From NCBI GenBank assembly GCA_021739625.1, contig JAIPBJ010000024.1, positions 1-35,973 of the forward strand: a DNA stretch of 35,973 bases. Reading direction: 5' to 3'. How positions within the stretch are numbered: the stretch's first letter is position 1; every line of letters begins with the position of its first letter. The position numbers and the translations under genes are program-made. The DNA is from Flavobacteriales bacterium (GTDB taxonomy: Bacteria; Bacteroidota; Bacteroidia; UBA10329). Of this stretch, positions 1-35,973 are shown in pieces. The notes beneath the pieces are model-generated. The model had not been told where the DNA came from and ran no database searches. It was given only the letters and a program-made list of their open reading frames with translations.

Positions 1-210
1 GGCCGCTCCCATTGGCACCGGGCACGTGCAGCGTGGCAATCCGGCCGCTCCCATTGGCACCGGGCATGTGCAGCGTGGCAATCCGGCCGCTCCCATTGGC
101 ACCGGGCATGTGCAGCGTGGCAATCCGGCCGCTCCCATTGGCACCGGGCATGTGCAGCGTGGCAATCCGGCCGCTCCCAGTGGCACCGGGCACGTGCAGC
201 GTGGTGATCT
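1..210. repeat. 42-bp tandem repeat, five copies, cut by window edge
   Basis: Copies begin at 1, 43, 85, 127 and 169. The first four differ almost only at one C/T site; the fifth has a T-to-G change and decays at its end (ggtgatctg in place of ggcaatcc). The period is 14 codons, so a protein repeat is possible in several frames. A + frame open from the left edge repeats AAPIGTGHVQRGNP and stops at 250; in that frame the C/T change is silent (His). The minus frame would repeat ATLHMPGANGSGRI, but a stop lies just upstream and no good start is visible. It is either the 3' end of a repeat-bearing gene or an intergenic satellite. The window start inside near-identical copies suggests an assembly break. 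Confidence 0.9.
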
Positions 211-250
211 GAACAGTCAGACCTGTGCCAATGGGTCACTTGCAGGGTGA

Positions 251-431
251 CGGCAATGGCGTTCCGTGGCCGGGCTTCCGATGCATCCACAGATGTAGGA
301 TACACACATGTATTTGGAATAAAAATCTACTAAAGTGAAAGATCCGCGAAAATGCAAACTTGAGCAAAGTCAATGTTCAATCCATTCACTTACAGATATT
401 TGCGACCATATCCAACCAAAAACAAAACATC
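251..431. other. Intergenic region before the first gene
   Basis: After the repeat-frame stop at 250 there is no convincing gene until 432. The DNA becomes AT-rich from about 295. GATATTTG near 402-409 resembles the Bacteroidota -7 box TAnnTTTG, and the last 15 bases before the ATG at 432 are A-rich, as is usual for translation starts in this phylum. An in-frame TTG at 360 would lengthen the first protein by 24 residues but is less likely than the ATG. Confidence 0.5.
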
Positions 432-1415
432 ATGAGCGACATCGCATGGCATTACATCAACAACCAATTCGACCAGGCCACGCGCAACAGTTTCAAGCGT
501 TGCAACATCCTGAACAACGACCACCAGAGCAAGTTGACCTCCGAGCAGGCGGATCCGGTCATCGGAGGGCTGGTGACGCGTACCGCCCCGCTTAGCAGCA
601 CTTACAGCGGCCGATACAGCACATGGATATCGGCCAGTGCCACCTATAAAGGGCACACCAAGCTGGTGGACAACCTGCTGCTGGAGCTGAGCAGCCTGAA
701 GATCAAGCAATGGGACATCCAGATCCAAGGGCAGCATCTGGAAGGGACGGCCGAGTATATGATGATTCTGCCCAAACGAAGGATACCCTTCCAGAACGGC
801 ACCAAGGACGGTCAGCTGAGCGAGGTGGAGGCATTGGCAGAAAGGCTGCTGGCCTACCCCGCCCTCTCTGCCACACAGACGGACGTGGACACCTTTGCCA
901 TCGCCATGCGCACCGCCCGCGACAACCAACAGCAGAAGGAGCAGTTGGTGTCCATGGCCTCGGATATGCTGGAACAGGCAAGATTGGCGCTCTGCACCAT
1001 GATGTATGGCAACCTCGGTGTGCTGATGGACAAGTACCGCGACACGCCTAACATGATCGAGAACTTCTGGCAGTTGGACCTCATCAGAAACACGGGCCAA
1101 GGGGGAAACGATGACGACCTGCCCAATACCGGGGTCAGCATCAAAGGCAAGGTGACCGACAAGAGCACTGGCCTGGCACTGGTGGGTGCCAAAGTGAGCG
1201 TCTATGACACGGCCAACGGGCCGGGCAGCGGCACCATCGACAGTTTCACCGATGCGCAGGGCGAATACATCATTGAGATATCCGACCTGCCTGCCCCGAT
1301 GCAGGCCACCATCGAAGCAAGCCATGCGGGCCATGGCACCGAGTCGCGCAATTTGGCCCTCAGCCCGGGCGGCAGCTATGCCAGCGAGCACTTCTCGCTC
1401 AGCCCCATGCCCTGA
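432..1415 (+). CDS. Hypothetical protein with C-terminal CarboxypepD_reg-like domain
   Basis: The product has 327 residues starting from the ATG at 432 (MSDIAWHYINNQF). I do not recognise the first 230 residues. They look soluble and mostly helical, with a Gln/Glu/Lys-rich helical stretch near residues 160-200, and no signal peptide is visible. A short Gly/Asp-rich linker (about 222-232) leads to residues 236-325. That part reads as a carboxypeptidase regulatory-like beta-sandwich: IKGKVTDKSTGLALVGAKVSV, then a TDAQGEYIIEI strand pair. This domain is common in Bacteroidota proteins, usually exported ones such as SusC/TonB receptors, so a copy on a protein with no export signal is unusual. A strong hairpin follows the stop. 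The gene stands alone. Function unknown; the domain call is fairly safe and the rest is descriptive. Confidence 0.85.
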   Translation: MSDIAWHYINNQFDQATRNSFKRCNILNNDHQSKLTSEQADPVIGGLVTRTAPLSSTYSGRYSTWISASATYKGHTKLVDNLLLELSSLKIKQWDIQIQGQHLEGTAEYMMILPKRRIPFQNGTKDGQLSEVEALAERLLAYPALSATQTDVDTFAIAMRTARDNQQQKEQLVSMASDMLEQARLALCTMMYGNLGVLMDKYRDTPNMIENFWQLDLIRNTGQGGNDDDLPNTGVSIKGKVTDKSTGLALVGAKVSVYDTANGPGSGTIDSFTDAQGEYIIEISDLPAPMQATIEASHAGHGTESRNLALSPGGSYASEHFSLSPMP

Positions 1416-1437
1416 CAGCCATCGTCCACGCAGGCCA

Positions 1438-1470
1438 AGGCCCCCTCGGAACAGATGTCCGGGGGGGCCT
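1438..1470 (+). terminator. Strong hairpin after the first gene
   Basis: Bases 1438-1450 pair with 1458-1470 through about 13 base pairs (core ggccccc/gggggcc, one T-G wobble) around a 7-base loop, 22 bases after the stop. No T-run follows, so termination is inferred from the stem alone. Confidence 0.65.
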
Positions 1471-1523
1471 CTGTGCATCAGCACACCGCCATGGGGCAGG
1501 CCCGTTCACCGCCACTCCTCCCC

Positions 1524-1531
1524 TATCTTCG
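1524..1531 (+). promoter_or_regulatory. Candidate -7 box TATCTTCG before rlmB
   Basis: TATCTTCG matches TAnnTTTG at all but one fixed position and lies only 4 bases before the ATG at 1536. Transcription would then start almost at the ATG, giving a leaderless or near-leaderless mRNA. No good -33 TTG box is visible at the usual spacing. Confidence 0.4.
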
Positions 1532-1535
1532 CGCC

Positions 1536-2312
1536 ATGACCGACCCACGCCCCACCCCACGCCAACGCCCCGAGACCAACAGCCTCATTTTCGGCATCCA
1601 CCCCGTGCTGGAAGCCATAGAGGCCGGCAAGGAACTGGAGAAGGTGTATGTGAAGAAAGGCATGGCCTCGGACGTGATGGGCCGCATCAAGCGGGCCTTG
1701 CGTCAGCGCGATGTGCCGATTCAGGAAGTGCCGCAGGAGAAGCTCAACCGCCTCACCACCAAGAACCACCAGGGCATCATCGCCATGCTGTCGCCCATCG
1801 AGTATGTGGACGTGATGGAGGCGGTGCAGGGCGCGTTCGACAAGGGGACCGACCCGCTGGTGGTGGTGCTGGACCGGGTGAGCGATGTGGGCAACTTCGG
1901 GGCGATATGCCGCAGTGCCGAGTGTGCCGGGGCGCATGGCATACTGATGCCTGCCAAGGGCAGCGCTCAGGTCAATCCCGTCACCGTGAAAACATCGGCC
2001 GGGGCGGTGTTCAACCTCAACATAGGCCGCACCTACGACCTCAGGCGCACGGTGATGCAACTGCAGGCATCGGGGCTGCGCATCATTGCCTGCACCGAAA
2101 AGGCCGAACGCACTGTTTATGACACCGACCTCACCGGGCCTGTGGCCATCCTGATGGGTTCTGAGGAGGACGGCATAGACCCCGCCCTGCTCGAAGTGGC
2201 CGATGAGCGCGTCTCCATTCCCATGGCCGGCAGCACCGGTTCGCTCAATGTGAGCGTGGCCACAGGGGTCATCCTCTTTGAGCGGCTGCGGCAATTGCGT
2301 GCCCATGGATAG
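1536..2312 (+). CDS. rlmB: 23S rRNA (guanosine-2'-O)-methyltransferase RlmB
   Basis: This 258-residue protein belongs to the SpoU/TrmH (SPOUT) family, whose RlmB members methylate the 2'-OH of a guanosine (G2251 in E. coli numbering) in the 23S rRNA peptidyl-transferase region using S-adenosylmethionine. An N-terminal substrate-binding domain (about 15-95, with IFGIHPVLEAI) precedes the knotted catalytic domain. All three SpoU motifs are visible: DRVSDVGNFGAICRSAE (113-129), ILMGSEEDGID (205-215) and IPMAGSTGSLNVSVATGVILF (228-248). I chose the ATG at 1536 because it gives normal family length. An upstream in-frame start at 1455 would add 27 low-quality residues and run through the terminator hairpin. 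The stop overlaps the next gene start by 8 bases, so the two are probably translated together. Family certain; the exact guanosine rests on the RlmB-like length and context. Confidence 0.93.
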   Translation: MTDPRPTPRQRPETNSLIFGIHPVLEAIEAGKELEKVYVKKGMASDVMGRIKRALRQRDVPIQEVPQEKLNRLTTKNHQGIIAMLSPIEYVDVMEAVQGAFDKGTDPLVVVLDRVSDVGNFGAICRSAECAGAHGILMPAKGSAQVNPVTVKTSAGAVFNLNIGRTYDLRRTVMQLQASGLRIIACTEKAERTVYDTDLTGPVAILMGSEEDGIDPALLEVADERVSIPMAGSTGSLNVSVATGVILFERLRQLRAHG

Positions 2313-4161
2313 GCGCGAGCGCAACATTCTGCTGGGCATCGTGCTCGCCATGGCAGCGGCCCTGCGCCTGTGGAACTACTGGCAGCCCTCCTACAGCAAC
2401 GATGAGCTGAGCGCACTGGCGCGGCTCGACTTCGGCACACTGAAAGACCTGATCGCAGGCGGGGTGCGGCCTGACGGCCACCCTGCCGCTGCGCAGGTGC
2501 TGCTGTGGCACGTGGTGCGCATCTTCGGTGACAGGGAGGCATGGGTGCGCCTGCCCTTTGTGCTTGCTGGCATCGGGGCCGTGCTCTATATGTACAGGAC
2601 CGGAAGGGCATGGCACAGCGCGAGCGCGGGCCTGCTGATGGCCGCTGCGCTTGCCACCCTCGAATTCCCACTGCTCTATTCGCGCATCGCAAGGCCTTAT
2701 GCCCTCGGGCTGCTGTTCGCCACCATGGCCGCCTATCATTGGGTGCGCATCGTCCGCGGAACCCACACGGCCCGGAATCTTTGGCTGCTGGCCATTTCGC
2801 TGGCCCTCTGTGCATACACCCATTATTTCTGTGGCCTGACGGCAGCGGTGATGGCCCTCACCGGCACCCTGATGCTGAAGGGCGACAGGCTGAGGCAGTA
2901 CCTCTATGCATTGGGCGGGGCCATCGTGCTCTTCCTTCCGCACCTGGCCACCACCCTCCATCAGCTGAGCATGGGCGGGGTGGCATGGGTGGGCATACCG
3001 CAGAACGACTGGCCGGTGGAGCATCTGGCCTACATCCTCAATGATTCATACATGGTCATGGCCGTTCTGGGTGGAATCGGGTTGTTGGGCTGGGTGGTTT
3101 TCCGCCCGCATAGGCGATGGACACAATGGATGCTCCCACTCGCATTCTTTCTCACACCGATGCTCATCGGATTCTTCTATTCAAAGCATGTGAGTCCGGT
3201 GCTTCAGCACAGTGTGCTGCTGTTCTCGTTCCCGTTCCTGCTGGTGTTCATCTTTTCGGGATGGGAAGACCGCCATAGGTGGTTTACGGTGATGTCTGTC
3301 ATTCTTGTGCTTGCCACCGGGGTTTTCAGCACGGTGCATCAAAATGGCTTCTATCGGACGGAACACTTCGGTGTTTTCCGCCAACTGGCCGAAAGGGCGG
3401 TGGAATGGCGTGCGCAGTTGGGCACCGACCTGCTGCTGGTGGCCGATGTGAACCATCCCTCCTATCTCGACCGCTATCTTGAGCGGACATCCATTCCCGA
3501 TCTGCGGTTCGCAGACTATCGTGTGACCGATGAGGGCGGGCTGCTGCGGCTCAAAAGGCTGATGGCCGGAACAGACGCGCATCATCTGGTATATGCGCAC
3601 AGCACCCTGAACCAGACCCCGGAGGTGGAACGCATCATCCGCGAGAAATATCCCATGGTGGTAGGATCGGAGATACATTTCAACAGCGGCATCACGCTGT
3701 TCAGAAAGGGAGATGCGCAGAGGCACACCATCAGCAGGTTCAACTTCGACAGCTCGGGCGGATGGATGTGCGACACCATTGCTGTGCAGACCGACAGTCT
3801 TGCACCGGTCACCTACACCATAGGAGGAGAGCGGCCCTACGGCCCCACGTGGACGGCATCGGTACACGGGCTTGCAGAAAAGAACATCCCCGCGCTGACC
3901 ATTTATCTTGAGGCCATCATGCCTGCGGAGGCCGGAGCAGAGATGCTGCTGGTGATGGAGCAATGGTCGGGCGAGGAGCGCTATGTGTGGGAGGCACGCC
4001 CCATACACGTGCAGATTCCCTCAGGCGAGCACAGTTGGGCCATCTTCGATTTCCCACTACAGCCCATGAAAGGCACGCAGGACGTGGTGAAGGTCTATGC
4101 GTGGTCGGCATCGGGCCACACGCTGCGCATCCAGCACCTTGAGGTTCGGACAGTGGATTAG
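2305..4161 (+). CDS. Membrane glycosyltransferase, GT39/ArnT-like (PMT_2 superfamily)
   Basis: The protein has 618 residues from the ATG at 2305, which lies inside the end of rlmB (ATGGATAG overlap). About ten hydrophobic segments fill residues 8-370, followed by a roughly 240-residue extracytoplasmic domain rich in beta strands. The first periplasmic loop holds the acidic pair expected of GT-C enzymes (SYSNDELSAL, near 31-40), followed by DGHPAAAQVLLW and YSRIARPYALGLLF. Such enzymes take a sugar from a polyprenyl-phosphate carrier and attach it to protein or glycan outside the membrane; the acceptor here is unknown. It may share the rlmB transcript, though the roles are unrelated. It runs toward the phosphatase gene on the other strand with only 13 bases between stops and no clear terminator. 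Confidence 0.82.
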   Translation: MDRRERNILLGIVLAMAAALRLWNYWQPSYSNDELSALARLDFGTLKDLIAGGVRPDGHPAAAQVLLWHVVRIFGDREAWVRLPFVLAGIGAVLYMYRTGRAWHSASAGLLMAAALATLEFPLLYSRIARPYALGLLFATMAAYHWVRIVRGTHTARNLWLLAISLALCAYTHYFCGLTAAVMALTGTLMLKGDRLRQYLYALGGAIVLFLPHLATTLHQLSMGGVAWVGIPQNDWPVEHLAYILNDSYMVMAVLGGIGLLGWVVFRPHRRWTQWMLPLAFFLTPMLIGFFYSKHVSPVLQHSVLLFSFPFLLVFIFSGWEDRHRWFTVMSVILVLATGVFSTVHQNGFYRTEHFGVFRQLAERAVEWRAQLGTDLLLVADVNHPSYLDRYLERTSIPDLRFADYRVTDEGGLLRLKRLMAGTDAHHLVYAHSTLNQTPEVERIIREKYPMVVGSEIHFNSGITLFRKGDAQRHTISRFNFDSSGGWMCDTIAVQTDSLAPVTYTIGGERPYGPTWTASVHGLAEKNIPALTIYLEAIMPAEAGAEMLLVMEQWSGEERYVWEARPIHVQIPSGEHSWAIFDFPLQPMKGTQDVVKVYAWSASGHTLRIQHLEVRTVD

Positions 4162-4174
4162 GCCCCTAATGTTC

Positions 4175-5170
4175 TCAAGGGATGCGCAGCCCTATGAGCA
4201 GGGTATCGTCCAACTGCATGAGGTCGCCACGCCATTGGTGAAAACGCTCTTTCACCAGCGCACATTGTTCCTTGCAGGGCAATCTGTGGGCCTCGAACAG
4301 CAGTGACCGGAAGTTGTCATACTTGAACTTCTTGCCCATGGACCCACCGAACTGGTCCGGATATCCGTCCGAGAAGATATAGATGACATCACCGGTGCGG
4401 ACCTCCATTCTGTGGTTGGTGAACTTGCGGAGCCGGTCGTCAATGGAGATGCCGATGGGGAACTTGTCGCCCTTGGTCTCCAACAGGTGTCCCTCACGGA
4501 TGATATAGAGCGGGTTGTAGGCCCCTGAGTATTCCAAGGTGCGGTTTCCGAGATCGAGATTGATGAGCGCAATGTCCATCCCGTCCTTTATGCCCATGGT
4601 GTCATCGGTCTTCTGGCGCAGGGTGTCGCTCACAGTCTCGTTAAGATAGTCGAGGATGAGCGAAGGTGTGGTGAGGCCCTCCTCGCGCACGGCAGCGTTC
4701 AGCGCATTGTTGCCGATGATGGACATGAATGCGCCCGGCACACCATGGCCGGTGCAATCGACCGCAGCTATCAGCACTTTGCCCTCATATTCCTGAAGCC
4801 AATAGAAATCGCCACTTACAATGTCGCGGGGCGAATGGAACACGAACGAGTCGGGGATCACGTTGCGGAACCGGTCCTCGGAGGGCAGTATCGCTTCCTG
4901 AATGAGCCGTGCATAGTGGATGCTGCTGAGCAGATCGCTGTTCTTCTCATTGACCTCGGCCGATGCCTTGGTCACCTTGGCCTTGGCATCATTCAGCTCT
5001 CGCGAGCTGAGGTCCAAGGCACGCTCAAGCAGGTTGAGGTTCTCCTCATAATGGGAGTATGCCTCGTCCACAATCCTGAAGAAGCCTTCCATGGCCTCAG
5101 GAATGGTCACATCTGGAAGGTGCCTGCGAATCTGCCGATCGAGCAGTCTGCTACGAAGTTTATCCAACAC
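4175..5170 (-). CDS. SpoIIE/PP2C-type serine phosphatase with coiled-coil N-terminus
   Basis: From the GTG at 5170 the product has 331 residues. Residues 1-35 are a short helical region, about 38-80 a charged coiled coil, and SSIHYARLIQEAILP (82-96) is the linker seen just before the phosphatase domain in many Bacteroidota signalling proteins. The PP2C-like SpoIIE domain (about 105-330) shows metal-binding acidic residues in SGDFYW (Asp121) and AVDCTGHGVPGAFMS (Asp138), and later IFSDGYPDQFGG. It should remove phosphate from serine or threonine of a partner such as an anti-sigma-antagonist; none is encoded here. No ATG fits. The GTG at 5170 lies 2 bases after the stop of the FIST gene, while a GTG at 5224 would overlap that gene by about 50 bases. 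Coupling with the FIST sensor is likely. Confidence 0.88.
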   Translation of the reverse strand: MLDKLRSRLLDRQIRRHLPDVTIPEAMEGFFRIVDEAYSHYEENLNLLERALDLSSRELNDAKAKVTKASAEVNEKNSDLLSSIHYARLIQEAILPSEDRFRNVIPDSFVFHSPRDIVSGDFYWLQEYEGKVLIAAVDCTGHGVPGAFMSIIGNNALNAAVREEGLTTPSLILDYLNETVSDTLRQKTDDTMGIKDGMDIALINLDLGNRTLEYSGAYNPLYIIREGHLLETKGDKFPIGISIDDRLRKFTNHRMEVRTGDVIYIFSDGYPDQFGGSMGKKFKYDNFRSLLFEAHRLPCKEQCALVKERFHQWRGDLMQLDDTLLIGLRIP

Positions 5171-5172
5171 GG

Positions 5173-6312
5173 TCAGAGCTCTGTGAATGTGGTGATGGTC
5201 ATGGTCTGGTTGTGCAGCGCACACCTTCGAGACTCTTCAGCAGGGGCAATCTCACCATAAGAGTAGAATCCTGCGATGGCCACATCGGCTCCGAGCACCT
5301 CACGCACAGCTTCCACCTCCTCGTCAATGCGCTGGCCAAGCACCAGCTTTCGGCCTACGCAGCTCACGAGTATGGCGAGGCTTGGTCCATCCTCCGTTCC
5401 ATTCTGCTTCGACCGCTGCGCAGCCCGCCCGGCCCCTTCGATCAGTTTTCCGAAATTGGCCTTCATCAACCGTACGTAGCACCCTTGCGGAATATCGCCT
5501 GCGAAAGTCATGCTGCCATCGGCCTCGTCCACAGCGAGCACTGTCCTTACAATGGTCTCGGCATCCTCATCGAACTTGATGCCCAAGGGGAACAGCAGTG
5601 CCGAACCGGGGAGTTCGTCCGCGCGGTCGCCCAGATACATCTTGTAAAGTTCGAGGGCACACTGCCCGTCCAGCTCGTAGAGCACGTTGCCTTCAGACCG
5701 GGTCACAAGGCGTTCGGCCCCGAAGTTGTCCCATCCGCCCACCGAGCCATGGCCCACCCTGAGGCTGCTGCCATAGAATCCGACCGCCACGATATTCATC
5801 TCGGCAGGAGGCCCATTGAGACCTACAAGTGTCCTTTGGAACTGGGCCGCATCGCCCGCCAGCCCTCCAGTGCAGGTCACCTCGACCGAAAGTCCGGCAT
5901 TGAGCCCTTTCACTATCTCACTTCCGTTGACATGCAGCCCATCGGACAGCACGAAGACGTGACAAAGTCCCTCTTTCTGAAGCATTGCTGCCAACTGCAC
6001 ACCGGCATTGAAGCTGTCCTTGGCATCAGCGATGCTGATGGTGACGGCCCTGACCTCAGTCCTCTCAAAGTCGATGGCGGTGATGGACATCGAATCGTCA
6101 AAGACCATTTCGCCCAGAATCTCGCCCGAGGTGCTTCCCATCACGATCTGCGCGGTGGGGTAGGCCCTGCGCAGTTCATCATACCTTGAAGAATCCTCAA
6201 GAAGGGGTCTGGCCCCGAATGCCAGCACCAGATCGGCACTGTCACTCAATTCATTGTCGCGAATGGCCCGAAGTCCCAATTCGGGCGTCCACTGAAACTG
6301 ATCCATCCTCAT
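5173..6312 (-). CDS. FIST N- and C-domain signal-input protein
   Basis: This 379-residue soluble protein has a FIST_N-like region (about 25-225) and a FIST_C-like region (about 230-375). Typical features are VLAFGAR near the start, MGSTSGEILG, FVLSDGLHVNGSEIVKGL, a glycine-rich TCTGGLAGDAAQF segment, VAVGFYGSSLRVGHGSVGGWD, and near the end AIAGFYSYGEIAP, a signature of the family. FIST domains are proposed sensors of small molecules such as amino acids and are often fused or linked to histidine kinases, GGDEF domains or chemotaxis proteins. Here the downstream output is a SpoIIE phosphatase, which starts 2 bases after this stop. ATGs at 6312 and 6306 both fit. No membrane segment or signal peptide is visible, so the module should be cytoplasmic. 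Confidence 0.88.
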   Translation of the reverse strand: MRMDQFQWTPELGLRAIRDNELSDSADLVLAFGARPLLEDSSRYDELRRAYPTAQIVMGSTSGEILGEMVFDDSMSITAIDFERTEVRAVTISIADAKDSFNAGVQLAAMLQKEGLCHVFVLSDGLHVNGSEIVKGLNAGLSVEVTCTGGLAGDAAQFQRTLVGLNGPPAEMNIVAVGFYGSSLRVGHGSVGGWDNFGAERLVTRSEGNVLYELDGQCALELYKMYLGDRADELPGSALLFPLGIKFDEDAETIVRTVLAVDEADGSMTFAGDIPQGCYVRLMKANFGKLIEGAGRAAQRSKQNGTEDGPSLAILVSCVGRKLVLGQRIDEEVEAVREVLGADVAIAGFYSYGEIAPAEESRRCALHNQTMTITTFTEL

Positions 6313-6411
6313 CCTGTTCCTGCTTGGTTCCGGCCGTCTCGAACGACCGTAACATTTCAGGGTTACAGATTTTCGATAGAGAACCGTTCTTCAGCACGAA
6401 AAATAACAACA

Positions 6412-6428
6412 GTACGCAAAATGCGTAC
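6412..6428 (-). terminator. Perfect 7-bp inverted repeat, possible terminator of the UbiD gene
   Basis: GTACGCA-AAA-TGCGTAC is a perfect inverted repeat. On the minus strand it is followed by the T-rich TGTTGTTATTTTT, as for an intrinsic terminator about 30 bases after the UbiD stop. The short stem leaves an operator site for the FIST promoter as an alternative. Confidence 0.4.
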
Positions 6429-6457
6429 GTAAATTCCGCAGTTGGCGCATGGTGAAG

Positions 6458-8275
6458 TCAGATGATCCCGTGCAGACTCGCTCCCTTGCTGCCCAGGGCA
6501 TCCACCCGTTTCTCCACTTCAGTATCGACAATGAGGGGCGGAGCGTGCTGCGGTTTAACCCGTGCATCAAATATCAATGGCCCGGTGCAGCCCCAATGCT
6601 TGTGGCGCACGAAGGCCCCTACTCCATCGATGTCGTGCGAAGGATTGCAACGGGTGAAGGTGGCCCATAGGAAATTGTTCAGCGTGAGGGCGATGAAACC
6701 GCTGTCGTCTGCCACCACGATCAGCGGAAAGCCATTGAGTGTTTCCTGCTGTGGAATAAGTGCATCGGCCAGTTTGCGGATGTCGCTGCCATCGGTGTAG
6801 GCACTTCCTTGAACCGAAAGAATGCCCGGCATCACGACATGGGGGTCTGCAAATCCATCGGGGAGACCAAGTTCAAGTGGACTGCCTGCCGAAAGGCTGC
6901 GCAAAGGTTCGCCTGCGGCCGCAATCACTACTTTGGAACCGGTGTTCAGCCCATCACCGCTATAATCGAGCGTGTCGATGGTGGTATTGGTGTAAAAATG
7001 CAGGTCGCGCTGCGGGTCGATGCGTTCGAGCACGTGGCGCAGGAAGGCCCCCTCGTCATGCGTGGTCAACTGCTCATTGTCCTGCCTTGCCGCAATGATG
7101 AGGAACTTGGCAAGCGACATCTGATTGAAACCCAGAATGGCATTGGCGATGGTGAGGATCTCCTGCGGTCTGCGCACATCGCTGTATGGCGTGTAGCGCT
7201 CACTTCCTATGGCGAAGAGCAACGGATGCACACCTGCAGCATCCACGGCATGCACCTCTTTAAGCCCCGGAATGGTCTGCGGGACGATAGGCCCGGTGAT
7301 CTCATGGATGAGCGCCCCGAAACTGGTGTCCTCCTGCGGTGGGCGGCCCACCACGGTGAATGGCCATATCCCATTGCGTTTGGCCAACACGCGTTTCACC
7401 CGCATCAACGGAAAGTCGTGGGTTAGGCTGTAGTAGCCGAGGTGGTCACCGAACGGGCCTTCGGGCCTGTTCTCCTTGGGAAACACCTCGCCCAGAATGA
7501 CGAAATCGGCATCTGATGATATGGTGTGGCCTTCCCATGTATGATAACGGAACCTCCTACCGCCCAAAGCACCGGCAAAGCTCACCTCGGGAATGCCCTC
7601 AGGAAGCGGCATCACGGCAGCGAAAGTGTGCGATGGCGGCCCGCCCACGAATACGGCCACTTTCAATGGGAGTCCGAGTGCATTGCTCTTGGTCTGATGC
7701 ACGCCTATGCCACGGTGAAGCTGATAGTGCAGCCCGATCTCCCTGTCCTGCACATAACTGTTCCCTCCGAGCTGAATGCGGTACATGCCAAGGTTAGAGC
7801 CCAGCACTCCCGGACGGTCGGCATCTTCGGTATAGACCTGTGGCAGGGTGACGAAAGGCCCACCGTCCATGGGCCAGTGCCTGATCTGCGGCAGGTCGCT
7901 GATGCGGATATCGTCAAAACGGGCACTGCTCTTTCTGGGCAAGGCGGTGAGACCACCGAAAGCAGCAGGGAACAGCCATGACGGATGTTTCATCAGCAGC
8001 GCGGGATCGCCTTTGAGCCGCACCAGCTTGCTGACGCGGTCGAGGGTGTCGCGAAAAAGGAAACGGCTCCGCTCTATGGTGCCGAACAGGTTGGAGGCCG
8101 CACGGTATTCTGAGCCTTTCACACGCTCGAAAAGCAACGCGGGGCCATTGTTGGCATAGACCCTCAGATGAATGGCCGCCATTTCCAGATGTGGATCCAC
8201 CTCCTCTCGGATGCGCACAAGATGACCGTGCTTTTCGAGGTCGATGATGCAATGTTCGAGGCTGCGGTATCCCAT
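6458..8275 (-). CDS. UbiD-family prenylated-FMN decarboxylase (menaquinone-type)
   Basis: This 605-residue protein matches UbiD-family decarboxylases, which use prenylated FMN to remove CO2 from aromatic or unsaturated acids. Visible landmarks are the cofactor-binding segment GSNLGMYRIQLGG (159-171, Arg166), a VGGPPSHTFAA loop (210-220) and RPEGPFGDHLGYYS (270-283), which carries the acidic residues Glu272 and Asp277 of the active-site region. HWGCTGPLIFDAR lies near the C-terminus. The length is at the long end, as in the Bacteroidota proteins annotated as menaquinone biosynthesis decarboxylases (MqnL-like). Which substrate it uses cannot be told from sequence alone. A UbiA-type prenyltransferase at 23665-24531 supports a quinone role. 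The start is the ATG at 8275, and a -7-like box lies 4 bases upstream. Confidence 0.88.
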   Translation of the reverse strand: MGYRSLEHCIIDLEKHGHLVRIREEVDPHLEMAAIHLRVYANNGPALLFERVKGSEYRAASNLFGTIERSRFLFRDTLDRVSKLVRLKGDPALLMKHPSWLFPAAFGGLTALPRKSSARFDDIRISDLPQIRHWPMDGGPFVTLPQVYTEDADRPGVLGSNLGMYRIQLGGNSYVQDREIGLHYQLHRGIGVHQTKSNALGLPLKVAVFVGGPPSHTFAAVMPLPEGIPEVSFAGALGGRRFRYHTWEGHTISSDADFVILGEVFPKENRPEGPFGDHLGYYSLTHDFPLMRVKRVLAKRNGIWPFTVVGRPPQEDTSFGALIHEITGPIVPQTIPGLKEVHAVDAAGVHPLLFAIGSERYTPYSDVRRPQEILTIANAILGFNQMSLAKFLIIAARQDNEQLTTHDEGAFLRHVLERIDPQRDLHFYTNTTIDTLDYSGDGLNTGSKVVIAAAGEPLRSLSAGSPLELGLPDGFADPHVVMPGILSVQGSAYTDGSDIRKLADALIPQQETLNGFPLIVVADDSGFIALTLNNFLWATFTRCNPSHDIDGVGAFVRHKHWGCTGPLIFDARVKPQHAPPLIVDTEVEKRVDALGSKGASLHGII

Positions 8276-8279
8276 GCGG

Positions 8280-8287
8280 CTAAAGTA
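8280..8287 (-). promoter_or_regulatory. Candidate -7 box TACTTTAG before the UbiD gene
   Basis: On the minus strand TACTTTAG resembles TAnnTTTG and ends 4 bases before the ATG at 8275, again implying a near-leaderless transcript. No clear -33 box is seen. If real, the UbiD gene has its own promoter despite lying 50 bases after the membrane glycosyltransferase. Confidence 0.35.
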
Positions 8288-8325
8288 ACCGTTGTGGGAA
8301 TGCTTTGTTCACGGCACAGCGGTCA

Positions 8326-9864
8326 TCACTCCCTGACGTCATACACCCCGACCACGGCATTTCCGTCTACTTCTATCTGATACAGCGGACGCTCGTAGGG
8401 CCATCTCTTTTCAATAAAGGAATCCAGCTCGCGAGGAAACCTGTAGTTCGAAATGAAGAAATCGGCCTCGTCCAAAGGCATGTTGCGCAGCCGCGCATGA
8501 TCTTGCTCCAGCAGCATGCGCTGGTTGAGATGACCGGGAAAATGGGCCGGACAGATCAGCAGGTCCCCATCAGGGAAATTCGCCACAAGCCACTCAAGCG
8601 CCTGACGGTAGGATCCGCCCCAGTAGTCCATCTCGTAATCAAGACCGGCATCCTTGCCTGCCAACGCATTGAAATAGACCGCTTGATAAGGATGGTTGCG
8701 AACGATCCATTGCAATGGCAAGGCGCAGCCCAGAAGCAGGACGGCCCAAACCAAGGCCGATGGCAGATGGACCTCAAGCCTTTGCATCAACCAACTGGCA
8801 CCTGCCACCGCTAAGATGACGAACGATGGCCAGATAAAATAGAGGTGCCGCCAGCCATCATAGACCGTGGCCCCCTGATTGGTGATGACCCACAGAGGCA
8901 ACACCGCCCAAATCAGCACCGCCACCCTGTGCTCGGGCCGGATGCCAAGTGCCGTGAAGATCCAAACAACGGCTCCGACCGCTATCAGGGCGAGATGGAT
9001 CAACGGTGTCGTGATGATGATCCACCAAGGAAGATAGAACCATGGAAGGTCCCTTGGAGAATAGAACGCCCCCATGAACCGCACCGGATCACCCCAAGGA
9101 TAGGACCTCATCTTCACGGTGGCATTCATCAGCTCCTCCAAAGGGGCATGCCACAGCGTTGGCCAAAAAGCAACCATCCCGACCAGTATCAGTAGGACGA
9201 ACAACAGCAGCTGTGGCACTTTCCGAAGGTTCTCGTTGAACGACCAGAAGAATCTCGGCAAAATAAGGATGCCTGTGAAAATAGGCACGAACGCCCCAAG
9301 GATGCGTATATCCATGAGCCAGGCACAGGCAAACGCATGTGCAATCGCGGTGCGCCAGTTCAAATTCCGCAGCATCAGCACCATGGTGTACATCGCTATG
9401 ATGAACATATACATGAACGATGCATCCTTCGAATTGTAGAACGAATGGGCGAAAATGCGTGGACTGAGCACCAATAGGGCCATGCCCAGCAACGCCCAAC
9501 TTCTCTTTCTGAACATCTCCAAGAGCAGCAGATAGAAGAACCCGGCCCCCACCACCGAGAAAAGGAAGGTGATCACATGGCGCAGGCGGTACACATCGCC
9601 CGGATCGGTCGGGCCGACCAGATGCTCGGCCAGATAAAGCACATATTGGAATGCCGGACCGTGATATCGGCTGCGGTATTCCAAAAGTTCCGGATCGCCC
9701 TCGTGAACATACTGATAGACATGAAACCCGTAGTCGCGCTGAAACTCCTCATCCCAACTGATGCCATAATCGCAGACAATTGCAAGCCCCGAAATGAGGA
9801 GAACGGCCAGAAGGACAATAGCCCAACAATGCCTTTTCAAAATACAGACAACAGAACCTGCCAT
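8326..9864 (-). CDS. GT-C membrane glycosyltransferase (GT39-like)
   Basis: The 512-residue protein has about ten membrane segments spanning residues 10-395. Segment one is followed by the acidic loop CDYGISWDEEFQRDYGF (near 31-47), the usual place for the catalytic Asp/Glu of GT-C enzymes, and by YHGPAFQYVLYLAEHLVG. SPRIFAHSFYNSKDASFMYMF is a second conserved-looking loop. The C-terminal 115 residues form an extracytoplasmic soluble domain. It likely transfers a sugar from a polyprenyl-phosphate donor outside the inner membrane. It begins 3 bases after the stop of a GtrA-family gene, a common pairing in surface-sugar modification, where GtrA is thought to help move the lipid-linked sugar across the membrane. 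The acceptor is unknown. Confidence 0.83.
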   Translation of the reverse strand: MAGSVVCILKRHCWAIVLLAVLLISGLAIVCDYGISWDEEFQRDYGFHVYQYVHEGDPELLEYRSRYHGPAFQYVLYLAEHLVGPTDPGDVYRLRHVITFLFSVVGAGFFYLLLLEMFRKRSWALLGMALLVLSPRIFAHSFYNSKDASFMYMFIIAMYTMVLMLRNLNWRTAIAHAFACAWLMDIRILGAFVPIFTGILILPRFFWSFNENLRKVPQLLLFVLLILVGMVAFWPTLWHAPLEELMNATVKMRSYPWGDPVRFMGAFYSPRDLPWFYLPWWIIITTPLIHLALIAVGAVVWIFTALGIRPEHRVAVLIWAVLPLWVITNQGATVYDGWRHLYFIWPSFVILAVAGASWLMQRLEVHLPSALVWAVLLLGCALPLQWIVRNHPYQAVYFNALAGKDAGLDYEMDYWGGSYRQALEWLVANFPDGDLLICPAHFPGHLNQRMLLEQDHARLRNMPLDEADFFISNYRFPRELDSFIEKRWPYERPLYQIEVDGNAVVGVYDVRE

Positions 9865-9867
9865 TGA

Positions 9868-10257
9868 TTAAGGACTGATAAGACGGATGCGTTTGAAGAA
9901 GAGATACTTTAGCAGGAAGCTCAGCGCTGTGACAGCCACCGAAGCAACGAGTGCTTTGAAGCCCAGAAAATCGACCGCAACAGTCATGGCCCCTATGATG
10001 AAGAGGGAAAAGACCCCACTGGCCGAAACATAGCGCCAGAATTTCGGTTCCATGGCATTCAACAGCAGATAGGTGTAGTAGCGGCCTATGTAAACGATGA
10101 TGACACCTATGATGGAACCCAGCCACCCGGACAGATGCCAGACATCGATGAGCAGCCACATCATGGCGATGTTGATGACCGTCCAAATGCCTCCTGCCAC
10201 TGAGAACCGGACGAACTTGGAGTTCCAAATTCCCCTAAACTGACGCGGAATGTCCAT
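9868..10257 (-). CDS. GtrA-family membrane protein
   Basis: This 129-residue protein has four predicted membrane segments (about 18-36, 42-63, 78-95, 99-118), the standard GtrA layout, with KFVRFSVAGGIWTVINIAMMW at the N-terminus and KYLFFKRIRL at the C-terminus; aromatic and basic residues at both ends are typical. GtrA-type proteins are proposed flippases or partners for undecaprenyl-phosphate sugars used by GT-C glycosyltransferases, and one follows here 3 bases downstream. The ATG at 10257 gives the usual family length. Confidence 0.88.
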   Translation of the reverse strand: MDIPRQFRGIWNSKFVRFSVAGGIWTVINIAMMWLLIDVWHLSGWLGSIIGVIIVYIGRYYTYLLLNAMEPKFWRYVSASGVFSLFIIGAMTVAVDFLGFKALVASVAVTALSFLLKYLFFKRIRLISP

Positions 10258-10268
10258 GAGGCCGGCAA

Positions 10269-10301
10269 GTTGCGAATTCCCGCAACATTAAGTCAAGGTT
10301 A
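10269..10301 (-). promoter_or_regulatory. Upstream region of the gtrA operon: -7-like box and small hairpin
   Basis: TAACCTTG (minus strand, 10301-10294) differs from TAnnTTTG at one fixed position. Between it and the ATG lies a perfect 6-bp inverted repeat GTTGCG/CGCAAC (10269-10286, 6-base loop) that would sit in the 5' leader. Its role is unknown. Confidence 0.35.
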
Positions 10302-10383
10302 ATTGAACCTGTTTGCCACGGCCCCATGATGCTGCCATCATGGCTTTAACATCTCATTAACAAACCGCCACCAAACATGTTCC

Positions 10384-10391
10384 TACTTTTG
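10384..10391 (+). promoter_or_regulatory. Bacteroidota -7 box TACTTTTG before the DUF1573 gene
   Basis: TACTTTTG is a full match to TAnnTTTG, 31 bases before the ATG at 10423, with an A-rich leader (aaaaaacattttcatc) after it. No TTTG -33 box is obvious. Confidence 0.6.
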
Positions 10392-10422
10392 GGCCACACA
10401 ATCACCAAAAAACATTTTCATC

Positions 10423-10866
10423 ATGAAAAAAACAATGCTTCTTCTGGCCTTGACCGTGGTCTCTTTCGGAATGGCGAATGCACAGGTTGCCGGTGCCAAG
10501 ATCGAATTTGAGAAACTGGAGCACGATTACGGCACCATCGACCAGGGTGCCAACGGTGCCACTGAATTCCGTTTCACAAACACGGGTACCGAGCCGCTCA
10601 TCATCAGCAATGCCAAAGGTTCATGCGGTTGCACGGTGCCAGAATGGCCAAAGGAGCCGATCGCACCTGGAGCATCAAGCTCCATCAAGGTGAAATATGA
10701 CACCAAGCGCGTAGGCCCTATCAGCAAGACGGTGACCATCACCTCCAACGCTGTTGACAACGGCAACTCGCTCCTGAAGATCAAAGGCACAGTGAACGCG
10801 GTGGCCTCTGAACAGGATGCCATGCCAACAATGAAGACCATTGATGGTGCCACTCCGGTGGAATAA
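10423..10866 (+). CDS. DUF1573 domain protein, secreted
   Basis: This 147-residue protein has a clear signal peptide (MKKTMLLLALTVVSFGMANA, cut before QVAGAK). The DUF1573 domain (about 25-128) has the usual order: a KLEHDYGTIDQG strand, FRFTNTGTEPLIISNAKGSCGCT with the characteristic Ser-Cys-Gly-Cys-Thr, PIAPGASSSIKVKYDTKRVGPISKTVTITSN, and a final KIKGTV strand. It is an immunoglobulin/MSP-like beta sandwich common in Bacteroidota periplasmic or surface proteins; its function is not known. The gene has its own -7 box and a strong terminator, so it is probably a single transcript. Confidence 0.93.
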   Translation: MKKTMLLLALTVVSFGMANAQVAGAKIEFEKLEHDYGTIDQGANGATEFRFTNTGTEPLIISNAKGSCGCTVPEWPKEPIAPGASSSIKVKYDTKRVGPISKTVTITSNAVDNGNSLLKIKGTVNAVASEQDAMPTMKTIDGATPVE

Positions 10867-10891
10867 GTAAGAATGTAGATTGCAAATGGGG

Positions 10892-10928
10892 AAGCCCTTC
10901 CGAGCATTTCGGGAGGGCTTTTTCTTTG
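10892..10928 (+). terminator. Intrinsic terminator of the DUF1573 gene
   Basis: Bases 10892-10903 pair with 10909-10920 (12 bp, one G-T wobble) around the loop GCATT, followed directly by TTTTTCTTT. This is the clearest intrinsic terminator in the window. Confidence 0.88.
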
Positions 10929-10942
10929 GGGGCACGGGGCCA

Positions 10943-10950
10943 TATCTTCG
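10943..10950 (+). promoter_or_regulatory. Candidate -7 box TATCTTCG before the aminotransferase gene
   Basis: TATCTTCG lies 28 bases before the ATG at 10979, and is the same octamer as before rlmB. A TTTG at 10925-10928 is 14 bases upstream, shorter than the roughly 19 bases expected. Confidence 0.45.
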
Positions 10951-10978
10951 CCCGCTGTCCTTCAATCAGAAACAACCG

Positions 10979-12181
10979 ATGCCTAAGCTGTCTGCCAAGG
11001 GCGGGAACATGCCCGCCAGTCCCATCCGCAAACTCGTTCCCTATTCCACTGCCGCCAAGGCGGCCGGGAAACATGTGTATCACCTGAACATCGGTCAGCC
11101 CGACATCGCAACGCCTCAGGTGGCCTTGGACGCTGTGCGCAACTTGGACCGCAAGGTGATCGAATACAGCGACTCTGACGGATTTTCCAGCTACCGCAAG
11201 GGGTTGGCAGAGTACTACACCAAGGTCGGGATTCCAGTGTCGCCTGCCGACATCATGGTCACGACCGGTGGATCTGAGGCGCTCATCATCGGTTTCATGA
11301 CTGCCATGGATCCGGGTGACGAGGTCATTATTCCCGAGCCTTTCTATGCCAACTACAATGGTTTTGCGACCATGGGTGGGATCACCGTAGTGCCGATCAC
11401 CGCCCATATAGAGGACGGGTTTGCCCTGCCTCCGGTCGAGGAGTTTGAAAAAAGGATCACTGCAAGGAGCAAGGCCATACTCATCTGCAATCCTGGAAAC
11501 CCGACCGGTTCGCTGTATTCAAGACAGGAACTGGAGCAATTGGCCGAGATATGCGTCCGCCACGACCTTTTCCTGTTTGCCGATGAGGTCTATCGCGAGT
11601 TCTGCTATGATGGGGCCACGCCCTTCTCGTGCATGAACCTCGCGGGCGCAGAGCAACATGTGATCATGGTCGATTCGGTCAGCAAGCGCTACAGCATGTG
11701 CGGTGCCCGTGTGGGTGCCATGGTGACCCGCAACCGCGAATTCATGTCCACGTCCATGAAGTTCGCGCAGGCCCGCCTTAGTCCGCCCACATTCGGACAG
11801 ATAGCCGGAGAGGCCGCGTTGCAGACCCCTCAGTCGTATTTCGATGCCGTGGCAGCAGAATATGTACATCGCAGAGATGTGCTGGTCGATGGCCTCAATG
11901 CCATTCCCGGTGTGATCTGCCCGAAACCCGCAGGCGCATTCTATGCCATGGCCCGACTGCCCATCGACAGCTCGGACGGTTTCTGCCAATGGATGCTGGA
12001 GGATTTCACGATGGACAACGAGACCGTGATGATGGCGCCCGGCACCGGGTTTTACAGTACGCCAGGTGCAGGGCTGAATGAGGTGCGTGTGGCCTATGTG
12101 CTGAAGGTGGACGACCTGCGAAGGGCCATCACAATCATTGAAGCGGCTTTGAAGGTTTATCCGGGGCGGCTGCATTGCTGA
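10979..12181 (+). CDS. PLP-dependent class I/II aminotransferase
   Basis: This 400-residue fold-type I aminotransferase moves an amino group between an amino acid and a 2-oxo acid. Landmarks are LNIGQPDIATP (36-46), TTGGSEALIIGF (95-106), PEPFYANYNGF (119-129), NPGNPTG (171-177), ADEVYREF (201-208, with the Asp202 that holds the pyridine nitrogen) and the cofactor lysine Lys236 in DSVSKRYSMCGARVG. Near the end, LNEVRVAYV holds the arginine expected to bind the substrate carboxylate. It most resembles aspartate-type enzymes, but substrate choice cannot be read reliably. The ATG at 10979 follows a -7 box; an upstream in-frame start at 10880 would run through the terminator and is rejected. Confidence 0.92.
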   Translation: MPKLSAKGGNMPASPIRKLVPYSTAAKAAGKHVYHLNIGQPDIATPQVALDAVRNLDRKVIEYSDSDGFSSYRKGLAEYYTKVGIPVSPADIMVTTGGSEALIIGFMTAMDPGDEVIIPEPFYANYNGFATMGGITVVPITAHIEDGFALPPVEEFEKRITARSKAILICNPGNPTGSLYSRQELEQLAEICVRHDLFLFADEVYREFCYDGATPFSCMNLAGAEQHVIMVDSVSKRYSMCGARVGAMVTRNREFMSTSMKFAQARLSPPTFGQIAGEAALQTPQSYFDAVAAEYVHRRDVLVDGLNAIPGVICPKPAGAFYAMARLPIDSSDGFCQWMLEDFTMDNETVMMAPGTGFYSTPGAGLNEVRVAYVLKVDDLRRAITIIEAALKVYPGRLHC

Positions 12182-12192
12182 GGCCTCTTGCC

Positions 12193-12200
12193 TATCTTTG
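12193..12200 (+). promoter_or_regulatory. -7 box TATCTTTG before the MmcQ/YjbR gene
   Basis: TATCTTTG is a full match to TAnnTTTG, 34 bases before the ATG at 12235 and 11 bases after the aminotransferase stop. It suggests that the MmcQ-DUF502 pair has its own promoter. Confidence 0.55.
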
Positions 12201-12234
12201 ACATCACTGCTTAGGTTCACAGGTCCTGTCGCCA

Positions 12235-12594
12235 ATGAATATCGAGGAACTCCGCAACTACTGTCTGTCCCTCAAAGGGGTTGAAGAAACGTTGCCGTTC
12301 GGCCCCGAAACCCTTGTTTACAAAGTGATGGGCAAGGTATTCGCCCTTGTGAGCATGGACGAATTTCCGTTGCGGTGCAATGTGAAATGCCAGCCCGACC
12401 ACGTTGACCAGCTCAGAGAAAACTACACTGGCGTGATACCGGGATATCACATGAACAAGCAGCATTGGAACACACTGGTGTTCGATGGTTCATTCACGGA
12501 AGATGATGCAAAACGCTGGGTTCTCGACTCCTATGACCTGATAGTGGATGGACTGCCAAAGCGTATCAGAACCGAACTCCGATCACTGACATGA
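12235..12594 (+). CDS. MmcQ/YjbR-family protein
   Basis: This 119-residue protein fits the MmcQ/YjbR (CyaY-like fold) family: LRNYCLSLKGVEETLPFGPETLVYKVMGKVFAL at the N-terminus, LRCNVKCQPDHVDQLRE, then GYHMNKQHWNTLVFDG and a final amphipathic helix ending DGLPKRIRTEL. These small proteins have a double-wing fold sometimes called DNA-binding, but the biological role is not settled. The stop overlaps the next gene start (ATGA), so the two are probably co-translated. Confidence 0.92.
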   Translation: MNIEELRNYCLSLKGVEETLPFGPETLVYKVMGKVFALVSMDEFPLRCNVKCQPDHVDQLRENYTGVIPGYHMNKQHWNTLVFDGSFTEDDAKRWVLDSYDLIVDGLPKRIRTELRSLT

Positions 12595-13196
12595 AAGATC
12601 TGCTCACCGCCCTGATCGGCTATTTCCTGCGCGGGCTGCTGTTCATGGCTCCCATTGGCGTCACCGTTGCGATCATTTCGTGGTTCGTCCGATTTCTGAA
12701 CGACCTCATTTCGCCCCTCACAGAGGATGTCCTTCCATTCCACGTTCCGGGCCTTGGGTTCCTGTTGGTGTTCGTGGTATTGGCCATGCTGGGTTTCATC
12801 GCCTCTCACCTCATCAGCATCTCGGCCATGACGTGGGTGGACCGTCTCATGGGCCGCACACCGCTGGTGAAAGTGATCTACTTCTCGGTGAAGGACATCA
12901 TCTCACTGTTCTCTGACAAACAGGAGAAGTTGGGCCGTCCGGTCAAGGTCAGGGTGCTGCGCGACCCGATCCAATACAGATTCGGCTTCGTCACCCAGTC
13001 AGACCTCAGTGCCTTCGGTTTCGGAGAGGAGATGATCTCGGTTTACCTGCCGCTGTCTTATGGCATTGTGGGCAACCAGATGGTGGTTCATCGCGATGAT
13101 GTGGAGTTTCTCGACCTGCCTACCACCGAGGAGATGAAATTCATAGTCTCGGGCGGGGTCACCCATGTTGAAGGCAAGGCCAAGGAAGGCATCTGA
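12591..13196 (+). CDS. DUF502 family membrane protein
   Basis: This 201-residue protein has two membrane segments (about 7-34 and 52-80) and then a cytoplasmic or periplasmic beta-rich domain. It matches DUF502: YFLRGLLFMAPIGVTVAIISW, GLGFLLVFVVLAMLGFIAS, the loop VDRLMGRTPLVKVIYFSVKDI, and later YLPLSYGIVGNQMVVHRDDVEFLD. DUF502 proteins occur widely in bacteria and in plant plastids; no activity is established that I know of. It overlaps the MmcQ/YjbR gene by 4 bases. No strong terminator is seen in the 102 bases before the convergent malic enzyme gene. Confidence 0.9.
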   Translation: MKDLLTALIGYFLRGLLFMAPIGVTVAIISWFVRFLNDLISPLTEDVLPFHVPGLGFLLVFVVLAMLGFIASHLISISAMTWVDRLMGRTPLVKVIYFSVKDIISLFSDKQEKLGRPVKVRVLRDPIQYRFGFVTQSDLSAFGFGEEMISVYLPLSYGIVGNQMVVHRDDVEFLDLPTTEEMKFIVSGGVTHVEGKAKEGI

Positions 13197-13298
13197 CCCA
13201 TGCTGCGGTTGCTGGCCTCAACACAGGATGCCGCTTCCGCACGACAAGGACCGGGCACGGGCATCGATCGGAATCCTTGCACACCTTGAATGACAGGT

Positions 13299-14516
13299 TC
13301 AGACCGTCAGTGTGGCATCCTTCAGGCTGTCCATGTGCGTCCTGAAGACTGCCTCCGCCACTTTTTGGGTGATGCTCTTGTCCAATGACGATGGTATGAT
13401 GCGATCGCGCTGAGGATCTATCACCGCATCGGCAATGGCATAAGCGGCCGCCAGTTTCATCCTCGGAGTGATGCGGGGCGCACGGGCATCCAACGCACCC
13501 CTAAAAACCCCTGGGAATGCCAGCACATTGTTCACCTGGTTGGGATAGTCGCTCCGACCTGTGGCCACTACTCCGGCACCACCTTCCAAAGCTTCTTCGG
13601 GCGTTATCTCAGGGGTCGGGTTGGCCAATGCGAAGATGATCGGGTCATATGCCATGCTGCGCACATCCTCTTTGGTGAGCAGATGACCTGCGCTGACACC
13701 GATGAACACATCGGCACCGATAATGGCGTTATGCACCGTACCGCTCACATCGTTCGGATTGGAATATCTGAGCAGCTCTCGCTTGGCATCCGTGAGTCCT
13801 TCCTGCCGTGAATGGACGATGCCATGACTGTCGCAGATAAGCACCTGCGCCACAGCAGTGCATTGGGCCGGATCCTGACCCACACAGCGCAGCATTCTTG
13901 CAATGGCAGCCCCCGCAGCACCGGCACCGCTGATGACCACCTTGAGCTCGCTGATCTGGCGACCGGTCACCTTGCAGGCGTTGATGAGTCCGGCCAAGGT
14001 CACAATGGCCGTTCCATGCTGGTCGTCATGGAACACGGGAATGCCTATGTTCTGCAATCGTGCCTCGACCTCGAAGCTCCGTGGGGCGGAGATGTCCTCC
14101 AGGTTCACCCCTCCGAACACCGGTGCGATGCGCATCACCGTCTCCACTATCTCGTCCACGTTCTGTGTGTCGAGGCAGATGGGAAAGGCATTGATATTGG
14201 CGAATTTCTTGAAAAGCATCGCCTTCCCTTCCATCACAGGAATGGATGCCAAGGCACCGATGTTGCCCAGCCCCAGCACGGCCGACCCATCGGTCACAAT
14301 GGCCACCGTGTTGCCTTTCATGGTGAGCTCATACACAAGGTCGGGATCCCTCTCGATGGCCAAACATGGTTCGGCCACACCCGGAGAATAGACCAGACTG
14401 AGGTCGTCCGAGGTCAGCACCTCCATCTTGTTCGATACTTCGATCTTGCCCTTGAGCGTTCTGTGCAGCTCCAATGACCTTGCACTGTAATCGTGCGATG
14501 TTGAATCCTTCTCCAT
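13299..14516 (-). CDS. Malic enzyme (malate to pyruvate, NAD(P)-dependent)
   Basis: This 405-residue protein is the short bacterial malic enzyme without a phosphotransacetylase domain. It oxidises malate and removes CO2 to give pyruvate. The N-terminal catalytic domain shows DLSLVYSPGVAEPC, VTDGSAVLGLGNIG, MEGKAMLFKKFANINAFPI, NLEDISAPRSFEVE and PVFHDDQHGTAIV, which includes metal-binding acidic residues. The nucleotide-binding domain begins at VVISGAGAAGAAIAR and later shows IFALANPTPEITPEEA, then RSDYPNQVNNVLAFPG. The ATG at 14516 was chosen because it follows a good -7 box by 29 bases and begins with family-like sequence (MEKDSTSHDYSARSLELH); an upstream start at 14582 would add 22 unlikely residues. 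The next gene upstream is pyruvate carboxylase, so both directions of the pyruvate-C4 link lie side by side. Confidence 0.95.
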   Translation of the reverse strand: MEKDSTSHDYSARSLELHRTLKGKIEVSNKMEVLTSDDLSLVYSPGVAEPCLAIERDPDLVYELTMKGNTVAIVTDGSAVLGLGNIGALASIPVMEGKAMLFKKFANINAFPICLDTQNVDEIVETVMRIAPVFGGVNLEDISAPRSFEVEARLQNIGIPVFHDDQHGTAIVTLAGLINACKVTGRQISELKVVISGAGAAGAAIARMLRCVGQDPAQCTAVAQVLICDSHGIVHSRQEGLTDAKRELLRYSNPNDVSGTVHNAIIGADVFIGVSAGHLLTKEDVRSMAYDPIIFALANPTPEITPEEALEGGAGVVATGRSDYPNQVNNVLAFPGVFRGALDARAPRITPRMKLAAAYAIADAVIDPQRDRIIPSSLDKSITQKVAEAVFRTHMDSLKDATLTV

Positions 14517-14545
14517 GACCGGCCTGTTCCTATATGATCTGATTG

Positions 14546-14553
14546 CGAAAGTA
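14546..14553 (-). promoter_or_regulatory. -7 box TACTTTCG before the malic enzyme gene
   Basis: On the minus strand TACTTTCG fits TAnnTTTG with one mismatch, 29 bases before the ATG. It suggests transcription separate from the upstream pyruvate carboxylase gene. Confidence 0.45.
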
Positions 14554-14813
14554 AACCTTCGCTGTGACTGCAAAGCTGTCAACGGTCATAGAGAACACCC
14601 TGCTCTCAATGATGCCGTCAAGGCCATGCAAGTGACACCTTCCCCTTTTGGTAGCCTTTCCGGAAAATCGGACAGCCGGCTAAGCGGGGCTACACTTGGC
14701 CATCATGAGTGAAAGAGAATCAGAAGGCGGTTCACTGCCCAGTTGATGGCTGTCACGGTCATGCCAGCGAGCCTCCGCGCATTCGCGGACCGACCAGTTC
14801 GCTTATTCCTCCA
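14554..14813. other. Intergenic region between pyruvate carboxylase and malic enzyme
   Basis: Together with the promoter this stretch spans 297 bases without a gene. I see only very short open frames. A perfect 6-bp inverted repeat TCCGCG/CGCGGA with a 4-base loop (14774-14789) lies 25 bases after the pyruvate carboxylase stop and may help end its transcript, although no T-run follows. Confidence 0.5.
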
Positions 14814-17800
14814 TTACCCCTCAAACCCCACCACCAGATCATCGGCCTCCACCAGCGTTCCCGCTTCCAGCACGGTCTTGCGGATGGTGGCATCGCAGGG
14901 CGCGGTGACGGTGGTCTCCATCTTCATCGCCTCGATGACGAAAAGCGGTTGGTTCTGCTTCACCTGCTGCCCTTCCTTCACCAGTACACTGCTGAGCATT
15001 CCCTGTAGGGGTGCGCCCACATGGAGCGGGTTGCTGCGGTCGGCCTTCACGTGCTCGATCTTCTGGATGTTGAGACTGCGGTCGGTCACTTTGATGTTGC
15101 GCGTCTGACCGTTCACACGGAAGAAGAGCGTTCTGCGTCCGTCCTCGTCCGATGGCCCGATGCTTTGCAGCTCGCACACCATGTTCTTGCCCTCGCCCAG
15201 TTCGATGATGGTCTCCTCGCGCAGCTTCATGCCGAAGAAGAAGTTCTTGGTGGGCACCTTGCTCAGGTCTCCGAACTCGCGCACCTTGGCCCAATAGTCC
15301 TCGAACACCTTGGGATACATGAGGTAGCTGAGGTAGTCGGTGTATTTGACAGCTCCTTCAAACTTCTTCTTGAATTCCTCGAAGCCCTCAGAGAGGTCTA
15401 TGGCAGGCAGGTGGCTATTCGGCCTGTCGGTGAAGGGCTCATCGCCCTTGAGGATGATGCGTTGCAGATCCTGTGGGAAACCGCCCACAGGCTGTCCCAG
15501 ATGGCCCTTGAAGAACTCCACCACGCTCTCCGGGAAACTGAGGGTCGCGCCCCTTTCGAGCACGTCCTGCACCGTGAGGCCGTTGCTAACGAGGTAGAGT
15601 GCCATGTCGCCCACCACCTTCGATGAGGGCGTCACCTTCACCACATCGCCAAAAAGCATGTTCACATCTGCGAACATCAGCTTGATGTCCTCAAACTTCT
15701 CGGCCAGGCCCAGCGCGTATGCCTGTGGTTTGAGGTTGCTATACTGCCCGCCCGGAATCTCGTGCTCGAACACGCTGGCCGTGCTGGCCTTCATGCCGCT
15801 CTCAAAGGGGTAGTAGAACTCGCGCACATTCTCCCAATAGTTGGAGAAGCGGTTGAGGCTCTTGACATCCATCGGGTTCTCGCGTTCGTGGAAACGCATC
15901 ATCTCCACAATGCTGTTGAAGTTGGGCTGCGAGGTGAGGCCGCTCATGCTCGCCAGCGACACATCCACCACATCGACCCCGGCCTCGATGGCCTTGAGGT
16001 AGGTGGCGGCCTGCAATCCGCTGGTGTCGTGCGTGTGCAGATGGATCGGAATCTTGACCGTGGCCTTGAGCGCACCCACCAGTTCGGTGGCCGCATAAGG
16101 TTTCAGGAGGCCCGCCATGTCCTTGATGGCGAGGATGTGGCTGCCCGCATTCTCAAGGTCCTTGGCCAGTTGCACGTAATAGGCAAGCGTGTATTTGTTG
16201 CGCGATGGGTCGAGGATGTCGCCCGTATAGCAGATGGCACCCTCTGCGATGGCCTCGGTGCGGTTGCGCACGTGGCCGATGCACGGGGCCAGCCCCTTCA
16301 TCCAGTTCAATGAGTCGAATATGCGGAAGATGTCCACACCGGTCTCCCACGATTTCTCCACGAATTCGGCCACCACGTTGTCGGGGTATGCCTTATAGCC
16401 CACTCCATTCGAGCCTCGGATCAGCATTTGCAGCAGCGTGTTGGGGATGGCCTTGCGCAGTTGTGCGAGTCGGTCCCATGGGTCTTCGTGCAGAAAGCGC
16501 AGGGCCACATCGAAGGTGGCACCGCCCCACACCTCGTGGCTGAAAATTTCCGGGTGATGCTTGGCATAGCTTTCTGCAACGGCAAGCATGTCGAAGCTGC
16601 GCATACGCGTGGCCAACAGGCTCTGGTGCGCATCGCGCATGGTGGTGTCGGTGTACTGCACTGTCTGTTCTTTCAATAGCCGGTCGCAGAAACGGTCGGG
16701 CCCCAGCTCGTTCAACAGGTCTTTTGTTCCCTTTGGGAATGGGTCGTAGCGGCCGAACGGAGGCACCACCGGCCGCACGAATTTCCGCTCGGGATCGAAG
16801 GTCTTCACATCGGGATTGCCGTTGATGGTCACTTCGCCCAGATACTTGGCGATTCGTGTGGCGCGGTCGCGGCCCTTCACCCATTTGAAGAGCTCAGGAT
16901 GCCCCTCAATGAAATTGACCGATGCATCGCCCGATTTGAAAACAGGGTGGTTGACAATGTTCTCCAAGAACCGGATGTTGGTCTTCACCCCACGGATGCG
17001 GTACTCCTGAAGGCAACGGGTCATTTTGCGGGCAGCACCGTCCAATGTGCGCGAATGGGCGCAGACCTTCACCAGCAATGAGTCGAAGAACGGGCTGATG
17101 CGCACCCCGCTGTAGATGCTCCCAGGGTCGAGGCGGATGCCGAAACCCTCGGCAGCTCGATAGGCGATGATGATGCCATGGTCGGGCTTGAAGTCGTTCT
17201 CGGGATCCTCGGCCGTGATCCGGCACTGGATGGCATAGCCATTGACACTGACAGCGCTCTGACTTGGAATGGCAATCTCATCCTCGTCCAACCGATAGCC
17301 CATCGCTATTCGGATCTGCAGCTTCACGATGTCGATGCCGGTGACCATCTCGGTCACGGTGTGCTCCACCTGAATCCGGGGATTCACCTCAATGAAATAG
17401 ACCCCGCCATTGGTATCGACAAGGAACTCGACCGTGCCGACATTGTTGTAGTTGACCGCCTTGGCGATGCTGATGGCATAGTCGAAGAGACGCAAACGGA
17501 TGGTGTCGTCCAATCCCTTTGCCGGTGCCACCTCCACCACTTTCTGAAACCTGCGTTGCACCGAACAGTCACGTTCGTGCAGGTGGACGGTGTTGCCGTG
17601 GTTGTCGGCCACAATCTGCACCTCGATGTGCTTAGGGTTCTCGATGTACTTCTCCAGAAAAACAGTGTCGTCACCAAAGGCGCGGGCCGCTTCGCGCTTG
17701 GCCTCGTTGAAGGAGTTCTCCAGCGCGTCTGCCGTACGGATTACACGCATGCCCCTGCCTCCGCCTCCCGCAGCGGCTTTCAACATCACCGGGAAGCCTA

Positions 17801-18257
17801 TGCGCTCTGCTTCGCTCAGTGCAATTGCCGCATCACTCAGATCCACATCGCTGCTCTGTATGATGGGCACGTTGCACTGCTTGGCAATGTGCTTGGCGGC
17901 CACCTTATCGCCCAACTGGGCCATCACCTCCGGTTCGGGACCGATGAAGATGATGCCGTTGTCCTTGCACCGCTGCGCAAACTCCTTGTTCTCGGACAGG
18001 AAACCGTAGCCTGGATGAATGGCGTCCACGTTCTTCTCCTTGGCCAGATTGATGATCTCATCAATGTCGAGATAAGGCTTCAACGGCTCATTCTCCTCGC
18101 CCAGTTGATAGCTTTCATCGGCCTTGTAGCGATGCAGCGAATAGCGGTCCTCGTAGGTGTAGATGGCCACGGTGCGCAGTTTCAGCTCCACACAGGCGCG
18201 CAGGATGCGAATGGCAATCTCGCCACGGTTGGCCACAAGCACTTTCCTGATCTTCAT
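14814..18257 (-). CDS. pyc: Pyruvate carboxylase, single-chain
   Basis: This 1147-residue enzyme adds CO2 to pyruvate to make oxaloacetate, using ATP and bound biotin. The order is the full one-chain form: biotin carboxylase (1 to about 460; HPGYGFLSEN at 81-90, ATP-grasp loop GGGGRGM at 164-170, then EVNPRIQVEHTVTEM), carboxyltransferase of the HMGL type (about 525-800; DTTMRDAHQSLLATRMR, DTGLQAA-like HTHDTSGLQAA), the conserved PYC/OADA domain (about 825-1030), and a C-terminal biotinyl domain with EAMKMET, where Lys1112 carries biotin. No frameshift or missing piece is seen. The ATG at 18257 is preceded directly by an in-frame GTG, which is less likely. It supplies C4 acids to the citric acid cycle; malic enzyme is adjacent. 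Confidence 0.97.
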   Translation of the reverse strand: MKIRKVLVANRGEIAIRILRACVELKLRTVAIYTYEDRYSLHRYKADESYQLGEENEPLKPYLDIDEIINLAKEKNVDAIHPGYGFLSENKEFAQRCKDNGIIFIGPEPEVMAQLGDKVAAKHIAKQCNVPIIQSSDVDLSDAAIALSEAERIGFPVMLKAAAGGGGRGMRVIRTADALENSFNEAKREAARAFGDDTVFLEKYIENPKHIEVQIVADNHGNTVHLHERDCSVQRRFQKVVEVAPAKGLDDTIRLRLFDYAISIAKAVNYNNVGTVEFLVDTNGGVYFIEVNPRIQVEHTVTEMVTGIDIVKLQIRIAMGYRLDEDEIAIPSQSAVSVNGYAIQCRITAEDPENDFKPDHGIIIAYRAAEGFGIRLDPGSIYSGVRISPFFDSLLVKVCAHSRTLDGAARKMTRCLQEYRIRGVKTNIRFLENIVNHPVFKSGDASVNFIEGHPELFKWVKGRDRATRIAKYLGEVTINGNPDVKTFDPERKFVRPVVPPFGRYDPFPKGTKDLLNELGPDRFCDRLLKEQTVQYTDTTMRDAHQSLLATRMRSFDMLAVAESYAKHHPEIFSHEVWGGATFDVALRFLHEDPWDRLAQLRKAIPNTLLQMLIRGSNGVGYKAYPDNVVAEFVEKSWETGVDIFRIFDSLNWMKGLAPCIGHVRNRTEAIAEGAICYTGDILDPSRNKYTLAYYVQLAKDLENAGSHILAIKDMAGLLKPYAATELVGALKATVKIPIHLHTHDTSGLQAATYLKAIEAGVDVVDVSLASMSGLTSQPNFNSIVEMMRFHERENPMDVKSLNRFSNYWENVREFYYPFESGMKASTASVFEHEIPGGQYSNLKPQAYALGLAEKFEDIKLMFADVNMLFGDVVKVTPSSKVVGDMALYLVSNGLTVQDVLERGATLSFPESVVEFFKGHLGQPVGGFPQDLQRIILKGDEPFTDRPNSHLPAIDLSEGFEEFKKKFEGAVKYTDYLSYLMYPKVFEDYWAKVREFGDLSKVPTKNFFFGMKLREETIIELGEGKNMVCELQSIGPSDEDGRRTLFFRVNGQTRNIKVTDRSLNIQKIEHVKADRSNPLHVGAPLQGMLSSVLVKEGQQVKQNQPLFVIEAMKMETTVTAPCDATIRKTVLEAGTLVEADDLVVGFEG

Positions 18258-18282
18258 CACTTTCGTAGGTCTTTTGAATGCG

Positions 18283-18290
18283 GGAAATTA
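18283..18290 (-). promoter_or_regulatory. Candidate -7 box TAATTTCC before pyc
   Basis: On the minus strand CTAATTTCCC lies 25 bases before the ATG of pyc. The same ten bases occur upstream of the GT2 fusion gene (23302-23309), which supports a shared promoter element. Confidence 0.4.
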
Positions 18291-18437
18291 GGCACTAGGC
18301 CCAAGTTGGAAGGCCAACAGGGCGATGGATTGTTCACACGGGATGAACATCCGTGAATGGCAGAAAATGGAATTTCGGGAACGGTGGCGGCCATCTGGAT
18401 AGAAAGTGGAAGCCAAAATCGACCGAAGTCCGTACGC

Positions 18438-19616
18438 TCAAATGAACGCATTGAACCCCGTCACGTCCATGCCTGTAATGAGCAGGTGGATGTCGTGGGT
18501 GCCCTCATAGGTCACCACGCTTTCGAGGTTCATCATGTGGCGCATAATGGGATATTCGCCTGTGATGCCCATTCCGCCAAGCATCTGCCTCGCTTCGCGG
18601 GCGGTGCGCAGCGCAATTTCCACGTTGTTGCGCTTCGCCATGCTGATCTGCTGTGGAGTGGCCCGGTGCTCATTCTTCAGCACGCCCAATCGCCACACGA
18701 GCAACTGTGCCTTGGTGATTTCGGTGATCATCTCGGCCAATTTCTTCTGCTGCAACTGGAAACCACCGATCGGTCTACCGAACTGGATGCGTTCCTTAGA
18801 ATAGCGTAGGGCCGTGTCGTAGCAGTCCAATGCAGCGCCCAGCGCGCCCCATGCGATGCCGTAGCGGGCAGAGTTGAGGCAGCTTAGCGGGCCTTTCAGC
18901 CCACGGATGTCGGGGAAAAGGTTTGACTTGGGCACTTTCACGTTGTCGAACACCAGTTCGCCCGTGGCCGAAGCGCGCAGGCTCCATTTGCCGTGGGTCT
19001 CTGGCGTGGTGAAGCCTTCCATGCCGCGCTCCACCACCATGCCACGGATCACGCCCTGTTCGTCCTTGGCCCACACCACTGCGATGTCGGCATAAGGTGC
19101 GTTGCTGATCCACATTTTGGCACCGTTCAGGATAACGTGGTCCCCTGCGTCCTTGAAATTGGTGACCATGCTGCTGGGGTCGCTGCCGTGGTCGGGCTCT
19201 GTAAGTCCAAAACAGCCCAACAGTTCGCCCGTGGCAAGGCGAGGAAGCCATTTCTGCTTCTGTGCCTCGGTGGCATAGCTGAAAATCGGGAACATGACCA
19301 GCGAACTCTGCACCGATGCGGTGCTGCGCAGGCCGCTGTCGCAGCGCTCCAGTTCCTGCATCAGAATGCCATAGCTGATCTGATCGAGACCCGGGCCACC
19401 GTATTCCTGTGGAATGTAAGGGCCGAATGCACCTATTTCGCCCAGACCTTGCAGCAGATGGCGCGGGAACTGTGCCCTTTGCGCGTAGTCCTCGATGATG
19501 GGAGAAACCTCCTTCTTGACCCATGCACGGGCGGTGTCGCGAATCAGTTTGTGCTCATCGGTGAGAAGTTCATCGATCAGATAATAATCGTGATGCTGAT
19601 AGCGGTCTTCGGCCAT
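18438..19616 (-). CDS. Glutaryl-CoA dehydrogenase-like acyl-CoA dehydrogenase
   Basis: This 392-residue FAD enzyme belongs to the acyl-CoA dehydrogenase family, and several details point to the glutaryl-CoA branch, which oxidises and decarboxylates glutaryl-CoA to crotonyl-CoA during lysine and tryptophan breakdown. These are GLRSTASVQSSLVMFPI (96-111, Arg97 in the place of the glutarate-binding arginine), GLTEPDHGSDPSSM, and VTYEGTHDIHLLITG with Glu371 at the catalytic base position. FGRPIGGFQLQQKKLAEM is the usual FAD-contact segment. The ATG at 19616 gives the normal family length and lies 23 bases after a perfect -7 box; upstream in-frame codons to 19907 cross this promoter and are rejected. 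No other lysine-degradation gene is in the window, so the substrate call rests on motifs. Confidence 0.9.
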   Translation of the reverse strand: MAEDRYQHHDYYLIDELLTDEHKLIRDTARAWVKKEVSPIIEDYAQRAQFPRHLLQGLGEIGAFGPYIPQEYGGPGLDQISYGILMQELERCDSGLRSTASVQSSLVMFPIFSYATEAQKQKWLPRLATGELLGCFGLTEPDHGSDPSSMVTNFKDAGDHVILNGAKMWISNAPYADIAVVWAKDEQGVIRGMVVERGMEGFTTPETHGKWSLRASATGELVFDNVKVPKSNLFPDIRGLKGPLSCLNSARYGIAWGALGAALDCYDTALRYSKERIQFGRPIGGFQLQQKKLAEMITEITKAQLLVWRLGVLKNEHRATPQQISMAKRNNVEIALRTAREARQMLGGMGITGEYPIMRHMMNLESVVTYEGTHDIHLLITGMDVTGFNAFI

Positions 19617-19639
19617 GGTCTTTCCTTTTGTGAAGCCGC

Positions 19640-19647
19640 CAAAAATA
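19640..19647 (-). promoter_or_regulatory. -7 box TATTTTTG before the acyl-CoA dehydrogenase gene
   Basis: On the minus strand TATTTTTG is a full match to TAnnTTTG, 23 bases before the ATG at 19616. Confidence 0.55.
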
Positions 19648-19671
19648 ACTGTTCTGTCATGCCCCATTACT

Positions 19672-19715
19672 GATCTTTGCCCGTCTGGCACAGTTGATAT
19701 ACAGTTGTAATTTTC
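19672..19715 (+). promoter_or_regulatory. Possible promoter elements before the T9SS cargo gene at 19749
   Basis: Two candidates are visible: GATCTTTG (19672-19679) and TAATTTTC (19708-19715). The second is 33 bases before the ATG and resembles the boxes before pyc and the GT2 fusion gene. Confidence 0.3.
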
Positions 19716-19748
19716 CGACCGAAACCCGACTCCTTCAAACCCACGACA

Positions 19749-20579
19749 ATGAAGAAAGAGTTTACCCTGACTTTCTGTGCCCTGATAGCGACCACCATGG
19801 TGTGGGACGCCAATTTCCATCACGCCAACGGCAGCAGCGGTTCTGCACCCTCGGGCAACACAGGTTCGCCTGCCGATGGCGGCACATGTGCCCATATAGG
19901 ATGCCATGCCGGTGGCCCTGCCCAGACAGATCAGGCAGTCAGCCTCACAGGCAACATCCCCGTTGAAGGCTACATCCCTGGCCAGACCTACGACATGACC
20001 ATAACCATGAGCAATGGCGGAACCAAGTTCGGTTTCTCGCTGTCGCCACAGAGCGCACAGGGAGCGCTACTGGGCACACTCATAGCCTCGGGAGCAGGAA
20101 CGACCCTCAACGGTGCGGGCGGGAAGTATCTCACCCATACCTCACTTGGGAACACGGGTTCGGGGACAAAGTCGTGGACTTTCGAGTGGACGGCCCCAGC
20201 TGCAGGCACTGGCAGCGTCACCTTTTACAGTGCCCACAATTTTGCCAACAACAATGGGGACAACAGCGGTGATGTCATTGTGGCCTACACTCGGTCATTT
20301 GATGAGAATGTGGCAATCGGTGTGGCCGAACCGGTCTCCCGCCAGTTGGAGGTGTTTCCCAATCCGGTGGAAGACCACATCAATATCCGCATTGCCGATG
20401 TGGATGAGGTCATCATGGTCACACTGATGTCCACCGATGGCCACGTGCTGGTGCAGGAGGCCCACACGCAGGGCAACATCCGCATCGACCTGCAAGGCCA
20501 CAACGTGCCAAGTGGAATGTATCTTCTTGCCATTGAGCAGGGCGGGCAGCGCACTGTGCGCAAAGTGATGGTGCGATAG
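19749..20579 (+). CDS. T9SS-sorted surface protein with choice-of-anchor-V-like domain
   Basis: This 276-residue protein has a short signal peptide (MKKEFTLTFCALIATTMVW), then SGNTGSPADGGTCAHIGCHAGG (about 35-56), the start typical of choice-of-anchor V or reelin-like domains in Bacteroidota. A beta-rich region follows (about 60-190: VEGYIPGQTYDMTITM, WTFEWTAPAAGTGSVTFYSAHNFANNNGD). The C-terminal 75 residues form a type A T9SS sorting domain: LEVFPNPVEDHINIRI, MSTDGHVLVQE, VPSGMYLLAIEQGGQRTVRKVMVR. It should be exported by Sec, moved across the outer membrane by the type IX system and cut and anchored or released there. Relatives usually have CxxCH near the start; here the spacing is Cys47-x4-Cys52-His53. 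Function unknown. Confidence 0.88.
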   Translation: MKKEFTLTFCALIATTMVWDANFHHANGSSGSAPSGNTGSPADGGTCAHIGCHAGGPAQTDQAVSLTGNIPVEGYIPGQTYDMTITMSNGGTKFGFSLSPQSAQGALLGTLIASGAGTTLNGAGGKYLTHTSLGNTGSGTKSWTFEWTAPAAGTGSVTFYSAHNFANNNGDNSGDVIVAYTRSFDENVAIGVAEPVSRQLEVFPNPVEDHINIRIADVDEVIMVTLMSTDGHVLVQEAHTQGNIRIDLQGHNVPSGMYLLAIEQGGQRTVRKVMVR

Positions 20580-20597
20580 ACCGGACATGGAAGCGAT

Positions 20598-20640
20598 AGC
20601 GGTTCCCAGAGCGTCAAGGCGCTCAGGAGCCGCTTTCTGT
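20598..20640 (+). terminator. Two-part hairpin after the T9SS cargo gene
   Basis: An outer 9-bp stem (20598-20606 with 20626-20634, one G-T wobble) encloses an inner 5-bp stem GAGCG/CGCTC (20609-20613 with 20620-20624). It is followed by TTTCTGTT, which fits an intrinsic terminator. Confidence 0.6.
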
Positions 20641-20682
20641 TGATGGGAATCCCCCTCAATTTTTTGTTTTTTAGCGGCCGCA

Positions 20683-21234
20683 ATGCTGAGGGCACTCCGA
20701 TATTCCATTCTTTCGCTTCTGCCCGTGTCGGTAACCGCACAGGCGGTATATGTGGCCGACACCTCGGCCATCAGATTCTTTTCGCGCACACCGATCGAAA
20801 ATATCGAGGCAGTGAACCATGCTGCGAAATCTACCCTTTCGCCACCGGAGTATGAGGTGCAGTTCCAAGTGCCGGTCTCTGGATTCCGCTTCGAGAACAA
20901 GCTGATGGAGAAGCATTTCAACTCCATGTATCTGGAGACGGACAAGTTCCCCTTTGCTTCTTTCCGTGGCAAACTCTCAGACTCGCTCGACCTGAGCAAG
21001 GACACGGTTTACAACATCAAGGCCACAGGCATCCTGAAGATGCATGGCCGAGACCATGCAGGTGTTTTCGATGGCCGCATCGAAAGCAAGGATGGCCGCG
21101 CAAGCCTTCGTTGCACTTTCCCTGTGCGGTTGGAGGATCACAACATCAAAGTGCCAGGATCTGTGTTTCTCAATATAGCACAGGAGATCGAAGTGCATGT
21201 GTACTTCGAATATGTGGCGAAGCCCCAAGAATGA
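20683..21234 (+). CDS. YceI-family secreted protein
   Basis: This 183-residue protein has a signal peptide (MLRALRYSILSLLPVSVTAQ) and a YceI-like lipocalin-type beta barrel: YVADTSAIRFFSRTPIENIEAVN, VPVSGFRFENKLMEKHFNSMYLETDKFPFASFRG, YNIKATGILKMHGRDH and a C-terminal EIEVHVYFEY strand. YceI proteins bind isoprenoid-like molecules in the known structures; their role in the cell is unclear. In this lineage such genes often lie near surface proteins. It starts at ATG 20683, about 50 bases after the terminator of the previous gene, in an A/T-rich leader, so it probably has its own promoter. Confidence 0.88.
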   Translation: MLRALRYSILSLLPVSVTAQAVYVADTSAIRFFSRTPIENIEAVNHAAKSTLSPPEYEVQFQVPVSGFRFENKLMEKHFNSMYLETDKFPFASFRGKLSDSLDLSKDTVYNIKATGILKMHGRDHAGVFDGRIESKDGRASLRCTFPVRLEDHNIKVPGSVFLNIAQEIEVHVYFEYVAKPQE

Positions 21235-21305
21235 GACCTGACGAATGTGTTGCGGATCGACCTGCCACCCTTCTGGCAACAGCTTTCCGGATACGCTGAC
21301 ACTTT

Positions 21306-23267
21306 TCAGCGCCCCAGATTGCGTAGTCCCTTAATCAGGATATTGAGGTCGTTGAGGGCACTGTAGTCCTTGGCATAGCGCATGTTGATGCGCACAAGGC
21401 CCTCGGCATCGAGATCACCGGCCTCCAGCCCGTCCACAGGACTGAGAATCCCCTGTGCAATCTTGGGAAGTTGGAAGTCACGGTCGGCCTTCTGCCCGCT
21501 GGCATAGCCCACCCATGTGCGCCTGCCCAAGAGCACCAGCAGCACGTTGCTGAAGAGTCCCAAAGGTCTGCGGGTGAACCATGCCAGCGCGGGGGAAAGC
21601 AGCAGGAGCAGGATGCCGGACCCCAGATCGAACAGCCTTTTCAACCTGCGATTGGAAGGCTTCGACACGGCATTGAGCCCGAAGGTGTAGAGGTCGCCCG
21701 CAGTGTTGATGTCGTTGCTGCCGATGAGGAACATGCTCTCCTGCGGAGCAATCTTGAAATCGACCTGCGGATGGAGGCTCTGGGTCATGATGTCGATGAT
21801 GCGCTGGGCGGGCATGTCCTTGGCGCAGAAAATCACCTCGGTAACGCGGTGAATGCGAATGATATCGTCCAGTTGATGAACCGTGCCGAGTGCTCCCTCA
21901 AAGGATCCGGCCTCTGCGGCCACATGGCCAATGAACTGTGGATTTCGGAATGTCTCGCGCAGCAGTCCTTCCACCCGATGGACCTCTTCGGCCCCGCCTA
22001 CGATGGCAAAACGGGTGTTGCGCTCGCCCGAAAGGTCGAATCCGTCCAAACGAATGGCGTGGAACAGCAACCGCAGCAGGGGAACTGCCATCATCGCCCA
22101 CAACGAACCGAGCAGGATCACTGCGCGGCTGAAACGTATCTCCTCGCCAAGCAGGCCATAACCTATCAGAATGACCCCAGATCCGGCCATCAGCCCCAGT
22201 AGGATTCGCTGCAACCTCACTGGACGGTCATACCCGCCTGCAAACCACACCGCCAGCAGCCAGATGAGTATATATGACGGAAGGGCAAGCCAGAAGAATT
22301 CATCGGGAAAGTGAAGCCCATCATCGGCACGGACGGTGCTTTCCCAGTACTGGGATATGACGTAAAGGCCACCATAGATGACAGCACCGTCAGCCAGCGG
22401 CAGAACAATGGCCTTCACGAACCGATGCCCCAACGCAACGGTGGCACGCAGCACGATGGCCACATTGATAAGCAGCGAGAACATGCGCGCACTCTCTGCC
22501 GAGAAATGTTTCCGGGCAAAAATGGCCATGGCATTATAGAACACATACACATAGTTCAAACTTCCCTTCTTGGTGCTCTCCCCCTTATAGTGGATGATGC
22601 GCGCATCGGGAAAATAATAGTTCTTCCAGCCTCCTTTGATGATGCGATAGGAGAGATCGACATCCTCCCCATACATGAAGAAATCCTCGTCCAACAGGCC
22701 CACCTTGTCCAATGCCTCCTTGCGCATGAGCATGAACGCGCCCGACAGTACTTCTATCTCATGGGTCTCATCATTGTTCAGATAAGTGAGGTGATAGCGC
22801 CCGAACCGCTTGGAACGCGGGAATAGCCACGAAAGACCGAATATCTTGTAGAAGGCCACCTCGGGCGTGGGCAGGCTTCGTTTGCTCTCGGGGAGGAAAC
22901 TGCCCTTGCCGTCCACCATCTTAATGCCCAGTCCTCCACAGTCGGGATGTGAATCCATGAAAACAATCACCTTGCGAAAAGTGTCGGCCTCCACAAGCGT
23001 GTCAGGATTGAGCAGCAGGATCAGCTCTCCGGCAGCAAGGCGCATGGCCTGATTGTTGGCCCGAGAAAAGCCCACATTCTCCTTGTTGGCGATGAGTTCG
23101 ACCTGTGGAAACCTGGCCTGCACCATGGCCACCGACCCGTCCACCGAGTCATTGTCCACCACGAATATCTCGGCTGCGATGCCTTCGCAGGCCACCATCA
23201 CCGATTGCAGGCACGACTCCAAGAAGTGCTGCACATTGTAATTGACGATGACGATGGACAGCTTCAC
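21306..23267 (-). CDS. Glycosyltransferase family 2 fused to a degenerate sugar-phosphate-transferase-like region
   Basis: The product has about 653 residues. Residues 1-240 are a GT2 domain (KLSIVIVNYNVQHFLESC, VDNDSVDGS, NVGFSRANNQAM, LLLNPDTLVEAD, and GAFMLMRKEALDKVGLLDEDFFMYGEDVDLSYR), similar to rhamnosyltransferase-type enzymes. Residues about 265-430 hold several membrane segments. A Rossmann-like stretch follows (RFAIVGGAEEVHRV... VTEVIFCAKDM), as in polyprenyl-phosphate sugar-1-phosphate transferases. From about 540, KRLFDLGSGILLLLLSPAL resembles the start of the bacterial sugar transferase domain, and WVGY plus NMRYAKDYSALNDL its end, but the catalytic middle is missing. So the first half should be active and the second half may be a scaffold or channel. 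No ATG fits; GTG 23267 (or TTG 23270) is the start. Single-gene transcript or co-transcribed with the small lipoprotein gene upstream. Confidence 0.85.
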   Translation of the reverse strand: MKLSIVIVNYNVQHFLESCLQSVMVACEGIAAEIFVVDNDSVDGSVAMVQARFPQVELIANKENVGFSRANNQAMRLAAGELILLLNPDTLVEADTFRKVIVFMDSHPDCGGLGIKMVDGKGSFLPESKRSLPTPEVAFYKIFGLSWLFPRSKRFGRYHLTYLNNDETHEIEVLSGAFMLMRKEALDKVGLLDEDFFMYGEDVDLSYRIIKGGWKNYYFPDARIIHYKGESTKKGSLNYVYVFYNAMAIFARKHFSAESARMFSLLINVAIVLRATVALGHRFVKAIVLPLADGAVIYGGLYVISQYWESTVRADDGLHFPDEFFWLALPSYILIWLLAVWFAGGYDRPVRLQRILLGLMAGSGVILIGYGLLGEEIRFSRAVILLGSLWAMMAVPLLRLLFHAIRLDGFDLSGERNTRFAIVGGAEEVHRVEGLLRETFRNPQFIGHVAAEAGSFEGALGTVHQLDDIIRIHRVTEVIFCAKDMPAQRIIDIMTQSLHPQVDFKIAPQESMFLIGSNDINTAGDLYTFGLNAVSKPSNRRLKRLFDLGSGILLLLLSPALAWFTRRPLGLFSNVLLVLLGRRTWVGYASGQKADRDFQLPKIAQGILSPVDGLEAGDLDAEGLVRINMRYAKDYSALNDLNILIKGLRNLGR

Positions 23268-23301
23268 CAAAGAGGTCGTTTGCGAACAGGTGGCGAAGTT
23301 G

Positions 23302-23309
23302 GGAAATTA
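23302..23309 (-). promoter_or_regulatory. Candidate -7 box TAATTTCC before the GT2 fusion gene
   Basis: CTAATTTCCC on the minus strand, 34 bases before the GTG start; identical to the element before pyc. Confidence 0.4.
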
Positions 23310-23366
23310 GAAAATGGAAAATCGAATATCATTTCCTGATGAACTGACATAGGTTCACCTTTAGGC

Positions 23367-23507
23367 TCACATCGGCCCCATGGGCGTTCGGATGGCCTTC
23401 TGACCGTTGCACTTGCGGGCAGGTCGGGTGGTGGCGCAGGACTGCATCAGCAAGGTGGCCAACATGAGCAGGGCAAAGCAGGCAGTGAGATTTCGCAGGG
23501 TCTTCAT
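23367..23507 (-). CDS. Small conserved-type lipoprotein, 46 residues
   Basis: From the ATG at 23507 a 46-residue frame reads MKTLRNLTACFALLMLATLL followed by MQSCATTRPARKCNGQKAIR and TPMGPM. The first 23 residues are a lipoprotein signal peptide with lipobox MQSC, which would leave a mature peptide of only 23 residues starting at Cys24. The basic Cys-containing tail ending in RTPMGxM is, as I recall, a recurring feature of tiny Bacteroidota lipoproteins, which is why I consider the gene real despite its size. A TGTTTTTG box (minus strand, 23556-23549) lies 41 bases upstream. The GT2 fusion gene starts about 100 bases downstream on the same strand. Function unknown. Confidence 0.72.
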   Translation of the reverse strand: MKTLRNLTACFALLMLATLLMQSCATTRPARKCNGQKAIRTPMGPM

Positions 23508-23644
23508 ACTGCAAACAACGGTCAGAAGGTGGTTTTATTGCCCTTGGCCAAAAACATTTTCCGCAACGTGACAATTTCATCCGACTATACAATTCCCGTT
23601 CACTGGCAACCACATCGGCAAACTGCCCGGGAAGCACAAGGAAT

Positions 23645-23652
23645 TACCTTTG
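23645..23652 (+). promoter_or_regulatory. -7 box TACCTTTG before the UbiA gene
   Basis: TACCTTTG fully matches TAnnTTTG and lies 12 bases before the ATG at 23665. Because the in-frame TTG at 23650 falls inside this box, the ATG is preferred as the start. Confidence 0.5.
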
Positions 23653-23664
23653 GCACTCCACAAC

Positions 23665-24531
23665 ATGCAGACCGTCAGCTCCGTTTCAAGATACCTCTCG
23701 CTCGTCAAGTTCTCGCACACGGTATTTGCGATGCCGTTCGCGCTCATCGGCTTCTTCCTTGCCGTGCAGACCACCGATGCCGTGCTCGAATGGACGCTGT
23801 TGCTCAAGGTGGTGCTTTGCATGGTGCTGGCGCGCAATTCCGCCATGGCATTTAACCGTTACATGGACCGCGACATTGATGGCCGCAATCCGCGCACCGC
23901 GATTCGCGAGATTCCCTCTGGCATGATAAAGGCCAATGCCGCTTTGATTTTCGTGCTGCTCAATTGCGCGGCATTTATCGTCACCACGTGGTTCATCAAC
24001 CCACTTTGCTTCTTCCTGTCGCCCGTGGCATTGACCGTGGTGCTGGGCTACAGCCTCACCAAACGGTTCACCGCACTGTGCCATCTGGTGCTCGGCATCG
24101 GACTTGGGCTGGCGCCCATCGGGGCCTATCTGGCCGTGACGGGCGAGTTTGCTTTGCTCCCGCTGCTGTTCAGCTTCGCAGTGCTGTTCTGGGTGTCGGG
24201 CTTCGATATCATCTATGCCTTGCAGGACGAGGAATTCGACAGTGCCAACGGGCTGTTCTCCATCCCTGTGTGGCTTGGCCGGAAGCGCGCTCTGCGCCTA
24301 TCGGAGATATTGCATGGAGACACTTCTTTTCTACTCTTTTTGGCGGGCTTTCTGGGCAATTTCGGTGTGTTCTATTGGGTGGGATTCGCGTTGTTCATCG
24401 CATTGCTGATCTACCAGCACCTAATTGTGAAGCCAAACGACCTGAGCCGCGTGAACATGGCCTTTTTCACCACGAATGGCGTGGCCAGCGTGCTCTTCTC
24501 GCTGTTCGTCATCAGCGACCTGTTCCTATGA
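23665..24531 (+). CDS. UbiA-family aromatic prenyltransferase
   Basis: This 288-residue membrane protein with about nine helices attaches a polyprenyl chain to an aromatic acid in quinone synthesis. The two Asp-rich motifs that bind magnesium and the diphosphate are present: NRYMDRDID (64-72) and DIIYALQDEEFD (181-192). The order KFSHTVFAMPFALIG at the N-terminus is typical of 4-hydroxybenzoate or MqnP-like members; the latter act in the futalosine route to menaquinone. The MqnP reading fits with the large UbiD-family protein at 6458-8275 but is not proven. It shares ATGA with the downstream GNAT gene, so these are co-translated. Confidence 0.9.
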   Translation: MQTVSSVSRYLSLVKFSHTVFAMPFALIGFFLAVQTTDAVLEWTLLLKVVLCMVLARNSAMAFNRYMDRDIDGRNPRTAIREIPSGMIKANAALIFVLLNCAAFIVTTWFINPLCFFLSPVALTVVLGYSLTKRFTALCHLVLGIGLGLAPIGAYLAVTGEFALLPLLFSFAVLFWVSGFDIIYALQDEEFDSANGLFSIPVWLGRKRALRLSEILHGDTSFLLFLAGFLGNFGVFYWVGFALFIALLIYQHLIVKPNDLSRVNMAFFTTNGVASVLFSLFVISDLFL

Positions 24532-25088
24532 CCGTCCGTATCACCTTGCCGGGCGAGATGCCCCCTGACCGTTTCTTCGACACGCGCTATGAAGTGCTGC
24601 GCAGACCATTGGGCGCCCCCCGTGGCTCGGAACGGATAGCCGGTGACGACAATGCACTCAACGTATGGGCCGAGGTGGACGGTGTGGCCGCTGCGGTGGG
24701 CCGCGCTCATCTGATTCCGATATGCAATGACGGTTCGGTCATTGACGTGGCAGCCAAAAGTGCCTGTCCGCCATTCGGTCCGCTTGCGCCAGATTTTGTT
24801 GGCGAAACGGACGACAGCGGCACCATCATCCCTGCCAATCTCCGTCCAGCTTTCCAAGTGCGACAGATGGGAACCCTTGAGCGATACCGTGGACAGGGAC
24901 TGGCGGCCGAAGTGTTGCAGAAACTTGAAGCAGAGGCCATGCGACTTTGGAATGTTCGGTCGGGATGGCTTCAGGCGCGGCTCGTTGCGCTGCCGTTCTA
25001 TGCCAAACAAGGGTGGACCTGTTTCGGCCCAGCTTATGACGTGCCCAACGTGGGCCCGCATCGCAACATGTGGAAAGACTTCAGGTGA
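24528..25088 (+). CDS. GNAT-family N-acetyltransferase
   Basis: This 186-residue protein has the GNAT layout: a conserved mixed beta region, then QVRQMGTLERYRGQGLAAEVLQKLE (about 106-130), where R-G-Q-G-L-A is the acetyl-CoA pyrophosphate loop, and near the end RLVALPFYAKQGWTCFGPAYDVPNVGPH, the usual YxKxGF-like segment. It resembles the YitI/ElaA-like group; the acceptor is unknown. The start is the ATG at 24528 overlapping the UbiA stop. A much longer upstream open frame exists in the same frame back to 23964, but it lies inside the UbiA gene and is not coding. The downstream gene overlaps its stop. Confidence 0.87.
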   Translation: MTVRITLPGEMPPDRFFDTRYEVLRRPLGAPRGSERIAGDDNALNVWAEVDGVAAAVGRAHLIPICNDGSVIDVAAKSACPPFGPLAPDFVGETDDSGTIIPANLRPAFQVRQMGTLERYRGQGLAAEVLQKLEAEAMRLWNVRSGWLQARLVALPFYAKQGWTCFGPAYDVPNVGPHRNMWKDFR

Positions 25089-25891
25089 AACGGGTCTCCG
25101 TCATAGCCATTGCTCTTATGCTCTGCGGGTGGGGCGGATTTCACTGGTTCACAGGGCATTTGCCCTCCGACATTGTCATCAGAAATCTGGAAGGCGGTCA
25201 CGTCATCGCCCTGGGCCATGGTGGAATGGGCACAAGGTGGTGGCACAGTCTCAATTCCAAAAAGTCGTTCCGACAGGCTCTTGAAACCGGTGCTGACGGA
25301 ACCGAAATGGATGCCCAGCTCACGGCAGATGGTGTCATCGTAGCGTATCATGACGCAGAATGCTGCGATGGTGCAATAGCGCTTCAGACCCTGAAAGGAC
25401 TGAGAAACTGCAAAGGTGAATTGCTGACCGCGGACGAAGTGTTTGGCCTTGGCTGGCCGACCGGAAGCGTCTTTTCACTCGATGTGAAACTTCATGGAAC
25501 GGATGCGGCCCATCGGCAGCTTTTCGCGGAGCGGTTGAAGACACTGAGGGAACAACATCCACAGTTCAGAATCCTTATTGAATCCATGTCGCCTGAATTC
25601 CTTTCAATCTTGAAAGGAACGGAAGTCTCCGAAGGGCTTTATCTGTATACTGAAAATGCGGATGTGGGCCTCCAAACGTGCCTGAGCTCGGGCCTTGAGG
25701 GCATTTCCATCCGCAGCGGGTTCATTTCCGCAGCGCAGATCGAGGCCAGTCAGGCAGAGGGCATCCGAGTGATGCTGTGGGGCGTTGGCACACGTTGGGA
25801 CAACCGCAGGGCTGTCCTAAAACACCCCGACATCATCCAATCTGACAGGCTGCACCATCTGGTATCGCTTGCAGAACAGTTGAACCGATGA
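25085..25891 (+). CDS. Glycerophosphodiester phosphodiesterase-like membrane-anchored protein
   Basis: The protein has 268 residues from GTG 25085, whose GTGA overlaps the GNAT stop; GTG 25070 is an alternative. An N-terminal hydrophobic anchor (about 4-24) is followed by a GDPD-like TIM barrel: ALGHGGMG (42-49), GADGTEMDAQLTADGVIVAYHD (69-90, with Glu74, Asp76 and His89 at the metal and catalytic positions), a SLDVKLHG strand, and IRVMLWGVGTRWDNRRAVLKHPDIIQSDR near the C-terminus. The classic HRG start motif is HGG here. The family hydrolyses glycerophosphodiesters from phospholipids to glycerol-3-phosphate and an alcohol; the changed motif leaves substrate and even activity open. It probably faces the periplasm. 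Confidence 0.82.
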   Translation: MKRVSVIAIALMLCGWGGFHWFTGHLPSDIVIRNLEGGHVIALGHGGMGTRWWHSLNSKKSFRQALETGADGTEMDAQLTADGVIVAYHDAECCDGAIALQTLKGLRNCKGELLTADEVFGLGWPTGSVFSLDVKLHGTDAAHRQLFAERLKTLREQHPQFRILIESMSPEFLSILKGTEVSEGLYLYTENADVGLQTCLSSGLEGISIRSGFISAAQIEASQAEGIRVMLWGVGTRWDNRRAVLKHPDIIQSDRLHHLVSLAEQLNR

Positions 25892-25927
25892 CCATCATGA
25901 TATGACGGTTGAACTTTGAAGCCTGAC

Positions 25928-27658
25928 ATGCGCCTCGTCTCCCTCCTATTGCTTCCTCTGTTCCTCTTCGGCCAGAACATGGAACAGAATGACGTGGACA
26001 ACCACGACCATGTTCCAGTATCCAATTCCCCTTTTTCCGTGCAAGACACTTGGCACGGGGAGGCGGTCTATCAGATCTACCCTCGTTCGTTCCGGGATTC
26101 GGACGGTGATGGCATCGGTGACCTCAATGGCATCATCAGTCAATTGGACCACATCAAGGAACTGGGCTTCACGGCCATCTGGTTCTCGCCCTTCTTCAGT
26201 AGCCCTCAGCAGGATTTCGGCTACGACATCAGCGATTACCGCAACATCTCACCTGAATATGGCGACATGGCCATCTGCGAGAAGCTTATCTCTGAGGTGC
26301 ACAGGCGGGGCATGAAGGTCGTCTTCGATCTGGTGATGAACCACACCAGCGAGCAGCACGCTTGGTTCAAGGAATCTTCCTCATCCCGCACCGGTCCCAA
26401 GGCCGATTGGTACGTGTGGCACGATGGAAAAGACGGCAAAGGCAAGCGTCCTCCCACCAACTGGAAGGCCATGATAGGCGGCAGCGGCTGGCATTGGCAT
26501 GATGGGCGGCAGCAATGGTATTGGGCCTCTTTCCTACCCTTTCAGCCCGACCTCAACTACCGCAACCCCGAGGTGCGCCATGCCATGCTCGATGTGGCGC
26601 GCTTCTGGCTCGCGAAGGGCGTGGACGGCTTCCGCCTCGACATCTTCAACTCCATCTATGAGGATTCGCTGCTGCGCAACAACCCGGGTGGGCTGCGCAT
26701 CGTGCCCTCGGAGGAGAACCCTGACGGTTTTTTTCAGAAGGCAAAATACACCGTCAATCAGGATGAGAGCTTCCGCTTCGCCACCGAACTGCGGGCGATG
26801 GTCGATTCGTTCACCGTTCCGCCCCGGTTCCTTGTCGGTGAGGTGTTCGGCAACACGGCCACCATCAAGAAGTTCTGCGAGCTCGAAGGGAAACAGGGCC
26901 TCCACGCTGTATTCCTTTTCCAAACGTTGGGCACCGAGCCAGACGCAAGAAAATGGCGGCACGTGATCGAAGGTTTCGAACGCGATTTCCCACTGCCGCT
27001 CACCCCGACCTACGTGTTCAGCAACCACGACCGCAAGCGTAGCATGTCCATTGCCAACAATGATGTGCGGGTAATGAAGCTGATGGTCTTACTGCAGATG
27101 ACCGTGCGTGGCATCCCTTTCACCTATTATGGGGAAGAACTGGGCATTCCCAAGCCCACATTGCCAATGCGCACCGGCCTCGACCCGTTGGCCAAACTTT
27201 ACCAGGCCATCCCACAGTTCATGGTCAACTGGACAGGCGAATCGCTGAACCGTGATGAATGTCGTACCCCCATGCTTTGGGACAGCACCGCCAACGCTGG
27301 TTTCACCACTGGCACGCCTTGGCTTCCTGTCTCCGCCAACTACCGCGTGATCAACGCGGCCGCACAATGGCAGGACGCCTCATCACTGCTGCGTTTCTAC
27401 GCTGACCTGATAAAACTTCGGAACTCCAACAAGGTGCTCCGCCACGGCAGTCTCACCATCTCCGACATCCGCTGCGACAAGGATGTGTTGGCCTTTTACC
27501 GAACCCTTGGCAGCGAGACCTTTCTTGTGCTGCTTAATTTCTCAAAAAGGGAGAAGCCCTTCATCGCCCCGACAGCCACGGTTCTGCTGAGTACGGTGGC
27601 AGCTCCGCAAAGGGCAACGCTGGGTGCTTGGGAGGGCAGGGTCATAAGAATTCAATGA
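25928..27658 (+). CDS. Secreted GH13 alpha-glucosidase/alpha-amylase family enzyme
   Basis: This 576-residue glycoside hydrolase has a signal peptide (MRLVSLLLLPLFLFG). The GH13 barrel shows DSDGDGIGDLNGI (58-70, calcium-type loop of oligo-1,6-glucosidases), DLVMNHT (134-140), GFRLDIFN (234-241, nucleophile Asp238), VGEVFG (303-308, acid/base Glu305) and FSNHDRKR (364-371, Asp368). A C-terminal beta domain follows (about 490-576). This profile fits enzymes that cleave short alpha-glucans, such as alpha-glucosidase or oligo-1,6-glucosidase. GAACTTTG (25909-25916) is a possible -7 box. The ATG at 25928 begins the signal peptide; an upstream TTG at 25916 is less likely. No SusCD pair or other starch gene is nearby. 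Confidence 0.92.
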   Translation: MRLVSLLLLPLFLFGQNMEQNDVDNHDHVPVSNSPFSVQDTWHGEAVYQIYPRSFRDSDGDGIGDLNGIISQLDHIKELGFTAIWFSPFFSSPQQDFGYDISDYRNISPEYGDMAICEKLISEVHRRGMKVVFDLVMNHTSEQHAWFKESSSSRTGPKADWYVWHDGKDGKGKRPPTNWKAMIGGSGWHWHDGRQQWYWASFLPFQPDLNYRNPEVRHAMLDVARFWLAKGVDGFRLDIFNSIYEDSLLRNNPGGLRIVPSEENPDGFFQKAKYTVNQDESFRFATELRAMVDSFTVPPRFLVGEVFGNTATIKKFCELEGKQGLHAVFLFQTLGTEPDARKWRHVIEGFERDFPLPLTPTYVFSNHDRKRSMSIANNDVRVMKLMVLLQMTVRGIPFTYYGEELGIPKPTLPMRTGLDPLAKLYQAIPQFMVNWTGESLNRDECRTPMLWDSTANAGFTTGTPWLPVSANYRVINAAAQWQDASSLLRFYADLIKLRNSNKVLRHGSLTISDIRCDKDVLAFYRTLGSETFLVLLNFSKREKPFIAPTATVLLSTVAAPQRATLGAWEGRVIRIQ

Positions 27659-27673
27659 GCTGAAACAAATCCC

Positions 27674-27701
27674 CGCCCGACCTCCAGAACGAGGTCAGGC
27701 G
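27674..27701. terminator. Hairpin between convergent genes
   Basis: CGCC-C-GACCTC (27674-27684) pairs with GAGGTC-A-GGCG (27691-27701) around loop CAGAAC, with one C-A mismatch. Lying between the GH13 gene and the convergent T9SS cargo gene, it could end both transcripts; no T-run is seen on either side. Confidence 0.5.
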
Positions 27702-27727
27702 AGGATCAGACATAGAACAACCCTTTA

Positions 27728-28681
27728 CTACTGAATGATGAACCTGCCTGTGTTTACCGATGCACCATCCATGATGCGGTACAGGTAAACGCCATTCTGG
27801 CAAGCGGTCATGTCTATATGTGTGCGGCTGCCCTCCAACATCTCGCTGTATATCTCTTGCCCCTGCATGTTGATGATACTGAGCAGCGCACCCGATGACG
27901 CATTGTGGTCGAGCACGAACTGCCCATTGCCCGGATTAGGATAGACATTGGTTGCCAAAGCTCCTTCCTGTTCGCTCACCGAGGTGATTCGGGTGCAGAA
28001 ATCGTTGAAGCTGCTCGTCACCTCGTTCTCAGAGAGTACATGGTCTGCCATGCGGATAAGGGCCACCTTGCCCGGTGATGCCTCGTTGGTCACCATGTTG
28101 TCATCGCGGAAAAACTTGATACTGTCATTGGGTGCACTGCCGATCACATAGTGGTTGGCGTTGTCCACGAAGGTTGAGAACAGCTCGGCATTGAAGTAGA
28201 TTCTCATTTCCTTGGTGTCTGCGCTTCGGGTTACTACGACCTGCTTGTAGTTCGTAGTGTCAAATGCGTCAGGACAGGTGCCGATATTACCATTGGGATA
28301 GAAGTTGAGGCAAGTGCTCAGCGTGTAGATTCCTGCATCAGATCCGCTATTCGAAAAGTCGATGATGCGATTGTAGCCGTTCAATTCATCGAACTTGAAG
28401 ATCATCTCAATACTGTACGTGTCTGAGAAGAATGCCTTGGCCTTGAAACCCGAATTGTGTGCGAACCGGGTAAGGTTGATGGTAGGGGTCTGCGGGCAGG
28501 TGGTCGATGGTATGGTCATCGCCACAGGGGTCTCCGAAGGGCCGATGGTCTGAAGAGTCGGCCCTCCCGAAGGAATGCTGGTGAACGGTGTGCCTGAGAA
28601 CAGGTAGGTGTAGGACTGCTGCGCGCTCAATGACAGTGCAGTGGCGGTAAGCAGCATAGCGGTAAGTAGGTGTTTCTTCAT
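27728..28681 (-). CDS. T9SS-sorted protein with LamG/concanavalin-like domain
   Basis: This 317-residue protein has a signal peptide (MKKHLLTAMLLTATALSLSA, cut near AQQS), a jelly-roll-like region (about 55-230) of the LamG/concanavalin A type, with YSIEMIFKFDELNGYNRIIDF, YKQVVVTRSADTKEMRIYFN and GKVALIRMADHVLSENEV, and a C-terminal type A T9SS sorting domain (about 245-317): VYPNPGNGQFVLDHN, INMQGQEIYSEM, NGVYLYRIMDG and a final RFIIQ. It is a surface or secreted protein, probably binding glycan or another surface partner. It has no enzymatic motif. It lies 155 bases downstream of the DUF3570 gene on the same strand, with no clear terminator between, so read-through is possible. Confidence 0.88.
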   Translation of the reverse strand: MKKHLLTAMLLTATALSLSAQQSYTYLFSGTPFTSIPSGGPTLQTIGPSETPVAMTIPSTTCPQTPTINLTRFAHNSGFKAKAFFSDTYSIEMIFKFDELNGYNRIIDFSNSGSDAGIYTLSTCLNFYPNGNIGTCPDAFDTTNYKQVVVTRSADTKEMRIYFNAELFSTFVDNANHYVIGSAPNDSIKFFRDDNMVTNEASPGKVALIRMADHVLSENEVTSSFNDFCTRITSVSEQEGALATNVYPNPGNGQFVLDHNASSGALLSIINMQGQEIYSEMLEGSRTHIDMTACQNGVYLYRIMDGASVNTGRFIIQ

Positions 28682-28836
28682 GATGATGGCGTTTGAAATT
28701 CAACACAAAATTGAAAACCATACGCTATGAAAACATGAGTTATATCACGTATTTATCCAATATCATCTGTTCGGGGACGGAGCAAGTGGCCTGCACACCA
28801 CCATCCGTGTCTCAGGCCGCAGAAAAATCAGTGAGG

Positions 28837-30060
28837 CTACCTGTCGATGGTGAAATTCAGGCCGAGGGTCCACACATTGGCACGGAGACCATCGCTCCGG
28901 TCATAGCGAGCATAGCGCAAATCGATGCTTTTGAGCATGCTCACCTTCTGTCTGCGGAAAAGTCCTTTCCAGTGGAGCACGCCCATCAGTGGAGAAATAG
29001 AAATGCCAATGCCATACTTATGGCTGTTCAAGGTCGAAAGGTCATAATCGCAGGTATAGAATTCATCGGTCACCGAATGTTCGCCCTTGGCCATGAAATA
29101 TGGTGTCCCGAACTGCTGATGGAAACGATAGAACGGATAGAGACTGATGGTTCTGGCAATGACCACGGGAATCTCAATGGTCACAGTATTGCCGATGAGC
29201 GACCACGTGTCCCAGTAGAAACGGTAATGGCTACGGATGAACAGATAATCTGTGATGGCGATGTTGAGCCTCAGCCCGACTGGAATCTTCAGCCTGCTTC
29301 CGGGAAGCTGTTCCACTTTCACCCTTGGATGATCCCTGAAATACACCCGGTGAAACGGAGTGCTGAGCATACCGAACTGATAGGCCATGTCCACCGTGAC
29401 GGACGTCTGCACGCGTTTTGTCAGCACGAACGAACCTGTGGTGCTCAAGTTGACTGTGTGGCGCTGGTTTGTACTGAGCCAATGCACATTCCCATTCCTC
29501 AGTTCCACAGGATAGATCAGTTTCCATTCATCCTTGTAATAGCTTGCCTTGAAGCTTATGTCGCGGTTGTGATCCCTGCTCGACTTCTGAAACGATGCTC
29601 CGGCCTGTAGGGAGATCACATCGAACTCCTTCGAGAATCCTATCGACACACCCGACACAGTATTGCTCTTCGAGTGTTTGTAGTGATAGCCAAGCGTAGC
29701 ATAGTACCGTTGGTCAGAGGCCGAGGCCGAAGAGACGTGCTTGTCTGACAGGTAAGGATTGTTGATGTTGTCTGACGAGGCCGATGAATAGAAGTCGACC
29801 CCACCGGAAAGGGACACCCCATGTGCTGTATCTATCGGAACATTGACCACGATTGATGGGGCAATGTTCATAAGCTTCTCGGTTCCCTGCCCTCCGGTCA
29901 CGGGAGAGTGGTTGCCGTCCTGCATATAGTAGCTCCCAAGGATGGAGACCTCAATATCGTCCAGGTTTATCTTGGATCTGGCATCTTCCTGAGCCTGCGT
30001 TTCCATCAGGGAAAGACACAGGGCAACGACCAATGTGGGAAATCTCAGTTGCATCCGCAT
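28837..30060 (-). CDS. DUF3570 outer-membrane beta-barrel protein
   Basis: This 407-residue protein has a signal peptide (MRMQLRFPTLVVALCLSLMETQAQ) and then alternating amphipathic strands (for example MNIAPSIVVNVPID, GVSLSGGVDFY, YYATLGYHYKH, GVSIGFSKEF, ISFKASYYKD) to a final strand VWTLGLNFTIDR, the pattern of an outer-membrane barrel. SSASSDNINNPY and AYDRSDGLR-like segments fit DUF3570. Function unknown. The ATG at 30060 (or 30054) lies inside the 3' end of the DUF4266 gene; the overlap of 16 bases implies translational coupling. It is the last gene of a five-gene redox operon and may form its outer-membrane component. Only one cysteine is present in the mature part, and I see no S/T-G-A-T-like flavin attachment motif. 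Confidence 0.88.
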   Translation of the reverse strand: MRMQLRFPTLVVALCLSLMETQAQEDARSKINLDDIEVSILGSYYMQDGNHSPVTGGQGTEKLMNIAPSIVVNVPIDTAHGVSLSGGVDFYSSASSDNINNPYLSDKHVSSASASDQRYYATLGYHYKHSKSNTVSGVSIGFSKEFDVISLQAGASFQKSSRDHNRDISFKASYYKDEWKLIYPVELRNGNVHWLSTNQRHTVNLSTTGSFVLTKRVQTSVTVDMAYQFGMLSTPFHRVYFRDHPRVKVEQLPGSRLKIPVGLRLNIAITDYLFIRSHYRFYWDTWSLIGNTVTIEIPVVIARTISLYPFYRFHQQFGTPYFMAKGEHSVTDEFYTCDYDLSTLNSHKYGIGISISPLMGVLHWKGLFRRQKVSMLKSIDLRYARYDRSDGLRANVWTLGLNFTIDR

Positions 30061-30272
30061 CCTCCACCGATTTTACCGCCCATGCCTCCCGAAGGACCTT
30101 CCCTATAGGTGACGAACCCTTCTTCAAAGGTTCCGATCTTCCCATCGGAGAGTTTCATATTCTCGTTGTTGAGATACATTTTCTGATATTCTTTAACGCT
30201 GACGCAGCTATGCAGGGCAAGCATTCCGGTCAGAATGCAGGCCGCGGTCAGCACCTTGTGCTTCCTTCTCAT
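30045..30272 (-). CDS. DUF4266 small lipoprotein with Gly/Cys-rich tail
   Basis: This 75-residue protein starts with a lipoprotein signal peptide (lipobox LHSC, lipid-bearing Cys23), then VSVKEYQKMYLNNENMKLSD (24-43), typical of DUF4266, and ends SGGMGGKIGGGCGCN (61-75). The mature part is only 53 residues. The two tail cysteines (Cys72, Cys74) separated by one glycine could bind a metal, form a disulfide with a thioredoxin partner, or be modified. ATGA overlaps the ApbE stop, and the end overlaps the DUF3570 start. No function is known to me for this family; its constant company with ApbE and DUF3570 suggests it is part of the same extracytoplasmic redox unit. Confidence 0.9.
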   Translation of the reverse strand: MRRKHKVLTAACILTGMLALHSCVSVKEYQKMYLNNENMKLSDGKIGTFEEGFVTYREGPSGGMGGKIGGGCGCN

Positions 30273-31255
30273 TTCAGTCGTGTCTCAATGTTGTTCGAGT
30301 AATGATAGTGCATGTCCTCATCAATCAGGATGCATTCCACATCCTCCAGATGATTGACGAGTTTCAGGCCGTCCTCTTTGCCAAGCACGAACACGGTGGT
30401 GGCGAGCGCATCGGCCAGTTCGGCATCGGGGCAGAAAATGGTCACGCTCAGCAGACCTGTCGCAGGCCATCCTGTCTTGGGGTCGATGATGTGTCCATGG
30501 CGTTTGCCGTCTATCACCACGAACTTCTCGTAGCTGCCCGAGGTCACCACTGCCATGTCGGTCACATCGGTCCACGCAAGGATATTGGTCTTTTCCTTTG
30601 GGTCGGCTATACCTATGGACCACGGTTTTCCATCAATCTGAGGGCCCCATGCGATAAGGTCTCCACCCGCGTTCACCACTCCCGATGTCACGCCCATGTC
30701 CAGCATCACCTGTTTGGCGCGATTGGCAGCATATCCTTTTCCGATGCCCCCGAACCCGATCTTCATGCCCTCATCCTGAAGAAAGACCGTTCCTTTCTCG
30801 GGGTCAACAATGATCTTCTCATAGCCGATCCTCTTCACAGACCGGGCAACAAGGGCCGCATCGGGTGCGGGCATCACCCTGCCATCAAACCACCATATAT
30901 TGTCAATGGATGCGAAACTGATGTCGAAATAGCCATTGGACACCTGCGAGATCTTCTTGCTCCGCTGAATGAGCCGAATCAGTTCGTCACTGACACTCAC
31001 CGGACTGATTCCCGCATTCCTGTTAATGGATGAGGTCTCTGAACCATCCATCCATTCGCTGATTACATTCTCGATGCGCTGCACTTCTGCAATTGCCGCA
31101 TCTATGGCCCGTTGGGCGGTGACGGTGTCGGAATGAACGGCAGTGAAAGCAAATGCCGAGCCCATCAATTTAGTACTTCGCGAAACAGACACTTGCCCGA
31201 TTGCGGGCAGGCAAAGGGCCACTAGCCAACAGACTATCACAATTGCAAATCTCAT
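30269..31255 (-). CDS. apbE: ApbE-type FAD:protein FMN transferase
   Basis: This 328-residue protein has an N-terminal signal or lipoprotein-like hydrophobic segment (about 3-20) and an ApbE domain (about 25-325): LMGSAFAFT (30-38), IENVISEWMDGSETSSINRN (61-80), FGGIGKGYAANRA (168-180), NAGGDL (195-200), the conserved HIIDPKTG (255-262), and DALATTVFVLG (282-292), with Asp282 and Thr286/287 at the magnesium site. ApbE moves FMN from FAD onto a serine or threonine of a target protein outside the cytoplasmic membrane. The target is usually an Rnf, Nqr or FMN-binding-domain protein. None is encoded here, and none of the partners shows an obvious S/T-G-A-S/T motif. It overlaps the thioredoxin gene upstream by ATGA and the DUF4266 gene downstream by ATGA. 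Confidence 0.94.
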   Translation of the reverse strand: MRFAIVIVCWLVALCLPAIGQVSVSRSTKLMGSAFAFTAVHSDTVTAQRAIDAAIAEVQRIENVISEWMDGSETSSINRNAGISPVSVSDELIRLIQRSKKISQVSNGYFDISFASIDNIWWFDGRVMPAPDAALVARSVKRIGYEKIIVDPEKGTVFLQDEGMKIGFGGIGKGYAANRAKQVMLDMGVTSGVVNAGGDLIAWGPQIDGKPWSIGIADPKEKTNILAWTDVTDMAVVTSGSYEKFVVIDGKRHGHIIDPKTGWPATGLLSVTIFCPDAELADALATTVFVLGKEDGLKLVNHLEDVECILIDEDMHYHYSNNIETRLK

Positions 31256-31701
31256 TTGTCGGGCATTTCACTCAGACCCTTGACATATGCCTCAGGAGTA
31301 TCGAGAGGATAGGGCATTTTTCTGATGATCACGCCCTCGGCATCAAGGATCAGCGTGGTCGGAAACTCACCCTTGCTGTTGTATCTCTCCGCCAGTTGCT
31401 CGTTGTGCTTTGTCTGTTCGGGCGAAAGCTTGTTCTTGGCCTTCACGGGAAAATCCAATTTCAACAGCACCAGATGCTCTTTGGCATACTCGGCAAATGC
31501 GGCACTCTGGAAGAGTGTCTTGTCCAGCCGGATGCAGTTGCCACACCAGTCAGATCCCGAAAAGTTCATCAGAATGACCTTGCCTTCCGATTTGGCCGTG
31601 GCTTTCGACTGCTCGAAATCCGTCATCCAGTTCACCTCCTGAGCTAAGGCAGTTGCAGTCGTTGAAAGCAACAATGCCAATGACAATATCTTAATTCTCA
31701 T
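31252..31701 (-). CDS. Thioredoxin-family protein, exported
   Basis: This 149-residue protein has a signal peptide (MRIKILSLALLLSTTATALA) and a thioredoxin fold: KVILMNFSGSDWCGNCIRLDK (41-61) with active-site Cys53-Gly-Asn-Cys56, and GEFPTTLILD with the cis-proline. The WCGNC motif and the SxWC context resemble periplasmic thiol reductases of the DsbD-gamma/thioredoxin_7 type rather than cytoplasmic thioredoxin. It could keep the cysteines of the DUF4266 tail or the cytochrome heme-binding cysteines reduced. It starts 9 bases after the cytochrome gene stop and overlaps the apbE start by 4 bases. Confidence 0.9.
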   Translation of the reverse strand: MRIKILSLALLLSTTATALAQEVNWMTDFEQSKATAKSEGKVILMNFSGSDWCGNCIRLDKTLFQSAAFAEYAKEHLVLLKLDFPVKAKNKLSPEQTKHNEQLAERYNSKGEFPTTLILDAEGVIIRKMPYPLDTPEAYVKGLSEMPDK

Positions 31702-31710
31702 GATGCTTAT

Positions 31711-32208
31711 TCAGTCTGCACGTTCAATTCGGTCGGTGGTCACACCATGACAGGTGTTGCAACTCCCATAGTAGATCTGTCCCTGTGGGCCCACATCGGG
31801 GTGAAGTTCATCCTCGTCATCCTCCATCCATTCGAATTTGTTGCCTGTTCGTATCCCCACGAACACACCATCATCCCCGAAATCGACTGGATCTGTTGTG
31901 TAGAAATTGCCTTCCCCATCCACCTCTAAGGCCAAGAAACGGGGGCCATTCTTGCTTCGGTAAAACTCGATCAGACTGTGACCCGCATTTCTCTCCACCG
32001 ATCCGGCAACTGTGAACCAGCCCTCGCCAGATCCTCCCTGTGTGTGACAGTTCATACAGGTTTCGCCATTGTGATGGCTCTCATCATCACCGAACTCGCT
32101 GGTCTCGTCCTCATCGTCCGGGCCTGGAAGACCGAGGCACGAGGTTAAGAACAATGTCAACATGCAACCCATCAATAGGGCCAAGAGACAATTGCTGGGG
32201 AGTTTCAT
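31711..32208 (-). CDS. Diheme c-type cytochrome lipoprotein
   Basis: This 165-residue protein starts at ATG 32208 (an in-frame TTG lies 12 bases upstream). It has a lipoprotein signal (lipobox LTSC, lipid-bearing Cys24), an acidic linker (DDEDETSEFGDDESHH, about 31-46), and two heme-binding motifs: CMNCH (51-55) and CNTCH (150-154). Between them is a region with a second acidic run (EWMEDDEDELHPD), about 95 residues without a further CxxCH. Attachment of two hemes is expected, but I cannot assign it to a named cytochrome family. It is the first gene of the operon with thioredoxin, ApbE, DUF4266 and DUF3570, which suggests electron transfer outside the cytoplasmic membrane. Confidence 0.82.
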   Translation of the reverse strand: MKLPSNCLLALLMGCMLTLFLTSCLGLPGPDDEDETSEFGDDESHHNGETCMNCHTQGGSGEGWFTVAGSVERNAGHSLIEFYRSKNGPRFLALEVDGEGNFYTTDPVDFGDDGVFVGIRTGNKFEWMEDDEDELHPDVGPQGQIYYGSCNTCHGVTTDRIERAD

Positions 32209-32592
32209 TAAATTTTTCAATTGTTAATTACCAATCCATTCCTTCCAACGGTGCCCATCCTTCCTGACACACCTCGTCACATACCCTGCACCATTCCACA
32301 TCCAGATCATCACGGCTCGCAAAGTTCTTGAGTTTCAGAGATGCACAATGTCAGCACATGCTCACTTGGCAGATGATTCTTATCACACGCGCGTGGTCAT
32401 AGCTCCATCAAATGTTGTAGAATCCAACTTCAGCTTTCTAGGCAGGCAATTGCGAAATCGACCTGACCTTGGCAACTTTCGGGCCTGAGATCTGCTTCTG
32501 AGATTTACATGGCAGACTGACGTCCTATCACTCTCAGACAGCCATCCACTAATTCTGAATGCATATATCCATTTTCACACTACTTTCATCCC
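32209..32592. other. Divergent intergenic region of about 380 bases
   Basis: No open frame here looks like a gene. A 10-base palindrome CACGCGCGTG lies at 32386-32395, roughly halfway between the cytochrome operon and the sterol-desaturase gene. I see no clear -7 box for the cytochrome operon on the minus strand; the leader next to its ATG is very A/T-rich. The palindrome is a candidate operator only. Confidence 0.45.
32581..32588 (+). promoter_or_regulatory. Candidate -7 box TACTTTCA before the sterol-desaturase-family gene
   Basis: TACTTTCA resembles TAnnTTTG (last two positions off) and ends 4 bases before the ATG at 32593, implying a near-leaderless transcript as for rlmB and the UbiD gene. 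Confidence 0.35.
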
Positions 32593-33369
32593 ATGACTTC
32601 ACTTGCTCTCGTCTGGTTCAAGGTGTTCCTGCTCACCTCGTTGCGCTATCTGGTCTTTGCATCTGCTGCCTTCTTCCCCGTGCATTGGATGAAAGAACGA
32701 TTGGCTTGGCGAAAGATTCAGAAGGCGTTCCCAAAAGGCCAGGACTATCGCAGAGAGATTATCTATTCGTTCGGCACCTTCTGCGTGTTCGGATTCACGG
32801 GCACTTTCATCTACATGATGCTGAACCATACGCAGATATACATGGGCGTGCAAGACTATCCACTTTGGTGGCTGCTGCTTAGCGTACCCATCGCTCTGGT
32901 GATCCATGACACCTATTTCTATTGGACCCACCGCATCATGCATCATCCTGCGCTGTTCAAGGTCATGCATTTGGTGCATCACAGGAGTACCAATCCATCT
33001 CCGTGGGCATCATTCGCATTCCATCCGCTGGAGTCGGTGGTCGAAAGCGGAATTCTCATCGTTCTTGTCTTTCTCATGCCCATGCATCCGTTGGCCATTC
33101 TGGCATTTTTGCTCATTATGACTGGCGAGAACGTGATGGGCCATCTAGGCTATGAGTTCTTTCCCGCATGGCTCACACAAGGCAGCATCGGCAAGTGGCT
33201 CAACAGTAGCACCAATCACAACATGCACCACCGCTATTTCGAGGGAAATTATGGTCTCTATTTCCGCTGGTGGGACGTGTGGATGGGCACCACACACCCG
33301 AAGTATGACGAAACCCTGGCCGAGATTCAACAACGCGTTTCGAATCAGGCACCGGGCATGAAAGGTTGA
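32593..33369 (+). CDS. Sterol desaturase/fatty acid hydroxylase family protein
   Basis: This 258-residue membrane protein with about five helices has the full histidine set of the diiron fatty-acid-hydroxylase superfamily: HDTYFYWTHRIMHH (105-118), HLVHH (126-130), HPLESVVE (144-151) and NHNMHHRYFEGNYG (208-221). Members insert oxygen into or desaturate lipids, sterols or carotenoids at the membrane. The bacterial substrate cannot be read from sequence; a fatty acyl chain or hopanoid/carotenoid is possible. The next gene is a fatty acid desaturase, with about 120 bases and a -7-like box between, so the two are neighbours but may be transcribed separately. Confidence 0.92.
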   Translation: MTSLALVWFKVFLLTSLRYLVFASAAFFPVHWMKERLAWRKIQKAFPKGQDYRREIIYSFGTFCVFGFTGTFIYMMLNHTQIYMGVQDYPLWWLLLSVPIALVIHDTYFYWTHRIMHHPALFKVMHLVHHRSTNPSPWASFAFHPLESVVESGILIVLVFLMPMHPLAILAFLLIMTGENVMGHLGYEFFPAWLTQGSIGKWLNSSTNHNMHHRYFEGNYGLYFRWWDVWMGTTHPKYDETLAEIQQRVSNQAPGMKG

Positions 33370-33465
33370 AGGTCGATAGTTGGTGTCGATGAGACCTGCC
33401 TATTCCTGTAGTTCTATTGCCATTCACAGACACTCTTGACGAAAGTCAATCGTCCCATTTCCCCC

Positions 33466-33473
33466 TAACTTCG
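33466..33473 (+). promoter_or_regulatory. Candidate -7 box TAACTTCG before the desaturase gene
   Basis: TAACTTCG fits TAnnTTTG with one mismatch, 19 bases before the ATG at 33493. Confidence 0.45.
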
Positions 33474-33492
33474 TTGCAAATTTTCAGCGGCC

Positions 33493-34599
33493 ATGCAGAC
33501 CGACAGGGTCAAATTTCCACGAGACAGGGACACCGAGTTCACAAAGACACTCAACGCCCGTGTGAATGCCTATTTCAAGGACAAAGGCATCTCCAAGCAT
33601 GCCAACGCCACCATGGTCATCAAGACCGTGGTCATCGTTTCGGCCTATATGATTCCACTGATACTGATGCTCACAGGCATGGTCACCCGGCCTGAATGGG
33701 TCATTGCCTCCTTCGCACTCATGGGCTTTGCCATTGCCGGCATAGGAATGGCGGTGATGCACGATGCCAACCACGGGGCCTATTCATCCGGTCAGACAAT
33801 CAACGAATACGTTGGGTATCTCCTCAACCTTGTGGGCGGAAGTGCTGAGAACTGGAAAATTCAACACAACATACTTCACCACACCTACACAAACATTGAA
33901 GGCCTCGATGCCGACATCACCACCTTTCCCATGCTGCGGTTCTCACCGTTCGCCAAGCGCAGGGCGGTGCATCGGTTCCAGCATATCTACGCATGGTTCT
34001 TCTATGGCCTGATGACCGTGAGTTGGGTGTTCATGAAGGATTTTAAACAGTTGGTGGACTACCACAACAGCGGAATGACCAACAGCTATAGCAAAGGATT
34101 CGGCATCGTAATAGCCCGTGTGCTGCTGCTCAAGGCGACCTATTTCACTGTCACCCTTATCCTGCCCATCATCCTGCTGCCTGTAGCGTGGTATGTGACC
34201 GTTGGCGGCTTCTTTCTCATGCATTTCATTGGCGGGGTGATCCTTGGGATGGTGTTTCAGGCCGCCCACATCATGGAGGTGTGTGATTTTCCCCTGCCCG
34301 ATGCCAATGGAAAAATGGCCGACAGCTGGATTGTTCACCAACTTCGCACTACCACCAATTTCGCCCCGCACAATCAGATCCTGAACTGGTACGTGGGAGG
34401 TCTCAACTATCAAGTTGAACACCATCTGTTCCCACGCGTCTGCCACGTACACTACCCCAACATCGCTCCCATAGTGGAGCAGACCTGCCGCGAGTTCGAC
34501 ATTCCCTACCGAAGCATTCCAACCTTCACAGGGGCGGTGCTCGGCCACGGTTCCATGCTCCGCGCCTTGGGCCGCAGACAACAGCTGGCCGCAACCTGA
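33493..34599 (+). CDS. Acyl-lipid/acyl-CoA fatty acid desaturase (front-end/delta-6-like)
   Basis: This 368-residue membrane protein introduces a double bond into a fatty acyl chain using a diiron centre. The three histidine boxes are HDANHG (90-95), HNILHH (125-130) and QVEHH (307-311). The Q in QVEHH rather than H is characteristic of front-end (delta-5/delta-6-like) and linoleoyl-CoA-type desaturases. Four to six helices flank them (for example 42-62, 69-88, 165-180, 218-237). No cytochrome b5 domain is fused. It most likely adjusts membrane fluidity or makes unusual unsaturated fatty acids. Regiospecificity cannot be given from sequence. Confidence 0.92.
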   Translation: MQTDRVKFPRDRDTEFTKTLNARVNAYFKDKGISKHANATMVIKTVVIVSAYMIPLILMLTGMVTRPEWVIASFALMGFAIAGIGMAVMHDANHGAYSSGQTINEYVGYLLNLVGGSAENWKIQHNILHHTYTNIEGLDADITTFPMLRFSPFAKRRAVHRFQHIYAWFFYGLMTVSWVFMKDFKQLVDYHNSGMTNSYSKGFGIVIARVLLLKATYFTVTLILPIILLPVAWYVTVGGFFLMHFIGGVILGMVFQAAHIMEVCDFPLPDANGKMADSWIVHQLRTTTNFAPHNQILNWYVGGLNYQVEHHLFPRVCHVHYPNIAPIVEQTCREFDIPYRSIPTFTGAVLGHGSMLRALGRRQQLAAT

Positions 34600-34641
34600 A
34601 CATTTCTGCGACAGGCCTGTTCCGAAGGGACATCCATACCG

Positions 34642-35949
34642 ATGACCTCCGAAATCGCTCTGTTCTGGTTCAGACGTGACCTCCGTTTGGACGACAATGC
34701 CGGACTATATCGCGCCCTACGCTCAGGCCTTCCCGTCCTCCCCATCTTCATTTTTGATGAGAACATTCTCACCAAACTGGAGGACCGGTCCGACAGGAGG
34801 ATCAACTTCATTCACAAGGTAGTCACAACGTTGAAATCCGACCTCGAAAGCCTTGGTTCCACACTACTTGTCCGCAATGGACATCCCTCGCACATCCTTG
34901 CTGACCTCGCTTCCGAATATCGTGTCAGTGCCGTCTTCACCAATCACGACTACGAGCCTTACGCCAAACAGCGCGATGCAGATGTGGCCATACTGCTTGC
35001 AGGCAAGGGGATTGCTTTTTACACACATAAGGACCAATGTGTCTTTGAGAAGGACGAAGTGCTCAAGGATGATGGAAGGCCCTACACGGTGTTTACGCCC
35101 TACAGCCGAAAGTGGAAGACCAACCTCAATGCCTTTCACCTCAAACCCTATCCCACTCGGCAATATGCTGCGCAATTGAAGAGAACGAGGTCCCTGCCGA
35201 TGCTGTCGCTTGCTCAAATAGGGTTCTCACCGTCCGATATACATGCCCCCAATATCGAAGTGAGCAATGATATCATCAAGAACTACCATCTTAATCGCGA
35301 TATTCCTTCCATTGCCGGCACTTCGCGGCTAAGCGTGCATCTCCGTTTTGGAGTAATTAGTATCCGTGCGCTTGCGGCCAAGGCCATTGCCCTCAATGAG
35401 TCGTTCCTGAATGAGCTGATCTGGCGCGATTTTTACATGATGATTCTGTGGCATTTCCCGCGTGTGGTCAACGGGGCATTCAAACCGCAATACGACCGCA
35501 TACAATGGGAATCGAACACCGAGCATTTTCTGGCCTGGTGCGAAGGCCGAACGGGTTATCCCATTGTGGATGCCGGGATGCGGGAACTCAATGCCACTGG
35601 GTTCATGCACAACCGCGTACGCATGATAGTCGCCAGCTTTCTCACCAAGCATCTGCTGCTTGACTGGCGCTGGGGCGAGGCCTATTTCGCCTCCAAGCTC
35701 CTCGACTTCGACCTGAGCGCCAACAATGGTGGTTGGCAGTGGGCGGCCGGTTCGGGCTGTGATGCTGCACCCTATTTCAGGGTGTTCAGTCCAGAGGCTC
35801 AGACCTCGAAATTCGACCCGGAGCTGAAGTACATCTGTCAGTGGGTTCCCGAATTTCAGGAACTCACCTATCCGAAGCCCATTGTGGAGCACCGATGGGC
35901 GCGTGACCGGGCCTTGGCGAGATACAAGGAAGCACTGATTGCGGGTTGA
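34642..35949 (+). CDS. phrB: Deoxyribodipyrimidine photolyase (class I CPD photolyase-like)
   Basis: This 435-residue protein is complete. Residues 1-165 form the antenna-binding Rossmann domain (LFWFRRDLRLDDNAGLYRAL), and about 200-435 the FAD domain. Within it are SRLSVHLRFGVIS, the helix LIWRDFYMMILWHFP, GYPIVDAGMRELNATGFMHNRVRM, and the DNA-binding/FAD loop DFDLSANNGGWQWAAGSGCDAAPYFRVFSP. It uses blue light to split cyclobutane pyrimidine dimers in DNA. Tryptophans at W-R-D-F and in the NNGGWQW loop are the expected electron path. It begins 42 bases after the desaturase stop on the same strand and could be co-transcribed. The stop (35947-35949) leaves 24 bases, ending with an A-run that begins a possible terminator cut off by the window. 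Confidence 0.94.
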   Translation: MTSEIALFWFRRDLRLDDNAGLYRALRSGLPVLPIFIFDENILTKLEDRSDRRINFIHKVVTTLKSDLESLGSTLLVRNGHPSHILADLASEYRVSAVFTNHDYEPYAKQRDADVAILLAGKGIAFYTHKDQCVFEKDEVLKDDGRPYTVFTPYSRKWKTNLNAFHLKPYPTRQYAAQLKRTRSLPMLSLAQIGFSPSDIHAPNIEVSNDIIKNYHLNRDIPSIAGTSRLSVHLRFGVISIRALAAKAIALNESFLNELIWRDFYMMILWHFPRVVNGAFKPQYDRIQWESNTEHFLAWCEGRTGYPIVDAGMRELNATGFMHNRVRMIVASFLTKHLLLDWRWGEAYFASKLLDFDLSANNGGWQWAAGSGCDAAPYFRVFSPEAQTSKFDPELKYICQWVPEFQELTYPKPIVEHRWARDRALARYKEALIAG

Positions 35950-35973
35950 GACACAAAAAAAGGCCCGATGTGC

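Follow-up and report, generated by a model that had tools for sequence, protein, structure and literature searches.

Five closely packed genes in the window, as we call the whole stretch of 35,973 nucleotides analysed here, raise the question whether their exported products form one electron-handling system and to which component the electrons would be delivered. Four of the genes represent a known cluster, published in 2021; to these an undescribed gene for a two-heme lipoprotein has been joined in one lineage. The exported proteins probably relay periplasmic electrons to flavins anchored on a barrel in the outer membrane. New here are the co-occurrence of DUF4266 with DUF3570 (113/113 genomes), a barrel model with the motif-bearing loop, the diheme family and the enrichment of heme and Rieske proteins encoded upstream.

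Gene content and layout of the locus

An ORF check located all five genes on the minus strand at 28837-32208 (Table 1), where the original prediction had placed a tight operon. The junctions, in the order diheme lipoprotein (Cyt), thioredoxin-like protein (Trx), ApbE, DUF4266 and DUF3570, measure +9, -4 (ATGA), -4 (ATGA) and -16 bases, in agreement with that prediction. Scans of the locus for sigma-70 promoters and terminators returned the counts expected from shuffled sequence; it is the gene overlap that suggests co-transcription. The proposed gene identities likewise held, with Pfam matches for ApbE (5e-81), DUF3570 (4e-16), DUF4266 (4e-15) and Thioredoxin_7 (6e-12) and two CxxCH motifs in the product of the first gene. 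The expected export or lipoprotein signals are present on all five products: Cyt and DUF4266 carry lipoboxes (LTSC and LHSC, respectively), and the N termini of Trx, ApbE and DUF3570 are of the Sec type.

Table 1. Genes and candidate flavinylation motifs of the locus (positions in the window)
Feature	Position	Strand	Remarks
Diheme lipoprotein (Cyt), 165 aa	31711..32208	-	two CxxCH; first gene of operon
Exported thioredoxin-like protein (Trx)	31252..31701	-	WCGNC; Thioredoxin_7, DsbH-like
ApbE, FAD:protein FMN transferase	30269..31255	-	Pfam
DUF4266 small lipoprotein, 75 aa	30045..30272	-	Pfam; lipobox LHSC
DUF3570, predicted 16-strand outer-membrane barrel, predicted ApbE substrate	28837..30060	-	Pfam and model
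First candidate flavinylation motif of DUF3570, D89-F-Y-S-S-A-S95	29776..29796	-	D-x-x-[S/T]-G-A-[S/T] with G to S
Second candidate flavinylation motif of DUF3570, S110-S-A-S113, same loop	29722..29733	-	Asp missing from usual place

Flavinylation of a DUF3570 protein by ApbE was reported by Méheust et al. in 2021, with two motifs modified in one homologue, that of C. luteolum, and the cluster was published under the name 'DsbD system' (PMC8238504). The statement of the original prediction that no established function was known was consequently mistaken. As DUF3570 itself is the flavinylated substrate, the known target of ApbE is the flavoprotein barrel and not the small lipoprotein; extracytoplasmic electron handling ending in an outer-membrane barrel, as originally proposed, is well supported.

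The locus shares with the published DsbD-type clusters (ApbE, DUF3570, DUF4266 and Thioredoxin_7) all four genes, the export of Trx and ApbE and the CXC end of DUF4266, which was already noted by Méheust et al. (PMC8238504). ApbE and DUF3570 stand together, both above the Pfam cut-off and in overlapping frames with DUF4266 between them, and are accompanied by an exported Thioredoxin_7-like protein and a DUF4266 with C-terminal CXC. The locus differs in that its operon begins with a diheme lipoprotein gene and its motifs take the SSAS form; a barrel and Rieske proteins are not mentioned in the main text of PMC8238504. The cluster of the window contains no DsbD gene, but such a gene within the cluster is not obligatory because 316 published clusters of the ApbE/DUF3570 type lack it (PMC8238504). 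A long DsbD-family gene is present elsewhere in the genome.

The association of ApbE, DUF4266, DUF3570 and Trx exceeds chance: of 49 DUF4266 loci, 48 include a neighbouring DUF3570 gene, 46 one for ApbE and 44 one for a Trx-like protein. The recurrence of these neighbourhoods, mentioned in the original prediction, was borne out by this survey, and the neighbourhood check proposed there found ApbE and DUF3570 retained beside DUF4266 and not mostly absent. All 113 sampled genomes encoding DUF4266 also encode DUF3570, which occurs in 118 genomes of the sample; the DUF4266 cluster was found in about 29% of the sampled genomes of the phylum (113/395), a sample leaning toward a few families. The ApbE of the window is the second copy in its genome and is dedicated to the cluster, as two copies occur only in the two members of the genus which hold the cluster.

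The DUF3570 barrel and its flavinylation motifs

The AlphaFold model of DUF3570 is confident (pLDDT 86, pTM 0.81) and comprises 16 strands, and its fold matches in the PDB are outer-membrane porins; the protein is thus predicted to form a barrel of 16 strands in the outer membrane. In the model, the two flavinylation motifs lie in or at the edge of a single loop (residues 93-115) on the side opposite the termini, which by the usual rule for barrels would make the motif side face outward. Model confidence within this loop is low (pLDDT near 50 or less), so the position of FMN within loop and lumen is not predicted by the model. Conserved residues point into the lumen and concentrate on the motif side (loops 32/108 vs 1/45, p = 6e-5). 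Loop conservation was significant across the phylum at a threshold of 70% (p = 2e-4) but not at 85% (p = 0.44), and within the class it was significant at 90%.

The flavinylation motif D-x-x-[S/T]-G-A-[S/T] was taken from PMC12052999. Both motifs of the window sit at aligned columns and read SSAS instead of the tested form [S/T]GA[S/T]. Across the class, SSAS or TSAS is the usual form of site 1 (29/34); site 2 is SGAS in the relative L114 and absent or changed in several homologues. A G-to-A change reduced flavinylation in a different protein (PMC12052999). We regard S95 and S113 as candidate sites, the SSAS form being a putative variant of the motif.

The diheme lipoprotein and its counterparts in other lineages

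Behind the lipobox, the diheme lipoprotein carries an acidic stretch followed by CMNCH and CNTCH flanking a beta domain, with H45 and M128 as candidate axial ligands. It gave no Pfam match above cut-off, two families scoring below, and 55 members of its family gave weak matches to various Pfam families (best E 2e-5, each in at most 15 members). Its model is fair (pLDDT 85), and no PDB match by sequence or fold was obtained at E<=0.001. Its family is represented in neither Pfam nor the PDB. Cytochrome c assembly genes are present in the genome.

The original prediction had all five proteins acting together, of which the recurrent association of four stands; the cytochrome was rejected as a general member of the cluster, being found in 2 of 49 DUF4266 loci. 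Its family otherwise stands alone, 77 of 80 scanned loci having no DUF3570 or DUF4266 nearby, and one could suppose that the cytochrome is a chance neighbour of a four-gene module which is the actual unit. This supposition is highly improbable. The five-gene order headed by the diheme gene is shared by four loci, that of the window and three more, whose DUF3570s are well diverged; these loci group as a single clade in both the DUF3570 tree (100/99) and the cytochrome tree (95/94), on which grounds the supposition was rejected as unlikely. It is further opposed by the 9-base spacing between the cytochrome and Trx genes and by the finding that elsewhere the gene next upstream encodes a Rieske or other CxxCH protein in 13 of 33 cases, compared with 5 of 302 background genes. 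The diheme variant would represent a natural case of genetic linkage between the heme and flavin parts of one chain, and an exchangeable upstream partner would make the electron path testable through carrier swaps. Lateral transfer to Verrucomicrobia (L152) is not claimed, because the contig bears genes with apparent T9SS sorting tails and its label may reflect binning.

Proposed path of the electrons

The best explanation, to which we assign a probability of roughly 60%, is a flavinylation module of the DsbD class to which one carrier has been added and in which thiol electrons reach barrel-bound FMN. ApbE would covalently attach FMN to one or both candidate serines in the loop of the DUF3570 barrel. 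The electrons would most likely originate from DsbD, whose gene lies in another part of the genome, enter the exported thioredoxin at its WCGNC motif and proceed to the CXC thiol pair which ends the flexible glycine-rich tail of DUF4266 (GGGCGCN). Such a CXC end is found in 49 of 49 DUF4266 proteins, and the lipid-tethered protein may serve as a thiol relay whose tail could extend into the barrel lumen and deliver electrons to FMN at the outward end. The diheme lipoprotein would sit at one end of the chain as an accessory one-electron carrier, an exchangeable metal carrier in the position taken by a Rieske or other heme protein in other lineages.

CXC pairs occur widely in thiol-disulfide chemistry. 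The pair in DUF4266, together with the resemblance of Trx to DsbH and to the Trx domains of DsbD, would also fit thiol repair or maturation, in which both proteins maintain the reduced state of an outer-membrane protein while the flavin acts as oxidant sensor or scavenger. We consider this quite improbable, as the conserved alignment columns of the barrel contain no cysteine and the dedicated ApbE and the heme or Rieske partners would be left unexplained.

The direction of flow and the role of the cytochrome are inferred, and the cytochrome, Rieske and thiol partners could operate either way. An inward chain, in which the cytochrome or the surface flavin takes electrons from an extracellular donor and passes them to periplasmic carriers, would agree with the variation between lineages of the carriers adjoining the slot. 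It appears improbable, because other lineages have DsbD in the cluster and DsbD supplies thioredoxin-like proteins with reducing power in the outward direction (PMC8238504).

As to the acceptor, the barrel-bound FMN might act at the cell surface, reducing Fe(III) so that it can be taken up, the system then being an assimilatory reductase of iron or another metal. Genes for the ferrous iron transporter VIT1 lie near 8 DUF4266 loci and in 25 published clusters (PMC8238504), and CusA/CusB-type metal efflux genes near 8 loci, including that of the same-genus relative L035. We nevertheless find this rather unlikely: no VIT1 or other transporter was seen adjoining the cluster of the window, VIT1 is missing from most loci, and heme carriers consume iron, which would be odd in an iron-starvation system. 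The iron-reductase reading specifies an acceptor and is compatible with the DsbD-class flavinylation mechanism.

The known electron routes across the outer membrane depend on heme strings inside a barrel. One can tentatively propose, at less than even odds, that DUF3570 is a new type of outer-membrane conduit, whose loop bears covalent FMN at the outer rim. The CXC tail of DUF4266 would deliver electrons to it through the lumen, and an exchangeable metal protein (Rieske, diheme or multiheme) would be connected to it. Such a barrel would be a flavin/thiol counterpart of porin-cytochrome conduits and, if true, a second bacterial way to move electrons across the outer membrane. With MtrCAB-type porin-cytochrome conduits (PMC7198977), the system would share an outer-membrane barrel, lipoprotein redox carriers and a possible trans-outer-membrane electron route. 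It differs from them in that its barrel is itself expected to bear the cofactor (FMN) and is partnered by thiol and diheme proteins; the sole heme protein has two CxxCH, and no multiheme gene adjoins the cluster.

With the FMN-bind proteins NqrC and RnfG, DUF3570 would have in common covalent FMN placed on Ser/Thr by ApbE (PMC8238504, PMC12052999), while substrate fold and membrane are different. FMN_bind genes occur elsewhere in the genome of the window, one of them in an apparent Rnf cluster.

Gene organisation and the published system

The five tightly joined genes of the original prediction proved to be a real and well-observed operon, with junctions of +9, -4, -4 and -16 bases between the open reading frames. 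The codons of the CGCN end of DUF4266 overlap the start of DUF3570 (30045-30060), and the DUF3570 start, MRMQL, is identical in all four five-gene clusters (the window and loci L113, L114 and L152). This frame coupling may constrain both proteins. Downstream of the cluster, L152 and L114 carry other genes than the window.

Features of the operon and its neighbours
Feature	Coordinates	Strand	Product or domain	Remark
Operon	28837-32208	minus	five open reading frames	
Gene 1 (in transcription order)		minus	165-aa lipoprotein, two CxxCH motifs	no Pfam match over cut-off
Gene 2		minus	149-aa exported thioredoxin-like protein, WCGNC	Pfam-confirmed
Gene 3		minus	328-aa ApbE	Pfam-confirmed
Gene 4		minus	75-aa DUF4266 lipoprotein, C-terminal GGGCGCN	Pfam-confirmed
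Gene 5		minus	407-aa DUF3570	Pfam-confirmed
Upstream neighbour	32593-33369		fatty acid hydroxylase family	divergent to operon
Downstream neighbour	27728-28681		T9SS tail and laminin-G-like domain	155 bases from operon

The sole paper found in a literature search to name DUF4266 or DUF3570 was Méheust et al. 2021 (PMC8238504). It describes flavinylation clusters with DsbD (n = 285; DUF3570 in 227, DUF4266 in 221 and a thioredoxin-like gene in 183) and another 316 four-gene clusters without DsbD. In its co-expression experiments, ApbE flavinylated a Chlorobium DUF3570 at two [S/T]GA[S/T] serines. The authors also remark that DUF4266 ends in CXC and put forward a hybrid route of thioredoxin and flavin. 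The core of the predicted electron-handling operon therefore stands but had already been published, and part of its function is established, since flavinylation has been shown for a DUF3570 homologue. DUF3570 does not appear in the main text of a 2024 follow-up on flavinylated-domain structures (PMC11334425 and preprint). The window operon is a variant of the published system; new here, all as predictions, are the topology, an extra diheme partner with a single-clade history and an exchangeable upstream slot.

In a sample of 395 genomes from the phylum, DUF4266 is encoded by 113 and DUF3570 by 118; all 113 are contained in the latter set, and DUF3570 occurs without DUF4266 in five genomes (G221, G233, G284, G354 and G370). 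At 49 loci selected for holding DUF4266 and read in detail, it was accompanied by DUF3570 in 48, ApbE in 46 and a thioredoxin-like protein in 44; the association with ApbE and DUF3570 on which the original prediction depended is thus mostly present. The ApbE and thioredoxin-like profiles hit the same reading frame at locus L059 (6500-7930), apparently a natural fusion that combines two operon functions. Two of nine genomes of the window genus have the cluster, and exactly these two have a second ApbE gene, while the other seven, three of them less than 90% complete, have one. Because genome G005 has an FMN_bind gene some 6 kb away from its second ApbE, the ApbE of the cluster looks dedicated.

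Predicted barrel topology and candidate flavinylation motifs

An AlphaFold2 model of DUF3570 built on 40 homologues (pLDDT 86, pTM 0.81) is a barrel of 16 strands by our count, and among solved structures it is closest in fold to outer-membrane porins, for example OccK, OmpG and AlgE; DUF3570 is almost certainly an outer-membrane barrel. On the 16-strand count, the side that bears both termini has short turns averaging 6 residues, and the loops of the opposite side are longer, averaging 13.5 residues. As the termini of outer-membrane barrels are by standard rule periplasmic, the long loops should point outward. A single loop on this side, residues 93-115, holds within it or at its edge both candidate flavinylation motifs, D89-F-Y-S-S-A-S95 (site 1) and S110-S-A-S113 (site 2). 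Conserved residues are enriched on the motif side, both in loops (32/108 vs 1/45, p = 6e-5) and in strand halves (26/105 vs 8/112, p = 4e-4), the loop contrast being present phylum-wide at a 70% threshold and absent at 85%. Strongly conserved strand residues, judged by hydrophobic alternation, nearly all face the lumen. The motif loop is predicted too poorly for the model to fix the flavin position; we place the flavin at the outward end of the barrel with a probability of about 0.65 which, like the other likelihoods assigned to inferred mechanistic steps, is our own estimate.

The consensus tested for flavinylation reads D-x-x-[S/T]-G-A-[S/T]; in another protein, replacing the G with A reduced modification (PMC12052999). 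At site 1 the window's class has TSAS or SSAS (29/34 sequences) where most other sampled lineages, including family f19 with its DsbD-carrying clusters, have SGAS or TGAS after the expected Asp; at site 2, SGAS occurs in the relative L114. Judged from sequence, SSAS is thus a likely candidate flavinylation site. DUF3570 is very probably flavinylated by ApbE. The homologues at loci L045 and L068 have lost the second motif (GGAK/GRAK), and in L068 the first is altered as well (TAAS); these barrels are possibly single-flavin or flavin-free.

The diheme lipoprotein and the upstream slot

The diheme lipoprotein is rare beside DUF4266 (2/49 loci). When 84,980 species genomes were scanned, 124 relatives came up; 80 were retained, and three of these 80 have a five-gene order identical to the window: L113, a same-genus relative; L114, from another Flavobacteriales; and L152, labelled Verrucomicrobia yet with T9SS-like genes on its contig. 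These and the window form one clade in both the DUF3570 tree (support 100/99) and the cytochrome tree (95/94). The cytochrome likely joined the cluster once, the whole unit having since been inherited or transferred. In the lipoprotein family, for which no counterpart was found in Pfam or PDB, two heme sites flank a beta-rich domain. S44-H45 is invariant and M128 nearly so, and H45 and M128 are possible axial heme ligands. Genes for c-type cytochrome assembly are encoded in the genome. In genome G049, a stand-alone relative directly follows a CusA/CusB-like pair (L110:2457-8444).

A motif for heme c or of the Rieske type is present in the next upstream same-strand gene in 13/33 cases vs 5/302 background genes (p = 4e-11, a value that overstates independence, the 13 cases spanning eight family labels). 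Occupants of this slot are the diheme lipoprotein in the window, a Rieske protein (group c3; 7 loci, 4 families, PF00355 confirmed in one) and a protein weakly like cytochrome c3 (group c10; 4 loci). Rieske proteins are unmentioned in the main text of the 2021 paper (PMC8238504). In other lineages (L077, L078 and L070), heme-protein gene groups adjoin the flavinylation cluster and include 8-CxxCH proteins as well as proteins of some 400-440 aa that contain CxxCH and look like barrels by eye; the one at L078 has no Pfam match.

Proposed electron path

ApbE would attach flavin to the DUF3570 barrel, and electrons would pass between the thioredoxin-like protein, the CXC of DUF4266 and the DUF3570 flavin. 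We somewhat favour this relay role of the CXC; flow is probably outward, and there is a good chance that the cytochrome acts in the same chain. DsbD, encoded elsewhere in the genome (C96) and not in the cluster, is the likely inner-membrane electron donor. Its gene (L083:4675-7137) has two apparent tandem similar N-terminal segments ahead of the membrane domain. Iron is a fair candidate acceptor, because VIT1 neighbours occur in other genomes. At 8/49 loci (L042, L054, L058, L036, L035, L041, L048 and L060), genes for RND pumps resembling CusA, in some cases accompanied by CusB-like partners, occur no more than about 8 kb from the DUF4266 cluster, which suggests a tie between the cluster and metal stress.
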